From Methylacidimicrobium sp. AP8 (GTDB lineage: Bacteria; Verrucomicrobiota; Verrucomicrobiia; Methylacidiphilales; Methylacidiphilaceae), in contig NZ_LR797830.1 of assembly GCF_903064525.1 (NCBI RefSeq), forward strand, positions 558,001 through 622,000: a stretch of 64,000 nt of DNA, written 5' to 3'. The notes below the pieces were generated by a model. It saw only the letters and a program-made list of their open reading frames with translations. It made no database searches and was not told the origin of the DNA. Position 1 is the first letter of the stretch; each line of letters begins with the position of its first letter. Shown one piece after another: positions 1-64,000 of this stretch. The translations under genes and the position numbers were made by a program.

Positions 1-759
1 GGCCCCGTGCGTCCGGAGGATGGCCGGGATGCCCCAGAGAGCCACGATCCCTGTCGCGACCAGCACGCCCGGGAGGAGATCAAGTCGGGTCCAGGCAACG
101 GGCCTCCTCCAGAGGAGGAGTCGCCAGAGAAGGAGGGTTCCAAGGGGGACGGCCCAGGCAACGGGACCCTTGGCGAGAAAGCCAAGGCCGAGAGCGACCC
201 AAAGCAGCCAGAACCAGTGGCGGTCCCCTCCTCCCAGGAGACGGAGAATCGCCCACTGGGCCACGACGACCGAGACGATCATGGGCATGTCGGCCACGGC
301 GAGCCGGCCGTGGATCAAAACCTGAAGAGAGGTGGCGCTCGCCAGGGCGGCCACCACGCCTCCGCGAAGGCCGAAGAAGAATCTTCCCATCAGAAACATC
401 AAAAGGGAGAGAAGAGCGCTGAAGAAGATCGACGGCATCCGGGCTCCGAGCTCGTTTTCTCCGAATGTGCGGAAGCTGATTCCTATCAGCCAGTAAATCA
501 AGGGAGGCTTATCGAAGCGGTAGGCACCGTTGAAGTAGGGCAGGCACCATTCGTGTCGCTCGCTCATTTCGCGTGCCGCTTCGGCGAACCGCGGCTCGTC
601 GCGATCGATCAGGGGCAGGAGGGAGGAGCCGGCGAGGGAAAGCAGGAGCGAAAGCAGGGCGAAAAGCAATGGGAGCCTCCAGGAGCATGCACCGCTCGGC
701 GGAGATCGGAAGGGCACGGGAGGTTGCGGGGCGGCCTGGGGGACGGAAGGGTCGCTCAC
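1..759 (-). CDS. ArnT-like glycosyltransferase, family 39 (3' end cut by window)
   Basis: Reads leftward from a GTG at 759 to the window edge (253 codons seen, no stop). The GTG is the first usable start after an in-frame TGA about 40 bases upstream. After a short Pro-rich cytoplasmic tail comes a hydrophobic segment, then the periplasmic loop typical of GT39/ArnT enzymes: DRDEPRFAEAAREM, and further on YRFDKPPLIYWL. The D-E pair is the catalytic acidic motif of the dolichyl-phosphate mannosyltransferase/ArnT fold. Several membrane helices follow, including a LGFLAKGPVAW helix. Known members move sugars from polyprenyl phosphate onto lipid A, proteins or glycolipids at the outer face of the inner membrane. 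The acceptor cannot be told here. It is divergent from the rRNA operon. Confidence 0.8.
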   Translation of the reverse strand, partial: MSDPSVPQAAPQPPVPFRSPPSGACSWRLPLLFALLSLLLSLAGSSLLPLIDRDEPRFAEAAREMSERHEWCLPYFNGAYRFDKPPLIYWLIGISFRTFGENELGARMPSIFFSALLSLLMFLMGRFFFGLRGGVVAALASATSLQVLIHGRLAVADMPMIVSVVVAQWAILRLLGGGDRHWFWLLWVALGLGFLAKGPVAWAVPLGTLLLWRLLLWRRPVAWTRLDLLPGVLVATGIVALWGIPAILRTHGA

Positions 760-1101
760 GAGCGAAGTATCCCATGGATCGAGGATCGGATCTTGTCAAA
801 TCTCCGGGTAGGTGTTTATTCCCCGGCAGCCGGAATGGCGCGGCGTCCGGCAGGCACTTTTTTTGAGGAAAAGGGCTTGCCAACCGAAGCGCCTTTCGGC
901 AAAGTTATTCTTCCTCGCCGGAAATACGGCGGCTCCATGCGGGAAGGCGTGGAGGACGATCTTTGAAAATGGTTTCGCCAAGGCGAAACAGAATTGAATT
1001 GTGCGGGACGCCCATAGCAAAAGAGCTTTGTGACGCGCCCGACCTTCGGAAACGGAGGAAGGGCGGAAACCCGGCTTAGGCCGGGACGTCAGCATCATCT
1101 C
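760..1101. promoter_or_regulatory. rRNA operon upstream region, no gene
   Basis: About 340 bases between the divergent glycosyltransferase start and the 16S rRNA with no convincing coding sequence. The region must hold the rRNA promoter(s). The clearest candidate elements are an AT-rich patch around 960-1000 (TTGAAA at 963-968) and a perfect inverted repeat at 972-989. I could not settle a single -35/-10 pair. Confidence 0.4.
972..989. repeat. Perfect 8+8 inverted repeat upstream of rRNA operon
   Basis: GTTTCGCC-AA-GGCGAAAC, an 18-base palindromic arrangement. It lies about 110 bases before the 16S gene in the AT-rich part of the leader. It could be an operator or a small hairpin in the leader transcript; no T-run follows, so it is not a standard terminator. 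Confidence 0.6.
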
Positions 1102-2643
<1,542 letters not shown>

Positions 2644-2699
2644 CAAGTCCGGGTCGGAGAAGGACCCAGATCCTTCCACGACCGTCAGGACTAGGTCGA

Positions 2700-2730
2700 C
2701 TTCCCTTGCGAGGAAGCTCGTCAAGGGAAG
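2700..2730 (+). other. Spacer hairpin downstream of 16S
   Basis: CTTCCCTTG (2700-2708) pairs perfectly with CAAGGGAAG (2722-2730) across a 13-base loop in the 16S-23S spacer. Likely part of a processing or antitermination structure. Confidence 0.45.
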
Positions 2731-2836
2731 CGGGAGTCCGCAAGGGCTTCCACGGGCGTCACGCACAATTCAATTCTGCTTCGTAGGAAGTCGTCAGCGT
2801 CTGGGCGGGTGCAAAAGATGCACCCCCGCAGAAATC

Positions 2837-2909
2837 GGGGGCATAGCTCAGATGGTAGAGCGGCAGCTTTGCAAGCTGTAGGTCAGGGGTTCGAATCCCC
2901 TTGCCTCCA
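2837..2909 (+). tRNA. tRNA-Ala (anticodon TGC)
   Basis: 73-nt cloverleaf: acceptor GGGGGCA pairs with TGCCTCC, D-arm TAGCTCAGATGGTAGAGC, anticodon stem-loop CAGCTTTGCAAGCTG with TGC, T-arm GGGGTTCGAATCCCC. The 3' CCA is not encoded. It is the first tRNA in the 16S-23S spacer. Confidence 0.95.
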
Positions 2910-2941
2910 ATTCGTGGCGACACTCGGTATTGCCTTCCCAG

Positions 2942-3015
2942 GGGCCTGTAGCTCAGTTGGTTAGAGCATGCGCTTGATAAGCGCAGGGTCACTGGTTCGA
3001 GCCCAGTCAGGCCCA
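2942..3015 (+). tRNA. tRNA-Ile (anticodon GAT)
   Basis: 74-nt cloverleaf: acceptor GGGCCTG pairs with CAGGCCC, anticodon stem-loop GCGCTTGATAAGCGC with GAT, T-arm CTGGTTCGAGCCCAG. CCA is not encoded. It is the second spacer tRNA; the Ala-Ile order is the reverse of the more common Ile-Ala arrangement. Confidence 0.95.
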
Positions 3016-3094
3016 GGAGTCGAAGGGCAGCGGCATGGAGGCCGGAATCCGCGGGGAACGCGGGAGGTTCTGGCCTTCATTCCCTTGCCGTCGT

Positions 3095-3133
3095 GGCGAA
3101 GCCGTTCTTTGAAAACTGCAGGCAACAGAAGAG
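3095..3133 (+). other. 5' arm of 23S rRNA processing stem
   Basis: GGCGAAGCCGTTCTTTGAAA followed by ACTGCAGGCAACAGAAG is complementary, with few mismatches, to 6081-6118 downstream of the 23S gene. The two arms bracket the 23S rRNA and would form the long RNase III-type precursor stem. TTCTTTGAAAACT also resembles a boxA-type antitermination element. Confidence 0.75.
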
Positions 3134-3201
3134 AAGCCATTATAGCTTCTGCCGATGTCTTGAAGGGATCCGCGCATGAGCGTGGATGCTCGAGAGACGG
3201 C

Positions 3202-6058
<2,857 letters not shown>

Positions 6059-6080
6059 GCACGGCAGGCTATGCGGCCGA

Positions 6081-6118
6081 TCTTCTGTTTGCCTGTAGTT
6101 TTCAAGGAACGGCTTCGG
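6081..6118 (+). other. 3' arm of 23S rRNA processing stem
   Basis: CTTCTGTTTGCCTGTAGTTT, continuing TCAAGGAACGGCTTCG, is the reverse complement (few mismatches) of 3095-3133 and closes the precursor stem around the 23S rRNA. Confidence 0.75.
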
Positions 6119-6152
6119 CCAGGCGTCTGCGGCACGGCAACGACCGGCAGAG

Positions 6153-6269
6153 GCCTGGTGACCATAGAGACGTGGAACCACCCGTTCCCATCCCGAACAC
6201 GGAAGTGAAACGCGTCATCGCCGATGGTAGTGCGCCGATAGGGCGTGCGAGAGTAGGTCGTTGCCAGGG
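6153..6269 (+). rRNA. rrf: 5S ribosomal RNA
   Basis: About 117 nt. Helix I is formed by CCTGGTGAC (6154-6162) and GTTGCCAGG (6260-6268). Conserved internal blocks are visible: GTGGAACCACCCGTTCCCAT, CCCGAACACGGAAGTGAAAC and GCCGATGGTAGTGC, ending GAGAGTAGGTCG. Last gene of the rrn operon, followed directly by a strong terminator. Upstream GGCAACGACC (6136-6145) is perfectly complementary to 6256-6265 and could compete with helix I in the precursor. Confidence 0.93.
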
Positions 6270-6273
6270 TTGG

Positions 6274-6313
6274 CTCCCCTTCCGCTCCTCGGAGCGGAAG
6301 GGGGCTTTTTTTG
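6274..6313 (+). terminator. Rho-independent terminator of rRNA operon
   Basis: Perfect 13-bp stem CCCCTTCCGCTCC / GGAGCGGAAGGGG with a 2-base TC loop, followed by GGC and a seven-T run. Confidence 0.93.
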
Positions 6314-6511
6314 CGTTGCAGCTGTTGCGGGGAAAGGAGGCCGCGGGTAGCGGCCTCGCTTGTCGGCAAGACCGGTTGACGGGTCGCCGCCGCACGGACG
6401 AATTGCGAACCCGCCGGCAAGTTTCGGGCGGCGTAATTCCGAAATTCGCGGGGAATAGCCTCTCGGCCGGATGGGGGAAGGTTGCGAAAGGCGGGAGTTC
6501 CGAGGACGCCG

Positions 6512-7123
6512 TTATGGGGTGCTCGCTTCCGGAGCCGGGCCGGCAGGCCGAGGCTGCGAGGAAGCTGCCGTGGAAGGGGTTCCCGGGTTCGGAGCGGCGG
6601 CGGGCGTTTCGGAGGGGGCGGCCGTGGGTTTAGGCTCTTCCGGAAGATATTTGGCGGCCCACCAGCGGGAAGTCCCGCCTTGGGCCGCGCCGAGGGCGAT
6701 GACGGCGGGTCCGGCGACGAGGAAGCCCGGGCCGGTCGCCGCGACGACGGATCCGACCCAGATCATATTGCCGGCGGCGGCACCGGCCGCCGCGGTGGCT
6801 CCTCCCATCTGCAGGGCATAATCGTGGTATTCGAGGATCGCATCCGCCCCCATCTTCTTGGCGACCTTGGCCAAATCGCGGGGTAAGGTGCTCTTCCGCA
6901 GGCCGCTGCGGCTATCGTGGATGACTCCGACGATCTTGTACGGGCGCGGAGGCAGGCCGTCGGTCCAAAAGTCGATCCCGTCCACCTTGTGGAGGCTTGC
7001 TCCTTTGCCGACGGTCCGCGCTCCCCCTTTGTACGGAATGTAGGTCGTGTTGGCGCAGGAGCAGAAGCAGAAGAAAAGGGGCAGGACCAGCAAGCCGCGA
7101 GGCAGGAGGATGCGGACATTCAT
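6512..7123 (-). CDS. Putative lipoprotein, paralogue of the upstream gene
   Basis: 203 residues from ATG at 7123, which overlaps the stop of the upstream gene (ATGA), so the two are translationally coupled. An N-terminal hydrophobic stretch ends in the lipobox-like LFFCFCSC, giving a lipid-anchored protein. The middle part shares with its neighbour the pattern Y-x-P-Y ... GxGxxxxxIDGI-x-WxDGLPxRxYxIxGVIHDxRSG, then LxxDxAKxAKKMGAxxxIEY. A Gly/Ala-rich hydrophobic segment comes next, then a TSRWW motif, then a Pro/Ala-rich tail. I do not recognise a named family. Expected location is an envelope membrane, facing the periplasm. Function unknown. Confidence 0.75.
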   Translation of the reverse strand: MNVRILLPRGLLVLPLFFCFCSCANTTYIPYKGGARTVGKGASLHKVDGIDFWTDGLPPRPYKIVGVIHDSRSGLRKSTLPRDLAKVAKKMGADAILEYHDYALQMGGATAAAGAAAGNMIWVGSVVAATGPGFLVAGPAVIALGAAQGGTSRWWAAKYLPEEPKPTAAPSETPAAAPNPGTPSTAASSQPRPAGPAPEASTP

Positions 7124-7692
7124 GAGGAATCGGCCGCTCCTTGGCGGTGATTCTTTTCCGACCGTGCTTTCGACGCAGGCGCCGCTCGGGAATCCAGATA
7201 ACGAAAGACCCACCAGCGCGAGCTGCCCGCCATTCCCCCGCTAAGACCCGCCGAGGCGGGGCCGGCGAAAGCGAGCCAGGAGGAAGCCGTCGGTCCGTAG
7301 GCTTGAGGCAGCTGGTCCGCGTTGGCGCCGAAGCCGCTTGCCGAGGCGGCGAACGAACTCATGGCGGTCGCGTAGGCTTGGTATTCGATGACGCCTTGAG
7401 CCCCCATCTTTTTCGCTCGCTTGGCGACATCCTTGAGCAGGGTGGCATGCAGGATCCCGCTCCGATGGTCGTGGATCACGCCGATGATCGTGTAGCGGCG
7501 AGTCGGAAGGCCGTCGCTCCAGACTTCGATCCCGTCGATGATCCGCTCCCCGCCCCCTCCCTTGCCCAGCTGCGTGTTCGCTCCGACATAGGGATAGTAA
7601 TGCGTTTGGGCGCAGCTCCCCAGCAACGTGAGGGCCGCGACCGGCAGGAGGCCGTGCAATCGAAAACGCCTCGAGGAGCGGCTGCTGGGCAT
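7120..7692 (-). CDS. Putative lipoprotein, first of a tandem paralogous pair
   Basis: 190 residues. A basic N-terminus (SSRSSRRFR), a short hydrophobic core and the lipobox LLGSC around residue 27 predict signal peptidase II cleavage and lipid anchoring. The conserved core (IDGIEVWSDGLPTRRYTIIG, then VIHDHRSG and AKRAKKMGAQGVIEYQAY) is clearly homologous to the downstream gene, so the pair arose by duplication. It ends with SRWW and a charged tail. No catalytic signature is visible. The stop overlaps the start of the next gene by four bases. Function unknown. Confidence 0.75.
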   Translation of the reverse strand: MPSSRSSRRFRLHGLLPVAALTLLGSCAQTHYYPYVGANTQLGKGGGGERIIDGIEVWSDGLPTRRYTIIGVIHDHRSGILHATLLKDVAKRAKKMGAQGVIEYQAYATAMSSFAASASGFGANADQLPQAYGPTASSWLAFAGPASAGLSGGMAGSSRWWVFRYLDSRAAPASKARSEKNHRQGAADSS

Positions 7693-7921
7693 AGAGCTGT
7701 CGGGTCCGGCCGGTGCCTCCGGTCGCCGTCTTGATTTTCCGCTCGGCGAACAATGCGAGCAAAGGCCTTACAATGTTTAAAATGTGTAAAGAATGGCCCT
7801 GTCTCCTGTCAACCGCTTCCCGTCGGCGCCCGAAAATAAGGGACGCCGTCAAAGAATCTTTTTGCCATGGCGCTCCGGGAAGAGTGAAGTGCTCGGATGC
7901 ATCGGAGAGAAAGGAGAAGAG

Positions 7922-9367
7922 ATGAGTAAAGTTCCCGTCACGGTGGCGTATGGGGATGGCATCGGCCCGGAGATCATGGCGGCGACGCTTGCGGTCCTCG
8001 AGGCGGCGGGTGCCGAGCTGGAGGTCGAGACGATCGAGATCGGAAGAGAGGTTTACCTGCGGGGGAACGCGAGCGGGATCGAGCCGGAAGCCTGGGAAAG
8101 CCTGCGGAGGACAAAAGTTTTTCTGAAAGCGCCCATCACCACGCCTCAGGGCGGAGGGTACAAGAGCCTCAACGTCACGGTGCGGAAGGCGCTGGGACTC
8201 TACGCGAATATCCGTCCTTGCGTTTCCTATGTGCCCTTTGTGGAAAGCAAGCATCCTGATCTGGACGTCGTGATTGTTCGGGAGAACGAGGAGGATCTCT
8301 ACGGAGGGATCGAGTACCGGCAGACCGGCGACTCCTATCAGTGTCTCAAGATCATGACAAGGCCCGGAACCGAGCGGCTGATCCGCTACGGTTTCGAGTA
8401 CGCCCGCTCCTACCGAAGGAAAAAGGTCACCTGCTTCACCAAGGACAACATCATGAAGCTGACCGACGGCATGTTCCATAGGGTCTTCGAGGAAGTCGGA
8501 GCGGAGTATCCGGAGATCGAGAAGGAGCACTGGATCGTCGACATCGGGGCGGCCAAGCTCGCGGATACTCCGCAGGCCTTCGATGTCGTCGTGCTCCCCA
8601 ATCTCTACGGGGACATCCTATCGGACGTCGTCGCCCAGCTCGCCGGTTCCGTCGGCCTGGCGGGGTCCTCGAACATCGGCGCCGAATACGCCATGTTCGA
8701 GGCGATCCACGGCTCGGCTCCGCGCCGTGCCGGGCAAAACTTGGCGAACCCATCCGGGCTGCTTCTCGCTGCGGTGCAAATGCTCCTTCACATTCGGCAG
8801 CGGGGGGTGGCCGAGCGGGTGCACAACGCCTGGTTGCGTACTCTCGAGGAGGGCATCCATACCTACGACATCTTCCGCGAGGGCAAGAGCCGGCAAAAGG
8901 TGGGGACCAAGGAGTTCGGACAGGCGGTGATCGCAAATCTCGGAAAAACGCCGCAGACTCTCAAGCCGGTCCATTATGGGGAGGAGACGGAGAATCCACG
9001 CTCGAGCTTTCCCTATCGCCCGCCCGAGGAACGGAAGGTCCTGGTCGGCGTCGACGTCTTTGTCGAGTTCCCGGGAAGAATCGACGATCTGGTCGCCCGG
9101 CTCCGGCAAATCGGTGCCGAGCGACTCGATCTACAATCCATCGCGAACCGCGGAATGAGCGTCTGGCCTTTCGGATTAGGCGAAACCCTGCTCGCGGGAC
9201 CTTTCCAGTGCCGGTTTCTCGCGAAGGATGCGTCCTTGGGGCTTTCGCAGCGAGCGATCGTCGAGCTGCTCGGCGCGGTCGAGGCTGCGGGAATTGAGTT
9301 CACAAAGACCGAGCTGCTGTATACGTTTAACGGCGTGGAAGGCTTCTCCCGAAGCCAGGGAGCTTAA
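7922..9367 (+). CDS. icd: Isocitrate dehydrogenase, Thermus-type with C-terminal extension
   Basis: 481 residues. The ATG at 7922 follows the strong Shine-Dalgarno AAAGGAGAAG; a longer frame upstream lacks homology. It catalyses oxidative decarboxylation of isocitrate to 2-oxoglutarate in the TCA cycle. The beta-decarboxylating dehydrogenase fold is evident: YGDGIGPEIM at the N-terminus, the substrate loop IVRENEEDLYGGIEYR around residues 115-130, KDNIMK near 175, the metal-site stretch VVLPNLYGDILSD near 225, and HGSAP plus AGQNLANPSG near 260-280. After about residue 340 comes an extra domain (VGVDVFVEFPGRIDDLVARL onward) as in Thermus and rickettsial enzymes. The cofactor-specificity loop reads PRR instead of the NADP-type PKY, so I leave NAD versus NADP open. 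Confidence 0.9.
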   Translation: MSKVPVTVAYGDGIGPEIMAATLAVLEAAGAELEVETIEIGREVYLRGNASGIEPEAWESLRRTKVFLKAPITTPQGGGYKSLNVTVRKALGLYANIRPCVSYVPFVESKHPDLDVVIVRENEEDLYGGIEYRQTGDSYQCLKIMTRPGTERLIRYGFEYARSYRRKKVTCFTKDNIMKLTDGMFHRVFEEVGAEYPEIEKEHWIVDIGAAKLADTPQAFDVVVLPNLYGDILSDVVAQLAGSVGLAGSSNIGAEYAMFEAIHGSAPRRAGQNLANPSGLLLAAVQMLLHIRQRGVAERVHNAWLRTLEEGIHTYDIFREGKSRQKVGTKEFGQAVIANLGKTPQTLKPVHYGEETENPRSSFPYRPPEERKVLVGVDVFVEFPGRIDDLVARLRQIGAERLDLQSIANRGMSVWPFGLGETLLAGPFQCRFLAKDASLGLSQRAIVELLGAVEAAGIEFTKTELLYTFNGVEGFSRSQGA

Positions 9368-9396
9368 AACCTCACAGCTCCACGAAGCCTGCATTT

Positions 9397-9470
9397 TGCC
9401 CGGTGGTGTAACGGTAGCACAGAGGTCTTTGGAGCCTTTAGTCATGGTTCGAATCCATGCCGGGCAGCCA
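9397..9470 (+). tRNA. tRNA-Gln (anticodon TTG)
   Basis: 74 nt including encoded CCA: acceptor TGCCCGG/CCGGGCA, D-arm with AACGGTAGCAC, anticodon loop CTTTGGA (anticodon TTG) on a five-base stem, T-arm CATGGTTCGAATCCATG. Unlike the two spacer tRNAs, its 3' CCA is encoded. A mobile element lies immediately downstream. Confidence 0.94.
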
Positions 9471-9598
9471 GGCCGGATGCGCCGGCGGAAAGGCGCGATC
9501 CTGACCGACTCAAGTTCTCCCCCAGCTTGGCGGAGCCCGATTACTCGATCACGAGACTTTCGTCGATGCCGTTCCTAAAACCATAGACAACCGTTCCC

Positions 9599-11227
9599 CT
9601 ACCAGGGAAGATCGTCCACGACGTCGGCCGAACAGTGCTGCCGACGATTCGCGTGCCGGGGTTTCGCCGGCAAAGTCCGGGTAGCGCCCAATGCTCGCGC
9701 TTTCGGGAGCAGAGGCGCGGGAGGCAAGCGGTTGCCTCCCGACCGGGCATGCGCTGCATGCGCCGCTTTGAGTCTCTTCCGAACGCCCGCCCAGAACGAC
9801 CACACATGCTTCGCTCGATTCCTCGCGGGTAGGACGAAGGTGACATAGCCGCCATTGCGGGTCGGCACGACGGCCTCCCGCACGGACGGGCGTTCGGATA
9901 GACCCAATCCTCTCCGGGCGATGGCGTAGGCCGCGCCCTGGTGAGAACCGATGCCGTGACGGCGCGCGTGGTTGACCGCGCCAATCACGGAAGTGTAGGC
10001 CGGGTTGACTTCGATCACCTCGACTCCGGCACGAAAGGAAGCCGCCTTGAGCATCGCGATCGTCTTGGCGTAGGCGAAAGAAGAGAGCGAGCGAGCCCGG
10101 ACGGGATCGACCGACTCCGGCTCGGCCCTCCGCTTGCGAAGATCCAATCGCTCGATCACGAGCGGCTTGCCCGATTCGGCGCAGGCCCGGGCGATCTGCC
10201 GGCACGCATCGCCGATCGCGGCTTTCGCCTGCTCCTCGCTCTTCCCATAGAGATGCAATCCGATCCGGCGGATTTCCACGAGATTCCCGAAGCGATCCGT
10301 TTCGGCCAAGGCAAGATGATCCGGGTTGATGTCAACGCCGATCGCTCCGGCAAGGCGGCGTGTCGCCAGGGCAACCGGTTGCGCCTCGACGCTTGCGAAT
10401 ACCCGCCACCCCTTCCGGTCCCGCACGAAGCGGTAGCTCACGGCGGATCCCTCCCGCTTCCGTGCCAGCTTCCCTGTCTTAGTTGTCCCGGTAACGATGC
10501 GGCTCGCGGCCAGCGCCTGGAGGATCGCATCCTGGCCGTAGGCGAAGCGCACGCCCTCGAGCACCAGGTGTTTGCTCGTGCTTCCCAATCCGTTCGGCAG
10601 CCGCAACCGCAGCCGCAGGCCGCCGTCCGGAGCGACCGTGGCTTGGCAGGACTGGTTGCCCGATGTCTCGTCCTTCGATCCGAGCAGGAAGAACTGGCTG
10701 CTCCGCTCCGCCTGCCAATCCTTCTTCCATGCGGCATGGTCCGCATAGCCGTTCTCTTCCCGGGAAAACTGCTTGCGGAAGAGGCGTCGGGAACCGAAAC
10801 AGAGCCGGACCCGGCCGGACTCCTGATCGGCCAGAAGCGCCTCGAGCTTCGCCCGCAGGACGGCAAGCCGCCGCTTTTTTTGGTGCACGACATTCGATCC
10901 CGGATGCTTCTCCTCCAGCCGGCCGACCGCCTCTTCCGCTTTCCGGATCCGCCATTTGGCTTCCTCGATCAACTCGGGCCGCCTTTCCCGGATCGAGGCG
11001 ATCTTGCCTTCGAGCTCGACCCGAATGGCGTTGAACTTCCGGGAGGTGAGGCCGAATCGGCGCAGGAACGACCGCTTGAGCTCGTTTATGGAAACGCCCG
11101 CCCGCATCTTGGCAAAGAGGCTCCGCTGCGCCCGCCCGTAGAGTTCCGCATAGGCGTCAAGACACGAAGTCTGCTCATGCGTCAACCTCAACCGGGTCTG
11201 GTAGGTGAAAACAGGAAGCTTACTCAT
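9599..11227 (-). CDS. TnpB-related protein of IS607-type element
   Basis: 542 residues from ATG at 11227, which overlaps the end of tnpA. TnpB proteins are RNA-guided DNA nucleases of the RuvC fold and ancestors of Cas12. Here RuvC-I is GVDINPDHLALAE (D299) and RuvC-II is PLVIERLDL (E359). The helical N-terminal half has coiled-coil character. The segment that should hold RuvC-III reads GSHQGAAYAIARRG, with H429-Q430 where the aspartate of canonical TnpB (DxNAAxNI) would be. No CxxC...CxxC zinc ribbon is present. The frame is intact over its whole length. It belongs with the longer TnpB-related accessory proteins rather than the classical 400-residue enzymes; nuclease activity is uncertain. 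Confidence 0.82.
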   Translation of the reverse strand: MSKLPVFTYQTRLRLTHEQTSCLDAYAELYGRAQRSLFAKMRAGVSINELKRSFLRRFGLTSRKFNAIRVELEGKIASIRERRPELIEEAKWRIRKAEEAVGRLEEKHPGSNVVHQKKRRLAVLRAKLEALLADQESGRVRLCFGSRRLFRKQFSREENGYADHAAWKKDWQAERSSQFFLLGSKDETSGNQSCQATVAPDGGLRLRLRLPNGLGSTSKHLVLEGVRFAYGQDAILQALAASRIVTGTTKTGKLARKREGSAVSYRFVRDRKGWRVFASVEAQPVALATRRLAGAIGVDINPDHLALAETDRFGNLVEIRRIGLHLYGKSEEQAKAAIGDACRQIARACAESGKPLVIERLDLRKRRAEPESVDPVRARSLSSFAYAKTIAMLKAASFRAGVEVIEVNPAYTSVIGAVNHARRHGIGSHQGAAYAIARRGLGLSERPSVREAVVPTRNGGYVTFVLPARNRAKHVWSFWAGVRKRLKAAHAAHARSGGNRLPPAPLLPKARALGATRTLPAKPRHANRRQHCSADVVDDLPW

Positions 11228-11782
11228 GGATCGCTTTGAGCGCCTTCTCGGCGCGGTTCCGGGCGGATCGCTTCCCGTAAAGCCTGGCACACATCGAAAC
11301 GATGACCTCATGCAGGTCGCGCACGATATCGTCGGTCATCTCGTCCGGATCGACCACTAGAACCGATCGGCTCTGCGCGTACAGGAGCCGCTTCCACGTA
11401 CTCCAAGCCGAAGCGCATCAGCCGGTCGCGATGCTCGACCAGGATGACGCCGATATTGGGATCACGGAGCAGCTCGATCAGGCCCTTCCGATGGCCGTTC
11501 ATTCCGGAGCCGACCTCCTTGACGGCCTTGACGATCGGCAACCGTTTGCTTGAGCGCAAATTCGGTCAGCCGAGCCAATTGCCGGTCCAGATCCGCTTTC
11601 TGATCGGAGCTCGATACCCGTGCGTAAAGGGCGACCCCATTGGGTTGTGAGGGCTCCGCATGCACGATCACCGTTCCGGTCGGCAACTGCTCGGCCGGGA
11701 CGGGCAAACGCCCTTCCTTCCACATCCGCCAAGCTGTCTTGTAGCAAATGCCCTGCCGCTTGGCCCAGACACTCAACTTCAC
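11220..11782 (-). pseudogene. IS607-type serine recombinase TnpA, frameshifted twice
   Basis: The GTG start at 11782 opens an HTH domain (KLSVWAKRQGICYKTAWRMW) and the catalytic start of a serine recombinase, ALYARVSSSDQKADLDRQL (nucleophile in RVSS). Near 11548 the frame shifts: the continuation RLPIVKAVKEVGSGMNGHRK...LVEHRDRLMRFGLEY lies in another frame. Near 11385 it shifts again to LLYAQSRSVLVVDPDEM...KALKAIHE, ending with TAA at 11220. Joined together, the three pieces give a full-length IS607 transposase, so this is a recently inactivated gene. Element mobility would need another recombinase. Confidence 0.88.
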
Positions 11783-12048
11783 TCGGACATACTGCCATTA
11801 AACTTGCTATGTGTCCATATATTTTTTAGCTGCTGGCAACCCTTCGCGCAGCTTGCGCACAAAGCGTTCGTCAACTGCCGCAACTCGGCTGCCGGTTTGT
11901 CGGAGGGAGGCTCCTCCTCGCTCCTCAGCGCTTGGCGGAGAATTTCTCGGTGCTCGGCCTCGGCGGAGCGGCCGTGGCGGGCAGCTCGGCGCTTCAATCG
12001 AGCGATCAGCTCCTCATCCGGATTGCGCACATGCAGGTTTCCAGGCAT
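11779..12048 (-). pseudogene. FitA-like ribbon-helix-helix antitoxin, 3' end replaced
   Basis: 89-codon frame. The first 60 residues are a typical FitA/VapB-like ribbon-helix-helix antitoxin: LHVRNPDEELIARLKRRAAR, then HGRSAEAEHREILRQAL and KPAAELRQLT. After that the sequence (ALCASCAKGCQQLKNIW...) no longer resembles the family, and the stop overlaps the GTG of tnpA. No PIN-domain toxin (FitB/VapC) is visible next to it. The simplest reading is that the IS607 element inserted into the antitoxin's 3' part and separated or removed the toxin. The DNA-binding half could still be made. Confidence 0.7.
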
Positions 12049-12109
12049 CCAGCCCTCCGTTCCGTGAGAGCAGCGATCTTATTTTAAGGCCTTTGCGTCG
12101 AGCACAGGG

Positions 12110-12690
12110 CTCATGCGGATCGCATGCCAGGGAAGCGGCCGTCGCGATCCGCTCTGCCCTTGCCCGTGCCGACGGCGCTCTCCGGCGGCTTGCGCGATCG
12201 AACTGTCGGAACCGGCCAAGGAACGGTGCCGATTCCGAGCGGAAGGGAAAAGAGCGGGAAGGTCGCCGGGGAAGCGCCGAAGGCCGGCAGATTCCTTCGC
12301 CGGAGGAGAAGGCTGGGGCGCCGGAGCAAAGCAAGCTGACCGATCCCGAGAGCCGGCTGATGCGCAGGCGGCCGTGGATGATGCGGGCGGGACTGGCTCG
12401 GTGCTTTCGGAAGCTCGACGGCGATACGAGTTCGGGCTCGCCGATCGTCGCCGGGAGAAGCCCGTGGAATCTACCGACCCGTGGAGACACAAGATGCGGG
12501 AAAAGCTCGCCGGCCCGGAAGGCCGCCGCCTCCACGCGCGACGCAAGCAGACGGTCGAGCCGGTCTTCGGGATCCGCAAATCGGCCATGGGCTTCCGGGC
12601 GTTTCGGCTCCGCAGGCAAGCCAAAGTCCGGGGCGAACGGTCGCCGGTCTGCTTGGCGTACGACTTCCAGCGCCTTTGGAAGCTAGCGGC
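12110..12690 (+). pseudogene. IS1182-like transposase relic (C-terminal part, deleted and frameshifted)
   Basis: Two frames carry pieces of a DDE transposase of the IS1182/IS4-like group. QSKLTDPESRLM near 12335-12365 lies in one frame. AQAAVDDA near 12362 and the C-terminal block KMREKLAGPEGRRLHARRKQ, then TVEPVFGIRKSAMGFRAFRL and CLAYDFQRLWKL, lie in another. The usual segment between the first two motifs is missing and the catalytic N-terminal part is absent. It is non-functional. A MITE-like inverted repeat begins inside its last codons. Confidence 0.78.
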
Positions 12691-12868
12691 CATTTCTCAC
12701 AAGCTTTCTCCTACGGCTTGCAAAACGGGCTCCTCTGCTTCGCTCCCGCTTGGTTTTCCATCCTCGCAGTATGTCTTCATACAGCTCCGGTGGAAAACCT
12801 GCGCCCGCCTCGCACCCAAGCCCATTTGCGGCGCCTCGGCTACGAAATTTGTGAGAAATGGCCGCTAG
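12683..12868. mobile_element. MITE-like element with perfect 20-bp inverted ends
   Basis: CTAGCGGCCATTTCTCACAA at 12683-12702 is exactly repeated in inverted orientation at 12849-12868. The outermost CTAG is itself a palindrome and could be a 4-bp target duplication, leaving 16-bp terminal repeats around a 178-bp non-coding element. The interior holds no gene. The stretch from 12869 to the next gene (about 250 bases) also shows no gene. Confidence 0.6.
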
Positions 12869-13114
12869 TGAGCCCTCGCATTACTAGCTGGATCGAAGGC
12901 CGTCCTTCGCTTTCCTCGTGCTGCCACTGCCATGCAGGCGCTTGCGGAAACAGAGAAAGCGATTTGCCGTGCCTGGGCGGCGCCGGGGAACGTAATTAAG
13001 CATTTGTCCTGACCGTCGCGCCCGCCAAGGCGCGGCGTGCCGACTCGTTGGAGTCTCGTGCGCGTAGAAGCGATGGGAGATGTAAGGGAGAAAGGATGCC
13101 CACCCGGATGCCGC

Positions 13115-14029
13115 ATGGGACGCATGTTCAGGCTCTGCTTCGTCTTCTTCCTCCTGCTCTGGATGGAACCCTGCGCCATTCTCGCAGATCCGGCCTTCTA
13201 CCCCGGGGAAGAGATCGCCGCGCAAGACCTTGTGGAGACGATGAATGCGCAGGAAGTCGGGAAGGATTGGCTCGGAAGGTGGCGCAGGATGACCATCGAG
13301 ACCCGCGCGAGGCAGACGCGCTGGCTGACCCCGCTCGTCACGGAAACGCCCCGCTTGGAGCAGCGCATCCGGTACGACATCTACGACGAAACGCTCCCCG
13401 ACGGGAAGAAAAGGTGGAACTTCGGCAACCAGAAAGGTGTGAACGTGATCGTGGCTCCCACCCTGGAAGTGGCCGCCGCGCTCCCGAACTACCTCTACTA
13501 TCCGGGAGCGGGCCAGAAAGATGGGTTCGGAGGCCAGGTTTTCATGGTGAAAAACCGGATCATGGCCTCTCCGGAGGCGCAGAAGAACTACGTGCTCAGC
13601 GTCATGCTCATCGCACTCACCCCGACGGGCACGCAGCCCGGAGTAGCGGAACACTGGGTTTGGACCCCTTTCGTCACCTTCGGCAAGGGGTGGGGCCGCT
13701 TCGACTTCATGGTGAATTTGGGAACTTCGTGGGCCGACGGGGACAACAAGCAGCTCGGGAGCCCGATCATCTGGAACGTGGCGCTCCAATATCGGTTCGG
13801 AGTCATCTGCCCGACGATCGAGCTCAACTCGCATCCGTCGATGAGCGAATTTTACTTTTTCGGCCAGCCGGGTCTCTTCGTCACTCCGGAAGTGTTGATC
13901 GGCCGTTTCCACTTCCGGGACGACTACAGCCTCTATTTCGGGATCGGTTACCAGATGGCGCTCGATGCGGCGACAGTGCAGGCCGACTACGCGAACGCGT
14001 TCGTTGTGAAATTCCACCTTCTTTTTTGA
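13115..14029 (+). CDS. Predicted outer-membrane beta-barrel protein, tandem family copy 1
   Basis: 304 residues. A signal peptide (MFRLCFVFFLLLWMEPCAILA) precedes the mature start DPAFYPGEE. I took ATG 13115; an in-frame ATG at 13124 is equally good. Family hallmarks are AAQDLVE, the W-x-R-MT-x-ET block, RLEQRIRYD-x-YDE, FMVKNRIMASPE, EHWVWTP, FGKGWG-x-FDFMVNLGTSWADGD, and YFGIGYQ. The protein ends VKFHLLF; a terminal Phe after alternating hydrophobic residues is the classic outer-membrane barrel insertion signal. It resembles loosely the 'transporter'/phenol-degradation-protein type of barrel. The substrate is unknown. Confidence 0.75.
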   Translation: MGRMFRLCFVFFLLLWMEPCAILADPAFYPGEEIAAQDLVETMNAQEVGKDWLGRWRRMTIETRARQTRWLTPLVTETPRLEQRIRYDIYDETLPDGKKRWNFGNQKGVNVIVAPTLEVAAALPNYLYYPGAGQKDGFGGQVFMVKNRIMASPEAQKNYVLSVMLIALTPTGTQPGVAEHWVWTPFVTFGKGWGRFDFMVNLGTSWADGDNKQLGSPIIWNVALQYRFGVICPTIELNSHPSMSEFYFFGQPGLFVTPEVLIGRFHFRDDYSLYFGIGYQMALDAATVQADYANAFVVKFHLLF

Positions 14030-14221
14030 GGCCGTTCGGGGTGCGGCGGGCCCGAAAGGGCAGACTTGTGATTACCGGTACCGGAACGTAAGCTCGACCC
14101 AAGTCGGCGGATACTCCAAAAAGCTGTGGTCGAGCCTTCTCCTTCTACCTGCGGCAACAACCGGGAAGGCTCCGAACGGAAGCTCGCGCAGGCATTAAGG
14201 CTCCGCTAAGTTTACGGCCCC

Positions 14222-15406
14222 ATGAAGTGGCGAACCCTAATTCATCGCTACGTCGTGGGTTCCCGGGGATATCCTTCCCGACAATCCCTCGATCCCGCAG
14301 CCGCGCTTCGGGCTTGCGAGGGACGGCGCCGTCGCCGTCGCGGCCGCCTCCGGAAAGGGGTGCGGGATCAGCCCGGAGTCGGAGGACGCGGAGCGCGGGG
14401 CGGGACAGGAGCATCCCGCAAAGCGGGCGGGGCTGCGCGTTCGCCGGCGCGATCCAGGAAACGCCGCCGAGTCCGGCTTGGGGCCTCCCGGGGCTCTATT
14501 CGCTGGGTTCTCTTTTTCCTCTTTTTTTTCCCGATCTTCGAAGGAAGCACCGCGCTGCGGGCGGACCCGGTCTTCTACCCGGGCGTGGAAGTCGCGGCCC
14601 AGGATCTTGTCGAAGCGATGAACGACCAGAGCCCCGGGAAGGATTGGCTCGGTCGCTGGCGCCGGATGACGATCGAGACGCGCGAAAAGCAGACGCATTG
14701 GCTGACGCCGATCGTCACCGAAACCCCCCGCCTGGAGCAGCGGATCCGGTATGATGTCTACGACGAGACATTGCCGACCGGAAACAAGAAGTGGAACATC
14801 GGGGCGGGGAAAGGAGTGAACGTAATCATCGCTCCTACGATGGAGGCTGCTATCTCGCTTCCGCAGTATCTCTACTTCCCCGGGCATGGGGCGAACGACG
14901 GGTTCCGCGGCGAAAGCTTCATGGTCAAGAACCGCATCATGGCTTCGCCGGAGACGGAGAAGAACTACGTCTTTTCCGTCATGCTCGAGGCTCTTTCGCC
15001 GACCGGAACGCAGCCGGGGATCGCCGAGCACTGGATCTGGACGCCGATAGTCACGTTCGGTAAGGGATGGGGAAAGTTCGACTTCATGGTGAACCTCGGG
15101 ACGTCCTGGGCCGACGGCGATAACCGGCAGCTGGGGAGTCCCATCATTTGGAACCTGGCGCTTCAGTATCGCTTCGGCGTCATCTGCCCGACCATCGAGC
15201 TCAATTCGCATCCGTCGGTAACCGAGTTTTATTTTTTCGGCCAGCCGGGCCTCTTCGTGACCCCGGAGGTCTTGATCGGACGCTTCCATTTCCGCGATCA
15301 CTACAGCCTCTATTTCGGGATCGGCTATCAGATAGCGCTGGACGCGGCGACCGTGCAGTCACAGTATGCCAATGCGGTCGTCGCCAAGTTCCATCTTCTT
15401 TTTTGA
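14222..15406 (+). CDS. Predicted outer-membrane beta-barrel protein, tandem family copy 2
   Basis: Closest relative of copy 1. The mature part runs from DPVFYPGVEVAAQDLVE to the terminal KFHLLF. The hydrophobic export signal (WVLFFLFFFPIF) starts about 98 residues after the first ATG at 14222, behind an improbable Arg-rich stretch. The true start is therefore probably further in (for instance GTG 14360), but no ideal codon is visible. It carries the same blocks as copy 1: RLEQRIRYDVYDE, FMVKNRIMASPE, FGKGWGKFDFMVNLGTSWAD and ICPTIELNSHPSVTEFYFF. The 60 bases after the stop are also conserved after the relic copy at 16806, showing segmental duplication. Confidence 0.7.
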   Translation: MKWRTLIHRYVVGSRGYPSRQSLDPAAALRACEGRRRRRRGRLRKGVRDQPGVGGRGARGGTGASRKAGGAARSPARSRKRRRVRLGASRGSIRWVLFFLFFFPIFEGSTALRADPVFYPGVEVAAQDLVEAMNDQSPGKDWLGRWRRMTIETREKQTHWLTPIVTETPRLEQRIRYDVYDETLPTGNKKWNIGAGKGVNVIIAPTMEAAISLPQYLYFPGHGANDGFRGESFMVKNRIMASPETEKNYVFSVMLEALSPTGTQPGIAEHWIWTPIVTFGKGWGKFDFMVNLGTSWADGDNRQLGSPIIWNLALQYRFGVICPTIELNSHPSVTEFYFFGQPGLFVTPEVLIGRFHFRDHYSLYFGIGYQIALDAATVQSQYANAVVAKFHLLF

Positions 15407-15639
15407 TCTTCGCTCTCGCTCCGCCGCGATCCGAAAAACGCGTGCAACCGTCGATCGGTTCGCGTGTTCATAGCGGCCATGCATGTGCGCAGAGATAATA
15501 AAAGCCCGGACTCCTTTCCTGAGTCTCGCTTGCCGGAGCGGTAATCGTTGGAGCGAGGACTCTTGTTCTTCCACCGCTCCCCATCTCCTCCGCACGCGCG
15601 GAGGCTCCTCCGGGAAGCTCCCGGGTTGGGGGGGTAGGA

Positions 15640-16559
15640 CTGGCGGCCGCTTGCTTCAGGGTCGTCATTGCATTCCTGTTTTTTGTTTGCTCCCCGCAGG
15701 GTCGAGCGGATTCGGTCTTTTATCCGGGCGAGGAGATCGCGGCCCAGGACCTTGTGGAGTCGTTGAACGATCGGGGGCCCGGCGCAAGCGGGTACGACAG
15801 CTGACAGCTGGCATCGGATGACCGCGGAGACCGAGGAGCGCCAGCCGAGCTGGATGAACCCGATCGTGACGACCCCATCCCGGATCGGGAACGCCGTCCG
15901 GTACGACGTCTACGACCAGACGGTGAGCAACGGGCGTAAGAAGTACGACTTCGGCGCGGGAAAAGGAGTGAGCCTGATCGTAATGCCGACGGATCAATTC
16001 AGCTTTCCCTTGCCGAACTATATCTACGAACCGGGAACGGCAGCCGGAACCGGCTGGCGGGGTGCGGCGCTTCAGTGGAGGCACCGGATCATGGCCTCGG
16101 CGGAAAATCAGAAGAATTATGTCTTCTCGGTCCAGCTGGCCGCGCTTTCGCCGACCGGCGACATCCCGAGCGTGGAGAACCATTGGGTCTGGACCCCCAT
16201 GTTGCTCTTCGGAAAGGGGTGGGGAAACTTCGACTTCCTTGTAAACCTCCGGACCCAATGGGCGGATGGGGACGACCGCAAGCTGTCGTCCCCCATTATT
16301 TGGAATGCGGCCTTCGAATACCGGATCGGCTGTATCCCCCCCCTGCATCGAGTTCAGTTCCGAGGCCGCCGTGAGCGCATTCGAGGTCTTCGGGCCTCCC
16401 GGATTTTTTGTTCTGCCCGAGCTCCTCGTCGGGCTCTTCGACCTCCGGGAGGACCTGTCTTGCTCCTTTGGGCTCGGTTACCAAGTCGGATTGAATAAAT
16501 CGACAATCGATACCAAGTACGGCAACGCCCTCATCGTTAAATGGAGCCTGTTGTTTTGA
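15640..16559 (+). pseudogene. Outer-membrane barrel family copy 3, two frameshifts
   Basis: The signal-peptide-like VVIAFLFFVCSPQGRA and the mature start DSVFYPGEEIAAQDLVESLN are readable, but the frame hits TGA at 15801 (AGC TGA). The cause is a tandem duplication of GACAGCT (15796-15802 and 15803-15809); removing one copy gives AGC-GGG-TAC-GAC-AGC-TGG-CAT-CGG and restores the family sequence. Past it the frame runs from MTAETEERQ to FEYRIGCIPP, then breaks again at an eight-C run (16336-16343). Seven Cs would continue into PCIEFSSEAAVSAFEVF and the proper end IVKWSLLF. No clear start codon is visible. Confidence 0.85.
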
Positions 16560-16639
16560 TTGCCGGCGGGCTCCCTGCGCGCCGATCGAGGACACAGCCC
16601 CCGGCGGGCGCCTCTCGCAAAGCGGGAGAGCCGAGCTTA

Positions 16640-16805
16640 TTTGAGCCGGTCGCGCCTCTTCGCCCCAGGAGGCCCGGATCGGGCGCTTTCGCTTCGGCGA
16701 TCAGCAGAGTCCCTATTCCGGGAGCCACTATCCGATGGCGCCGGACGCCCGGCCGTGGAGGCAGAGCATCCCGATGCGATAGGGGCCGAGTCCCCCTTCT
16801 TTTTT
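16640..16805 (+). pseudogene. 3' relic of a fifth barrel-family copy
   Basis: The bases from about 16650 to 16805 align with the last 150 bases of copy 2 (GCCTCTTCG..., CGGATCGGGCGCTTTCGCTTC, ...CTATTCCGGGA..., ending CCTTCTTTTTT) with many small indels. The next 70 bases match the region after copy 2, including GCAACC-x-TCGATCGGTTC. It is too decayed to be read as protein. Confidence 0.55.
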
Positions 16806-17078
16806 ACGATCCGCCCTCTCGCGCCGGACCGACCCGGAGAAAATGCATGCAACCATCGATCGGTTCCCGGGTTTATCCCGGAAATACATCCAGCAAACGG
16901 GAAAGGGACCCGCATCGTGTCGGAGGGTTCCGGACGAGAAGGCCGTAGCTCCCCGATGCCGCAGGGTGGGGAGACAGGCTGCGGACGGGAAAGCGAAAGA
17001 CGGTTCGCCGCGATAAGACCCCTCTTGGTCTGGTTCCTGCTTTCCCAGCCGAAATCCTCCGAACAAGGATCCTTCCCG

Positions 17079-18056
17079 TTGACCTTTCCCGCACGCAACC
17101 CCTCTCCGTGGGGCCTTCCCTGGAACCCTGAGGGCCTAAAGGCGGGATTCGGGGTCGCTTTTCTCTGGGCCACGGCGATTGCGTTTTTTGCGTGTCCATG
17201 CCGGAGCCGAGCGGACCCGGTTTTCTACCCGGGGGAGGAGATCGCTGCTCAAGACCTTGTGGAGTCGATGAACGATCAGGAGCCCGGCACAAGCTGGTTC
17301 GACAAGTGGCACCGGATGACCGCGGAGACCAAGGAGCGTCAGACGAATTGGATGACCCCGCTGGTCACGACGACCTCCCGGCTGGAGCAGCGTATTCGCT
17401 ATGACGTCTATGACGAGACACTGGGGAACGGCAATAAGAAGTATGACTTCGGCGCGGGAAAAGGGGTGAGCCTGATCGTGATGCCGACCGACCAATTTAC
17501 TTTTTCCCTGCCGAACTATATCTACGAGCCAGGAGTCGCTGCTTCCACTGGATGGCGCGGCGAGGTCCTTCAGTGGAGGCACCGGATCATGGCCTCGCCG
17601 GAAAACCAGAAGAATTACGTCTTCTCGGTTCAGCTGGCCGCGCTTTCGCCTACCGGCGACATCCCGAGCGTGGAAAACCATTGGGTGTGGACCCCCATGC
17701 TGCTCTTCGGAAAGGGTTGGGGGAACTTCAACTTCATCGTGAACCTAGGGACCCAGTGGGCGGATGGAGACAACAGCAAGCTGTCGTCACCTATCATTTG
17801 GAATGCGGCCTTCGAATACCGGATCGGTCGTTTTACGCCTTGCGTCGAGTTTAATTCCCAGTCTTCCGTTACCCCTTACTTGGTCTTTGGACCGCCGGGG
17901 CTCTTCGTGACGCCCGAGCTTTTGATCGGCCGGTTCACCCTCAAGGAGGATCTTCGCTACTACTTCGGGATCGGCTACCAGATCGCCCTGGAGCATTCGA
18001 CGATCGAGGAGAAATACGCCAATGCGCTCATCGCCAAATTTCACCTGCTTTTCTAG
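17079..18056 (+). CDS. Predicted outer-membrane beta-barrel protein, tandem family copy 4
   Basis: About 325 residues if started at TTG 17079, which has AAGGA upstream and gives a plausible leader with the hydrophobic run VAFLWATAIAFFACPC. The open frame continues far upstream to 16560 but there it crosses the relic copy, so that part is not credible. Mature blocks: DPVFYPGEEIAAQDLVESMN, RMTAETKERQTNWMTPLVTT, RLEQRIRYDVYDETLGNG, VLQWRHRIMASPENQKNYVF, SVENHWVWTPMLLFGKGWGN and FNFIVNLGTQWADGD, with C-terminus IAKFHLLF. It is closest to broken copy 3. Function unknown; expected in the outer membrane. Confidence 0.72.
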   Translation: MTFPARNPSPWGLPWNPEGLKAGFGVAFLWATAIAFFACPCRSRADPVFYPGEEIAAQDLVESMNDQEPGTSWFDKWHRMTAETKERQTNWMTPLVTTTSRLEQRIRYDVYDETLGNGNKKYDFGAGKGVSLIVMPTDQFTFSLPNYIYEPGVAASTGWRGEVLQWRHRIMASPENQKNYVFSVQLAALSPTGDIPSVENHWVWTPMLLFGKGWGNFNFIVNLGTQWADGDNSKLSSPIIWNAAFEYRIGRFTPCVEFNSQSSVTPYLVFGPPGLFVTPELLIGRFTLKEDLRYYFGIGYQIALEHSTIEEKYANALIAKFHLLF

Positions 18057-18081
18057 ACGAAACCTCTAAGAAAGAAGGATC

Positions 18082-19401
18082 ATGTCTGCGCGGTTGGCAG
18101 CGGCGGGGATCGGACTCGCGCTTTTCCTCCTGCCCTGGACGACCCCGGGCGGCGCGGCCGATCGCGCCGCCTTCGACCGCTGCTTGCGCGAGGGCGATCT
18201 CCTGGGAGCCTCCCAGGAGGCCCGGAACTTGCCTAAGCGCGATCCGAACGATGCTTTTGCCTGGAAAAAGCTGGGATGGTTCGAGCTCATGGAAAACCGG
18301 CTCCCGGAAGCCCGTGTCCACTTGCGGCGCGCGCTTACGCTCGATCCGTCGGACCGGGAGAGCAAAGCGCTCCTCTCGCTTGCCTGGTATCGGACGGGGG
18401 AGCTGAGCCAGTCCGCGGCGATTCAGGATGACCTCGGGTTCGCCGCTCTGGCCGAGCTGGTGGCGACGCTCGAGCCGGAAGCCTATGCGCTGGAAGGGTC
18501 GACTTCGGTCCGGCTCGGCCTGCTTCCCAACTCGCGGCGGCCGAAGTTCCCGGTGCGCGTCAACGGGAAGGAGGCCCAGTTCTTCCTTGATACGCGGGGA
18601 GGCATGAGCGCGGTCAATGACACCGTCGCGCGGGCGGCGAAGGTCGAACGGCTGCGGAACAATTTTCTCCAGTTTTGGTTTTGGGCCGCCGGAAAGTGGT
18701 CGGTCAAGAATCGTTTCGGACGGATCGATACGCTGGACTTGGGATCGATGCAGGTCCGCCGGGTCCCCGTGCTTCTGCCCAACTGGAAGGGGTTGGTGGA
18801 CGGCCTGCTCGGAACCGATTTCCTCTCGCATTTCCAAACGACGATCGACTACCCCCGAAGGGAACTCTTTCTCCGTAGGGCCGACCGGGGACGGGCGGAA
18901 GCCCGGCGCGCGGAGGACAACCCGGGAACGCGACGTGTCGTGCTCCCGTTCTTTTGGACTCCCGGGGGGCAGATCGTGCTGCAAGGACGCGTCGACGGCA
19001 CGGATGCGATCTTCCTGTTGGACACCCTTGCCGTGGGGCGGCCGGTTACCCTCTCACGCCGGCTGATCCACCGAGCGCATCTTCCCGCGCACGGCGGCTA
19101 CATCATCAGCTTGCGGCGAGCGGGCCTCTTTCCGCGGGTCTACACGGAAGTCCGGGAGCTGCGGATCGGCCCCATCGTCCAAAGCGAGCAGAAGGCGGAT
19201 ATCGGCACGATGTACGATTTCCCCCCTGCCATCGACCATATGCAGGGGTTCCCGATCGACGGCATCCTGGGAGTCGCCTTCTTTCAAGGGTATCGGGTAA
19301 CCTTGGATTTCCAGCACATGCGTGTCATTCTCGAGCCCTCGGAGAGCAAAGGCGCGACGGAAGGACCGGCGTGCGCTGCGAAGCCCGTCGCGGAGCGGTA
19401 G
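18082..19401 (+). CDS. Exported TPR protein with two retropepsin-like domains
   Basis: 439 residues with a signal peptide (LAAAGIGLALFLLPW...). Residues about 30-110 form TPR-like helices (DAFAWKKLGWFELMENRLPE, then ARVHLRRALTLDP). Two aspartyl-protease-like modules follow: FPVRVNGKEAQFFLDTRGG (D170) with LLGTDFLSHFQTTIDYPRRE, and IVLQGRVDGTDAIFLLDTLA (D314) with ILGVAFFQGYRVTLDF. Retropepsin-fold enzymes need DTG or DSG at each active centre; here the motifs read DTR and DTL, so catalysis is doubtful. It starts 25 bases after the last barrel gene and may share its transcript. It likely acts in the periplasm or outer membrane. Confidence 0.75.
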   Translation: MSARLAAAGIGLALFLLPWTTPGGAADRAAFDRCLREGDLLGASQEARNLPKRDPNDAFAWKKLGWFELMENRLPEARVHLRRALTLDPSDRESKALLSLAWYRTGELSQSAAIQDDLGFAALAELVATLEPEAYALEGSTSVRLGLLPNSRRPKFPVRVNGKEAQFFLDTRGGMSAVNDTVARAAKVERLRNNFLQFWFWAAGKWSVKNRFGRIDTLDLGSMQVRRVPVLLPNWKGLVDGLLGTDFLSHFQTTIDYPRRELFLRRADRGRAEARRAEDNPGTRRVVLPFFWTPGGQIVLQGRVDGTDAIFLLDTLAVGRPVTLSRRLIHRAHLPAHGGYIISLRRAGLFPRVYTEVRELRIGPIVQSEQKADIGTMYDFPPAIDHMQGFPIDGILGVAFFQGYRVTLDFQHMRVILEPSESKGATEGPACAAKPVAER

Positions 19402-19425
19402 CTCGGAAGCCGAAAGTGGAGGAGG

Positions 19426-20457
19426 ATGGCAGGCGAGGAAGCGGCCGAAACCCGGAATGTCCCATCGCGGGCGGACGCCTGGAAGTGGACGGCGCGAGCG
19501 GCGGTTTCCGCGATTCTCCTGGGATGGATCGCCACCCGGGTGGATTGGCGCCAGATCGGCAAGCTGGCGGCGGCCGTGAGGCCCTTCTGGCTCGGGATGT
19601 CCATCCTCTTTGCCGGGCTCTCGACTCCGATCACCTCCGTTCGCTGGCGCATCCTGCTTCAGGTGTTGGATCTTCCTCTGTCCTATTCGCAGGCTCTGGC
19701 CTTGGGCTTTATCGGGAAATTCTTCAATGCGATTCTGCCGGGCTCCACAAGCGGCGATCTTGTCCGGATCTACTATGCGACGCGGATGTTCCCCGGCAAG
19801 GGGGCGATGGCCGGCTTCTCGGTCCTCTACGACCGCTTTCTCGAAGGAGTCGTTCTTCTGGTTCTGGGTTCGTTGCTTGCGGCGGCCTTCTACCCGCAGC
19901 TGATGGCGCACGCCGTGCTTCGCAATGCGGCGGTGGCGCTCTTTCTCTTGACGCTTGCCACCCTGGCGGCGATCCCGATGCTCTTGCACGGCTTCGAGCG
20001 CGGGCATCTCCGGCTGCCGGGGCATTGGAAGATGGCCGCGCGCGCCCGAAAGGCCTTGGAAGAGATCCTCACGGCCGCCCGCCTCTATCGGATGGCCTCG
20101 CGGGCAAATTGGATCGCCGTCGGTCTCTCGGTCCTCTCTCACGGGAGCTCCGCCGCCTTGCTTTGGGCGCTCATGCAAGCGCTGCGCCTGGAGTTGCCTT
20201 TCTGGCTCCTGGTGACGACGATGGTGGTCGTGAACGTGGCGGTCGCCTTGCCGGTGAGTATTTCGGGCCTTGGGATCCGGGAGGGGGCGCTACTCTACCT
20301 TTTCGGCTCCTTCGGAGTGAGCCGGGAAGAGGCCGTGGCCTTCTCCCTCCTCCTGTTCGCCGTCGGCCTCGTCTGGAGCCTGGTCGGCGGAATCGTTTAT
20401 CTCTATTATCGGGCGGGCCCTGTGGGCGCGGAATGCAGGAGATTGCACAATCGCTAA
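19426..20457 (+). CDS. YbhN/LPG-synthase-TM family membrane protein (UPF0104)
   Basis: 343 residues with about eight membrane helices. It carries the family's RW motif (SVRWRILLQVL), the GFIGKFFNAILPGSTSGDLV block and the YDRFLEG segment. The conserved C-terminal SISGLGIREGALLYLF is also present. These proteins are the membrane half of lysyl-phosphatidylglycerol synthases; stand-alone versions are polyprenyl- or glycolipid-associated membrane proteins of uncertain role. No catalytic aminoacyl-transferase domain is attached. It sits 24 bases after the TPR gene and ends 19 bases before the SAM hydrolase gene's TTG, so probably one operon. Confidence 0.82.
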   Translation: MAGEEAAETRNVPSRADAWKWTARAAVSAILLGWIATRVDWRQIGKLAAAVRPFWLGMSILFAGLSTPITSVRWRILLQVLDLPLSYSQALALGFIGKFFNAILPGSTSGDLVRIYYATRMFPGKGAMAGFSVLYDRFLEGVVLLVLGSLLAAAFYPQLMAHAVLRNAAVALFLLTLATLAAIPMLLHGFERGHLRLPGHWKMAARARKALEEILTAARLYRMASRANWIAVGLSVLSHGSSAALLWALMQALRLELPFWLLVTTMVVVNVAVALPVSISGLGIREGALLYLFGSFGVSREEAVAFSLLLFAVGLVWSLVGGIVYLYYRAGPVGAECRRLHNR

Positions 20458-20476
20458 GCTTTTTTGGGCGCTAGGG

Positions 20477-21313
20477 TTGGCGATGGTCCTAGCCGGTTGT
20501 TCTTCGAAGGAGCCGCGGAGCGAGCCCGTGATCGGGTTGATCACCGACTTCGGGCTGCGCGATCCCTACGTGGCGGAAGTAAAAGGGGTGATCTATTCGA
20601 TCCATCCCGGCGCCCGGGTCGTCGATCTGCTCCATCAGATCGAGCCGTTCCAAATCCAGCAGGCCGCCTATCTGGTCGAGGAGGCGGCGCGGGAGTTTCC
20701 CAAAGGATCGATCTTCGTCGCCGTCGTCGATCCGGGAGTGGGAACGCCGCGGGCGCCGATCCTGCTCGAGACCCGCTCGGGCAAGTTCTTCTTTGCGCCG
20801 GATAACGGACTGCTCTCGCTCGTGACCGAGCGCGAAGGCATGCGACGGGCTTGGAAGCTCGATAAGCCCACATTCCATCGAGCGGGAACGCCTTCCCGCA
20901 CCTTTCACGGCCGGGATATCTTCGGCCCGGCAGCGGCCCATTTGGCGGCCGGGATCGATCCGGAGCAGCTCGGCTCCCGGATCGAGAAGGTGGAGTCGCT
21001 CAATTTGACCCCGGCCAGCGTCCTCGGGCAGGCGGTGCAAGGACAGGTCATCTCGATCGACCACTTCGGAAATGTGATCACCAATATCCCGAGGGATCTC
21101 ACTCCCCGCCTGCAGGAAGGAATCCTGCTGAGGATCTCCATCGGGGAGCAGACCATTTCGGCGCCGCTCGTCGGCACCTACGCGGACATCCCTTCCGGGA
21201 AGATCGGAGCTCTCTTCAACAGCTCGGACTATCTGGAGCTCGGCATGAACAAGGCTTCGGCAGCCCGCCAGCTCAAGATCTCGGAAGGGGCCCGGATCCT
21301 CGTGAGGCCATAG
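20477..21313 (+). CDS. SAM hydrolase (DUF62 / SAM hydroxide adenosyltransferase), apparent lipoprotein
   Basis: 278 residues from TTG 20477. The DUF62 fold is clear: IGLITDFGLRDPYVAEVKG, VDLLHQIEPFQIQQAAY, FVAVVDPGVGT, FFAPDNGLLS, FHGRDIFGPAAAHLA and ISIDHFGNVITNIP. Known members hydrolyse S-adenosylmethionine to adenosine and methionine, or halogenate it, and are cytoplasmic. Here the start is preceded in frame by AKLFWALG and followed by LAMVLAGCSS, together a good lipoprotein signal with lipobox LAGC. No standard start codon precedes the AK, so the real initiation is unclear: either a rare codon, or a one-base error in the six-T run at 20460-20465 (seven Ts would join the ATG at 20433). 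Confidence 0.82.
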   Translation: MAMVLAGCSSKEPRSEPVIGLITDFGLRDPYVAEVKGVIYSIHPGARVVDLLHQIEPFQIQQAAYLVEEAAREFPKGSIFVAVVDPGVGTPRAPILLETRSGKFFFAPDNGLLSLVTEREGMRRAWKLDKPTFHRAGTPSRTFHGRDIFGPAAAHLAAGIDPEQLGSRIEKVESLNLTPASVLGQAVQGQVISIDHFGNVITNIPRDLTPRLQEGILLRISIGEQTISAPLVGTYADIPSGKIGALFNSSDYLELGMNKASAARQLKISEGARILVRP

Positions 21314-21378
21314 CCGGCCGGGGGCGGAGGCGGCGGAACTTGTGCGGGGCGGGAGGCGCTGCTATCTTCCCTCTGCTC

Positions 21379-23202
21379 ATGGCTCTGATAAGAAACATCG
21401 CGATCATCGCGCACGTCGATCACGGGAAGACGACTCTCGTCGACCAGCTCCTCCGCCAGTCCGGCACGTTCCGAACCAATCAAGCGGTCGCGGAGCGGGT
21501 CATGGACTCGATGGACCTGGAAAGGGAGAAGGGAATTACGATTCGGGCGAAGAACGCCTCCTTCCATTATAAGGGCTGCAAGATCAACTTGGTCGATACG
21601 CCCGGCCACGCCGACTTCGGCGGCGAGGTGGAGCGCAGCCTGCGCATGGTGGACGGAGTCCTCTTGCTCGTCGATGCGGTGGAAGGACCGCAGGCGCAGA
21701 CGAAGTTCGTCCTGAAGAAGGCGCTGGCCGCCGGCCTGGCGCCGATCGTCCTGCTCAACAAGGTCGACCGGGAGAATGCCCGGCCCCACGAGGTCCTCGA
21801 CCAAGTGTTCGAGCTTTTCCTCGAGCTCGAAGCGACCGACGAGCAGCTCGATTTCCCCGCTCTCTACGCCTCGGGCAAAGTCGGCTTCGCTACCCGCGAA
21901 TGGCGCGGGATCGAGGAGGCGCAAAAGCACGGAATGGAGCCGCTCTTCGAAACGATCGTCGAAAAGGTTCCTCCGCCCAAAGCCGATGCCGGCGCCCACT
22001 TCTCGCTCCTGGTTGCCAATCTCGATTACAGCGATTATCTGGGCCAGCTGGCCATCGGGAAGATCTACGGAGGACGAATCCGGGTAGGGGATCCCGTCGT
22101 CTGCCTGTCGCGGGACGCCGGACCGCGGAAAGGACGCGTGACCCGGCTTCTGGGCTATCATGGCCTGGAACGCCGGGAGCTTCCCGAAGCCGCCGCCGGG
22201 GATATCGTGGCGGTGGCCGGGATCGAAGAGGTGGACATCGGGGATACCCTCTGCGACCAGGAGGATCGGCAACCGTTGCCGCGGATCGAGGTGGACCCGC
22301 CGACGGTGCGGATGCGCCTCCTCGTCAACAATTCCCCCTTGTCGGGCCGCGAGGGAAAGTTCCTTACGGCCCGCCATCTTCGGGAGCGCCTCTTCCGGGA
22401 AATCCGTACGAACGTGGGACTCCGGGTGGCGGACAACGGCACGGGCTCCTTTGAAGTGAGCGGCCGGGGACAGATGCAGATCGCCGTTCTGGTGGAGCAG
22501 ATGCGCCGGGAAGGCTTCGAGCTCATGGTCTCGCGGCCCGAGGTGATCTACCGCAAGGACGAAAGCGGCCGCGTGCTCGAACCGCTGGAGACCTTGTATG
22601 TCGATCTCCCGCAGGCGTGCTTGGGCGCCCTCCTGGAGTCTCTGGCCCGGCGGGGTGCCGAGGTCCAAAACATGCGCCATCTGCGGGACACGGTTTTCGT
22701 GGAGGCGGTCATTCCCACCCGCGGACTGCTCGGCTTCGAGACGGAGCTGGTCAACCTGACCCGGGGGGAGGGGGTCGCCAGCCATCTTTTTTGCGGGTAC
22801 GGTCCCAAGAAAGGGGAGATCGTCCTTCGCGGCAACGGGGTCCTGGTCTCCATGGAGAAAGGGACGACGACCGCGTTCGCCCTGGAAAACCTGCAGGAAC
22901 GGGGCGTGCTTTTCGTGGGCCCCGGGGAAGAGGTCTATGAGGGGATGATCGTCGGCGAGAACGCGCGTCCGGGCGATCTACCCGTGAATCCCTGCAAAGC
23001 CAAGCATCTGACGAACATGCGCTCGCAGGGCGAGGGCAAGGGGATCCTTTTGGAGACGCCGAGGAAGCTGACCTTGGAGCAGGCGATCGAATTCATCGGT
23101 CCGGACGAGTATGTCGAAGTGACCCCGAGGAAGCTTCGCTTGCGGAAGAAGATCTTGAACGCCACCGAAAGACGGAGAGCCGAGGCGGTCGCTGGCGCAT
23201 AG
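21379..23202 (+). CDS. typA: Ribosome-associated GTPase TypA/BipA
   Basis: 607 residues, normal family length. I chose ATG 21379 (MALIRNIAIIAHVDHGKTTL); the frame extends 13 codons upstream without homology. GTPase motifs: G1 AHVDHGKTTL, switch I region EREKGITI, G3 DTPGHADFGGEVER, G4 NKVDREN. Domain II, the EF-G-like domains III and V, and the BipA-specific C-terminal domain (KGTTTAFALENLQERGVLFV, then TPRKLRLRKKIL) are all present. It binds the 70S ribosome at the EF-G site and assists assembly and stress growth. Confidence 0.95.
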   Translation: MALIRNIAIIAHVDHGKTTLVDQLLRQSGTFRTNQAVAERVMDSMDLEREKGITIRAKNASFHYKGCKINLVDTPGHADFGGEVERSLRMVDGVLLLVDAVEGPQAQTKFVLKKALAAGLAPIVLLNKVDRENARPHEVLDQVFELFLELEATDEQLDFPALYASGKVGFATREWRGIEEAQKHGMEPLFETIVEKVPPPKADAGAHFSLLVANLDYSDYLGQLAIGKIYGGRIRVGDPVVCLSRDAGPRKGRVTRLLGYHGLERRELPEAAAGDIVAVAGIEEVDIGDTLCDQEDRQPLPRIEVDPPTVRMRLLVNNSPLSGREGKFLTARHLRERLFREIRTNVGLRVADNGTGSFEVSGRGQMQIAVLVEQMRREGFELMVSRPEVIYRKDESGRVLEPLETLYVDLPQACLGALLESLARRGAEVQNMRHLRDTVFVEAVIPTRGLLGFETELVNLTRGEGVASHLFCGYGPKKGEIVLRGNGVLVSMEKGTTTAFALENLQERGVLFVGPGEEVYEGMIVGENARPGDLPVNPCKAKHLTNMRSQGEGKGILLETPRKLTLEQAIEFIGPDEYVEVTPRKLRLRKKILNATERRRAEAVAGA

Positions 23203-23224
23203 CCGCCGGCCTTCGGAGGGAAGT

Positions 23225-23770
23225 ATGGAGGCCGTGATCGTGGTCGACATGCTCGTCGACTTCGTTCACGGAAAGCTGGCCGCCGCCCGGGCGGCCGCCC
23301 TGATCGATCCGTTGGCGCGCCTCTTGGGCGCGGCACGGGCGGCGGCCAAGCCCGTGATCTACGTGGGCGACGCCCATCTTCCCCACGATTTCGAGCTGCG
23401 GCTCTGGGGCGAGCACGCGATGCGCGGGAGCGACGGAGCCCGCGTCATCCCGGAACTGACGCCCCACAAGGACGACTATCTTTTCGAGAAGCGAAGCTAC
23501 AGCGCCTTCTTCGAAACCGGGCTCGATTCGCTGCTCCGCTCCCGCAGCGTGGACACGCTTGTGCTTACCGGCCTCCACACGCATATCTGCGTCCGGCACA
23601 CCGCCGCCGACGCGTTTTTCCGGGGTTACCGGATCGTCGTGCCCACCGATTGCGTTACCGCTTTTGCGGAGGCCGAACACGAATCGGGCTTGGAGTATCT
23701 GCATCGGATCTACGGGGCGGAATTGACCACGGGAAGGGACTTGGCGGACCGCTGGAGCCGGCGGATCTGA
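23225..23770 (+). CDS. Cysteine hydrolase, isochorismatase/nicotinamidase family
   Basis: 181 residues. The catalytic triad is visible: Asp in VVDMLVDF (about residue 8), Lys in LFEKRSYSAF (about 95), and nucleophilic Cys in GLHTHICVRHTAADAF (about 121). The cis-peptide-like stretch before the Cys also fits. A possible metal site is D-x-H in YVGDAHLPHDFE, as in nicotinamidases. The family includes nicotinamidase PncA, and context gives no substrate. It starts 22 bases after typA (AGGGAAGT upstream) and converges on ctaB. Confidence 0.85.
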   Translation: MEAVIVVDMLVDFVHGKLAAARAAALIDPLARLLGAARAAAKPVIYVGDAHLPHDFELRLWGEHAMRGSDGARVIPELTPHKDDYLFEKRSYSAFFETGLDSLLRSRSVDTLVLTGLHTHICVRHTAADAFFRGYRIVVPTDCVTAFAEAEHESGLEYLHRIYGAELTTGRDLADRWSRRI

Positions 23771-23813
23771 ATCCGCCCGCCGGCGTGCCCCGCCCGACAA
23801 TCCCGCTATTTCC

Positions 23814-24764
23814 CTACTTCCAGCAGAGAACGAGAAGCCCCAGGATCAGTGGCAGATAGGCGATCGAGGCGAAGAAGAGGGCGCGGGCCGTGGATCGATC
23901 GGGACGGTTATGGAACCGTATCGCTGCCCAGATGAAGAGGGCTCCGAGCCCCGCCGCTCCCGGACCGTAGGCAAGCGCAGCCGTTCCTGCCGCCGACGGC
24001 CAGAGGCTGACGAGAAGGAGCGCGATAGTGAAGAAAACCGTCTGCGAGGTCAGTTTCCGCCCGGTTGCATCGACTACGACCAGCATTCGGAAGCCGGCGC
24101 GTTCGTAATCGTTGCGGTAGAGCCAGGCGATGGCGAAAAAATGGGGCATCTGCCACAAAAAGAGCAGGGCCAGGAGAAAGAGGGCGGTTTGATCCACTTC
24201 GTTCCTGGCGCCCACATATCCGATGACGGGAGGCAGAGCCCCGGAGACCGCCCCTACCCAGGTGTTCCAGGGGCTGATCCGCTTGAGCGGAGTATAAATG
24301 CTAACATAGATGCCCAGAGTCACGGCGGCGACCAGCGCGGCGAGGACGTTCGCGAAGAACCCGAGATACGCGACTCCGGCCATGGCGGCGGCGACCGCGG
24401 CCGCCGCAGCCTGCGGTCCGGCCACGCGGCCTGCGGCAATCGGTCGGTTTTGCGTGCGGGTCATCCGGGCGTCCTGCTGCCGTTCGATCACCTCGTTGAG
24501 GATCGCAGCGGCGGCCGCCACGAGTGCGGTTCCTAGGACGGTGTGCAGAGCCTGTAGGCCGTCGATCGGACGGGCGGAGCCGAGGCAGAAGCCGACCAGG
24601 GTGGTCAGGAGAACGAGGAGGGTCAGCCGGAACTTGATGAGTTCCGAAAGCTCTTGCCACCAGCGAATAGGCGCCGGCGACCGCCGCAGCCCCGATGCGA
24701 CGGCCGCGGACCGACCGCCGGTCGGGAGCCGGGAAGCGGAGGAATCGCGGAAGACGTGCTTCAT
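23814..24764 (-). CDS. ctaB: Heme O synthase (protoheme IX farnesyltransferase)
   Basis: 316 residues with about eight membrane helices. A UbiA-superfamily prenyltransferase that adds a farnesyl group to heme b to make heme O for terminal oxidases. The first Asp-rich motif reads NEVIERQQDARMTRTQNRP, with E in place of the first D as in other Cox10/CtaB proteins. Also present are YTPLKRISPWNTWVGAVSGALP and the FFAIAWLYRNDYERAGFRML block. The first about 35 residues are a polar extension. It lies 21 bases downstream of ctaA, which acts next in heme A synthesis. Confidence 0.93.
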   Translation of the reverse strand: MKHVFRDSSASRLPTGGRSAAVASGLRRSPAPIRWWQELSELIKFRLTLLVLLTTLVGFCLGSARPIDGLQALHTVLGTALVAAAAAILNEVIERQQDARMTRTQNRPIAAGRVAGPQAAAAAVAAAMAGVAYLGFFANVLAALVAAVTLGIYVSIYTPLKRISPWNTWVGAVSGALPPVIGYVGARNEVDQTALFLLALLFLWQMPHFFAIAWLYRNDYERAGFRMLVVVDATGRKLTSQTVFFTIALLLVSLWPSAAGTAALAYGPGAAGLGALFIWAAIRFHNRPDRSTARALFFASIAYLPLILGLLVLCWK

Positions 24765-24785
24765 CGGGTTGGAAACGCAATTCGC

Positions 24786-25874
24786 TTACCCGTGACATTC
24801 CCTTTCCGCGTCGCCCATGGGAGTCCTTCCGGGAGCCGGAGCCTCCCTGCCGGCAAGCCAGCGGTATCGGTAGGCGAACCCGGTGCTCAGGACCGCCAGG
24901 AGGAAGAGGATGGCGCCCAGCAGAACATGGAGCGACGTCGGGACGACGGATTTTCCGCTCCAGATTACAAACGCGCCTAATACAATCTGCGCACCGGTCA
25001 GAAGCAAGAACCAGACCGTCATGCGGCGCAGGGGAGCCGGCTTATCCTCGCCCCAGAGGCGGGAAGCGAGTACCAGGGCGAAGAAGAAGATCAGAAGCGC
25101 CAACCCACGATGGATGAGCTGCAAGTGGATTTGGAAGAGGGAAGTAGGCGCGATGCTCCGGGCCGCCCGCTGCGCATTGATTTGCGCGAGATCGGATTCG
25201 GTGAGGCGCGGCCACAATTGGCCGTAGGCCGTCGGGAAGTCGGGGATGGAGAGCCAGGCATGGGCGTGGCGCATGGCGGCGGCGACGAGAAGCTGCATAT
25301 AGAGAATTAGGCAGAGGGTCAGAAAGGCGCCCGGAATCCAGGAAGGCAGGGTCGAGGAGCCGACGCTTCTCCCCGAGAAGCCCCCGCCGGCAGGAAGCCA
25401 CAAGCGAGCCGAGGTGCCCAGCCAGACGATCGCGACCAGGGCGAGAAAGCCTTGGGCCAGAGCGGCATGGAGAATGCCCAGCCGATCGGCCACCCAGATG
25501 ACGCGCAGCCCGCCGACCACTCCTTGGAGAATAACGAGAAGCAGAGCCGCAGCCGCGGCCCACCGCATCCAGGACCTGCGCTCCCGCAACCAGACCCAAA
25601 CCGCCAACGCGATGGTCAGAAAGCCGACCGCGGACGCGGCCAAGCGGTGGCTGTGCTCGTAAAGCACCCCTCCCGCCCACCGGGCGAAGGGAAGAGAGAA
25701 CATGTTGTAGCCGAAGCTCGTCGGCCAATCGGGAACGGACATGCCCGACTCGGTGCTTGTTACGAGCGCACCGACCCCGATCAGCACAAGGGTAGCCGCG
25801 ACCAGAACGCCGGCAAACCGGTGCAGGGCCTTCGAGGGGAGAAGACGTGGCGTTTCCAAGGAAAGCGGTCCCAA
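24786..25874 (-). CDS. ctaA: Heme A synthase (COX15/CtaA)
   Basis: 362 residues from TTG 25874, with eight membrane helices. The enzyme oxidises heme O to heme A. Heme-ligating His motifs are visible in both halves: LYEHSHRLAASAVGFL and LQLIHRGLALLIFF, plus SLHVLLGA near the C-terminus. The conserved extracytoplasmic stretch TSTESGMSVPDWPTSFG is present near residue 40. The start is uncertain because no strong Shine-Dalgarno precedes the TTG. The ctaA-ctaB pair implies an aa3-type cytochrome oxidase encoded elsewhere. Confidence 0.92.
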   Translation of the reverse strand: MGPLSLETPRLLPSKALHRFAGVLVAATLVLIGVGALVTSTESGMSVPDWPTSFGYNMFSLPFARWAGGVLYEHSHRLAASAVGFLTIALAVWVWLRERRSWMRWAAAAALLLVILQGVVGGLRVIWVADRLGILHAALAQGFLALVAIVWLGTSARLWLPAGGGFSGRSVGSSTLPSWIPGAFLTLCLILYMQLLVAAAMRHAHAWLSIPDFPTAYGQLWPRLTESDLAQINAQRAARSIAPTSLFQIHLQLIHRGLALLIFFFALVLASRLWGEDKPAPLRRMTVWFLLLTGAQIVLGAFVIWSGKSVVPTSLHVLLGAILFLLAVLSTGFAYRYRWLAGREAPAPGRTPMGDAERECHG

Positions 25875-26082
25875 CCGGACAAACTAGCCTCATTTCCGGG
25901 GGCTGTCACGTCGCATTTCCTCGAGCGCTACCTTGCGGGAATGCCCGAAGCGGGAGACGGACATTCCCCGAAAGAGCAAACGCCCCGGGACGCCGGATGG
26001 GGATGGTTTCCGTGCCCCGGCTCTTAAAAAGAGCCTCGCGTTGGCGAAGGGGCTGCTGGCTATACTGACGGAGGTACGGATC

Positions 26083-27054
26083 ATGATCGACGGACCGGAG
26101 TGGAGGCGCCGCATTTTCGAGGAAGTGCACAAGACCGTGCTCGGCCAGGATAGGATCATCGAGAGGCTCCTGATCGCTCTTCTTTGCGGTGGACATGTCC
26201 TGATCGAGGGCATGCCGGGATTGGCCAAGACGCTACTGGTCAAGAGCCTCTCGGCGGCGGTGGGGGTGCAGTTCGAGCGGATCCAGTTTACTCCGGATCT
26301 TCTCCCCAGCGACGTGGTCGGCACGATGGTTTTCCACCCGCAGGAGAGCCGGTTCTATCCTCATCTCGGCCCGATTTTCGCCAACATCGTCCTGGCCGAC
26401 GAAATCAATCGCGCTCCGGCCAAGGTCCAGAGCGCGCTGCTGGAGGCGATGCAGGAAAGGCAGGTGACGCTGGGGGGCACCGCCCATCGACTCCCCGATC
26501 CGTTTCTTGTGCTGGCGACGCAGAACCCGATCGAGCAAGAGGGAACCTACCCGCTGCCGGAGGCGCAGGCGGACCGGTTCCTCTTCAAGGTCCTGGTGGA
26601 TTATCCGTCGGAGGAGGAAGAGCGCTCGATGTTGCGCCTGTGGGGCAGGCTGACCGAAACGCCGCAGATTTCCGGAGTCTCCTCCGCGGAGGAGATCCGC
26701 CGGCTCCGTTCCCAGATCGATCAAGTCTACGTGAGCCCGGCGATCGAGCGCTACATCCTCGAGCTCGTGCGGGCGAGCCGCAGGGAGAAATTCCTCGGAG
26801 GACCGAAGCTGCTGGCCTATGGCGCTTCGCCGCGCGCGTCCTTGGCGCTCCTTCTGGCAGGCCGCACGCTGGCTTGGCTGCGGGGCTTGGATTACGTAAC
26901 CCCCGCGCTCATCCGGGAAATCGTTCCCGATGTCCTCCGCCATCGGGTTGGATTGAGCTACGAAGCGGAGGCGCAGGGAATCGAGATCGGCCGGGTCCTG
27001 GAACAACTGGTGGAATCCACCGCGGTCCCTGAGCCCGATCAGGCGGGCGCGTAA
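26083..27054 (+). CDS. MoxR-type AAA+ ATPase
   Basis: 323 residues from ATG 26083, preceded by the Shine-Dalgarno GGAGG eight bases upstream. Walker A is EGMPGLAKTLL, as usual for MoxR; Walker B is VLADEINRAPAKVQSALLEAM; sensor 1 is VLATQNPIEQEGTYPLPEAQ. MoxR ATPases act as chaperones that insert metal or cofactors or mature partner complexes, usually with a VWA protein. The stop overlaps the start of the DUF58 gene (TAATG). In methylotrophs the related MxaR/S/C proteins serve methanol dehydrogenase, but this operon form is also widespread as the Bat system. Confidence 0.93.
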   Translation: MIDGPEWRRRIFEEVHKTVLGQDRIIERLLIALLCGGHVLIEGMPGLAKTLLVKSLSAAVGVQFERIQFTPDLLPSDVVGTMVFHPQESRFYPHLGPIFANIVLADEINRAPAKVQSALLEAMQERQVTLGGTAHRLPDPFLVLATQNPIEQEGTYPLPEAQADRFLFKVLVDYPSEEEERSMLRLWGRLTETPQISGVSSAEEIRRLRSQIDQVYVSPAIERYILELVRASRREKFLGGPKLLAYGASPRASLALLLAGRTLAWLRGLDYVTPALIREIVPDVLRHRVGLSYEAEAQGIEIGRVLEQLVESTAVPEPDQAGA

Positions 27055-27977
27055 TGGGAGGAGCTTTCGCCGTGGATCCCAAGGATCTTTCCCGAATCGT
27101 CGCCGGCTGCGCGCTCTTGCGCGGCCTGCAGTGGCGGGTGCGCCGATCCTCGCGATCCCTCCGCGAAGGAGGCTACCGTTCGACCTTTCGCGGAAAGGGG
27201 ATGGAGTTCGAGCAGACCGTTCGTTACGAGTTCGGCGATGACGTGCGGGACATCGATTGGAACGTCACGGCCCGCAAGGGGGAGCCATATCGCAAAAAGT
27301 ACGTCGAAGAGCGGGAACTTTCTCTTCTCCTCCTGGTGGAGGACAGCCCCTCGCTCTGTTTCGGTTCCCAGGGCAGAACCAAGCGGGAGACGGCCTTGGA
27401 AGCAGCGGGCTTCCTGGCGGTCCTCTCCGCCGAGAATCGTGATCGCGTGGCGATCCTGCACGTCTATCCGGGCGGTTACAGGCTCTACCCCTCGAAGCGG
27501 CATCGCCGCGGAATCCTTGGTTCGCTCTTGCAGCTTTTGACGAGCCGCCCGCCGGACCGCTGGCCGCTGCCCCCCCTGGAGATTCCCTGGCGGGTGGTGC
27601 ATTCGGCGCTGGTGCGCGGCGGGGTTCTGGTCTGGCTCGGAGACTTCGCCGGCGAGACCAAGCCGGCGGACTGGGAGCGATTGCGGTCGAGATTCGAATT
27701 GGTGGGGATTCGGATCGACGATCCTTGGGAGCAGCGGTTGCCGGAGATAGGCGTGATCGATGTTTTGGATCCTACCTCCGGAGAATTTCTCACCCTGGAC
27801 ACGTCGTCTCCGGGCGTCCGCCGGCGCCAGGAGGAGTGGGTCCGCGACCGCGAGCGGAGATGGAAGGAGCTCTTCCCATCTTCTCGATCGGCATGCGTGC
27901 TGAGGACCGACCTGCCGGTTGCCTCAGGACTCGCGCAATTCCTGCTTGCGCGCCGGCGGCAAATGTCCGTTGCTTAG
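27054..27977 (+). CDS. DUF58 domain protein
   Basis: 307 residues, translationally coupled to moxR. The DUF58 core is evident: GKGMEFEQTVRYEFGDDVRD, then IDWNVTARKGEPYRKKYVEE, RELSLLLLVEDSPSL and RDRVAILHVY. It is a degenerate VWA-like fold that works with MoxR ATPases; MxaS of methanol oxidisers is a member. No membrane helix stands out, so it is likely cytosolic or peripheral. Confidence 0.9.
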   Translation: MGGAFAVDPKDLSRIVAGCALLRGLQWRVRRSSRSLREGGYRSTFRGKGMEFEQTVRYEFGDDVRDIDWNVTARKGEPYRKKYVEERELSLLLLVEDSPSLCFGSQGRTKRETALEAAGFLAVLSAENRDRVAILHVYPGGYRLYPSKRHRRGILGSLLQLLTSRPPDRWPLPPLEIPWRVVHSALVRGGVLVWLGDFAGETKPADWERLRSRFELVGIRIDDPWEQRLPEIGVIDVLDPTSGEFLTLDTSSPGVRRRQEEWVRDRERRWKELFPSSRSACVLRTDLPVASGLAQFLLARRRQMSVA

Positions 27978-28031
27978 CCTGGGCGTCTCGGACTCCGGCG
28001 GCGGTCGGAAACCTCCTCGCCCCAATGGACC

Positions 28032-29036
28032 ATGGGTCATCTGCGACTAGGGCACCCTTTCTTCCTATTTCTCCTCGCTCTGGTCCCGCTCTTGATTTGG
28101 GCCAGACGCCGAAAGAAGCCCTCCGCTTGGCTGCTCCCCTTCGCCGGGCGATGGCAAAGCAAGGGCGGGAACCAGTGGGAGAAGATGGCGGTCGCTTGCG
28201 CGTACGGGGGACTCCTGCTGGCGATTCTTGCCTTGGCGCGGCCGCTCAGGGAGGCGGGATTCTTCCGGATTCCGCGCGAGGGCTACGACATCATGCTCGT
28301 TCTCGATCTCTCCGGAAGCATGCTGGCCGAGGATTATGAGCAGGGCGGCCGGACGGTGAGCCGGTTCGAAGCGGTGCAGAGCGTGGTGAAGTCGTTTTTG
28401 GAGAAGCGCGCCGGCGATCGGATCGGCTTGGTGGCTTTTTCCGGGAGGGCCTATACCGTGAGTCCCTTGACCTTCGACCACCGGTGGCTCGGTCGGCAGA
28501 TCGATCGCTTAGAGGTGGGAATGATCGAGGATGGGACCGCGATCGGCGATGCGATCGGGCTGGCCTTGGTGCGCCTGACCGGAAAAGCCGCGGACGAAAC
28601 GGGGAAAAGAAAGGGAAAATTTCTCATTCTGCTGACCGACGGAGGGAACAACTGCGGTACCCTCTCTCCGGACGAGGCGATCGAACTGGCGGCCAGGAAG
28701 AAGATTCCGATTTTCACGATCGGGGCCGGACGCCAGGCCGACGCCGCCTCTCTCCTAGGCGAAACGAGGCCGGGCGCGGGGGCGGAAACGGCGCCGTCGG
28801 ATCTCGACGAAGCCCTGCTGCGCCGCATGGCGGAGCAGACCGGGGGACGCTACTTCCGGGCGATGGATGAGGGAACGATTCGGGAGGCCTTCGCGGCGAT
28901 CGATGCCGAAAAGAAGATCTCCTTCTCCGATCGGCCCGGTCTGCTGACCGAAGACCTTTATCCCTATTTCCTGGCCCCCGCCGTCCTCTTGTGCGGCATG
29001 GCGCTCTTCCTGGCCCGCCGCCGCCTGCTGGCGTGA
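28032..29036 (+). CDS. VWA-domain membrane protein, BatA/MxaC-like
   Basis: 334 residues. Two N-terminal helices (FFLFLLALVPLLIW and ACAYGGLLLAILALA) precede a von Willebrand A domain. The MIDAS is complete: DLSGS near residue 97, a Thr in the DGTAIGD stretch, and LTDGGNN. A C-terminal helix (YFLAPAVLLCGMALFLA) closes it. VWA proteins of MoxR operons are membrane-anchored partners of the ATPase. It follows DUF58 by 54 bases and is the last gene of the operon seen here. Confidence 0.9.
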   Translation: MGHLRLGHPFFLFLLALVPLLIWARRRKKPSAWLLPFAGRWQSKGGNQWEKMAVACAYGGLLLAILALARPLREAGFFRIPREGYDIMLVLDLSGSMLAEDYEQGGRTVSRFEAVQSVVKSFLEKRAGDRIGLVAFSGRAYTVSPLTFDHRWLGRQIDRLEVGMIEDGTAIGDAIGLALVRLTGKAADETGKRKGKFLILLTDGGNNCGTLSPDEAIELAARKKIPIFTIGAGRQADAASLLGETRPGAGAETAPSDLDEALLRRMAEQTGGRYFRAMDEGTIREAFAAIDAEKKISFSDRPGLLTEDLYPYFLAPAVLLCGMALFLARRRLLA

Positions 29037-29060
29037 CCGCGCCGCGCCGGGCTCTTCGGG

Positions 29061-29765
29061 CTACCGGACTGCGCCGGGAACTTCGGCGACGACCGGCCGC
29101 ACCGCCGCCTTGGCGACCGCTCCTTCCGGGAGATAACCGCTCCAAACGACCCCCGGATGGACGAGGGATCCTCGGCCGAGGATGGATCCCGGATTGAGCA
29201 CCGCGTTGCAGCCGACTTGGACGCCGTCGCCCAGGATCGCGCCGAACTTGCGCAGGCCGGTGGGAAAGACGGTCTGCCCGAAGCGGACGCGCACCTCGTC
29301 GCCGCGGAGACGGAGGTTCGAAAGGATCGCGCCGGCGCCCAAGTGGGCATGAGCTCCCAGGATGGAATCGCCTACGTAATTGAAATGGGGCACCTGGGCG
29401 GAATCGAAGAGGAGAGCGTTCTTGAACTCGCAGCAGTGGCCGAGGACACAGCCTCTTCCGGCGATGACGTTCTGCCGCAGATAGGCTCCCGGCCGAATCA
29501 TGGAGTTTTCCCCGATCCAGGCCGGACCGAGGATGACCGCACCCGCTTCGACGACACAACCCTTTTCGATCCGGACGCGGGGACCTACCGTGGCCAGCGG
29601 AGAGACTTCCCCCAGGACAACCGGCTCCAGCCGCTCCTCGAGATAGCGGGCGAGACGCGGCAGCACTTCCCAAACGCGAGAGATCCCCTGAAACAAGGAG
29701 GCGTGGCTCGTCCGCGCAAGGTCGAGAAGCTTTTCAGGGGAAAAGGGGGAGATCTGCTCGGGCAT
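29061..29765 (-). CDS. Left-handed beta-helix (hexapeptide repeat) protein, GlmU C-terminal-like
   Basis: 234 residues from ATG 29765. After about 60 helical residues come imperfect hexapeptide repeats (VSPLATVGPRVRIEKGCVVE, then AGAVILGPAWIGENSMIRPG), then a GlmU-like segment CEFKNALLFDSAQVPHFNYV, then GDSILGAHAHLGAGAILSN. GlmU-type acetyltransferase domains and sugar-nucleotide associated acyltransferases share this. The nucleotidyl-transferase (Rossmann) domain is absent, so it is either an acyltransferase or a stand-alone partner. It is divergent from the division cluster. Confidence 0.82.
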   Translation of the reverse strand: MPEQISPFSPEKLLDLARTSHASLFQGISRVWEVLPRLARYLEERLEPVVLGEVSPLATVGPRVRIEKGCVVEAGAVILGPAWIGENSMIRPGAYLRQNVIAGRGCVLGHCCEFKNALLFDSAQVPHFNYVGDSILGAHAHLGAGAILSNLRLRGDEVRVRFGQTVFPTGLRKFGAILGDGVQVGCNAVLNPGSILGRGSLVHPGVVWSGYLPEGAVAKAAVRPVVAEVPGAVR

Positions 29766-29880
29766 GATCGCTCCCTTAAAAAAGATTCCTCCATCGGCTC
29801 GCAAGAAGATTCGCCCGGAACTTGCGCGGATCTCGGAAGCTCCCCGACAAAAAAAAACAGGGTGAAAATGGATTGACGGG

Positions 29881-29905
29881 TGGTAAGGAGTGGAGAAAAG
29901 TGGTG
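29881..29905 (+). promoter_or_regulatory. Candidate MraZ operator (three TGG boxes, 10-base period)
   Basis: TGGTA, TGGAG and TGGTG start at 29881, 29891 and 29901, exactly 10 bases apart. MraZ in other bacteria binds TGGGN direct repeats separated by five bases upstream of its own gene. The match is imperfect at the fourth base. The boxes lie about 50 bases before the mraZ ATG and fit autorepression of the cluster. Confidence 0.4.
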
Positions 29906-29929
29906 CAGAACGGGGGGGCGGATGCCCCG

Positions 29930-30358
29930 ATGAACGCGACCTACACCGATGCCTTCGAGCACGCCTTCGATGACAAGGGGCGGATAACCATCCCCTCGGA
30001 GTGGAGGCAGGAGGGCTATGAGAGTCGGCTCTTCGCCTTCCCGTCCCGTTCGAAGTGCCTCAAGGTCTATCCGGAGAGCTGGCTGGGACGGCTCCGGGAG
30101 CGGGTTGCCGGCCTTTCCTTCCAAGACCCGTTGCGGCGGCAGCTCGAGGCGTTGGCCCGCATCGCCCAGATGGTGAGCTGGGACCAGCAGGGAAGGATCG
30201 GGATCAAAGAGCGCTTGCGCCGCCAGGCCGGCCTCCGCCGCGATGCGGTGCTGGCCGGCTGCTTCGATCATTTTGAGATTTGGAGCACGGAAGCGTGGCG
30301 GGCGTTGCAGCTCGGGCCGACGACCTTGGAAGATGTGTTGGAGAAGACGGGGTTTTAA
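29930..30358 (+). CDS. mraZ: Transcriptional regulator MraZ
   Basis: 142 residues, normal size. Two SpoVT/AbrB-like repeats are present: YTDAFEHAFDDKGRITIPSE near the start and SWDQQGRIGIKERLRRQAG past the middle, each with the D-x-x-GRI signature. It binds direct repeats upstream of the division/wall cluster and controls it. ATG 29930 fits the family start; an in-frame GTG at 29900 or 29903 after AAGGAG would add about ten residues. First gene of the dcw cluster. Confidence 0.93.
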   Translation: MNATYTDAFEHAFDDKGRITIPSEWRQEGYESRLFAFPSRSKCLKVYPESWLGRLRERVAGLSFQDPLRRQLEALARIAQMVSWDQQGRIGIKERLRRQAGLRRDAVLAGCFDHFEIWSTEAWRALQLGPTTLEDVLEKTGF

Positions 30359-30399
30359 ATCAATGGCCGGCGGATCCTGGCTGGGAAGGACGGGAAGTC

Positions 30400-31347
30400 A
30401 TGAGAGAGCTTCAGTCGGCGAAGGGAGTGACGGACCGGCGACAGCATGAGCCGGTCCTGCTGCGCGAGCTGCTGGCGGCGGCCGAGCCCGCAGAAGGGGA
30501 GCGTTGGATCGACGGCACCTTCGGGTTCGGCGGTCATGCCGCCGCCTTGCTGGAGCGCGGCTGCGTCGTCTTGGCGATTGATCGCGATCCCTCGGCGGCA
30601 CCGAGGGCGGCGCTCCTTCAAGAGACCTGGAGGGATCGGCTCCGCTTCGTCCCCGGCAATTTCGCGGACATGGCGGAAGCCGCCCGCGCTGCGGGCTGGC
30701 AGTCGGTGGATGGCGTGCTCCTCGATCTGGGAATTTCGTCGGGGCAGCTGGACGACCCATCCCGGGGGTTCAGCTTCCGCTGGGACGCCCCGCTCGACAT
30801 GCGCATGGACCCCTCGGACCCGCGGACCGCCGTCGACCTCCTGCACGAGCTCGACGAGTTGGATCTGGCGCGTCTCTTTGCGGTGACGACCCGCCCGGCC
30901 GAGAGCCGCCGCTTGGCCCGCGCCGTGGTGCGGGCCCGTGAACGGGGCCGGCTGCGGACGACCGGAGACCTGGTCGCGGCAATCGGAGCGGCTCGGCCTT
31001 CCCGGAGGCGCGTCCATCCGGCGACGAGGGCTTTTCTGGCTCTCCGGATCGCGGTCAACGACGAGCTGGGCTCGCTGGAGCGGGCCTTGCCGGCGGCCCT
31101 GCGTTTGTTGGCTCCCGGCGGGAGGCTTGCCGTGATCAGCTTCCAGTCGGAGGAGGACCGCCGCGTCAAACATTTCCTTCGGGAGCATCGGCAGCGGGGG
31201 TCCGGAGCCGAAAAGATCTCCGGGGCGCCGGGGGGGTTCGCGCGGGAGGCCCGGTTTCTCCCGTCCGGCGAGGAGATTGCGCGGAATCCGCGCTCGCGGA
31301 GCGCCCGCCTGCGCATCGGTTGGAAGGAAAGGACGGAGGAATTATGA
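30400..31347 (+). CDS. rsmH: 16S rRNA m4C1402 N4-methyltransferase RsmH (MraW)
   Basis: 315 residues from ATG 30400 with GGGAAG upstream. SAM-binding motif I is DGTFGFGGHAAALL, with AIDRDP following. The family signatures DGVLLDLGISSGQLDDPSRG, FSFRWDAPLDMRMDP and HPATRAFLALRIAVNDEL are present, and near the end come LAVISFQSEEDRRVKHFLRE and NPRSRSARLR. It methylates N4 of C1402 in the decoding centre of 16S rRNA. The stop overlaps the ftsL start (ATGA). Confidence 0.96.
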   Translation: MRELQSAKGVTDRRQHEPVLLRELLAAAEPAEGERWIDGTFGFGGHAAALLERGCVVLAIDRDPSAAPRAALLQETWRDRLRFVPGNFADMAEAARAAGWQSVDGVLLDLGISSGQLDDPSRGFSFRWDAPLDMRMDPSDPRTAVDLLHELDELDLARLFAVTTRPAESRRLARAVVRARERGRLRTTGDLVAAIGAARPSRRRVHPATRAFLALRIAVNDELGSLERALPAALRLLAPGGRLAVISFQSEEDRRVKHFLREHRQRGSGAEKISGAPGGFAREARFLPSGEEIARNPRSRSARLRIGWKERTEEL

Positions 31348-31712
31348 GAGGAAGAAATCAAATGCGGCATCTCGAGCCGTTCCCGTTGACTACGCTGGGC
31401 GGGTGGCTGCTCGCGCTTCTGTTTCTAGCGGGAGTGGGCATCTGCTTTCTTTCTGTCAAGAATCGTGTCGCGCGGCTCTCCCTGGAAGTGGCGCGCGCCG
31501 AAAAGGATCTCAACCAGTGGAAAAAGCGGAACATGCGCGTGGCGGTGGGGATTGCGCGGGCGAGCTCCGCCGCGGAGCTGGAACGGAGGATCGCTGCCTG
31601 GCATCTGGGTCTGATCAAGACGAGCGAGCTCGAAGTGGTTCGCATGGAAGAAAACAAGCGCCCTGACGCCCTTGCGGAAACAACAGGGAAGGCGAGCCCG
31701 CCATTACCATGA
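31344..31712 (+). CDS. ftsL: FtsL-like small bitopic division protein
   Basis: 122 residues. A short cytoplasmic N-terminus, one membrane helix (GGWLLALLFLAGVGICFL, about residues 19-36) and a heptad-rich coiled coil (VARLSLEVARAEKDLNQWKK onward). FtsL sequences are poorly conserved, so the call rests on topology and the position between rsmH and ftsI. FtsL joins FtsB and FtsQ to activate FtsWI in the septum. It overlaps ftsI (ATGA). Confidence 0.8.
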   Translation: MRGRNQMRHLEPFPLTTLGGWLLALLFLAGVGICFLSVKNRVARLSLEVARAEKDLNQWKKRNMRVAVGIARASSAAELERRIAAWHLGLIKTSELEVVRMEENKRPDALAETTGKASPPLP

Positions 31713-33463
31713 AAACCCGTCAGCGCTCGCTTTGGGTCCTGGTCCTGCTCGCCTTCGGATTCACGGTGGTCTCGCACCGGCTCATCCAGCTCCAGCTCGT
31801 CGAGCACCCGAAGTACGCGCGCCTGGCGATGCTTAACCACTGCGCCCGTGTCGAACTGCCGGCGCATCGGGGGATGATCGTCGACGTTCATGGCACCCCG
31901 CTCGCCCAGAGTCAGGCTGTTTACGAGGTGCGGCTCGACGGAAAGAACCTTCTCGATCCGGAACGGGTCCTTCCGAGGCTCGAAAGCTTGCTCGGCCTGG
32001 AGCTGGGCACGCTTTCCCGCTCTTTCCGGCCGAGCGAGAGATATCGGCTGCTTGCCAAGCGGGTGGGCGAGGATGTCGTTCAGAAGCTGAACAGCTTCGA
32101 GCAAGAAAAGCTGCGGGAGTGGCGGGCGCAGGGCAAGAATCCGGAGCCCTTCCTCCTTTTCCACGAGGATTTTATCCGCGTTTATCCCAACGGGCGGGAG
32201 GCCGCGGCCGTCGTCGGACTGGTGGACGCGGAAGGAAAGGGAGTATCGGGTGTGGAGCGCGCCTTCGACCGGCAGCTTCGCGGCTCTCCGGGGGAGCGCT
32301 GGATCGAAAAGGATGTCCTCGGTAGGGAAATTCCGGTGTATCGTCGCTTCAACGTCAATCCCGTCGACGGTGCGACGGTTCGGCTGACCATCGATTTGAC
32401 GATCCAGCACATTCTGGAACAAGGATTGGACGAGCTGGATCGCGAATACCGGCCCAAGGCGATCTGCTCGGTCGTGATGCGGCCGTCGACGGGCGAAGTG
32501 CTGGCCATGGGTGTCCGGCCGACCTTCGACCCGAACGACGGAGAGCACGTGCGGCCCGAGCTTTTGCGCAACCGGTGCTTGACCGACCCGGTGGAGCCCG
32601 GGTCGATCTTCAAGATCGTCACGCTCGCCGGGGTCCTCGAGGAAAAGCAGGTGACCCTCAACACGCTGATCGACTGCGAGAACGGAGCCTTTTCCTATGC
32701 CGGCTACCTCCTGCATGACAGCCATCCCTGCGGGACGCTCACCGTCCGTGAGGTGACAGCCAAGTCGAGCAACATCGGTTTCGCCAAGTTGGGAATCGCC
32801 CTGGGCCCGGCTCGGCTCTACCGCTTCGCGCGCGCCTTCGGAATCGGCTCCCCGACGGGGATATTGCCGTTGCAGGGCGAGTCGGCGGGCCTGCTCCGTC
32901 CTCCGTGGCAGTGGTCGAAGCTCTCGATCAGCCGCATCCCCATGGGACAGGAGGTGATGGTCACCCCGATCCAGATGGCGCAAGCGATGTCGGTGATCGC
33001 CAACGGCGGGATCTTCATGAAACCGATGCTCGTCCGCGGGTGGATTTCTCCCGAGGGAAAGCCGATCTCCTACGTCGCCCCCCAGCAGGTGCGGCGCGTC
33101 ATCTCGGAAAGGACGGCGCGCTGGGTGTCGCTGGCGCTGGCCAGCGTGGTAGCAAAAGGGGGTACCGGAACGAAGGCGGCCGTGCCCGGATACACGGTGG
33201 CGGGAAAGACGGGGACCGCGCAGAAGGCGGTCGGCGGGAGCTACGGGCACAACCGGTACGTCTCTTCCTTCGTCGGCTACATGCCGGAGGAGGATCCCCA
33301 GTTCGTGCTGCTGATCATGGTAGATGAACCCAAAGGGAGCCACTACTATGGCGGCGAGGTCGCCGCGCCGGCGTTCCGTTCGATGGCCTCGCAAATCGCC
33401 GAAGCCTTGGGCATGGTGCCGAGGAGCGCCCCGGCAAGGGCGGCACACGGAGGATCGTTGTGA
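31709..33463 (+). CDS. ftsI: Septal peptidoglycan transpeptidase FtsI (PBP3)
   Basis: 584 residues. N-terminal anchor helix (LWVLVLLAFGFTVVSHRLIQ), then the non-catalytic pedestal module with RGMIVDVHGTPLAQS. In the transpeptidase domain the nucleophile motif is S-I-F-K (Ser about 299, EPGSIFKIVT), SxN is SSN near 353, and the KTG box is VAGKTGTAQK near 500. It cross-links septal peptidoglycan with FtsW. No PASTA domain is seen. It is coupled at both ends to ftsL and murE by overlapping codons. Confidence 0.95.
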   Translation: MKTRQRSLWVLVLLAFGFTVVSHRLIQLQLVEHPKYARLAMLNHCARVELPAHRGMIVDVHGTPLAQSQAVYEVRLDGKNLLDPERVLPRLESLLGLELGTLSRSFRPSERYRLLAKRVGEDVVQKLNSFEQEKLREWRAQGKNPEPFLLFHEDFIRVYPNGREAAAVVGLVDAEGKGVSGVERAFDRQLRGSPGERWIEKDVLGREIPVYRRFNVNPVDGATVRLTIDLTIQHILEQGLDELDREYRPKAICSVVMRPSTGEVLAMGVRPTFDPNDGEHVRPELLRNRCLTDPVEPGSIFKIVTLAGVLEEKQVTLNTLIDCENGAFSYAGYLLHDSHPCGTLTVREVTAKSSNIGFAKLGIALGPARLYRFARAFGIGSPTGILPLQGESAGLLRPPWQWSKLSISRIPMGQEVMVTPIQMAQAMSVIANGGIFMKPMLVRGWISPEGKPISYVAPQQVRRVISERTARWVSLALASVVAKGGTGTKAAVPGYTVAGKTGTAQKAVGGSYGHNRYVSSFVGYMPEEDPQFVLLIMVDEPKGSHYYGGEVAAPAFRSMASQIAEALGMVPRSAPARAAHGGSL

Positions 33464-34944
33464 AGCTCTGGAATCTGCTGGCCGCCGTCGAGGCCCGTGA
33501 GGTGTCGGGGGAAGGAGACCCCTTGGTGCTCGGGCTCTGCTACGATTCGCGGCTTGTAAAGCCGGGGGATCTCTTCTTCGCCTGGCACGGCGCCAAAGTC
33601 GACGGGCATCGGTTCGTGCCGGAGGCCGTCGGCAAGGGAGCCGTCGCGGTCGTAGGCGAGAAGGAACCAAAGCGGGTCTCGGCCCCGGTCCCTTATGTCC
33701 GCGTGGATAACGCCCGCGCGGCGCTGGCTAGGATGGCCGACCGGTTCTTCGACCACCCGAGCGGCTCGATGGACATCGTCGGGGTCACGGGGACCAATGG
33801 GAAGACGACGACCTCTTTCCTCCTCCACCACATTCTCGAGCGGTCGGGCCGGAAGTGCGGCCTCGTCGGCACGGTGCGCTATTCGCTCGGGGGGCGGACA
33901 CTTCCCGCGTCCCGCACGACCCCCGAGGGGAGCGATCTGCAAAAGCTGCTCTCCGAAATGCGGGAAGGCGGCTGCCGCGCCGCCGTCCTGGAGGTCTCTT
34001 CGCACGCGCTGGCTCAGGGGAGAGTGGAGGGAATCGATTTCACGGTCGGAGTCTTCACCAACTTGACCTCGGATCATCTCGATTTCCATGGAAGCCGGGA
34101 ACGTTATGCGGCCGCCAAGGCGTTGCTTTTCGAGCGCGTCGCCTCTTCGGAGAAGCGCGAGGGCGGGGCCGCGGTGCTCAATGCGGACGACTCCGCCTGG
34201 CGGGCTCTCGACGCGGTTCCACGACGGCCGAAGACGGTCCTCCTCTACAGCGCGCAGGGAGTGCCCGGCGCCGATTTTCGAGCCGAGGAAGTCCGCAAGG
34301 ACGCTTCCGGAAGCTCGTTCCGCTTGCGGTATCCCGGCGGATCCCTGCCTGTCCGCGTCCCTCTGCTGGGATCCTTCAACGTGGAAAACGTGCTGGCCGC
34401 CTTCGCCGCCGCCTCCGCTCTCGGCATCTCCCCTCCGGAGACCGCCGGGGCCCTTGCGGACTTTCCCGGGGTGCCGGGTAGGATGGAACGCTTCGGCTCC
34501 CGCGACGGGGTTATCGCGGTGGTCGACTACGCCCACACGGAGGATGCTCTGCGGAAGACACTGGAGGCCCTGCGGGAGCTGGCGCCGAAAAGGCTCGCTG
34601 TGGTCGTCGGCTGCGGAGGGGACCGCGACCGGACTAAGAGGCCGAAGATGGCCGCGGCGGCCTGCGAGCTGGCCGACCGGGTCGTTTTCACCTCCGACAA
34701 TCCCCGAAGCGAATCGATCGAACGGATCTTCGCGGACATGGCCGAAGGCGTGCCTGCGGACCGGCGGCCCGCGTGGATTCCGGATCGCCGGCTCGCGATC
34801 GAGCTGGCTTTGCGGGATGCCCAGCCGGGGGAGCTGATCTGCATCGCCGGGAAGGGACATGAAACGACGCAGGAAGTCCATGGCGTCTTTCACCCCTTCG
34901 ACGACCGAACCATCGTAAGCCGGATCCTGGCGGAGAGGCACTAG
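33460..34944 (+). CDS. murE: UDP-MurNAc-L-Ala-D-Glu:meso-DAP ligase MurE
   Basis: 494 residues from GTG 33460, overlapping the ftsI stop. The ATP-binding loop is VGVTGTNGKTTTSFLL around residue 110. Substrate-side motifs are SRTTPEG, LEVSSHAL, FTNLTSDHLDFHGS and HETTQEV near the end. The specificity motif DNPR (TSDNPRSES, about residue 412) marks meso-diaminopimelate rather than lysine enzymes. It adds the third amino acid to the cytoplasmic peptidoglycan precursor, so the wall should be of DAP type. Confidence 0.96.
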   Translation: MKLWNLLAAVEAREVSGEGDPLVLGLCYDSRLVKPGDLFFAWHGAKVDGHRFVPEAVGKGAVAVVGEKEPKRVSAPVPYVRVDNARAALARMADRFFDHPSGSMDIVGVTGTNGKTTTSFLLHHILERSGRKCGLVGTVRYSLGGRTLPASRTTPEGSDLQKLLSEMREGGCRAAVLEVSSHALAQGRVEGIDFTVGVFTNLTSDHLDFHGSRERYAAAKALLFERVASSEKREGGAAVLNADDSAWRALDAVPRRPKTVLLYSAQGVPGADFRAEEVRKDASGSSFRLRYPGGSLPVRVPLLGSFNVENVLAAFAAASALGISPPETAGALADFPGVPGRMERFGSRDGVIAVVDYAHTEDALRKTLEALRELAPKRLAVVVGCGGDRDRTKRPKMAAAACELADRVVFTSDNPRSESIERIFADMAEGVPADRRPAWIPDRRLAIELALRDAQPGELICIAGKGHETTQEVHGVFHPFDDRTIVSRILAERH

Positions 34945-34950
34945 AAGAAT

Positions 34951-36327
34951 ATGGAGCCGTGTTCTCTCGAGAGAATCGAGGAGTGGAGCGGAGGACGTCG
35001 CGAGCGCGGAGACCCCGGAATCCGGATTTCCCGGGTCCATACCGATTCACGGACCGTCCAGCCCGGCGACTGCTTCTGGGCCCTTTCGGGACCGAACTTC
35101 GACGGCCACGATTTCCTCGAGGAGGCGTTCCGGCGCGGCGCCCGGGCGGCGGTCGTCGCCCGGTCCCCGGACCGGCTTTCCTTGCCCGCTGACGCGGGTA
35201 TGGTGGTCGTCGCCGACACGCTCGCCGCCCTGCAGGAATTCGCCCGTCACTACCGCCGCACGCTTCCTGCAAAAATCGTGGCGGTGACGGGGAGCAGCGG
35301 AAAGACGACGACCAAGGAGTTGATCCTGGCGGTCCTGCGGAGCCGCTTTCCGGTTCTCGGGAATGCGGGCAATCGGAACAATCAGATCGGATTGCCTCTG
35401 GCGATTCTGGATTTCTCCGCGGGGATCGCCTTCGGAGTCCTCGAGATGGGAACCAACCATCCCGGCGAGATCGCGCGTCTTGCCGCCGTCGCCTCTCCCG
35501 ATATCGGTGTCCTCACCAATATCGGGCTAGCCCATGTCGGTTACTTCGGAAGCCAAAAAGCGATCGCCGAGGAAAAGGCGGCCCTTTTGGCCGCGCTCCC
35601 CCCGGACGGTTGGGCCGTTCTTCCGGACGAGGACGAATGGATTCGTCGGGTGGCCGATCGCTGCCGGGGTAGAATAGCCTGGGTCGGCTCCGGTTCCGAA
35701 GCGCTCTGGCGGGCACGGCGGATCGAGATGCGGGAAGGCGGGATCCACTTTCTGCTCCAAGGGGAAGAGGGAGAGCTGCCGGTCCAGCTGCGGACGGCCT
35801 CGCGAGCGGTCGTCACCGACGCCTTGCTGGCCGCGGGAGTGGGCAAGCTTGCCGGAGTGCCCGCGCGGGAGATTGTTGCGGCGCTGGAGCGGGCCGCCTA
35901 TCCGGCGCACCGGATGGAGATCCACTCCCTGGCGGACGGATGGGTCATCGACGACAGCTACAACGCCAACCCGGATTCGGCGCTGGCGGCGCTGCGTGCC
36001 CTTCTCGAGTTCCCCAAGGGCGGAAGGAGAGGGGTCGTGCTCGGTTCGATGGGGGAGCTCGGGGAACAATCTCAGGCCCTGCATGAACGCTTGGGACGGA
36101 GCGCCGGTGCGTTGCCGATCGGCTTTTTGATCGTCGTAGGTCCGGAAGCGGATAGCTTGGCCCGGGGAGCGGCGGCCGGCGGCCTTCCGGAGGAAAGGAT
36201 ACGCCGGTGCGCCACCGCCGACGAGGCGATGCGCGCGTTGGACGGCTTGCGGCGATCCGGAGATGTGATCCTGGTAAAAGGCTCCCGATTTCTCGGGCTG
36301 GACCGCTTGGTGCGCGCTCTGAGGTAG
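34951..36327 (+). CDS. murF: UDP-MurNAc-tripeptide-D-Ala-D-Ala ligase MurF
   Basis: 458 residues. N-terminal Mur-ligase domain with ISRVHTDSRTVQPGDCFWAL, the ATP loop VAVTGSSGKTTTKELIL near residue 112, GNAGNRNNQIGLP, LEMGTNHPGEIARL and VLTNIGLAHVGYFGS. The C-terminal signature VIDDSYNANPDSALAAL is also present. It adds D-Ala-D-Ala to the tripeptide precursor. Starts six bases after murE. Confidence 0.96.
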   Translation: MEPCSLERIEEWSGGRRERGDPGIRISRVHTDSRTVQPGDCFWALSGPNFDGHDFLEEAFRRGARAAVVARSPDRLSLPADAGMVVVADTLAALQEFARHYRRTLPAKIVAVTGSSGKTTTKELILAVLRSRFPVLGNAGNRNNQIGLPLAILDFSAGIAFGVLEMGTNHPGEIARLAAVASPDIGVLTNIGLAHVGYFGSQKAIAEEKAALLAALPPDGWAVLPDEDEWIRRVADRCRGRIAWVGSGSEALWRARRIEMREGGIHFLLQGEEGELPVQLRTASRAVVTDALLAAGVGKLAGVPAREIVAALERAAYPAHRMEIHSLADGWVIDDSYNANPDSALAALRALLEFPKGGRRGVVLGSMGELGEQSQALHERLGRSAGALPIGFLIVVGPEADSLARGAAAGGLPEERIRRCATADEAMRALDGLRRSGDVILVKGSRFLGLDRLVRALR

Positions 36328-36393
36328 CGGCGGCGAGCAAAACGATGGCGAGGCGCAGGGAGAAGGCCGGGAAGAGGTGAAAGGAGTTGCACG

Positions 36394-37494
36394 GTGCTCT
36401 ACTACCTACATTGGCTCTCAGGAAGCTTTATCGGATTTAACGTATTCCGCTACATCACGTTCCGATCGACGGCGGCGGCGCTGACCGCTCTCTTCATCTC
36501 TTGGATCTTCGGGCCGCCCATGATCGCCATGCTGCGGCGCCTGAAGATGGGCCAGCCGATTCGCGGCAAGGAAGAGGTGAGACATCTGGCCGACCTCCAC
36601 GGGGGCAAGGCCGGCACGCCCACGATGGGGGGGCTGTTGATTCTTTCGGCCCTCGTCGGCAGTTGCCTGCTGTGGGCGGTGCCGACGAACCGGTTTCTCT
36701 GGATCTGCCTGGGCGGGACCCTGGCGCTCGGAGCCCTCGGCTTCTGGGATGATTATCTCAAGGTTGTGCAGAAAAAATCGGCGGGCATTCCGGGGCGCAT
36801 CAAACTGCTGGTCCAGGCCGCGGTCGCCCTGATCGCCGGAGTGCTTCTCCTCGGAAATTCCGAAAGCGGAAGGGAAGCGAGCAAGGTGGCGGTGCCGTTT
36901 TTAAAATCGATCTCCCGGATCGAGCTCGGATGGGCGGCCCTTCCGTTCTTTCTGCTGGTGGTGATGGGCTCGTCGAACGCGGTCAACCTCACCGACGGCC
37001 TCGACGGATTGGCGATCGGCTGCTCGATCGGCGTGGCGCTGGTTTTCGCGATTTTCGCGTACGTGGCGGGCCGTCCCGATTGGAGCGCCTATCTGTACGT
37101 GCCGCACGTGCGGGGCGCGGACGAACTGGCCGTCTTTTGCGCGGCGCTTCTTGGGGCCAGCATCGGCTTTCTCTGGTACAATTGCCATCCGGCCGAAGTG
37201 TTCATGGGAGATACCGGATCCTTGGCCCTCGGGGGGGCTTTCGGCCTGGTCTCGATTTCCATCGGTCAGGAGCTCCTCCTGGTCGTCGCGGGAGGCATCT
37301 TCGTCGTCGAAGCCCTTTCGGTCATGATCCAAGTCGCCTCGTTTCGGCTGACGGGAAAGAGGGTGTTCGCCATGGCGCCCCTGCACCACCATTTCGAGCT
37401 GAAGGGCTGGGGGGAATCGAGAGTGACGGTCCGTTTCTGGATCTTGAGCCTGCTTTGCGGCCTCTTGGCTCTTTCGAGCCTCAAGCTCCGATGA
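36394..37494 (+). CDS. mraY: Phospho-N-acetylmuramoyl-pentapeptide transferase MraY
   Basis: 366 residues from GTG 36394 with AAAGGAG upstream. About ten membrane helices. Catalytic/Mg sites: FWDDYLKV near residue 118, NLTDGLDGLAIG near 202, and the HHHFE-type motif APLHHHFELKGW near 330. The undecaprenyl-phosphate enzyme hallmark LHGGKAGTPTMGG is present near 68-80. It makes lipid I at the inner face of the membrane. Followed at once by a LysM gene in the place where murD normally lies. Confidence 0.96.
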   Translation: MLYYLHWLSGSFIGFNVFRYITFRSTAAALTALFISWIFGPPMIAMLRRLKMGQPIRGKEEVRHLADLHGGKAGTPTMGGLLILSALVGSCLLWAVPTNRFLWICLGGTLALGALGFWDDYLKVVQKKSAGIPGRIKLLVQAAVALIAGVLLLGNSESGREASKVAVPFLKSISRIELGWAALPFFLLVVMGSSNAVNLTDGLDGLAIGCSIGVALVFAIFAYVAGRPDWSAYLYVPHVRGADELAVFCAALLGASIGFLWYNCHPAEVFMGDTGSLALGGAFGLVSISIGQELLLVVAGGIFVVEALSVMIQVASFRLTGKRVFAMAPLHHHFELKGWGESRVTVRFWILSLLCGLLALSSLKLR

Positions 37495-37522
37495 GGACGT
37501 GCGAAGAAAAAAAGGGCAGCGG

Positions 37523-38260
37523 ATGAGAAGAAAAATACGGTCGTCGGCGAAAGTGCTGCGCTGGAAGCCATCCGGTGCCCCTGTCCCGAGCGGAGCGACG
37601 GATTCCTCTCCGAGTTCTACGGACCTCGTGCAGCAAGAGCTCCCGCTGAAGGAAGGAACGGCCGGGCTGCGGGTGATCACGGTCATCCTGGCCGTAATGC
37701 TCCTTCACGTGCTCTTCATCGGCGGCGTCGCGCTCTATCACCTTTTGCGCGGCGAAGGGAAACTGGCTGCGGGCGGGAGCGCGGCAGCCAAGGCCCCGGC
37801 GGCGGTCGCCGCCGATGCCTCCCGGGCTCGCCCGGGAGGGAGGCCGGAAGAAGGATCGCCGAAAGCGGCCTCGGCCGCGCCCGCTTCAGCTTTGGCCCGG
37901 GAAGCGGCGAAGGGGCAGACCGATGCCCCGGCGCTGTCGATTGCCCGGGATTCGGAAAGAAAAAAGGGGGGCGGGAAGCGGCTTCGGCGGGCCTCCTTCC
38001 AAGGAAACGGAGAGGCCGATACTTCGGCGGCGGCTTCCGCCAACGGGCTGCGGGCCGAAGCGGCCGCGCCCCGGGTCTATCGGGTTGTGCGGGGTGACAG
38101 CCTCTGGCGGATCGCTCGTCGATTCCACGTCGGACTCGACGACCTGATGAAGGCGAATCAACTGACTCCGGCGAGCAAGCTGCAGATCGGACAGGAGCTT
38201 CGGATTCCTGCGGAGAAGGCAAATCGCGGCCGCCGGAGCGGCGGCCTGGCCGGGGGATAA
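37523..38260 (+). CDS. Membrane-anchored LysM protein in the murD position of the cluster
   Basis: 245 residues from ATG 37523. A basic cytoplasmic N-terminus, one membrane helix (VITVILAVMLLHVLFIGGVALY, about residues 52-73), and a long Ala/Pro/Gly-rich, low-complexity periplasmic linker. A single C-terminal LysM domain follows: YRVVRGDSLWRIARRFHVG, then LDDLMKANQL and LQIGQELRIP. LysM binds glycan strands of peptidoglycan. It probably ties the septal machinery to the wall. It lies between mraY and ftsW, each in the same direction. Confidence 0.85.
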   Translation: MRRKIRSSAKVLRWKPSGAPVPSGATDSSPSSTDLVQQELPLKEGTAGLRVITVILAVMLLHVLFIGGVALYHLLRGEGKLAAGGSAAAKAPAAVAADASRARPGGRPEEGSPKAASAAPASALAREAAKGQTDAPALSIARDSERKKGGGKRLRRASFQGNGEADTSAAASANGLRAEAAAPRVYRVVRGDSLWRIARRFHVGLDDLMKANQLTPASKLQIGQELRIPAEKANRGRRSGGLAGG

Positions 38261-38294
38261 GCCGGATCGGGAAGCGAAGGAAAGGGTTGCAAGG

Positions 38295-39452
38295 GTGAGG
38301 GAAAGGCAGCTTCACCGCTGGGCCGCTTACGCGCTCGTTTTCATCGCGTTCGCGCTCATAGGGTTGGGATTGATCGCGCTCTACAGCGTGGCCGGCCGGT
38401 TCGTGGGCGAGAAGGATGCTTCTCTTCTTCCGCTGGTCGAGCGGCAGCTCTGCTGGATCGGGATCGGCATCGGAGCGGGTGTGGCTCTGGCGCGCATCGA
38501 CTATCACTGGTTCCTGCGGCGTTCCACGGCGCTGCTCGGCTTGGGACTCTTCCTGCTCCTGCTCTGCTTCCTTCCCGGAATCGGCCACCGGGTGCACGGT
38601 TCTGCGCGCTGGATCGGCCTCGGGCCGTTGGTTTTGCAACCCTCGGAGCCCCTCAAGTGGTGCCTCTGCCTCTTCGCCGCATCCCAGTTGGGAAGCCCGC
38701 CAACCCGGCGGGCGGAGCAATGGCGGCGGTACGCGACGGTTCTCGCCGTGACGCTCGTCCTCGCCGGCATTCTGGTTTTTGCTCGCGATCTCGGAAGCGC
38801 CGCCCTCTACCTGACCCTGGCCGCCGTCATCCTGGTGATCGCCGGAGTGCCGCTCTGGCTGATCGGACCGGGCTGCTTGGCGGCCGCCGGCGGTATTCTC
38901 GGAGTGGCTCTGAGCATTCCCGAGCGTAGGGCCAGGTTGCTCGCCTTTTGGGACATGGAAAGCGATAAGCAGGGCAAGGCCTATCAGGTCTGGCAGGCTC
39001 TTGTCGCCCTCGGTTCCGGAGGAGTCACCGGCCTGGGATTGGGGAACAGCCGGCAGAAGATGTACTATCTGCCTGAAGCCACGACCGATTTCATCTTTCC
39101 CATCCTTGGGGAGGAGCTCGGTCTTTGGGTGACCTTGGGCGTGGTGTTGGCCTATCTGGCGTTCACCCTATGCGGCGGCTGGATCGCGCTTTTCGCTCCC
39201 GACGCAGAGGGATTGCTGCTCGGCATGGCACTGATCGTCCTCATCTCGATCCAGGCCATCGCCAACCTGGGAGTGGTCACGGGTCTCCTGCCGAACAAAG
39301 GATTGCCTTTGCCTTTCATCAGCTATGGAGGCTCGAATATGTTGTTCTGCCTGATGGCCCTAGGCACTCTTCTCAACATCCATCGGCAGGGAGGCAAGGG
39401 GTCGGCGTTTTCTGTCGAGTCCCGCGGCGCGCAGCGCAGCGTGCGGCTATGA
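38295..39452 (+). CDS. ftsW: Septal peptidoglycan glycosyltransferase FtsW
   Basis: 385 residues from GTG 38295, ten membrane helices, SEDS family. Signature blocks: GIGHRVHGSARWIGLGPLVL (with QPSEPLKW following), the loop motif LPEATTDFIFPILGEELG, and near the C-terminus TGLLPNKGLPLPFISYGGSN. FtsW polymerises lipid II into glycan strands together with FtsI. Its stop overlaps the murG start (ATGA). Confidence 0.95.
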   Translation: MRERQLHRWAAYALVFIAFALIGLGLIALYSVAGRFVGEKDASLLPLVERQLCWIGIGIGAGVALARIDYHWFLRRSTALLGLGLFLLLLCFLPGIGHRVHGSARWIGLGPLVLQPSEPLKWCLCLFAASQLGSPPTRRAEQWRRYATVLAVTLVLAGILVFARDLGSAALYLTLAAVILVIAGVPLWLIGPGCLAAAGGILGVALSIPERRARLLAFWDMESDKQGKAYQVWQALVALGSGGVTGLGLGNSRQKMYYLPEATTDFIFPILGEELGLWVTLGVVLAYLAFTLCGGWIALFAPDAEGLLLGMALIVLISIQAIANLGVVTGLLPNKGLPLPFISYGGSNMLFCLMALGTLLNIHRQGGKGSAFSVESRGAQRSVRL

Positions 39453-40549
39453 GCGAGCGGAGCGTCGTCATCGCCTGCGGAGGCACGGGCGGGCATTTGC
39501 TGCCCGGAATCGCCGTCGCCGAGGAGCTGCGGCGGAGAGGCAAAGAGATTCTCCTGCTCCTTTCCGAGAAGCAGATCGACCGGACGGCATTGGAGGGAGA
39601 GGAGAAGTTCCCGTGGGAAACCCTCCCCGCCATCGGCTGGCCTGGGGGCCTTTCCGGGAAGACCCCGGCATTTTTCTGGAGGCTCGGATCCAGCTGGCGG
39701 AAGTGCGGGAGCCTCTTCCGCCGCTTGGCTCCCGGGGCGGTTCTCGGGATGGGGGGGTTTATCAGCGCCGCACCGCTTCTCGTCGCCAAGAGACGGCAAA
39801 TTCCGACGCTGCTTCACGAGTCGAATGCCGTCCCCGGCCTGGTGACGCGCATCCTGAGCCACAAGGTCGATCGCGTCCTTCTCGGCTTCCCGGAATGCAA
39901 GAAGCGTCTGCCGGGAATTCCGTCGATCGTGACAGGGACTCCGCTCCGCGCCCGGCTTCGGAGGGTCCCGCGCGACGAGGCGGCCAAGGCGCTCGGTGCG
40001 GCCCCCGATCGCTCGACGATACTGGTCCTGGGCGGCAGCCAGGGGGCGCATGCCTTGAACCGGCTTTTAGGGGACGCCGCGCCCGCGCTCGCGCGAGGGG
40101 GGAGCCCGGTCCAAGTGCTCCATCTATCCGGTCCGGCGGATCGGGAGGCTTGCGCGGCCGCCTATCGGGCGCAGGGAATTCCCGCCGTGGTCGAGAGCTT
40201 TTCCCATAGGATGGATCTCTTCTACAGCCTGGCCGATGTGGCGGTCGCCCGCGCCGGGGCCGCCACCCTGGCGGAAGTCGCCTTCTATGCATTGCCGGCT
40301 ATCCTGGTCCCTTTTCCGTTTGCCGCCGACGACCATCAGCGTATCAATGCGAAAGCTTTCGTGGCGGCGGGAGCGGGCCTGGCCTACGATCAGGCTGCCT
40401 TGTCCGGAGAAATCCTGGCGGAAAGGCTTCTGGAAATCCTGCGCGACGAGAGGCGGCGGCGGGCGATGGCTGCAGCGGCGGCCGGCTTGGCTCGGCCGGA
40501 GGCGGCGAAGGCGGTCGCGGATGAGGTGGAAAAATGCATGCAACATTGA
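39449..40549 (+). CDS. murG: UDP-GlcNAc:lipid I N-acetylglucosaminyltransferase MurG
   Basis: 366 residues from ATG 39449, overlapping ftsW. GT-B fold, family 28. N-terminal glycine-rich loop CGGTGGHLLPGIAVAEEL, the VLGMGGFISAAPLLVAK block, the HESNAVPG motif, LVLGGSQGAHALNRL at the start of the second domain, and the donor-site region ARAGAATLAEVAFYALPAIL followed by PFPFAADDHQ. It converts lipid I into lipid II at the cytoplasmic face. The last 16 bases overlap the start of murC. Confidence 0.96.
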   Translation: MSERSVVIACGGTGGHLLPGIAVAEELRRRGKEILLLLSEKQIDRTALEGEEKFPWETLPAIGWPGGLSGKTPAFFWRLGSSWRKCGSLFRRLAPGAVLGMGGFISAAPLLVAKRRQIPTLLHESNAVPGLVTRILSHKVDRVLLGFPECKKRLPGIPSIVTGTPLRARLRRVPRDEAAKALGAAPDRSTILVLGGSQGAHALNRLLGDAAPALARGGSPVQVLHLSGPADREACAAAYRAQGIPAVVESFSHRMDLFYSLADVAVARAGAATLAEVAFYALPAILVPFPFAADDHQRINAKAFVAAGAGLAYDQAALSGEILAERLLEILRDERRRRAMAAAAAGLARPEAAKAVADEVEKCMQH

Positions 40550-42831
40550 CCGGTTCCTGGAACGGCCTTCTCAGTCGGCCCTGTCGCATCCACCTTGTCG
40601 GAGTAGCAGGCTCCGGTGTCGGTCCCCTCGCCCGCCTCCTGCTGCTCCAAGGGCATCAGGTATCCGGATCGGACCTGCGCCGGACACCCGCCGTCGCCGA
40701 GCTCGAGCGGATGGGGCTGCGCTTCTTTCTCGGACACGACGGCGATCTGCCCGAAGGGGTGGAGCTTCTGGTCTATTCGTCAGCCGTCCGCGAGGACAAC
40801 CCGGAGCGCCGGATCGCCGCGGCACGGGGGATTCCGAGCGTGCGGAGGGCCGACTTGCTCCGGGAGCTTTGCCGGACCAAGAAGTCGGTCGTCGTCGCGG
40901 GGATGCACGGAAAGACGACGACGACGGCCCTCCTCGCCCATATCCTCCGGCGGAGCGGTTGGGAGCCTTCCTACTACGTCGGTGGGGATGCGCCGGTGCT
41001 CGGCGCGAGCGCGGACTGGGGCAAAGGGGACTACATGGTTGTCGAAGGCGACGAGAGCGACGGCACGCTGGCTTTGTTTGAACCCTCCCACGCGGTCCTC
41101 TTGAACGTGGAGGAGGAGCATCTGGATTTCTATCCGGGCATGGAGGCGATCCTCGAGGTCTTTGCCGCCTTTCTGGACCGGTGCACGGGCAAGATCGTCT
41201 ATTGCGCGGATGATCGGCATGCCTCGCTGCTCAATGCGGGGCGAAGCAATGCGGTAGGCTATGGATTTGGCCCGGCGGGCCGGTACCGAGCCGAGCGGGT
41301 CGAGCTGGGGCCGTTCGAGAGCACGTTTCTGCTGGTTGCCGGGGGAGAGCCCCTCGGGAAGGTTCGAGTACCGCTGCCCGGAAGGCAAAACGTCCAGAAT
41401 GCCTTGGCCGGAATCGCCATGAGCCTGGAGCTGGGGCTGCCTTTCGCCGATGTCGCTCCGGCCACGGCGAGCTTCCGGGCGGTCAAGCGACGCTTCGAGG
41501 TACTCTTTTCCGGGCCGTCTTTCCTGATCATCGACGACTACGCGCATCATCCCACCGAGATTCGGGCGACCTTGGCCACCGCCGCGATAGCGCGCCGGGA
41601 GCGGGTTGTGGCACTTTTCCAGCCGCATCGCTATTCGCGCGCCCGCGGGCTGGAAAAGGACTTCGCAACGGCCTTCGGCGAAGCGGATCTGGTGTTGGTG
41701 ACGGACATCTACGGAGCGGGTGAGTGTCCCATCGAGGGCGTGAGCCCGGAACGGCTGGCGCAAAAGATCGCCGAAGGGAGCGGGGTCAAAACCCTTTTCG
41801 CCCGCAGCATCGCGGAAGCGAAGAAGCTGGCGGCTGCCAACTTGCGGCCGGGAGATCTTTTGCTGGCGCTGGGGGCCGGAGACGTGCACCGTGTCGCCCG
41901 GGCGCTGGCTGCGCAATGCGCCCTCTACGAGGAGCTGCGCCGATCTCTGTCGTCCTCGGCGGTTCTCTCCCTTGAGGAAAACCTGGGGTCCCATACCTCG
42001 TCCGGCCTGGGGGGCGCGGCGGAATTCTGGTGCGAGCCCGCCTGCCGGGAGGACCTCCGCCGGCTGATCGAAATCGCCGCTCGCGAGAAGCTGCCTCTGA
42101 CGGTTCTCGGCAGCGGCGCGGGCAGCTTGATCCGGGACGGAGGCGTCCGCGGCGTCTGTGTGAGCCTCCGCCATCCCGCCTTTTGCCGGGTGGAGTCGGA
42201 CGGCGGTCGAATCGCCGCCGGCGGCGGAGTGCTTCTTGACCGGCTGGCCGCAGAAACCGCCCGCTGCGGAATCGACGGGTTTTCTTTCCTTTCCGGTCTT
42301 CCCGGCACGCTCGGTGCATGGCTGGCGGCCGGCACGGGAGCCGGGAGGCGGCGGCTCGTCAACAGGCTGGAAGAGGTGGTCCTGATCGATCGAACCGGCA
42401 GGTGGCACACCCTCGACCGGGCGGAGATCGAATCCTGGCCGGATGAGGGGCCCGGGTGCCCGCCCGGCATCATTGTCGGCGTACGCTTGCGGAGCACTCC
42501 CTTCCGGGCGGACGAAGCTTTTTGGTCGCCGGCGGCGGATGGCGCCGGGGACGGAGGCTCCCCGCGGAACGGTCGGCGGCTCGACGGGGTTTTGCGGTTT
42601 CCGCCGGGGGCGGACGTCCGGCGGCTTTGGAAAGGATTGGGCCCGGATTCCCTTGCCGTCGGGGGAGCTTGGATCGATCCCCGGTTCCCGAATCGGATCT
42701 GGTTGCGGGAGGGAGCTAGATCGGCGGACGTGGTCGCGCTCCTGGAAACAATCCGGAAGCGGCTGGGTGAGGAAATGGGTGTCGAGCCGGCTTTCGGCCT
42801 CGTCCTTGTCGGAGAAGAGGAGAGTTCGTGA
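40534..42831 (+). CDS. murC: MurC ligase fused to a degenerate MurB-like domain
   Basis: 765 residues. Residues 1 to about 460 are UDP-MurNAc:L-Ala ligase: IHLVGVAGSGVGPLARLLL, ATP loop AGMHGKTTTTALLAH near 122, VVEGDESDGTLALFEP, DDYAHHPTEIRATL, and FQPHRYSRARGL. From about 470 a MurB-like domain follows with an FAD-site remnant (LTVLGSGAGSLIRDGGVRG) and SGLPGTLGAWLAAGTGAG. The usual Y-R-x-S motif is missing, GSxFKNP is replaced by LRFPPG, and the C-terminal LEPEV-type glutamate by VEPAF. MurC should work; MurB activity is doubtful. MurC-MurB fusions are known in Verrucomicrobia-related bacteria. Confidence 0.92.
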   Translation: MHATLTGSWNGLLSRPCRIHLVGVAGSGVGPLARLLLLQGHQVSGSDLRRTPAVAELERMGLRFFLGHDGDLPEGVELLVYSSAVREDNPERRIAAARGIPSVRRADLLRELCRTKKSVVVAGMHGKTTTTALLAHILRRSGWEPSYYVGGDAPVLGASADWGKGDYMVVEGDESDGTLALFEPSHAVLLNVEEEHLDFYPGMEAILEVFAAFLDRCTGKIVYCADDRHASLLNAGRSNAVGYGFGPAGRYRAERVELGPFESTFLLVAGGEPLGKVRVPLPGRQNVQNALAGIAMSLELGLPFADVAPATASFRAVKRRFEVLFSGPSFLIIDDYAHHPTEIRATLATAAIARRERVVALFQPHRYSRARGLEKDFATAFGEADLVLVTDIYGAGECPIEGVSPERLAQKIAEGSGVKTLFARSIAEAKKLAAANLRPGDLLLALGAGDVHRVARALAAQCALYEELRRSLSSSAVLSLEENLGSHTSSGLGGAAEFWCEPACREDLRRLIEIAAREKLPLTVLGSGAGSLIRDGGVRGVCVSLRHPAFCRVESDGGRIAAGGGVLLDRLAAETARCGIDGFSFLSGLPGTLGAWLAAGTGAGRRRLVNRLEEVVLIDRTGRWHTLDRAEIESWPDEGPGCPPGIIVGVRLRSTPFRADEAFWSPAADGAGDGGSPRNGRRLDGVLRFPPGADVRRLWKGLGPDSLAVGGAWIDPRFPNRIWLREGARSADVVALLETIRKRLGEEMGVEPAFGLVLVGEEESS

Positions 42832-43730
42832 ACGGGAAGCTACGGGTGGTTGTTCTTGCGGGAGGCCCTTCGCGGGAAAGGGACGTTTCGGTGCAAACGG
42901 GACGGGCGGTGACGGCGGCTCTGCGGGGATTGGGCTATCCGGTCGAAGAGGTCGATCCGAAAGACGGCGACGTCTCGATTCCCGACGGAACCGACATCGT
43001 GTTTCTCTGCCTGCATGGAACCTTCGGGGAGGACGGGCAGATCCAGAGGCTGCTTCTGCGGAGGGGAGTCCCGTTCACGGGGAGCGGAGCCGACGCGAGC
43101 GAGCGGGCTTTCGACAAGTCGTGGAGCAAGGAGATTTTCCGTAAAGCGGGCGTGCCGACCCCGAGCTGGACGCTGGTACGGTCCGCCGAGAAGCTCCCGC
43201 TTCCGCTTCCCTTCGTGCTCAAGCCCGCGCGGCAGGGCTCGAGCATCGGAATCAGCTGCGTCTTCGACGAGAAGGACTTTCCGGAAGCCTTCGCCCGGGC
43301 GGCGAGGGAAGATCATCTCGTCGTGGCGGAAGCCTATGTCGAAGGAAGAGAGCTGACCGTGGGGATCTTGGGGGAAGACATCCTGCCGATCGTGGAGATC
43401 CGCCCGAAGGCCGGCTTTTATGACTACCGCAACAAATACACCGCGGGGGCCAGCGAATATCTCTGCCCGGCGCCGCTTCCGGCCGGCCTGTCCGCATCGG
43501 TTGCCGCCGTCGCCCGCTCCGCGTATCGATCGCTCGGTTGCACGGTCTACGGGAGAGTCGATTTGCTTCTGGATCGTTCCGGGAATCCCTGGGTTCTGGA
43601 GGTGAACACGATTCCGGGCATGACGGAAACAAGCCTACTCCCGAAAGCTGCTCAGGCGGCCGGGATCGCCTTCCCGCAGCTCTGCGAACAGATCCTCCTG
43701 CTTTCGTGGAACGGCTGGAATCGGGAGTGA
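42828..43730 (+). CDS. ddl: D-alanine-D-alanine ligase
   Basis: 300 residues from GTG 42828, overlapping the murC stop. ATP-grasp enzyme: N-terminal VVVLAGGPSRERDVSVQTGR, FLCLHGTFGEDGQIQRLLL, PFTGSGADASERAFDKSWSK, FVLKPARQGSSIGISCVFDE, and the C-terminal metal/ATP site LEVNTIPGMTETSLLPKAA. It supplies the dipeptide used by MurF. Length is typical of the short DdlB type. Confidence 0.96.
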   Translation: MNGKLRVVVLAGGPSRERDVSVQTGRAVTAALRGLGYPVEEVDPKDGDVSIPDGTDIVFLCLHGTFGEDGQIQRLLLRRGVPFTGSGADASERAFDKSWSKEIFRKAGVPTPSWTLVRSAEKLPLPLPFVLKPARQGSSIGISCVFDEKDFPEAFARAAREDHLVVAEAYVEGRELTVGILGEDILPIVEIRPKAGFYDYRNKYTAGASEYLCPAPLPAGLSASVAAVARSAYRSLGCTVYGRVDLLLDRSGNPWVLEVNTIPGMTETSLLPKAAQAAGIAFPQLCEQILLLSWNGWNRE

Positions 43731-43731
43731 G

Positions 43732-44595
43732 ATGAACCGCATCCGCAAGCCCAACCGGAGAAAGCGCCGACCGGCCCGAACCGTGCTCCAGGCCCGATTG
43801 GGGCCGAAGCAGCGGAAGCGGCTCATCCTGCGGCGGATCGCTTCCGTTCTGCTGATCCTCGCGGGCATTGGCGCGGTGGGAGGCGCGGGCTACTATGCAG
43901 GGACGCGGCTGGCTCTCCCGTTTTTGTCTGCGGATTCGCGCTATGCGTTGCGGGACATTGTGGTCGATGGAACCGGGCGCCTTCCTCGCAAGGAGATCAT
44001 AACGGCCTCCGGACTACGCGTGGGTCAAAACCTACTGGGGGTCTCGCTTCCGGAGGTCTACAAGGCGGTTTCGTCGTTGCCTTATGTGCAGCGGGCTTCG
44101 GTCCGCCGCGTGCTTCCCGATCGCATCGAGATCCGCGTGGAGGAGCGGGTTCCGCTCGCCAGGGTCGTGACCAAGGCGAAACGGTTTTCCGGCCGGAACT
44201 TGTGCGTCGACTACCAGGGAGTCGTCTTCGTGGCGCGCAAGGGTGAAGTCCTCTCCCTTCTGCCGGAGCTCGAGGGGGTGCCGTCCGATGATCTGGAGAT
44301 CGGGAACCGGTTAGCCACCCCGGAATGCCGGGCGGCCCTCCGGCTGCTCGGCTTGCTGCAGGAGAACCCTTCCATGCGCAATCTCTTGGATCCGGCGGTC
44401 GTCGACGTGTCCGGCCGCTTATGCCTCAAGGTCGTCAGCCGCGACGGGGTAGGCATCGTCTTGCGCCTGGACCACTTGGAGAGGCAAATGAGGAGGCTGC
44501 AGAAGATCTACGCTTTTTCCCAGAGCCGGGGCCGCAAGGTCGCCTCCGTGGATCTGACCCCGGAACAGAACGTGCCGGTGATCTTCGAATACTAG
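43732..44595 (+). CDS. ftsQ: Cell division protein FtsQ
   Basis: 287 residues. A strongly basic cytoplasmic tail (RKPNRRKRRPARTV), a membrane helix (ASVLLILAGIGAVGGAGYYA, about residues 37-56), then a POTRA domain (YALRDIVVDGTGRLPRKEII, then LPYVQRASVRRVLPDRIEIR, VEERVPLA) and the FtsQ C-terminal domain. It scaffolds FtsL/B in the divisome. Begins one base after the ddl stop. Confidence 0.9.
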   Translation: MNRIRKPNRRKRRPARTVLQARLGPKQRKRLILRRIASVLLILAGIGAVGGAGYYAGTRLALPFLSADSRYALRDIVVDGTGRLPRKEIITASGLRVGQNLLGVSLPEVYKAVSSLPYVQRASVRRVLPDRIEIRVEERVPLARVVTKAKRFSGRNLCVDYQGVVFVARKGEVLSLLPELEGVPSDDLEIGNRLATPECRAALRLLGLLQENPSMRNLLDPAVVDVSGRLCLKVVSRDGVGIVLRLDHLERQMRRLQKIYAFSQSRGRKVASVDLTPEQNVPVIFEY

Positions 44596-44625
44596 GGAAT
44601 GCCAGGGGACACAAGGTGAACTTCG

Positions 44626-45864
44626 ATGTTCGGCAGCAAATCTAGGACGATCCTTGTCGGGTTGGAGGCGGGAACCAGCAAGATCAAAGTAGCCGTTGCC
44701 GAGCTCGACGCCCAAGGATCGCTGATCCTTCTCGGAGTAGCCGAGAGCCCTTCGACGCATATCCGCAAATGCGAGATCACCGACTTCGAGATGGCCCAGA
44801 AGGCGATTCATCAAGCGATCCTGGACGCGGAAGCGAAAATGGACGTTTCGATCGGGGAGGTCTACCTGGCCATTTCGGGCGCGCACATTCGATCGTTCCA
44901 TAGCCGTCTCGCTCTCGACCTGGGAGAGGAAGGGGCGATGATCGAGGAGGGCCACCTGCGGGAGCTGCGGAATCTGGTCCGGCAGCAGGCCCTACCGCCG
45001 GGCCAGATCCTCCTTCACGATCTTCTGCAAACCTATATTCTCGATGACGGAACGGCGACTGCAAATCCCGTCGGGCTCTTCTCCCGCCGGCTCACGGCCG
45101 ATTATCACTTGATTTCCGGGATCGCCACACGTCTCCAGACCACCGTTCACTGCGTGAAGGAGCTCTCTCTGCAAGTGAAGGGATACGCCTTGTCGAGCTA
45201 TGCGACCGCCCAGGCTGTCCTCACTCCGGAGCAGAAGAGCTTCGGAGCGGTCGTCATCAATTGCGGAGCCGGGATCACCGATTATATCGTCTACCGGAGC
45301 GGCTTCGTAGCCCATTCGGGGACCCTCGGGGTCGGGGGGGACCACCTTACGAACGATTTGGCCTTCGCCGTGAAGATTCCCTTCCCCAGGGCGGAGGATC
45401 TCAAGAAGACCTATGGCGCGGTGGACTCGCGGAAAGAGGCGGCATACCGCCGCGTGGAATTGGCGGCCGAGGGGACTTACGAGCCGCGGTTCATTCCGAT
45501 GTCGTTAATCGTGGAGGTGCTCCAAGCGCGGCAGGCGGAGATTTTCGAGATCATCCGGGAACAGTTGGAGGAGCAGCCGTTCTGGAGCGAGTTTTCCGGC
45601 ACGATTTTTTTGACGGGCGGAGGGTCCCGGCTCGAGGGCATCCAGAAACTGGCGGAGAAGATTTTTGATCGGCCGGTGGAACCGGCCAGGCTGATCCCCT
45701 TCGACGGAGAGGTGTCCTGCGAGGGGAGGCAGGATTGGATGACCGTATTGGGGCTGCTCCGGTATGCGCGGATCCTGGAGATGCAGGAGCACGGAAGAGG
45801 GCGCTGGGACCGCGTGGGCCGGTCGCTGCGGCGCTTCTTTTCCGGGTTCCGGTTCGTTTGTTAG
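44626..45864 (+). CDS. ftsA: Cell division protein FtsA
   Basis: 412 residues. Actin-like ATPase: phosphate 1 VGLEAGTSKIKVAVAEL, the 1C/SHS2 domain (ISGAHIRSF), phosphate 2 region VVINCGAGITDYIVYRSGFV, the adenosine motif IFLTGGGSRLEGIQKLAEKI, and a C-terminal amphipathic stretch rich in Arg and Phe (LRRFFSGFRFV) for membrane attachment. FtsA tethers FtsZ through FtsZ's C-terminal peptide. The downstream gene encodes a highly divergent FtsZ that still has that peptide. FtsA itself looks normal. Confidence 0.94.
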   Translation: MFGSKSRTILVGLEAGTSKIKVAVAELDAQGSLILLGVAESPSTHIRKCEITDFEMAQKAIHQAILDAEAKMDVSIGEVYLAISGAHIRSFHSRLALDLGEEGAMIEEGHLRELRNLVRQQALPPGQILLHDLLQTYILDDGTATANPVGLFSRRLTADYHLISGIATRLQTTVHCVKELSLQVKGYALSSYATAQAVLTPEQKSFGAVVINCGAGITDYIVYRSGFVAHSGTLGVGGDHLTNDLAFAVKIPFPRAEDLKKTYGAVDSRKEAAYRRVELAAEGTYEPRFIPMSLIVEVLQARQAEIFEIIREQLEEQPFWSEFSGTIFLTGGGSRLEGIQKLAEKIFDRPVEPARLIPFDGEVSCEGRQDWMTVLGLLRYARILEMQEHGRGRWDRVGRSLRRFFSGFRFVC

Positions 45865-45899
45865 CCGAGAGGCCTCGCACGGGAAACCAGACAGGCGGC

Positions 45900-47057
45900 A
45901 TGAGCATTCGCATCGTGGGGGCGGGAGGAGCAGGAATTCAGGTCCTCGACGAATGGATCCTTCTCTCGGATCGCCAGCAGGGGAGCGTCGCCTGCGACGG
46001 AGAGGCCTGTGCGGTCGAAGGGTCGCTGGCGTCCGAAAAGCTCCTCCTCGCCCCCGACCTCGCCGGAGGCCTCGGCTGCTTCGGCAGCCGCGACCTCGCG
46101 TGGCGGATGGTAGGACAGGAGAACCGGCGGCTGGATGCGCTTCTGAAGGATTGCTCCGGTTTGTTGATCGTGATCGGGCTTGCGGGCGCGACGGGCGCGA
46201 CCGTCGCGGAAGCTCTTTCCCTCAAGGCGGTGGAACGCGAGATTCCGACCACCGTTTTTGCTTTTCCTCCCTTTCCTTTCGAGCCGGCGCAGCGGCGGGA
46301 GTCGGCGGAAGCGACCCGTGCTGCTCTTCCGGCCGAAGTCTCTCTCTTTCTTTTTCCGCCCCCGGCCTTTTTTGAAGATCCGCTTCCGGGTGTAGCCGCG
46401 GTTCGCCGCGGGTTGCGCGAGTTCCACGGCGCTCTCGCACAATGGATCGGAGTCTGGGAGGGCGTGGCGAACGGTGCGGTCCGCCCAATCCTTCGTGGCG
46501 GCGGAGCGGAAGATTCCCCGTTTGCCCGGGGCGGAAGGATCGACGGTTGCCGCCTCTTCGGAGTGGCGGCTGCGCACCTCGACTTCGCGTCGCCTGGGTT
46601 GCTGGACGGGGCCGAGTTCCGGGAAGCGGCCGAGAAAGCCGATCGATGCCTCGCCTACGTGGAGGGTGGCGACGGCCTTTCCGGGTCGTGCGGGGAGCTG
46701 GGGCGGAAGCTGCAGGAGCAGCTCGCCCAGGGAACGGACCTCTGGCTTCTGCAGCGGACGGAGGAAGCTCCGGCGGAAAACCGGCTCTTGCTTCTCGTAG
46801 GTCGGGCCGCCTCCCGGCATCATCGCGTATCGGAATGCCCGGAGGAGGGCCGGGGCAAGCCGGAGGAGCCGGCCGCCCCCGCCCGCGCCGCTCCGGAACC
46901 GGAAGGGGTGGCCGCCTTTCCTGCTTTGGAGGCCACCCCGTTTGCGAAAACCGCAGCTACCATGTACAAAGGGGTCAATCTCGATATTCCGGCCTTTCGG
47001 CGGAGGAGAGGAAGCCGGTTTGCAAAGGAGAGGCCGGCCGAGCCGGGAGAAGCCTAA
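45900..47057 (+). CDS. ftsZ: Highly divergent FtsZ with degraded GTPase motifs
   Basis: 385 residues from ATG 45900, directly after ftsA, the standard ftsZ position. It can be aligned with FtsZ along most of its length: IRIVGAGGAGIQVLDEW for IKVIGVGGGGSNAV, an LAGGLGCFGSRDLAWRM stretch for the G-L-GAG-NPEVG loop, CSGLLIVIGLAGATGATVAEA for [20 protein letters not shown], and TTVFAFPPFPFEPAQRRESA for TVGVVTKPFxFEGxxR. Its C-terminus is LDIPAFRRRRGSRF, the conserved FtsA/ZipA-binding peptide, after a Pro/Ala-rich linker. The tubulin signature GGGTGTG is reduced to AGATGAT, and no T7 NxDFADV loop is recognisable. GTP binding and hydrolysis are therefore doubtful. Confidence 0.82.
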   Translation: MSIRIVGAGGAGIQVLDEWILLSDRQQGSVACDGEACAVEGSLASEKLLLAPDLAGGLGCFGSRDLAWRMVGQENRRLDALLKDCSGLLIVIGLAGATGATVAEALSLKAVEREIPTTVFAFPPFPFEPAQRRESAEATRAALPAEVSLFLFPPPAFFEDPLPGVAAVRRGLREFHGALAQWIGVWEGVANGAVRPILRGGGAEDSPFARGGRIDGCRLFGVAAAHLDFASPGLLDGAEFREAAEKADRCLAYVEGGDGLSGSCGELGRKLQEQLAQGTDLWLLQRTEEAPAENRLLLLVGRAASRHHRVSECPEEGRGKPEEPAAPARAAPEPEGVAAFPALEATPFAKTAATMYKGVNLDIPAFRRRRGSRFAKERPAEPGEA

Positions 47058-47144
47058 AGGGAGTCGCGGGCCGCCGGGGACGCGGCTTGCCGCGGATCGG
47101 ATATGGCGAGCGATCGTCGGCAGGAGGAAGGGAGGCAAGCGCGA

Positions 47145-48275
47145 ATGCCGGCCTGGGATAGGCCCGTCCGCCGGAGGCGGATCGAGAAGGGTCTCTCGCA
47201 AAAGGAAGTGGCCAGCCGGGTGGGAATCACCCGACAGGCTCTCCATGCCATAGAGACCGGGCGGTACATTCCGAACACTCTGGTTGCGATCCGCCTTGCC
47301 CGGGCGCTCGGCAGCCGTGTCGAAGAGCTCTTCCCCTGTTGGGAAGAAGTCGATCCTCCTCTGTCGCCCGGTCCGTTCCCCTGGGTGCGAGGCAGCAGGC
47401 GCCTGATCTTGGCGGACGTGCGCGGCCGCCTGATCCCCTACCCGGTGGAGCGGTTGGAAGAGGGCTCCGGCGTCTTCGCGGCAGCCGACGCCCTCCTCCC
47501 GGCCGGCGATCGGCGCGGAGAGTGGACCCTCCTCTCCTCGGCGGCCGTCATTCAACGCAGCGCGTTCTTTCTCGGCTGCGATCCGGGCATCGGCCTGCTG
47601 GTCGAAAGAATCGCGGCCTTAAGCCCGAACCGGCTCCGTTGGATCTCCTGCTCGAGCGAAAAGGCGGCGGCTGCGCTCCGCGCAGGCCAGACACACCTGG
47701 CCGGCTGTCATCTGCCGACCGGGGAGCCGCGCAACAACCGCGTGCTCGCCCGAGAGGCGTTGCAGGGAGTCGGTGGAGCCTTGATCCGCTTCGCGCAGTG
47801 GGAGGAGGGAGTGGCCGTCGCGCGGGGAAATCCGTTCGGCATCCGCTCGGTGGAAGATCTGGCCAATCCGGGCCTCCGGTTCCTGAATCGGGACCCGGGA
47901 TCCGGAAGCCGTGCGCTTCTCGACGAGCTGCTTCGCAGGCAAGGGATTCCGGCAGAACGGATCCCGGGGTACGAGAGAACGGCGGGCAGCCCGGTTGCCG
48001 CCGCACGGGCCGTGGCTTTCGGGATAGCCGACGCCGCATGGACGAACCGCCCTTGCGCGCAGGCGCAGGACGTCGAGTTCCTCCCCTTGGGCGTCAGTGA
48101 GTTCGATTGGATCGTTCCCCGAGACCTCCTCGATCATCCAACCGTCGCCCTCGTGCTCGATCTCCTCTCCGATGCGCGGATGCGGGCCGAATTCGACGCG
48201 CTTCCCGGATATGAGGTCAGCCGGATGGGAACGGTCGCGGCGAGATTCGGCCCGAAGGGCGAGATCTCCGGCTAG
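47145..48275 (+). CDS. XRE-family HTH regulator with periplasmic-binding-like sensor domain
   Basis: 376 residues from ATG 47145, nine bases after GGAGG; an upstream ATG at 47103 is possible. Residues about 5-62 are an XRE helix-turn-helix (IEKGLSQKEVASRVGITRQA, LHAIETGRYIP). The rest is a PBP-like domain of the molybdate/LysR-substrate type (GNPFGIRSVEDLANPGLRFL, NRDPGSGSRALLDELLRRQG, DVEFLPLGVSEFDWIVP). Homologous one-component regulators sense molybdate or related oxyanions, but the ligand cannot be read here. It starts about 90 bases after ftsZ on the same strand and shares a palindromic CTAG at its stop with the convergent ABC transporter gene. Confidence 0.82.
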   Translation: MPAWDRPVRRRRIEKGLSQKEVASRVGITRQALHAIETGRYIPNTLVAIRLARALGSRVEELFPCWEEVDPPLSPGPFPWVRGSRRLILADVRGRLIPYPVERLEEGSGVFAAADALLPAGDRRGEWTLLSSAAVIQRSAFFLGCDPGIGLLVERIAALSPNRLRWISCSSEKAAAALRAGQTHLAGCHLPTGEPRNNRVLAREALQGVGGALIRFAQWEEGVAVARGNPFGIRSVEDLANPGLRFLNRDPGSGSRALLDELLRRQGIPAERIPGYERTAGSPVAAARAVAFGIADAAWTNRPCAQAQDVEFLPLGVSEFDWIVPRDLLDHPTVALVLDLLSDARMRAEFDALPGYEVSRMGTVAARFGPKGEISG

Positions 48276-50122
48276 AGATCCCCCCCGCCCTCTTGCGCTC
48301 TCCAAAGCATCCAGTAGATCCCTTTGCGGGCCAGGAGATCGCCGTGCCGGCCGGATTCGCAAATGCGCCCTTGCCGCAATACGTAGATCCAATCCATCCG
48401 GCTGGCTAAACGAAGCCTATGGGTGACCAGCAGAGTCGTCCGGCGGGCGGAGAGAAGCAGCAGGCTCTTGAGGATTTCCTCCTCGGCCGAGGGGTCGAGG
48501 GATCCGGTCGGCTCGTCGAGCAGGAGAATCGGGGCCTGCCGCAGGAACGCGCGGGCGATGCCGATGCGTTGCCGCTGCCCGCCGCTCAAGCTCAGTCCAT
48601 GCTCTCCGACGAGCGTCTGATACTGCTGCGGCAGCCGCTCGATGAACTCGTGGGCTTGCGCCGCCCGCGCTGCGTTCTGGATTTCCGCAAACGAGGCGGA
48701 TGGCCGCCCCAAGGCGATGTTTTCCAGAATCGTGCCTTGGAAGAGAGCGGTATCCTGGAGGACGATCGCAAGATTATCCCGGAGAGACTTCTTCTTTACC
48801 GTCCGGATGTCGATGCCGTCGATCCGGATCGTGCCGCTGGAAGGCTCGAAGAAGCGCGGGATCAGGGCGAGTACGGTGCTTTTGCCGCTGCCGGTCGGAC
48901 CGACGATGGCGACGCGCCGGCCCGGAGCGATGTGGAAGGAGAGGTCTTGGAGGACGGGCGAGCCGCGCTCATACGAAAAACAGACCTGTTGGAAGACGAT
49001 CTCTCCTCGCAGGCGCGGGAGGTCGACGGCCTGCGGCGGGTCCGGGATCGGGTCGCCCGTTTGGAGCACCTCGAAGACACGGGCCAGGCGCGCCGCGGCG
49101 TCCTCCAGAGCCCACGCCGTGTACGAGAGCTGTTCGAGCGGTTGGTAGAGAAGGGCGAGATAGCTCAGGAAAATCCAGAGCTCGCCCACCGTCAGGCGGC
49201 CCAGAGGGACTTGCTGCGCGCCGACGAAGAGAACCAGCGCGGCTCCGAGGGCGGTGATCACGGTCGCCACCAAGGCGGAGAGGCTGTTGGTCCAAAGAAA
49301 CCGGAGGTTTGCTTCGCAGCTTGCCTCGACATGCCGGCGGAAGGTCGCCAGGGCGTTCTCTTCGCTGCCGTAGGCTTGGAGCAGCTGAATGTTCGCCAGG
49401 CCCTCCGACACCTGGCCGAGGACCCGGCTCTCCCTGTCTTGGAGCTCTCCGCTTTGCCGGCGGATCTGCTCCGCGAAACGGCCGACGACGAGCCAGAGGA
49501 AGGGAAGGACCCCGAGAGAGCAGGATGCCAAGAGAGGGTTCATCCGGAAGAGGACGACCGCGGCGCCGATCAGCGTGGCGCTCGATCCGAGGATGGTGCC
49601 GATCCCCCTTTGGAAGAGGGTCTGAATCGCCTGGGCGTCATAGGCGACCCGGTAGGCCAAGTCCGCTTGGACGCGGCTCCGGTGGTAGGGAAGAGGAAGG
49701 CTTTGCAGGTAGCCAAAAAGATCGGTGCGCAGAAGCGCCAGGGCACGGAGTCCGCAACGGTGCAAGAGGAAGTTGGCCCAGAGGTTGAGCCCTCCGTGAA
49801 GGAAGGCGAATCCGACGAGGGCCGCGGCGGCGCCGAGCGCGGCTTCCGGCGGCGAAACCGTCCTTCCGAGGAGACGGCTCCCCCCGGGCCGGGGAAGGAG
49901 GACGTGGTCGATGAGCCACTGCACGGGCCAAGGCCGCAGGAGGCTTGCCGCGACGGTAAGAAGAACCAGGCAGGAAGCGAGCAGGGCCTGTCCGGTGACT
50001 CCGGAGAAGTAGGGGAGGCAGCTGCGGTAGGTCGACCAACGTCCCTTCTTTTTCTCTTGGGGTCGGCTGGGGATCTCCGGATCCTGTGAGGACGAGCCCG
50101 GGTCGGCCGGAATAGGGATCAT
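48272..50122 (-). CDS. ABC exporter, fused permease/ATPase (MsbA-like)
   Basis: 616 residues. N-terminal membrane domain with about six helices (residues about 35-330), then the ATPase: Walker A GPTGSGKSTVLALIPRFF, Q-loop QDTALFQGTILENIALG, signature LSGGQRQRIGIARAF, Walker B ILLLDEPTGSLDPSAEEEIL, H-loop VTHRLR. Type IV exporters of this class move lipids, glycolipids or drugs as dimers. The gene lies three bases after a glycosyltransferase fusion gene, so a glycolipid or polysaccharide precursor is a reasonable cargo guess. Confidence 0.92.
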   Translation of the reverse strand: MIPIPADPGSSSQDPEIPSRPQEKKKGRWSTYRSCLPYFSGVTGQALLASCLVLLTVAASLLRPWPVQWLIDHVLLPRPGGSRLLGRTVSPPEAALGAAAALVGFAFLHGGLNLWANFLLHRCGLRALALLRTDLFGYLQSLPLPYHRSRVQADLAYRVAYDAQAIQTLFQRGIGTILGSSATLIGAAVVLFRMNPLLASCSLGVLPFLWLVVGRFAEQIRRQSGELQDRESRVLGQVSEGLANIQLLQAYGSEENALATFRRHVEASCEANLRFLWTNSLSALVATVITALGAALVLFVGAQQVPLGRLTVGELWIFLSYLALLYQPLEQLSYTAWALEDAAARLARVFEVLQTGDPIPDPPQAVDLPRLRGEIVFQQVCFSYERGSPVLQDLSFHIAPGRRVAIVGPTGSGKSTVLALIPRFFEPSSGTIRIDGIDIRTVKKKSLRDNLAIVLQDTALFQGTILENIALGRPSASFAEIQNAARAAQAHEFIERLPQQYQTLVGEHGLSLSGGQRQRIGIARAFLRQAPILLLDEPTGSLDPSAEEEILKSLLLLSARRTTLLVTHRLRLASRMDWIYVLRQGRICESGRHGDLLARKGIYWMLWRAQEGGGDL

Positions 50123-50125
50123 GAG

Positions 50126-52678
50126 CTATTCGTCCCGGGGTGGAAGGATAGAGGAGGAGGGGATTCGCGAGCCGAAGGGCCTCCAGGAAACCGGATGGAG
50201 GTCGAGCCGCCGGCCCGCATCGGCCACGAGCTCGGCGAGCCTGCGCTGCAGGCAAAGGCCGTGTCGGGCCCAGGCGACGCCCGCCGCCGCTCCGGCGGCC
50301 GGCAGCACCAGAGCCGACGGGCCGAAGGCGGCGCAAGCCGCCGCCAAGGCGAGGCAGCTGCCGATCGCGCAAAGAACGGCAAGCGGGCTCGGACAGAGCA
50401 AAACGGCGGTCCGGATCAGCCTCCTTTGTTGCGGGTAGACCTCCGTCAAGGTGCGAAGCCGTACATTCCACCAGGCTCCCGCGAAGACGTGGATATCCCA
50501 GCGGCTCCAGCCGGTGTCGAGGGCATACGAGAAGCCGTTCTCCGTCAGGACGGACTGGATCCGGCCGAGCAGCTCCATGCGTTCGACCCCGGAATCGCTC
50601 CAGAGCGCGACCCCCTCCCGGCAGAAGGTCGTGCCGAGCGCAGATGGGGCATGCGAGGAGCGGGGGGAACGGGGAATCGGCTTCCCCCGCAGCCAGACCA
50701 GCCACCGGGGAATGCCGCGGGCGAGCGGTTGGAGGAAGGCCAGGACGGAGACAAGGAGCCGATTGGTACAGGTGGCGAAAGGTCGTGGGATCTCCCTGTG
50801 CAGCCCGTAGGCTGCGGCGGGGACCAGGCTGGCCGAAAACAGGAGAGCCGGGAGGAGAAACGCGGGCCAGGTGTGGCAGAAAGGCAGCGTGGAAAGCACC
50901 AGAACCATCCATTCGACGCTGGAGACGACGGCCGCCCAAGAAGGCTCCGCACGGGGATAGAGGCACTGGAAGAGCCCGCCGGCGAAGGGGCCGCGATAAA
51001 TCGGCGGGGAGGAAAGGGCAAGGGATGGTGCTCCCGGAGAATAGATCCGCCCCCGCCAGGATGCGGCGCCGCCGGAGCGGAAGCGGTCGAGGTGGCGGAA
51101 GCGCAGGAGGGCTTCGGCCTTTCCGTAGCCGGCCTGCTGCCGCAGGTAGTCCGAGAAGGTCGAGCGCCGGTGGTGCCAGACGAGGGCGCCGGGCGCAAAG
51201 CCCAGACGGTCTCCGCGGTCGAGGAGCCTCCAGCAGAGGTCGACGTCATCGCCGGCCACACGGAATTCCGGAAGAAACCCTCCCACTGCTTCCAAGGCGG
51301 CCCGCCGAAAGGCCATGTTGCATCCGGGAAGATGCTCGGCGAGCTTGTCCGCGAGCAGGACATGGGTCGGGGCACCGGGGGCCGCCGCGACGGCGGCTTC
51401 GATCGCCGCGGTCGGCGGAGGGGCGACGTTGGGGCCTCCGACACCGGCCAACTCGCCGCATTGAAAGGCGGCGGCCAGAAAGTAGAGCCAGTCCTGGTCG
51501 GCGACGCAGTCCGCGTCGGTGAAGGCGACGATCTCTCCATCGGCGGCGGCGATGCCCCGGTTTCGGGCGGCCGCCAAGCCGAGATTCTCCTGGTAAAGGA
51601 TGCGGATCCTTCCCTGAAAGGATTCGAGCACCCGGCGGGAGCCGTCGGTGGAGCCGTCGTCAACCACGATGATCTCGAAGGCCGGATAGTGGAGCCGCTG
51701 GAGCGAGCGGAGGCAGCTGCCGAGGAATCGCCCGCCGTTGAAGTTGCAGACCACGACGGAGAACTTAGGGGCGTAGGGAAGCGGAAAGCGCCGGAACAAG
51801 GGCTCTTTCCGGGACTGGAAGAGAGCCTGCACTCGGTGGAAGCTCAGCTTCGGGCTCCGGTCCCTCCGGACCAATCCGAACGCCCAGTCGCTGATCTCCG
51901 AGCCTCCCGTGAACCACTCATCGGTCCAGGAGAAGAGGACGGTTCCGGCCGCGCCGGACCGGAAAACCGTTTCCACGTGGGCGGCGAGAAGATCGGCCTG
52001 CTCGGTCTCCGAATGTCGTAGGGTATCCATGCCGAACTCGGTGATCAGCAGCGGCTTCTCGCCTGAAAGATTCTGGAGGCGCGCCAGATAGGAGCTCAGA
52101 TCCGCGGGCCGGTGAAGATACAGGTTGAAGGCGAGGAAGTCGACGGAAGGCGGGTGGAGATATTCGGTCGGGGGATAGTTCGCATAGCTGACCAGAACTC
52201 CAGGGTCCTCCTCCCGGACGATCTCGATCAAGCTGCCGATATGACGCTCGATCCTCCCGGTCCCGGCCCACCGGACGAGATCCGGAGGGATCTCGTTGTC
52301 GACCAGATAGGCGAAGATTGCCGGATGCCGGGCTCTCTCCCGAACCGAGCGGCGGACATGGTCGCGGATTTTCCGGAGAAGCCGCCGGTCTTTCCAGAAA
52401 AGCGTGCGCTCGACCCACGGGATCGTGATCAGAACCCGCAGCCCGTGATCGAGGGCGGCGTCGAGCAGGTCGAGAGGAGGAATATGGTAGACCCGGAGAA
52501 GATTGCAGCCGCACTCCTTCATCCGTGCGAGGTCGTCCCGGATCCCCGCCGGGTCGGGAAAAGGGGCTCCATCGAGCGGACGCGGAGAGAACGGGCCGTA
52601 GGTCACCCCTTGGATGGGAAATTTCTCTTCCTCTTCGAAAAAAAACTTCCCACGGATCTGGATACGGGCGACCCCCAT
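50126..52678 (-). CDS. Glycoside hydrolase (TIM barrel) fused to family 2 glycosyltransferase
   Basis: 850 residues. Residues about 20-315 resemble GH2/GH5-type TIM barrels: FPIQGVTYGPFSP, MKECGCNLLRVYHIPP, the acid/base pair in FAYLVDNEIPP, and the nucleophile region PLLITEFGMDTL. From about 325 a GT2 domain follows: FSVVVCNFNGGRFLGSCLRS, IIVVDDGSTDGSRRVL, AARNRGIAAADGEIVAFTDA (DxD), LPGCNMAFRR and FRVAGDDVDLCWRL. Hydrophobic segments and a helical tail end the protein. It probably builds and trims a surface or secreted glycan at the membrane. It forms an operon with the downstream ABC exporter and is divergent from purC. Confidence 0.85.
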   Translation of the reverse strand: MGVARIQIRGKFFFEEEEKFPIQGVTYGPFSPRPLDGAPFPDPAGIRDDLARMKECGCNLLRVYHIPPLDLLDAALDHGLRVLITIPWVERTLFWKDRRLLRKIRDHVRRSVRERARHPAIFAYLVDNEIPPDLVRWAGTGRIERHIGSLIEIVREEDPGVLVSYANYPPTEYLHPPSVDFLAFNLYLHRPADLSSYLARLQNLSGEKPLLITEFGMDTLRHSETEQADLLAAHVETVFRSGAAGTVLFSWTDEWFTGGSEISDWAFGLVRRDRSPKLSFHRVQALFQSRKEPLFRRFPLPYAPKFSVVVCNFNGGRFLGSCLRSLQRLHYPAFEIIVVDDGSTDGSRRVLESFQGRIRILYQENLGLAAARNRGIAAADGEIVAFTDADCVADQDWLYFLAAAFQCGELAGVGGPNVAPPPTAAIEAAVAAAPGAPTHVLLADKLAEHLPGCNMAFRRAALEAVGGFLPEFRVAGDDVDLCWRLLDRGDRLGFAPGALVWHHRRSTFSDYLRQQAGYGKAEALLRFRHLDRFRSGGAASWRGRIYSPGAPSLALSSPPIYRGPFAGGLFQCLYPRAEPSWAAVVSSVEWMVLVLSTLPFCHTWPAFLLPALLFSASLVPAAAYGLHREIPRPFATCTNRLLVSVLAFLQPLARGIPRWLVWLRGKPIPRSPRSSHAPSALGTTFCREGVALWSDSGVERMELLGRIQSVLTENGFSYALDTGWSRWDIHVFAGAWWNVRLRTLTEVYPQQRRLIRTAVLLCPSPLAVLCAIGSCLALAAACAAFGPSALVLPAAGAAAGVAWARHGLCLQRRLAELVADAGRRLDLHPVSWRPFGSRIPSSSILPPRDE

Positions 52679-52836
52679 ACGAGGCAGGAACGGCGCACCA
52701 TGAATGCGCAGGGCCGGAAGCCGGCTCCGGCGCGGATCCTAGCGGTTCGGCGGGAAGCTTGGCAAGGCCGCGGAGCTCCGCCCGGGAACGATGCCCCTCC
52801 TTTACGAGAGGAATCCCGACAGAGTAAACAGGGAGG

Positions 52837-53739
52837 ATGCCGAACGAAAGCGACATGGCCCGGTTGGGGCTCCGGCTCGTACACCGAGGCAAGGTGCGGG
52901 ATCTCTATTCCTGGCGGGACGAGCTTTGGCTCGTCGCCTCGGACCGGATCTCGGCCTTCGACTGCATCTTGCCCACGCCGATACCCGGCAAGGGGAGGAT
53001 CCTTACCCAGATGAGCCGCGGCTGGTTTTCTCTCCTGGCCTCTCTTTGCCCTCATCATGTCTTGGGGTACGACCTCCCGCCGGAAATTCCCTTTCGGGAA
53101 TGGCGGGGACGCCTGACCCGGGCCAAGCCCTGCCGCCCGCTTCCGATCGAGTGCATCGTCCGCGGCTACCTGGCGGGCTCCGCCTGGAAGGAGTACGCAA
53201 GTACCGGAAAGGTAGCCGGCTGTCCGCTTCCTCCAGGGCTGCGCGAGGGGGATCCCCTTCCGGAAGTGCTCTTTACGCCGACCACGAAGGCGGAGGCCGG
53301 CCATGATCTGCCGCTATCTCCTTCCGAAGCGGAGCAGCGGATCGGAGCGGAGCTTTACGCCCGGGTCTCCCGGCTCTCCCTTTCGCTCTACGAGGCGGGT
53401 AGGAAATATGCGGCGGAGCGGGGGATCCTCGTCGCCGACACGAAGTTCGAGTTCGGGATGCGAGGAGAAGAGCTTCTCTTGATCGATGAGGTGCTGACCC
53501 CCGACAGCTCGCGGTTTTGGCCCCTTTCGGAATACCGCCCCGGAGGGAAGCAGCCCAGCTTCGACAAGCAGTTTGTCCGCGACTACCTCGACTCCCTGCC
53601 TTGGGATCGCCGCCCGCCCGCCCCGCCGCTGCCGGAAGCGATCGTCGCCCGGACCCAGGAGAAGTACCGGGAAGCGCTGCGGCGGCTTTTCCCGGAGATC
53701 GAAAAGGAGCTCGATGCGACGTGCGCGGATCTTGGATAG
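52837..53739 (+). CDS. purC: Phosphoribosylaminoimidazole-succinocarboxamide synthase (SAICAR synthetase)
   Basis: 300 residues. Signature blocks: HRGKVRDLYS, LVASDRISAFDCILPTPIPG, KGRILTQMSRGWF, IECIVRGYLAGSAWKEY, FTPTTKAEAGHD, VADTKFEFGM and LIDEVLTPDSSRFWP, ending with KQFVRDYLDSLPWDR. It catalyses condensation of CAIR with aspartate in purine synthesis. The ATG at 52837 follows GGGAGGATGCCG; AGGGAGG is a good Shine-Dalgarno. The 237 bases after it show no gene. Confidence 0.96.
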   Translation: MPNESDMARLGLRLVHRGKVRDLYSWRDELWLVASDRISAFDCILPTPIPGKGRILTQMSRGWFSLLASLCPHHVLGYDLPPEIPFREWRGRLTRAKPCRPLPIECIVRGYLAGSAWKEYASTGKVAGCPLPPGLREGDPLPEVLFTPTTKAEAGHDLPLSPSEAEQRIGAELYARVSRLSLSLYEAGRKYAAERGILVADTKFEFGMRGEELLLIDEVLTPDSSRFWPLSEYRPGGKQPSFDKQFVRDYLDSLPWDRRPPAPPLPEAIVARTQEKYREALRRLFPEIEKELDATCADLG

Positions 53740-53976
53740 GGCGGCCGGGAAGCCGGTCGGTTGCGCACCGCCGGCCCCGGCGTGCCGGAAACGGATCCAT
53801 TCCTTCCGAATCCCGACGAGCCCTGCTGCGCTTTCGTTGACACCGGGTGGCGCATCGAGAGAATAGCGGCCGGAGCGCAACAATTCGGCAGCCGGCCGGT
53901 TGAATCCATTGACCGGCTTCCTGGGGCGAAGTGCCGGCTGTGACGGGCGGGAATCCTTCCGGGCGGTCTAGAGAGA

Positions 53977-55542
53977 GTGAAAAACATCAAGGCGGCTTCC
54001 AGACGGTCGCGCCGGGGTGCCGCGGCGCTCGCCGGGATGGTGCTTTTTGCGATTCCGGCGGCCGGGGCGGTGCGCGCGCAGATCGAGCCGAAGGCGGAAA
54101 AGGCGGATTCCGCTCACCCCTCCCGGGCGCTGCCGCCCTATGAGCAGCCCGTGCAGGGGCGTCCGGCGCCGAGCAATGCCCCTGCACTCGAAACGCTTTT
54201 GGCGGCGGTATCGCCGATCGCCGCGAAACGATCCGATCCGACAGCCCTCGATCTGGCCGCCTGCTACCGGATGGCCGCCATCCGCTGGGATCAGCTCAAG
54301 ATCGACTACCAGACCCTCCGTGCCCAACAGGCGGTCGTGACACAAACCTTGTCGGCCTTCTTTCCGCAATTTTCCTGGGAAAATTTTCAGAGCTTTCAGA
54401 ACACGACGGGGGTCATCCCCACCGTAAGTGGCGTGGCTGTGGGGACCTCCAGCGGCTACTTCTCGTTCAACTCGATCAACACCACCTGGCTTCTCTTCGA
54501 CAGCCTCCGACAGCAGAACCGCGTCGCCGCGGCCCGGGCGGACGCCGCTGCCCAGTCCTATCGGCTCCAGCGGGATTACCAGCTGCTCTACCTCAACGTG
54601 GCGCAGGCGTTTTACCAGGAGCTCAACTATGAAGGGAGTGTCTCGATCCTCGAAGATCAGATCGCCGCTCTCCAAGGGCTCGTGAGCGAGCTCGAATATC
54701 GCCTTAAGATCGGGAGATCCCGCCCGGCCGACGTCTTCCAAGGGCAGGCGAATCTCGCTGCGGCCGTCGCGCAGCGGGAAGGGTATATCGGCCTGATGAA
54801 TCAGTACAAGGCGACGCTCAACTACTACCTGGGCATCGGTCCAGAGAGGATCAACCTGAAGGAGACGCAGCCTTTTCCCGGTTCCCAGGCCCTGGAAGAC
54901 TACCTGGTTCACGTCGGCACTCGGCCGGATATCCTGGCGCAGCTCCAGCTCCTGCGCGCGCAGAAGGCGCAGCTGGCCGTCGCCATCGGGAATTTCGGTC
55001 CGCGCGCGGGAATTTCGGGTAGCTACTTCCTGAGCCACCAGCCGGATTCGCCGATCTTCTGGACCGTCAACATCGTCACTACGATGCCCCTCTTCACCGG
55101 GGGCCTTCTCACCGCGACGGTCCGGGAGGAGCAAGCGCTTGTCCACGTCGCCGAACTCCAAGTGGAGAACTTGAAGCGCACGGCCGACCAGACCCTGCGC
55201 ATCGCCTTCGCCCTCTTCAATGCCGCCGTGGCCCAGGTCCTCCAGTACCGGGAGCAGGTCGAGGTTTCGGCGCTCTACTACGCAGCGCAGCGGGACGACT
55301 TCCAGCGCGGGGTCGCCCAGCTCCTCGACGTCCTGGTGGCCCTGAACACCTACCAGCAGGCGCGCCTCGCGCTGCATCAGAATGAGATGAACGCCCGCTA
55401 CCAGCTGGTTAATCTTTTCGTCCAGGCAGGCTTGACCCCCACGAATATCGAGGCCACGGGCCTTCCCGTGTCGAACGTCCTTCGCGCCGGTCCCCCGGTC
55501 GGGCCGGGCAATCCGCCGGCGCTCAAGGCTTTGATTCCGTAA
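53977..55542 (+). CDS. TolC-family outer-membrane efflux protein, copy 1
   Basis: 521 residues from GTG 53977. Signal peptide with a basic start (KNIKAASRRSRRGAA) and hydrophobic core ending AGAVRAQ. The mature part is mainly long helices with the two-fold repeat of TolC proteins: SVSILEDQIAALQGLVSELE, then YRLKIGRSRPADVFQGQANL, and in the second half LHVAELQ-like helices, QYREQVEVSALYYAAQ and RGVAQLLDVLVALNTYQQAR. It forms the trimeric outer-membrane channel of efflux pumps. Very close in sequence to the next gene, from which it is separated by a few bases. Confidence 0.92.
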   Translation: MKNIKAASRRSRRGAAALAGMVLFAIPAAGAVRAQIEPKAEKADSAHPSRALPPYEQPVQGRPAPSNAPALETLLAAVSPIAAKRSDPTALDLAACYRMAAIRWDQLKIDYQTLRAQQAVVTQTLSAFFPQFSWENFQSFQNTTGVIPTVSGVAVGTSSGYFSFNSINTTWLLFDSLRQQNRVAAARADAAAQSYRLQRDYQLLYLNVAQAFYQELNYEGSVSILEDQIAALQGLVSELEYRLKIGRSRPADVFQGQANLAAAVAQREGYIGLMNQYKATLNYYLGIGPERINLKETQPFPGSQALEDYLVHVGTRPDILAQLQLLRAQKAQLAVAIGNFGPRAGISGSYFLSHQPDSPIFWTVNIVTTMPLFTGGLLTATVREEQALVHVAELQVENLKRTADQTLRIAFALFNAAVAQVLQYREQVEVSALYYAAQRDDFQRGVAQLLDVLVALNTYQQARLALHQNEMNARYQLVNLFVQAGLTPTNIEATGLPVSNVLRAGPPVGPGNPPALKALIP

Positions 55543-55564
55543 CGGTGTGCCGAGGGGAGGGAGG

Positions 55565-57151
55565 ATGGACCTTAGGAAGCGCCGGAGGAGGAAGCGGCAG
55601 GGTGGGGCCCGCCGGCGGGCGGCTTTCGCGGTCGGAGCCCTTTGCCTGCTGGCTCTCTCTCCCCGGCCGGGTGCGGCTCAGCCGCCGGGAAAGGCCGAAG
55701 AGCCTCATGCCTCGCGGCCCCTGCGCGCCCTGCCGGCCCAGGCGCAACCGGTGCCCGCCCGCCCCGCTCCGTCGAGCCTGCCTTCCTTGGACGCTCTGCT
55801 GCAAACGGCTTCACCGATCGCCGTCAAGCGATCGGATCCCCAGGCGATCGACCTGGCGGAATGCTACCGGTTGGCGGCGATCCGTTGGGATCAGCTGAAA
55901 ATCGATTATCAGACCGTGCGGGCGCAGCAGGCGGTGGTGGCGCAAGCGCAATCCGCGTTCCTGCCGCAATTTTCCTGGGAGAACATGCAGAGCTTTCAGA
56001 ACACGACGGGAGTCATTCCGACCGTCGGCGGCGTCGCGGTGGGAACTTCCGCTCCCAACGGCTACTTTTCCTTCAACGCGATCAACTCGACCTGGCTCCT
56101 CTTCGACAGCCTGCGGCAACAGAACCGGATCGCAGCGGCCAGGGCGACTGCGGGCGCGCAGGCCTACACCATGGCATGGGATTATCAGAATCTCTATTTG
56201 AACGTCGCCCAGGCCTTCTATCAGGTGCTCAACTACGAGGGCAGCGTCTTCATCCTCGATGACCAGATCGCGGCCCTCCGAGGCCTGGTGAACGAGCTGC
56301 AGTATCGGTGGAAGGTCGGCCGATCCCGGCCGGCCGACGTCTATCAAGGGCAGGCGAACCTTGCGGCCGCCGTTGCCGCGCGGGAAGGCTACATCGGCTT
56401 GATGAACCAGTACAAGGCGACGCTCAATTACTACTTGGGCATCGGCCCGGAGAACATCGATCTTAAGGAGACCCAACCGTTTCCGGGCCCCCAAGCCCTG
56501 GAAGAGTACCTGGTGCACGTCGGAAGCCGGCCCGACGTGCTTGCCCAGGTGCAGCTCTTGCGCGCCCAGAAAGCGTCGCTTGCAGTCGCCATCGGGGAGT
56601 TCGGCCCGCGCACGGCGCTCACCGGCACCTATTTTCTCAGCCATCAACCGGATTCCCCTGTTCTTTGGAACACCAATATCGTCACCACCATGCCGCTCTT
56701 TACCGGCGGCCTCAACACCGGGTACGTCCGCCAGGAGCAGGCGCTGGTGCATTCGGCCGAGCTCCAGGTGGAAAATCTGAAGCGCACCGCAGACCAGAAC
56801 CTGCGCATCGCCTTTGCGCTCTTCAACGCCGCCGTGGGACAGGTTCTCCAGTATCGCGAGCAGGTCGAGGTTTCGGCGCTCTACTATGAGGCGCAGCGAA
56901 ACGATTTTCAGCGCGGGGTGGCGCAGCTCCTCGATGTGCTCACCGCGTTAAACGTCTACCAGCAGGCGAGGCTTTCGCTCCATCAGACCGAGATGAACGC
57001 CCGCTATCAACTGGTGAATCTCTTCGTCCAGGCGGGCCTGGCCGACGGAAACTTGAAACACACGGGCCTTCCGCTTCAGGATATGCTGCAAACCAGTTCA
57101 CCCTCCGGCCCGGGGACTCCTCCGGCGATGCCGGTCTCGGCTCGGCCGTGA
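55565..57151 (+). CDS. TolC-family outer-membrane efflux protein, copy 2
   Basis: 528 residues from ATG 55565, preceded by GGGGAGGGAGG; an in-frame GTG at 55547 would add six residues. A signal peptide (RRRAAFAVGALCLLALS...GAAQ) precedes a mature protein nearly superimposable on copy 1: IDYQT-x-RAQQAVV, FLPQFSWENMQSFQNTTGVI, RWKVGRSRPADVYQGQANLA, EGYIGLMNQYKATLNYYLGI and RGVAQLLDVLTALNVYQQAR. A recent tandem duplication. The two could form homotrimers or mixed trimers serving the RND pumps downstream. Confidence 0.92.
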   Translation: MDLRKRRRRKRQGGARRRAAFAVGALCLLALSPRPGAAQPPGKAEEPHASRPLRALPAQAQPVPARPAPSSLPSLDALLQTASPIAVKRSDPQAIDLAECYRLAAIRWDQLKIDYQTVRAQQAVVAQAQSAFLPQFSWENMQSFQNTTGVIPTVGGVAVGTSAPNGYFSFNAINSTWLLFDSLRQQNRIAAARATAGAQAYTMAWDYQNLYLNVAQAFYQVLNYEGSVFILDDQIAALRGLVNELQYRWKVGRSRPADVYQGQANLAAAVAAREGYIGLMNQYKATLNYYLGIGPENIDLKETQPFPGPQALEEYLVHVGSRPDVLAQVQLLRAQKASLAVAIGEFGPRTALTGTYFLSHQPDSPVLWNTNIVTTMPLFTGGLNTGYVRQEQALVHSAELQVENLKRTADQNLRIAFALFNAAVGQVLQYREQVEVSALYYEAQRNDFQRGVAQLLDVLTALNVYQQARLSLHQTEMNARYQLVNLFVQAGLADGNLKHTGLPLQDMLQTSSPSGPGTPPAMPVSARP

Positions 57152-57253
57152 GCGTCTTCCCTGTTTGGGGAAGACGGAAGAACCAGCGGATGCCGCTGTT
57201 TTGCGGGGCGGCCTGAGCCGCTGCCGATCCAGGAAGGGAGTCCGAAACGAAAC

Positions 57254-57826
57254 GTGGCGGCGGAAGAATCGGAAGATGCCGAGCTCATGGCGCAGATCGC
57301 CAGGGGCGACGATAATGCCTTCCGGCGATTGATCGAGCGGCATCAGCTCGCGGTTTTCGGCACGGCGGTCAAGATGCTGCAGGACCGCTTCGTCGCGGAA
57401 GAGATCACGCAAAAGGCATTCCTACGCGTGTATTGGGCGGCCAAGCGGTACCGGCCGACGGCGAAGTTCCGCACTTGGCTCTTCACGATCCTGCGGCGGC
57501 TGGTCTTGAACGAGCTGCGCCGCCGGTCTTCTGCCGACGCATTCGTTCCCGCCGGCGACGATCCTTGGGAGGGGACCCCGTCGGCTTCCGCCCGTTCTCC
57601 GGCGGATTCGCTGATCGACAAGGAACGGCTCGAGCTGGTTGAGCGCGCCCTCGCCTCGCTTCCTCCGAACCAGAGGCTCGCGGTGGTGCTCAAGAGCTAC
57701 GACGACCTCTCCTACGAGGAGATCGCGCGGGTCCTCGGCCTCTCGCTCAGCGCCACCCGCGCCCTGCTCTTTCGCGCGCGCGAAAGCTTGCGCAAGAGCT
57801 TGTCGTCTCTCAAGGACATCCGATGA
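57254..57826 (+). CDS. ECF-type RNA polymerase sigma factor
   Basis: 190 residues from GTG 57254. Region 2: LIERHQLAVFGTAVKMLQDR, FVAEEITQKAFLRVYWAA and FRTWLFTILRRLVLNELRRR. A variable linker follows, then region 4: LASLPPNQRLAVVLKSYDDL, SYEEIARVLGLSLSATRALL and FRARESLRKSL. ECF factors usually switch on envelope or stress genes, and its place between tolC genes and RND pumps suggests it controls this locus. No classical anti-sigma factor gene is recognisable next to it. The stop overlaps the next start (ATGA). Confidence 0.92.
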   Translation: MAAEESEDAELMAQIARGDDNAFRRLIERHQLAVFGTAVKMLQDRFVAEEITQKAFLRVYWAAKRYRPTAKFRTWLFTILRRLVLNELRRRSSADAFVPAGDDPWEGTPSASARSPADSLIDKERLELVERALASLPPNQRLAVVLKSYDDLSYEEIARVLGLSLSATRALLFRARESLRKSLSSLKDIR

Positions 57827-58251
57827 TCGAGCGAAGGCCGGGAGCGGATCGGTCTTTTCCCTCCTTTCCGTCGGGGGAGGAACCGAGTAGATTCCTTTCC
57901 ATGCTGGCCGAACGACGCTTTCGTCCCTTCCCGATTCTCTTCGCCGTCTTTTGCTTCAGCCTCTCTCCGTCTTTCTCGAACGCACACGCTGCGAGCCGGC
58001 CGGAGGTTCTTTCGGGGGATGCTCCGCCGGGGGTGGTCCTATGGAAGAGATTTCCCGAGGGAGGCGGCTATTTCCAGCAGCGAGCGGATGCGCCGATCAT
58101 CGTCATTCCGGCCCCTCCTCGGCTACCGGTTCCTTCGGCTCTCGAGGGTGGGATGAGAGCCGCACATGGGAGAATACCGCAACAGAAGATCGTGCCTTCC
58201 TTCCTGCCGGACGAAGCGGTCGAGGTCGGGGCCTTTTCGGGCGGCCTGTAG
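57823..58251 (+). CDS. Small exported protein of unknown function after the sigma factor
   Basis: 142 residues if started at the ATG overlapping the sigma factor stop. A later in-frame ATG at 57901 would give a clean signal peptide (RRFRPFPILFAVFCFSLSPSF, cut near AHAAS). The mature part is short and Pro-rich (APIIVIPAPPRLPVPSA) with no known motif. It occupies the slot of an anti-sigma factor, but I see neither a zinc HxxxCxxC motif nor a cytoplasmic sigma-binding domain. Function unknown. Confidence 0.6.
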   Translation: MIERRPGADRSFPSFPSGEEPSRFLSMLAERRFRPFPILFAVFCFSLSPSFSNAHAASRPEVLSGDAPPGVVLWKRFPEGGGYFQQRADAPIIVIPAPPRLPVPSALEGGMRAAHGRIPQQKIVPSFLPDEAVEVGAFSGGL

Positions 58252-58398
58252 CCGGCGGGGGAAGCCGGTCGGCCTTCCGCAGGAGCCTCGCGACATTCGG
58301 CGGTCCGGGTGGTTTAATTATTGGAGAGCCCCGGGTAAACGGCCGTGGGCTCGCTGGAACGGCCCTTCCCGGGAAGCGGCAAGGGAAAGGGCGGCCCG

Positions 58399-61300
58399 AT
58401 GACACTCTCCGATCTCTCGATCCGCCGGCCGGTCTTCGCCTGGATGCTGATGGCCGGGCTTATCCTCTTCGGAGCGATCTCTCTGGGCAGGCTGGGGGTC
58501 AGCGACCTACCGGAAATCGACTTTCCGGTATTGACCATCAACCTCCAGTGGGCGGGCGCCGCGCCCGAAATCCTGGAGACGTCGATCGTCGATCCGATCG
58601 AGGAAGCGGTGATCTCCGCGCAGGGGCTGCGGAACATCACCTCTTTTATCGAGCAGGGGCAAGCGTCGATCATCCTCGAGTTCGAGCTCGGGCGGCCGAT
58701 CGACGCGGCCTTGACCGAGGTCCAGTCGAAGGTCAGCTCGGTCAAGCTCCCCTACGACACGACGACTCAGGTGGCGACGCAGACCGTGCAGCCGGTCGCG
58801 CAGCCGATTCTCACCAAGGATAACCCGGAAGAACAGCCGATCCTGATTCTTGCGCTTTCGGGGAAGGACAAGACCCTCCACGACCTGGTTACCTACGTCG
58901 ACCTGGTGCTCCACGATGAGTTCCAGATCGTCCCCGGCGTCGGCCAGATCGTATTGGCCGGCTACAACGTCCGCAACCTGCGCGTCTGGGTCGACAACGA
59001 GAAGCTCAAGCCGCTGCAGCTCACCGTGCTCGACGTGCAGACCGCCCTCCAGCAGGAGCAGGTCGAAGTGGCGGCCGGCTATCTCGAAAACGCGAAACGG
59101 GAGATGAACGTCCGGGCGATGGGAGAAGGGCTGACTCCGGAGCAAGTGGGCAACATCCAGATCAAGAGGCGAGGGACCGAGCTCATCTATCGGTCTCCGA
59201 TTCACATCAAGGACGTCGCCCGTGTCGAGGACGGGCTCGACGACATCCGGCGGATCGCGGTCCGGGGCGGACATCCGGTGATCGGCTTAGGGATCAAGAA
59301 GCAGCCGGGAGCCAACTCGGTAGCGGTCGCCCGGTCGGTCAAGCAAAAGCTGGAGGAGGTCAAGCGCCACTTGCCTCCCGGCTTCGACCTCCAAGTGGTG
59401 TATGACCGGACGCAGCATATCGAAGAGGCGATCCAGGAAACGCTCTTCACCCTGCTGCTCTCGGCCCTGGTGACCGCTGTCGTCTGCTATCTTTTCCTCG
59501 GAACTTGGAGCTCTACCGTCAACGTTCTCCTCTCGATTCCTACATCGGTGCTCGGAACCTTCATCATCCTCTACTTTTTAGGCTTCACGCTCAACTTCTT
59601 CACCCTCCTCGGACTGTCCCTGGCGATCGGCATCATCGTCGATGACGCAATCATGGTGCTGGAGAACATCGTCCGGCATCGAGAGATGGGCCAGGGAAGG
59701 GTGCTGGCCGCCCAGATCGGAGCGCGGGAAATCACCTTTGCGGCCGTGGCGGCCACGGTCGCAATCCTGGCGATCTTCCTCCCGGTCGCCTTCATGCGCG
59801 GGATTGTCGGCAAGTATTTCTACCAGTTCGGCACGACGATCACGGCGGCCGTCGCGCTTTCGCTCCTCGAGGCGATCACCTTGACCCCCATGCGCTGCTC
59901 CCAGCTTCTCGAGGATCCGAAACGGCGCCGAGGGCTGGCGTGGCTCATGGACCGGCTCTTCCGCGAGCTTTCGCGGGCCTACCGGCTCATCCTGCGCCTC
60001 TGCGTCGACCACCCCTGGCTGATCCTCTTCACGGCTGCGATCCTCTTCGCGTTCTCGCTGCGCTTCTTGGCGCTCCTTCCCAAGGAGCTGATCCCCGCGC
60101 AAGACGAGTCTTCCTTCTTGGTGCGCATCCAAACACCGGTCGGCTCCTCCATTCACTTGACCCGGAGGAAGCTGGAGGAGTGCGAGGCGATCATCGCGAC
60201 CCACCCGGAGGTCGCGCGCCTCTTTGGCGAGGTCGGAGGCTTCATTCAGCGGACGGGGGCCAGCGACGGCAACTTGATCGACGCCCAGGTCAACATGGGC
60301 ACGATTTACGTGACGCTCAAGCCCAAGAAGGAGCGGAAGCTTACCCAGCAGGAGCTGGGAGACCGGCTCCGATCCGAGCTCGCCAAGATCGGGGGAGTCC
60401 AGGTGGGCCTGCAAGACTTGTCGATCCGGGGATTTACCACCGGGCGCGGATTCCCGATCGAATTTTCGGTGCGCGGCCGGGACTACAAGGTGCTCCGGGA
60501 GCAGGTCGCCAAGATCACGGGCGAGATGAAGCGATCCGGCTACTTCGTCGACCTTGACACCGACTTCCGGGATGGGATGCCCGAGGTCCGCGTCTTCCCC
60601 GACCGGTTCGCCGCCAATGCCTGCGCGATGCCGATCCAAAATATCGCCAACACGGTGGCGGTCGCCATCGGCGGCGTGGCCCAGAGCCAGTTCACCAACG
60701 GGGATCGGCGCTACGATATTCGGATTCGGCTCGAGGGGGGAGAGCGGGTCAAGCCCGAGGATATCCAGAAGCTCTTCGTCCGGACCAACTCCAACGAATA
60801 CATGCCGATCACCTCGGTCGCCCATTTTGAAACCGTACCGACCTTCCAGACGATCGGCCGGCGGATGCGGGAGCGGGCGATCACGGTCTTCGCCAACGTC
60901 GCCCCGGGAAAATCCCAGGCAGCGGCGCTGGCCGTTGCCCGGAAGATCGCCGAACGGAACGTCCTCCATGGTTACCGGGTCTACTGGAGCGGCGGTGCCG
61001 CCGCCTTCGAAGAGACCTTCGGCAGCCTCGAATTCGCTCTTTGGGTGGGAGTCGTCGTCGCCTACATGGTGCTCGCCTCCCAGTTCAACAGCTTCGTCCA
61101 TCCCTTCACCGTCCTGCTGGCTCTTCCGTTCAGCTTGAGCGGAGCTCTTTTCGCTCTCTGGCTGACGCATCAGTCGATCAACCTCTACAGCATGATCGGC
61201 CTGGTGCTCCTCATGGGAATCGCCAAGAAGAATTCGATCCTGCTCGTCGAGTTCGCCAACCAGAAGCGGCAGCTCGACGGGCTGCCCGTCCGCGAAGCGC

Positions 61301-61608
61301 TGCTGGAAGCGGGGCCGATCCGGCTCCGCCCGATTCTGATGACCTCGGTTGCGACGCTGGCGGCGGCACTTCCGCCGGCCCTGGCGATCGGCCCCGGCTC
61401 CGAGAGCCGGATTCCGATGGCGATCACGATTCTCGGAGGCGTGACGGTTTCCACCTTCTTCACTCTCCTTGTCGTGCCGGCGGCCTACCGCGTGCTCGCC
61501 CGGCTGGAGAGAAAGCCGCGTTCCCCTGCCGCTCCGGCCGGCCGGGCGCCGGCTTCGATGGTTTGGGAGCATGCGGAGGCCCGGCAGAGCCCGGACGGAA
61601 TCCCGTGA
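58399..61608 (+). CDS. RND multidrug/metabolite efflux pump, inner-membrane subunit 1 (HAE1/MdtB-like)
   Basis: 1,069 residues from ATG 58399. Typical start SIRRPVFAWMLMAGLILFGA and twelve membrane helices in two halves. Proton relay residues are present: the Asp pair in LAIGIIVDDAIMVLENIVRH (helix 4) and Lys in LLMGIAKKNSILLVEFANQK (helix 10). Large porter domains lie between helices 1-2 and 7-8. It exports small molecules with a membrane-fusion protein and a TolC channel. No membrane-fusion protein gene is in the window. Its stop overlaps the GTG of the second pump. Confidence 0.95.
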   Translation: MTLSDLSIRRPVFAWMLMAGLILFGAISLGRLGVSDLPEIDFPVLTINLQWAGAAPEILETSIVDPIEEAVISAQGLRNITSFIEQGQASIILEFELGRPIDAALTEVQSKVSSVKLPYDTTTQVATQTVQPVAQPILTKDNPEEQPILILALSGKDKTLHDLVTYVDLVLHDEFQIVPGVGQIVLAGYNVRNLRVWVDNEKLKPLQLTVLDVQTALQQEQVEVAAGYLENAKREMNVRAMGEGLTPEQVGNIQIKRRGTELIYRSPIHIKDVARVEDGLDDIRRIAVRGGHPVIGLGIKKQPGANSVAVARSVKQKLEEVKRHLPPGFDLQVVYDRTQHIEEAIQETLFTLLLSALVTAVVCYLFLGTWSSTVNVLLSIPTSVLGTFIILYFLGFTLNFFTLLGLSLAIGIIVDDAIMVLENIVRHREMGQGRVLAAQIGAREITFAAVAATVAILAIFLPVAFMRGIVGKYFYQFGTTITAAVALSLLEAITLTPMRCSQLLEDPKRRRGLAWLMDRLFRELSRAYRLILRLCVDHPWLILFTAAILFAFSLRFLALLPKELIPAQDESSFLVRIQTPVGSSIHLTRRKLEECEAIIATHPEVARLFGEVGGFIQRTGASDGNLIDAQVNMGTIYVTLKPKKERKLTQQELGDRLRSELAKIGGVQVGLQDLSIRGFTTGRGFPIEFSVRGRDYKVLREQVAKITGEMKRSGYFVDLDTDFRDGMPEVRVFPDRFAANACAMPIQNIANTVAVAIGGVAQSQFTNGDRRYDIRIRLEGGERVKPEDIQKLFVRTNSNEYMPITSVAHFETVPTFQTIGRRMRERAITVFANVAPGKSQAAALAVARKIAERNVLHGYRVYWSGGAAAFEETFGSLEFALWVGVVVAYMVLASQFNSFVHPFTVLLALPFSLSGALFALWLTHQSINLYSMIGLVLLMGIAKKNSILLVEFANQKRQLDGLPVREALLEAGPIRLRPILMTSVATLAAALPPALAIGPGSESRIPMAITILGGVTVSTFFTLLVVPAAYRVLARLERKPRSPAAPAGRAPASMVWEHAEARQSPDGIP

Positions 61609-64000
61609 ACCTGCCCGAGCTGGCCATCCGAAGACCCGTCGCCGCGTGGATGCTCATGGCAGCCCTGGTCTTTTTCGGCATCCTCTGCCTTTTTTCCCTC
61701 GGGATCAGCCGGCTTCCGGATGTGACCTACCCGGTGTTGACCGTCGTCGCCCAGTGGCCCGGCGCCTCGCCCGAGGTGATGGAGGCGGAGGTCGTCGATC
61801 CGTTGGAAGAGGTGCTCATGTCGGTCCAGGGGATCCGGGACGTGACGAGCACGATCATGCAGGGCGTGGCGCGGATCCAGCTCGACTTCCGCTTGGACCG
61901 GGACATCGACGCGGCCCTACAGGAGACCAATGCCAAGATCCGGTCGGTGCGGCTCCCCTACAATGTCGATCCCCCCGTCATCTACAAGGTGAACCAGAAC
62001 GACTCCCCGATCCTCTGGCTCGCGGTTACCTGGGACCGGCCCTTGAAGGACATCATCCGGTACGTCGACACGCGGATCCGCGACAAGTTCTCCCTGGTGC
62101 GGGGCGTCGGCGACATCCAGCTCGGCGGATGGACGGATCGGAACTTTCGCGTCTGGCTCGACCGGAACAAGCTGGCGCAATATCAAGTCGCTCCCAACGA
62201 CGTGCTCAATCTTTTCCGGGCCGAATACCAGGAGACCGCTTCCGGCTACCTGGAAAGCGCCGATAACGAGATCAACGTTAGGGTGATGGGTGAAGTCGGG
62301 TCTCCCGAGGAGATGGGCGGCTTGGCGCTCAACCATCGGGGGGGGGCGGGCGGCGCCAATCTTCCGCCGTTGACCGGCATCGCTTCCGCGCAAGGGGGGA
62401 TGGCCGGAACCGCGGGGGCGACCAGCTTTGCGACAAACACGCTTAGCAACGTGCGGGGCCCGGCGGACTCCTTTACACCTCTGGCCCAGATCGCACGGCC
62501 GGAGGACGGAATCATGGACCCGCGCCGCTTCGCCCGGAGCGACGGAGTTCCCTCGGTCGGCTTGGGCCTGCAAAAGCTGCGCGGATACAACGAGATCGAG
62601 GTGGCCAAATCCGCGAAGCGGATCATGGCGGAGCTTGAGCCCGACTTGCCGCCCGGGATGCACATCGGCACTCGCTACGATTCTTCGGTATTCACGGAGG
62701 AGGCGATTCGGGAGACCGCCTTTACACTCCTCTTCTCGATCGGGGTCACCACCCTGGTCTGCCTCGTATTCCTGGGCTCCTTCCGCACTACGGTGAACGT
62801 CCTCTTCTCGATCCCGATCTCGATCCTGGGAAGCTTCATCTTCTGCAAGGCGATGGGCTTTACGCTCAACTTCTTCACACTTCTGGCCCTCTCCATGGCG
62901 GTCGGCATCGTGATCGACGATTCGATCATGGTCCTGGAGAACATCACCCGCCACCACCGCATGGGGAAGAGCCCGGAGCGATCCGCGCTCGAGGGAACCC
63001 GCGAGATCTTTTTTGCGGCCGCCGCGGCCACACTGACCATCGTTTCGGTCTTCGCCCCGATCGCCTTCTTGGGGGGTGTCGTAGGGAAGTTCCTCTTCCA
63101 GTTCGGGGCGATGATCTCCTGCGCGGTCCTCATCTCTCTCTTGGAGGCGCTCACGCTCGCCCCGATGCGCTGCGCCGAGTTCGTGAGCGGCTCCCGCGGC
63201 CCGGGACCGGTGGAAGACCGGCTCGAGCTTCTCTACCAGGAAATGAGCGCGCGCTATCGGAGCTTCCTCGGCGTCGCTCTCCGCCACCGGTGGCTTGTCG
63301 TCCTTGCTTCCCTCGGCCTCTTCTTGCTCTCGCTCCGCGTTTTCCCCCAGCTCCACCGGGAGCTTTCCCCTTCCGAAGATCTCGGCATGGCCCTGCTCCG
63401 GATCGAGACGCCGGTGGGGAGCTCGCTCGAGTACACCAGCAATCGGGTCCAGGAGCTGGAGACTTTTCTCCAGAGCCAGCCGACGGTCGCCCACTTCTTC
63501 ACCACCGTGGGCGGGTATTCGGGAGGCGAGGTGAACCGCGGAGCGATCTTTGTGACCCTCAAGCCGCGGAAAGAGAGGAAGGAGCGGCTTCAGGAGATTA
63601 TCCGCGTGTGGCGGAAGGAGTTCCGGAAGCCTGTCTACAGCGACCTGCACATCAAGGTGATCGACATCAGCCAGAGCGCCTTCAGCAGCAAGCGCGGCAC
63701 CAACATCGAGCTTTCGCTGCGCGGTTCGGATTTCGGCGTGTTGCAAGCGAAGGCGGACGCCATCGTCCATCAGATGGAGGCGACGGGGTATTACACGGAC
63801 CTGGACACCGACTACCGGGCGGGGATGCCCGAGCTTGAGGTGGTGCCGGACCGGCAAAAAGCGGCCGATTCCAACGTCAGCATGCAGACGTTGGCCGATG
63901 TTATCGCCAGCTCGATCGGCGGAATGCGCCAGGGGCAGTATACCAACAGGGAGGACAACCGCCGCTACGATGTCCGGATCCGCCTCGAGCCCCACCAGTG
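61605..64000 (+). CDS. RND efflux pump, inner-membrane subunit 2 (3' end cut by window)
   Basis: 798 codons visible from GTG 61605, no stop before the window ends. Start LAIRRPVAAWMLMAALVFFG. The Asp pair in MAVGIVIDDSIMVLENITRH is intact. Compared with pump 1 it carries an extra Gly/Ala/Ser-rich stretch of about 50 residues (roughly residues 245-300, from GGAGGANLPPL to GPADSFTPL) in the N-terminal porter domain. Adjacent co-translated RND genes recall MdtB-MdtC, which form mixed trimers. Confidence 0.93.
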   Translation, partial: MNLPELAIRRPVAAWMLMAALVFFGILCLFSLGISRLPDVTYPVLTVVAQWPGASPEVMEAEVVDPLEEVLMSVQGIRDVTSTIMQGVARIQLDFRLDRDIDAALQETNAKIRSVRLPYNVDPPVIYKVNQNDSPILWLAVTWDRPLKDIIRYVDTRIRDKFSLVRGVGDIQLGGWTDRNFRVWLDRNKLAQYQVAPNDVLNLFRAEYQETASGYLESADNEINVRVMGEVGSPEEMGGLALNHRGGAGGANLPPLTGIASAQGGMAGTAGATSFATNTLSNVRGPADSFTPLAQIARPEDGIMDPRRFARSDGVPSVGLGLQKLRGYNEIEVAKSAKRIMAELEPDLPPGMHIGTRYDSSVFTEEAIRETAFTLLFSIGVTTLVCLVFLGSFRTTVNVLFSIPISILGSFIFCKAMGFTLNFFTLLALSMAVGIVIDDSIMVLENITRHHRMGKSPERSALEGTREIFFAAAAATLTIVSVFAPIAFLGGVVGKFLFQFGAMISCAVLISLLEALTLAPMRCAEFVSGSRGPGPVEDRLELLYQEMSARYRSFLGVALRHRWLVVLASLGLFLLSLRVFPQLHRELSPSEDLGMALLRIETPVGSSLEYTSNRVQELETFLQSQPTVAHFFTTVGGYSGGEVNRGAIFVTLKPRKERKERLQEIIRVWRKEFRKPVYSDLHIKVIDISQSAFSSKRGTNIELSLRGSDFGVLQAKADAIVHQMEATGYYTDLDTDYRAGMPELEVVPDRQKAADSNVSMQTLADVIASSIGGMRQGQYTNREDNRRYDVRIRLEPHQ

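Follow-up and report, generated by a model that had tools for sequence, protein, structure and literature searches.

The window analysed here, a 64,000-nt stretch of the acidophilic methanotroph Methylacidimicrobium sp. AP8 (GCF_903064525.1), corresponds to positions 558,001 to 622,000 of the forward strand of NZ_LR797830.1 (G000:C1:558001-622000), the single contig of a 2.30 Mb genome. Its open reading frames and their profile matches delineate a cell-wall cluster in the order murF, mraY, ftsW, murG, murC-murB, ddl, ftsQ, ftsA and an ftsZ-like gene, with MurC and MurB joined in that order in one frame and ddl directly downstream (Table 1). The closest named match of the fusion is to Methylacidimicrobium cyclopophantes (65%). 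The TGA stop of the fusion and the GTG start of ddl overlap (GTGA, 42828-42831), and the stop is likewise embedded in GTGA or ATGA over the likely ddl start in 9/9 family genomes inspected. MurC-MurB fusions have been known since 2016, when the verrucomicrobial form was described in V. spinosum, with 3/3 Methylacidiphilales carrying it (Naqvi et al. 2016, PMC4803751), and ftsW-murG-murB/C-ddl-ftsQ is their usual setting (PMC4803751).

Table 1 Features of the murC-murB fusion and the adjoining ddl gene, in window coordinates.
Feature	Position	Strand	Basis
murC-murB fusion ORF, 765 aa, unbroken	40534..42831	+	open frame and profile matches
MurC half, residues 1-452	40534..41889	+	TIGR01082 match, residues 18-458
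MurB half, residues 453-765, predicted MurB fold, catalytically dead as judged from its residues	41890..42828	+	AlphaFold2, PDB fold matches
N-terminal part of FAD lobe, residues 478-547, constrained part	41965..42174	+	dN/dS, conserved columns
Gly530, replacing Asn of GxG[ST]N (E. coli Asn51)	42121..42123	+	
SGLPGTLG, remnant of the GIPGTxGG flavin loop; MNAG after it lost	42292..42315	+	
Former substrate-binding region, residues 627-707, nearly unconstrained	42412..42654	+	dN/dS
Asp637 at the catalytic Arg159 position; YRxS replaced by PDEG	42442..42444	+	alignment
Gly685 at the general-acid Ser229 position; GSxFKNP replaced by DGVLRFP	42586..42588	+	alignment
Gly755 at the catalytic Glu325 position	42796..42798	+	alignment
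ddl (D-Ala-D-Ala ligase), start overlapping the fusion stop	42828..43730	+	

Two genes further along were also noted. The ftsZ-like gene that follows ftsA (45897-47057, + strand) is very divergent, scoring 43 bits against Pfam Tubulin and only 31 of the 295 bits set for TIGR00065, and has GGAGIQ and GLAGATGAT where the usual GTP loops stand; it is the sole Tubulin/FtsZ match in the genome, and the other family genomes have at most one each (40-82 bits). Downstream of it lies a regulator (47103-48275, + strand) that combines HTH_3 (53.6 bits) and PBP_like (161.4 bits) Pfam domains and is perhaps ligand-responsive.

The MurC half has the features of a working ligase. It scores 402.7 bits against TIGR01082 (cut-off 335.1), retains the P-loop GMHGKTTTT, EGDESDG and DDYAHHPTEI motifs, and keeps every column that is invariant among 15 MurC rows. 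In family profile searches, on which all genome-wide statements here rest, the fusion was the only match to TIGR01082 above the cut-off. A second MurC that would make the fusion dispensable was considered and rejected, the other strong Mur-ligase match (C1:129971-131311, + strand) falling below the MurC cut-off. That ligase, with GTHGKTTT and EPRSNTTRR motifs, looks from its sequence like Mpl, which suggests peptidoglycan recycling in this genome.

The MurB half, by comparison, scores below every MurB cut-off (NF010480, 121.6 of 259 bits; TIGR00179, 66.6 of 144.5; MurB_C, 18.1 of 27), while its match to FAD_binding_4 (60.8 bits) exceeds the cut-off of 26.4. To compare it residue by residue, the window protein was aligned with E. 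coli MurB (NC_000913), eight standalone relatives and 23 intact fused relatives, the latter comprising five Methylacidiphilum fusions and 18 from the rest of the order; residues were assigned from this sequence alignment rather than from a residue-level structure alignment. Arg159, Ser/Cys229 and Glu325 are kept in every intact sequence aligned, position 229 being Cys in most type II relatives. An earlier note on this DNA had proposed that the fused MurB domain has lost its catalytic residues, and the alignment bears this out, placing Asp637, Gly685 and Gly755 at the three positions. Depending on where a two-residue shift is placed, the Glu325 position is occupied by Gly755 or by Ala753, and in neither case by Glu. 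Further replacements are Tyr158 by Pro, Lys217 by Asp, Lys232 by Arg, Asn233 by Phe, Gln/His288 by Phe and Asn51 by Gly, and the residues that contact the substrate diphosphate (Tyr190, Lys217, Asn233 and Gln288 in E. coli numbering) are absent from the window protein. In characterised MurB, Arg159 and Glu325 bind the substrate carboxylate, Tyr190, Lys217, Asn233 and residue 288 bind the diphosphate (PMC12844806), and Ser229 acts as general acid (Benson et al. 1997, cited in PMC12844806). With all of these gone, no known MurB mechanism would be expected to allow catalysis, and the residues argue against a functional fused MurB half in vivo. The same note had the start of the FAD-binding region and a PGTLG turn surviving, which holds only in part: GxG[ST]N has become GxGxG in all six full-length Methylacidimicrobium fusions, and PGTxG is not kept outside the window species. 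The GxG[ST]N motif is presumably the FAD pyrophosphate loop. Loss of its GSN and of MNAG suggests that FAD binding would be weak or absent.

Two trivial explanations for these replacements were rejected. A frameshift, sequencing error or chance event does not account for them, since no break interrupts the frame and every one of the six full-length Methylacidimicrobium genomes shows the loss, and the alignment with 32 intact MurBs, including that of E. coli, rules out catalytic residues hidden elsewhere in the domain. All three catalytic residues are lost in 6/6 full-length congeneric fusions and in a further family member, G012, and the replacements differ among congeners, with Asp, Glu or Lys for Arg159, Gly or Arg for Ser229, and Gly, Asp or Asn for Glu325. 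The dead domains retain 42-52 of the 118 columns that are invariant in eight intact fusions, and the N-terminal FAD lobe carries a GGxAEFWCEPA motif that the third genus, represented by G012, has too. In M. cyclopophantes (G001; L012 / L044), about 15 further residues have been lost across the flavin loop, and the fused domain of G012 is more degraded than that of G001, indicating that decay of the dead domain is continuing.

Despite these losses, a MurB fold is predicted. An AlphaFold2 model of the MurB half (alignment of 22 sequences) reached a pLDDT of 86.9 and a pTM of 0.83; prediction was poor over one stretch (residues 210-226 of the half), and the intact MurBs in its input alignment bias it towards the MurB fold. 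Foldseek searches of this model against the PDB returned 4pyt (TM 0.86/0.89), 1hsk (0.86/0.88) and 3tx1 (0.83/0.88), and the top 18 PDB matches were all MurB, ahead of other flavoproteins, so that a different FAD_binding_4 flavoprotein was rejected as its identity. The domain is thus predicted to be alike in fold to the type II MurBs of S. aureus (1hsk, 4pyt) and Listeria (3tx1; TM 0.83-0.89 overall), but has the catalytic and substrate-phosphate residues of that type replaced; according to the model, the domain has kept the fold of MurB but not its active site. In the AlphaFold2 model of the full-length fusion, the MurB half was poor and unusable for domain contacts. Based on the residues present, we conclude that the C-terminal half of the fusion would be a MurB pseudoenzyme.

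A cell with such a domain was predicted to need another MurB, and the genome search found one. A 351-aa type I MurB is encoded at G000:C1:703420-704472 on the reverse strand (MurB_C, 90.1 bits), the only MurB_C match in the genome besides the fusion. It is intact (FGYRKSIF, GSFFKNP, LEPEP) and shares with the type I enzymes of E. coli and P. aeruginosa the Tyr-loop insert, YRxS, GSFFKNP and LEPE, so that the counterpart of type I MurB in this organism is the standalone gene and not the fused domain. Its neighbours, by sequence appearance, are mla-like transport and OsmC-like genes, and it lies outside the cell-wall cluster.

The distribution of the two forms was examined across 13 genomes of the family: seven of Methylacidimicrobium, G012 (2.5 Mb in 70 contigs; inferred to be Methylacidithermus-like) and five of a second genus, by inference Methylacidiphilum. 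Standalone MurB is present in 7/7 Methylacidimicrobium and in G012, and the fused MurB is dead in seven of these eight genomes, that is, in all with a full-length fusion, the remaining assembly (G004) holding just the last 68 fusion residues at a contig end. In contrast, the five Methylacidiphilum genomes have the fused MurB only, and it is intact (YRK, GCIFKNP, LETE). Across the order, a MurB_C match was found in 55/62 genomes, the seven without one all being incomplete assemblies (63-87% completeness). Outside the family, 42 genomes have a MurB_C match, exactly one each and of the short fused type, and the 18 fused MurBs sampled from this part of the order are all intact. A close type I MurB occurs outside the family in only four genomes of a phylum sample of 241. 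One of these, a class relative (G155), encodes both an intact fusion (VTYRHC, GCIFKNP, LEPE) and an intact type I MurB, and looks like the redundant intermediate that would be expected. Dead MurB tails were sought in eight other Verrucomicrobiota with a standalone MurB, where Mur ligases were mostly in frames of 440-560 aa; a few were longer, in G275 (698 and 627 aa) and G111 (885 and 599 aa). One complete genome of the same class (G169; 2.7 Mb, single contig, 100% complete) had neither a MurB_C nor a TIGR00179 match, which could reflect withheld sequence, a filter miss or a real loss; its listed congeners carry MurB_C in frames of 770-824 aa.

Phylogenies bear on how often the fused domain died. 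In the rpoB tree, G012 branches first, with Methylacidimicrobium and Methylacidiphilum together (99/97), and a grouping of G012 with Methylacidimicrobium is rejected (p-AU 0.007); a published 400-marker tree has the same branching order (PMC9543262). The MurC tree instead places G012 with Methylacidiphilum (94/90) without rejecting the other grouping (p 0.28), and in the MurB tree the two dead lineages come together, on very long branches. If the rpoB order is right, the fused domain either lost its activity on two occasions or Methylacidiphilum secondarily regained an intact copy. Two independent losses of activity are likely, with rpoB pointing to two events and the MurC and MurB trees ambiguous. 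Among the sequences sampled, the standalone copies of Methylacidimicrobium and of the Methylacidithermus-like lineage group as one clade (100/99), which is consistent with a single acquisition followed by reciprocal loss. The ancestor of this family of methanotrophs may have gained a type I MurB, and the resulting redundancy would have had opposite outcomes: Methylacidiphilum would have discarded the newcomer and retained the active fusion, whereas in Methylacidimicrobium and the Methylacidithermus-like lineage the newcomer would have stayed and the fused active site died.

Selection on the dead domain is uneven. Between congeners (Nei-Gojobori; the wider pairs show partial saturation at synonymous sites, so that G002-G003 and G005-G006, both close pairs, are the ones to rely on), dN/dS was 0.07-0.13 in the MurC half and 0.22-0.39 in the dead MurB half, against 0.12-0.24 in standalone MurB and 0.04-0.15 in the intact fused MurB of Methylacidiphilum. 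For the dead half, the upper 95% limits in four bootstrapped pairs were 0.36-0.49, with intervals that exclude 1. Within it, the N-terminal FAD lobe stood at 0.13-0.21 in three pairs, close to the 0.15-0.25 of the FAD domain in the active standalone MurB; the C-terminal lobe stood at 0.18-0.46, while the former substrate region was near-neutral at 0.56-0.67 (upper confidence limits 0.98-1.30). The dead frames contain no stop or frameshift; in simulations of a neutral frame of equal length, about 2% were stop-free at 0.36 substitutions per site. These values indicate that the active-site constraint has gone and that part of the fold is still selected.

The reading favoured here is that a MurB pseudoenzyme arose through type I takeover and reciprocal loss, and that its N-terminal lobe, which follows immediately on the last MurC helix, would support the folding, stability or assembly of the sole MurC while the old substrate-binding lobe drifts almost freely. 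We give this explanation as a whole a probability of roughly 0.6; within it, the domain is probably kept as a structural partner of MurC. The earlier note suggested that the domain may have taken on a structural or regulatory role towards MurC; these data are compatible with that, the dN/dS pattern favouring a structural role of the N-terminal lobe over ligand sensing. The main rival to a structural role is a slowly decaying vestige without function, its frame held open by the coincidence of its stop with the ddl start (translational coupling) and by the rarity of clean deletion. The conserved stop-ddl overlap, the near-neutral substrate region and the further erosion in G001 and G012 all fit such a vestige, but coupling would hold the frame open without constraining amino acids, and the N-terminal lobe is about as constrained as its counterpart in an active enzyme; we regard this account as unlikely, while carrying appreciable weight.

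A regulatory domain that tunes MurC activity through retained binding of FAD, NADPH or a UDP-sugar would sit at a sensible place in the pathway, and the constrained part is indeed the FAD-fold lobe. However, the Asn of GxGSN and the MNAG flavin loop are lost, as are the diphosphate ligands in the window protein, and the substrate region drifts; retention of the lobe adjoining the last MurC helix, together with loss of the catalytic and substrate-binding part, favours a structural role over substrate sensing and makes such a sensor improbable. Joint retention of both proteins in 8/8 genomes of two genera would also fit a scaffold role in which the domain draws in the standalone MurB and thereby keeps MurB and MurC working together, a very improbable arrangement given that the standalone gene lies beside mla-like and OsmC-like genes and not in the cell-wall cluster. 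That the domain is still a reductase working through other residues is scarcely credible: the fold is retained and three congeners have Asp at the Glu325 position, but Arg159, Ser/Cys229, Lys217 and both motifs (YR, GSN) have disappeared together, the substrate region evolves almost neutrally and the genome encodes an intact MurB.

Studies of V. spinosum point both ways on the structural role. Its fusion, with the same domain order of MurC then MurB, is essential in Tn-seq (PMC12283558) and complements an E. coli murB mutant in vivo, unlike the fusion described here, whose MurB half lacks the catalytic residues and which is accompanied by a separate type I MurB. The V. spinosum MurC works alone in E. 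coli and the MurB domain alone fails (PMC4803751), a hint that the halves interact in this family; equally, because that MurC complements E. coli without the MurB domain, MurC need not have such a partner. The chlamydial MurC-Ddl protein likewise joins MurC to a second enzyme within the PVC group, with one half dependent on the other (cited in PMC4803751), but there the partner is Ddl and both halves are catalytic. A stronger proposal, that MurB twice independently became an obligatory non-catalytic subunit on which MurC depends or by which it is tuned after type I takeover, is possible and is advanced only tentatively.

Searches of the open-access literature found no account of a dead form of the MurC-MurB fusion. 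For annotation, the fused gene of these genera should not carry the name MurB, and it is the standalone gene that should inform statements on MurB. Channelling or co-expression is the usual explanation for fused enzymes. In this fusion, one half has lost catalysis and the other is the only MurC of the cell, yet the protein has been retained. As intact (Methylacidiphilum), redundant (G155) and dead (Methylacidimicrobium, G012) versions are all available for comparison, a structural service of MurB to MurC in the Verrucomicrobiota becomes testable, a question relevant to the failure of the V. spinosum MurB domain on its own.

Follow-up and report, generated by a model that had tools for sequence, protein, structure and literature searches.

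Genomic Organization of the ftsZ Locus

The stretch of the Methylacidimicrobium sp. AP8 genome analyzed here (the window; 64,000 nucleotides, positions 558,001 to 622,000 of contig NZ_LR797830.1) harbors a dcw cluster with mraW, ftsI, two Mur-type ligases, ftsQ, mraY, ftsW, murG, a murC-murB fusion, ddl, and ftsA, the labels mraY, murG, murCB, and ddl being assigned by eye from the translations. The source genome is a single contig of 2,300,970 bases and is 99.89% complete. The ORF under study (45900..47057, + strand, as are all features given below by window position) encodes a protein of 385 aa from an ATG start and begins 35 bases 3' of the ftsA stop codon, the usual dcw place of ftsZ. It is an ftsZ orthologue with eroded GTPase motifs. 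The original prediction had described the neighboring division proteins as normal, and this was largely borne out by the profile searches. FtsA (44626..45864), the presumed docking partner, scored 269.9 bits against TIGR01174 (cut-off 175.85) and is normal. FtsQ (43732..44595) showed the POTRA_1 and FtsQ_DivIB_C domains, FtsI (31709..33463) the PBP dimerization and transpeptidase domains, and FtsW (38295..39452) matched TIGR02614 with 312.4 bits, slightly below the cut-off of 337.5.

Three further features of the cluster were observed. The murC-murB fusion (40534-42831; recognized by eye) also shows raised divergence in Methylacidimicrobium, and such a fusion has been reported for Verrucomicrobium spinosum as well (PMC12283558). 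A LysM-domain protein (37499-38260) is located between mraY and ftsW, a frequent site of murD. Downstream of ftsZ lies a regulator with helix-turn-helix and PBP-like domains (47103-48275), homologues of which adjoin ftsZ in G001-G006 (Methylacidimicrobium) and G007-G011 (the sister genus); none was seen in the examined stretch of G012.

The ftsZ gene was present in all seven Methylacidimicrobium genomes. The frame was open in each of the six complete copies; in the seventh (G006), a contig end removes the N-terminal third from view. The gene directly follows ftsQ-ftsA in G000 and G001-G005, and also in G007-G012; the gene order at ftsZ in G006 is unseen owing to the contig end. A frameshift or assembly artefact hiding a normal FtsZ core, raised with the original prediction as a possible refutation, was ruled out by the same open frame in six genomes. 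Likewise, the apparent absence of ftsZ from G006 was rejected, as the contig end cuts the gene.

Identity of the Window Protein as FtsZ

The sole Pfam match of the window protein was PF00091 (Tubulin/FtsZ GTPase domain), at 43.4 bits (cut-off 33). The sole NCBIfam match was ftsZ (TIGR00065), at 30.8 bits and far under the cut-off of 295.2; this cut-off is passed by none of the 45 genomes of the order and is thus without discriminating value here. Among 113 class genomes, 23 passed it. The lowest scores belonged to Methylacidimicrobium (27.1-43.7 bits across the four of its genomes that gave a real match; the truncated G006 gave only a 12.8-bit match elsewhere in its genome), the rest of the family scored 61.3-78.2 bits, and all others scored at least 88.9 bits. 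Sequence matches in the PDB at E <= 10 were to FtsZ in 49 of 53 cases, the remaining four having E >= 0.52, and the FtsZ matches spanned residues 2-136 up to 2-183 of the window protein. FtsZ_C (PF12327) had no match in the window protein, G004, two sister-genus proteins, G012, and G046; it was above the cut-off in G075, G087, G064, and L036, and below it in G111. The window protein was not among the PF13809 (FtsZl1/Tubulin_2) matches at E <= 1.

In the ftsZ tree, calculated without the partial G006 copy, the genus was recovered with support of 100/100, its union with the sister genus with 99/93, and the further union with G012 with 98/94, the whole being nested among the order relatives. The tree follows the course of descent. 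Stem lengths of 1.38 and 1.66 changes per column were measured, the former for the long branch before Methylacidimicrobium. The PF00091 match, the PDB matches, and the supported place in the tree uphold the original view that the protein in the ftsZ slot is a divergent FtsZ, and orthology together with position shows a vertically inherited Methylacidimicrobium ftsZ.

Structural modeling with AlphaFold2 from three sequences of the genus gave a best model with a pLDDT of 57.8 (residues 5-73 below 50), which matched FtsZ over residues 1-304 with a Z-score of 18.1 (Foldseek 3.6e-12). On addition of the N-domain of one viral-contig FtsZ, the confidence of the N-domain rose (mean 63.5), and the second model matched FtsZ with a Z-score of 23.9 (294 residues, 4.2 Å, residues 1-304; Foldseek 1.7e-14), a gain that is partly circular as this shallow alignment includes an FtsZ row. 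In each run, one of the five models was clearly the best, the others reaching at most 50.5. The two-domain FtsZ fold is thus predicted to be intact. Following helix H7, the expected T7/H8 site is occupied in the model by a short strand (194-198) and a loop. The structural comparison proposed with the original prediction therefore gave a divided answer: the fold is predicted whole, and neither the T7 loop nor the pocket's base side is intact. Separately, a 56-kb contig from a viral collection was seen to carry a 310-aa FtsZ (L097:1989-2921) with GTPase motifs intact by eye and with neither linker nor C-terminal peptide.

GTPase Motifs in the Methylacidimicrobium Copies

The motifs were scored in the six complete copies with E. 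coli FtsZ as the yardstick; the guanine-contact positions (N165, F182, and N186) and the catalytic residues (T7) are those established for FtsZ. The T1 loop (residues 7-14, GAGGAGIQ; 45918..45941) retains its glycine pattern and reads GAGxxGI in all six copies. The change from GGGG to GGAG noted in the original prediction is real, and its reading as a sign of decay does not hold, as alanine at E. coli position 21 is found in 15 of 15 class-level sequences and is the normal verrucomicrobial form. The T3 loop (residues 57-64, GLGCFGSR; 46068..46091) reads GLGCFG[SG]R throughout. The T4 signature loop (residues 93-102, GLAGATGATV; 46176..46205) is altered from GGGTGTG, the window protein having LAGATGAT as against MGGGTGTG in E. 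coli; the genus shows AGATG in five copies and AGGMG in one, with G106 and G109 retained in 6/6 and T108 in 5/6. In the region of the T5 loop (residues 122-132; 46263..46295), the equivalents of E138 and R142 were kept in all six.

The base side of the pocket and the catalytic loop present a different picture. N165 was found in none of the six copies; in the modeled core helix H7 (residues 165-190; 46392..46469), F182 is replaced by L and N186 by H or Q, again in all six. In the T7 loop and H8 region (residues 191-213; 46470..46538), NxDFADV is absent, as originally predicted, and its place is taken in the model by the short strand and loop. None of the six has N207, D209, or an acid at 212, and the T7 string is also missing in the partial G006. 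No acidic residue is invariant across the six copies within residues 191-217. Five of the six do have an acidic residue at position 204, in what was the T7 region (Q in G005), where the alignment is unsure.

The C-terminal (activation) domain (residues 213-303; 46536..46808) has a predicted FtsZ fold, is unrecognized by Pfam FtsZ_C, and is under relaxed selection. It is followed by a linker (residues 304-346; 46809..46937) and by a C-terminal segment (residues 347-370; 46938..47009) with NLDIPAFRRR, the putative FtsA/ZipA-binding peptide. The tail motif NLDIPA[FY]RRR was retained in 7/7 genomes (the six complete copies and G006), in keeping with the conservation of an FtsA-binding tail seen at the outset.

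Graded Motif Loss Across the Order and Class

Of the 32 order genomes at least 80% complete that were searched, G124 and G133 gave no match, leaving 30 sequences from 30 genomes. The motif panel thus comprised 57 sequences (six from the genus, five from the sister genus, one from G012, 30 from the order, and 15 from the class), the partial G006 and the second ftsZ-like gene of G126 being excluded from the recount. The latter genome, an order relative, has two near-full-length ftsZ matches (166.2 and 140.1 bits).

The supposedly universal catalytic loop proved to be altered order-wide: N207 was missing in 30 of 30 order relatives and D209 in 29, and the acid at 212 was present in all 30 (D in 19, E in 11). 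The guanine contacts were more often kept (N165 in 19/30, F/Y182 in 17/30, and N/D186 in 23/30); two or more were missing in 10 of the 30 and all three in none. The sister genus (n = 5) has lost N207 and D209 in all five sequences, an acid aligns at 212 in two, T4 reads GG[AG]MG, and none of the five has lost any of the three guanine contacts. G012, of a third genus, has SLTPWEL at T7 and GGTTG at T4, and two of its guanine contacts are missing. All three contacts were lost in 6/6 sequences of Methylacidimicrobium vs 0/51 of the others. Hence, motif loss forms a graded series across the order, with loss of T7 catalytic residues and then of all base-binding positions, a gradation not foreseen in the original prediction.

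The proposal that a rewritten T4 loop marks a dead enzyme was rejected on recount, since GGGTG is found in only 10 of 30 order relatives and AGxTG in 6. The T4 change reported originally (GGGTGTG to AGATGAT) is therefore correct as a reading of the sequence and a weaker sign than supposed. T7 loss is also not unique, as three class-level sequences (two of family f29 and one other) have neither N207, D209, nor an acid at 212. Four sequences of f29, a different verrucomicrobial family (L067-L070), have an unalignable T3, GGET[AG]S or GGDFGS at T4, and an altered T7, apparently a separate case of erosion.

Relatives that presumably divide often show single motif losses, so Verrucomicrobia may depend less on these residues than E. 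coli does. This observation speaks for a GTPase that is slow yet real, its active site rebuilt in a way invisible to motifs, as does the retention of the T1 and T3 glycine pattern and part of T4. We regard such an enzyme as a poor prospect, because three guanine-contact and three T7 positions are replaced in all six copies and the invariant acidic residue sought in residues 191-217 is lacking among them. Retention of T1, T3, E138, R142, and part of T4 makes it possible that some nucleotide binding remains.

Selection on ftsZ

Nei-Gojobori dN/dS was calculated from six genomes (G006 excluded), with murCB measured in four genomes and ddl in five; the values are rough since dS was often about 1 or above. 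Over the whole gene, ftsZ had the highest value of six (0.267), followed by murCB (0.192), ddl (0.147), the downstream regulator (0.139), ftsQ (0.130), and ftsA (0.090). Within ftsZ, dN/dS was 0.122 for residues 1-150, 0.312 for 151-190, 0.326 for 191-212, 0.413 for 213-303, 0.808 (near-neutral) for the linker, and 0.120 for the tail, the last from 11 of 15 usable pairs. The N-terminal domain and the tail are thus under purifying selection and the C-terminal domain is relaxed. The original suggestion, read as selection acting on FtsA docking and not on the core, is not sustained, as residues 1-150 show the same degree of constraint as the tail.

These values were placed against relatives using 19 chosen pairs (three from the genus, three from the sister genus, and 13 from elsewhere). 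For the N-domain, dN/dS was 0.13-0.20 in the three genus pairs, 0.11-0.21 in the three sister-genus pairs, and 0.01-0.25 elsewhere (12 usable of 13); the genus lies inside the range of its relatives, though above its middle. For the C-domain, dN/dS was 0.36-0.48 in the three genus pairs, 0.21-0.61 in the sister genus, and 0.01-0.30 elsewhere (10 of the 13 pairs being usable). Every usable pair from outside the family is thus less relaxed than the genus, and the sister-genus pairs give a mixed picture. The clearly relaxed parts are only the C-terminal domain and the linker. Mean tree distances from the genus to its nearest order relatives, as against those among order relatives, were 3.45/2.06 for ftsZ, 2.05/0.87 for murCB, 1.35/1.02 for ftsA, 2.09/1.78 for ftsQ, and 1.51/1.49 for ddl; the acceleration is not private to ftsZ.

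A decaying pseudogene heading for loss, as in Planctomycetes and Chlamydiae, would fit the stem of 1.38 changes per column and the highest whole-gene dN/dS of the six genes. It is strongly disfavored, to the point of hardly being credible, by the open frame in 6/6 complete copies, purifying selection on the N-domain and tail, and the preserved operon order.

Within the N-domain, the T1-T5 pocket loops were invariant at 29 of 41 positions vs 57 of 108 in the rest, a marginal result (p 0.035 by permutation; matched by 7 of 148 circular shifts; G006 excluded). Of the loops for which pN/pS in the genus was measured one by one, T3 was the tightest (0.034), followed by T4 (0.076), T5 (0.169), and T1 (0.219); the base-side T6 was loose (0.504). 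This marginal conservation suggests a remaining function for the pocket's phosphate half or for the surface formed there. One rival explanation is polymerization: FtsZ-like filaments formed without hydrolysis, either nucleotide-free or with another phosphate ligand, would be static and cross-linked by FtsA. The tight constraint on the phosphate-side loops T3 and T4, the retention of E138 and R142 in 6/6, and the whole predicted fold speak for such filaments. The other half of the longitudinal interface, formed by the C-terminal domain and T7/H8, is relaxed (dN/dS 0.41 and 0.33), and Pfam FtsZ_C is unrecognized, both of which argue against them. Static filaments are judged rather unlikely, though they rank first among the rivals, ahead of an FtsZl1 takeover and, after it, the hidden GTPase.

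Other Division Proteins in the Family

A second canonical ftsZ, which the original prediction had suggested looking for, was not found in the one-contig source genome; a weak second FtsZ match there turned out to be FtsZl1 (Tubulin_2, PF13809), also unforeseen. The FtsZl1 ORF (G000:C1 about 295434-298436; L139:7435-10437) ends 4 bases before an ORF with PBP-like and OmpA domains. FtsZl1 occurred in 7/7 Methylacidimicrobium and 4/5 sister-genus genomes, with a GLAGGTGSG loop in 11/11, i.e., above the cut-off in 11 of 13 family genomes vs 0 of 32 other order genomes. This distribution, the loop, and the neighboring ORF lend themselves to the explanation that FtsZl1 has taken over the force or scaffold work, leaving the old FtsZ as a relic adaptor. 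However, FtsZl1 was not found in G007 and G012, both with an eroded FtsZ, and is therefore not a general replacement; the order-wide T7 changes also occur in genomes without it. The discoverers of the FtsZl1 family, whose description lists M. infernorum, thought a division role unlikely given its usual coexistence with FtsZ (PMC2875224). A takeover by FtsZl1 is thus improbable.

MreB was above the cut-off in 13/13 family genomes. SepF and ZapA gave no match at E <= 0.01 in any of the 13, and had matches in 7 and 4 of 14 control genomes, respectively. A dynamin-like replacement was considered and rejected: the Dynamin_N cut-off was passed in 12/13 family genomes but in 13/14 controls too. Most of these matches were stretches of about 33 aa at the P-loop-like start of the profile, and they are read as ordinary P-loop GTPases.

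Proposed Role of the Eroded FtsZ

FtsZ hydrolyzes GTP on entry of the T7 loop of one subunit into the pocket of the next. In E. coli FtsZ, the D212A substitution strongly lowers GTPase activity (PMC8079713). With the T7 residues absent, intersubunit GTP hydrolysis would not be expected, nor, by extension, GTP-driven treadmilling, which is considered unlikely for the window FtsZ. With the base contacts lost, binding of guanine nucleotides in the pocket is improbable. Taking these points together, we lean, at somewhat better than even confidence, toward a catalytically dead, probably guanine-blind FtsZ retained as an FtsA-docked scaffold. The product would no longer be a working GTPase switch; its tail would hold it on the membrane-bound, actin-like FtsA polymer, the conserved N-terminal face (the T1-T3-T4 side) may bind a partner or a residual phosphate-type ligand, and septal filament dynamics would come from FtsA and septal wall synthesis rather than from FtsZ. 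The scaffold is the most economical and most likely explanation; its docking to FtsA, read from the conserved tail, its scaffold role, and the contacts of its N-domain are inferred. More tentatively, and at a good deal less than even confidence, septation may be led by FtsA with a non-polymerizing, guanine-blind FtsZ whose phosphate pocket is now a conserved site for another ligand or partner; the genus would then be a living late intermediate between FtsZ-driven and FtsZ-free division, with earlier steps in its relatives.

Treadmilling of FtsZ driven by GTP is treated as something that nearly all walled cells need in order to divide, and the complete loss of FtsZ from some PVC bacteria is a standing question. 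Methylacidimicrobium is free-living and combines a peptidoglycan gene cluster with normal FtsA and MreB; the only ftsZ found in it is a selected gene with a dismantled fuel site, and partial losses survive in its living relatives. A selected ftsZ with a dismantled GTPase core, along with graded relatives, makes a role of FtsZ beyond GTP hydrolysis directly testable. FtsZ-less division has been reviewed (PMC4164004, PMC5945725), and ftsZ and ftsA are essential in Verrucomicrobium spinosum (PMC12283558). An accelerated ftsZ in M. infernorum was remarked upon in 2008 without data, which a reviewer requested (PMC2474590), its FtsZ was marked with a question mark elsewhere (PMC5147048), and ftsZ was one of the housekeeping genes behind a Methylacidiphilum tree (PMC6549252). 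In the accessible portions of the literature on Methylacidimicrobium and Methylacidiphilum FtsZ, FtsZ pseudo-GTPases, and degenerate T7 loops, no account was found of the motif loss in the genus or of the loss series.

Comparison With Known Systems

In plant ARC3 and other FtsZ-derived division regulators that lack GTPase activity, the FtsZ-derived domain is thought to have lost catalysis. These regulators act beside true FtsZs, whereas no canonical FtsZ was found here. FtsZl1/Tubulin_2 (PF13809) belongs to the same superfamily, and its describers could not identify the T6-H7 elements in it (PMC2875224). It differs from the window protein in its size of about 1000 aa, its N-terminal tubulin-like domain with a long extra region, and its different operon, and is a separate protein in the genome. 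Bacterial FtsZ (TIGR00065; PF00091 and PF12327) shares with the window protein its descent, the place after ftsA, the predicted two-domain fold, the T1 and T3 glycines, E138 and R142, a variable linker, and the FtsA-binding tail; the window protein deviates in the absent T7 residues, the altered T4, the loss of three guanine contacts, and the unrecognized FtsZ_C. A further counterpart is the FtsZ of the sister genus (probably Methylacidiphilum), which likewise has lost N207 and D209 in 5/5 and has the same tail, gene order, and long stem. It keeps, however, the three guanine contacts in 5/5 as well as G105 and G106 of T4 and is thus one step less eroded.
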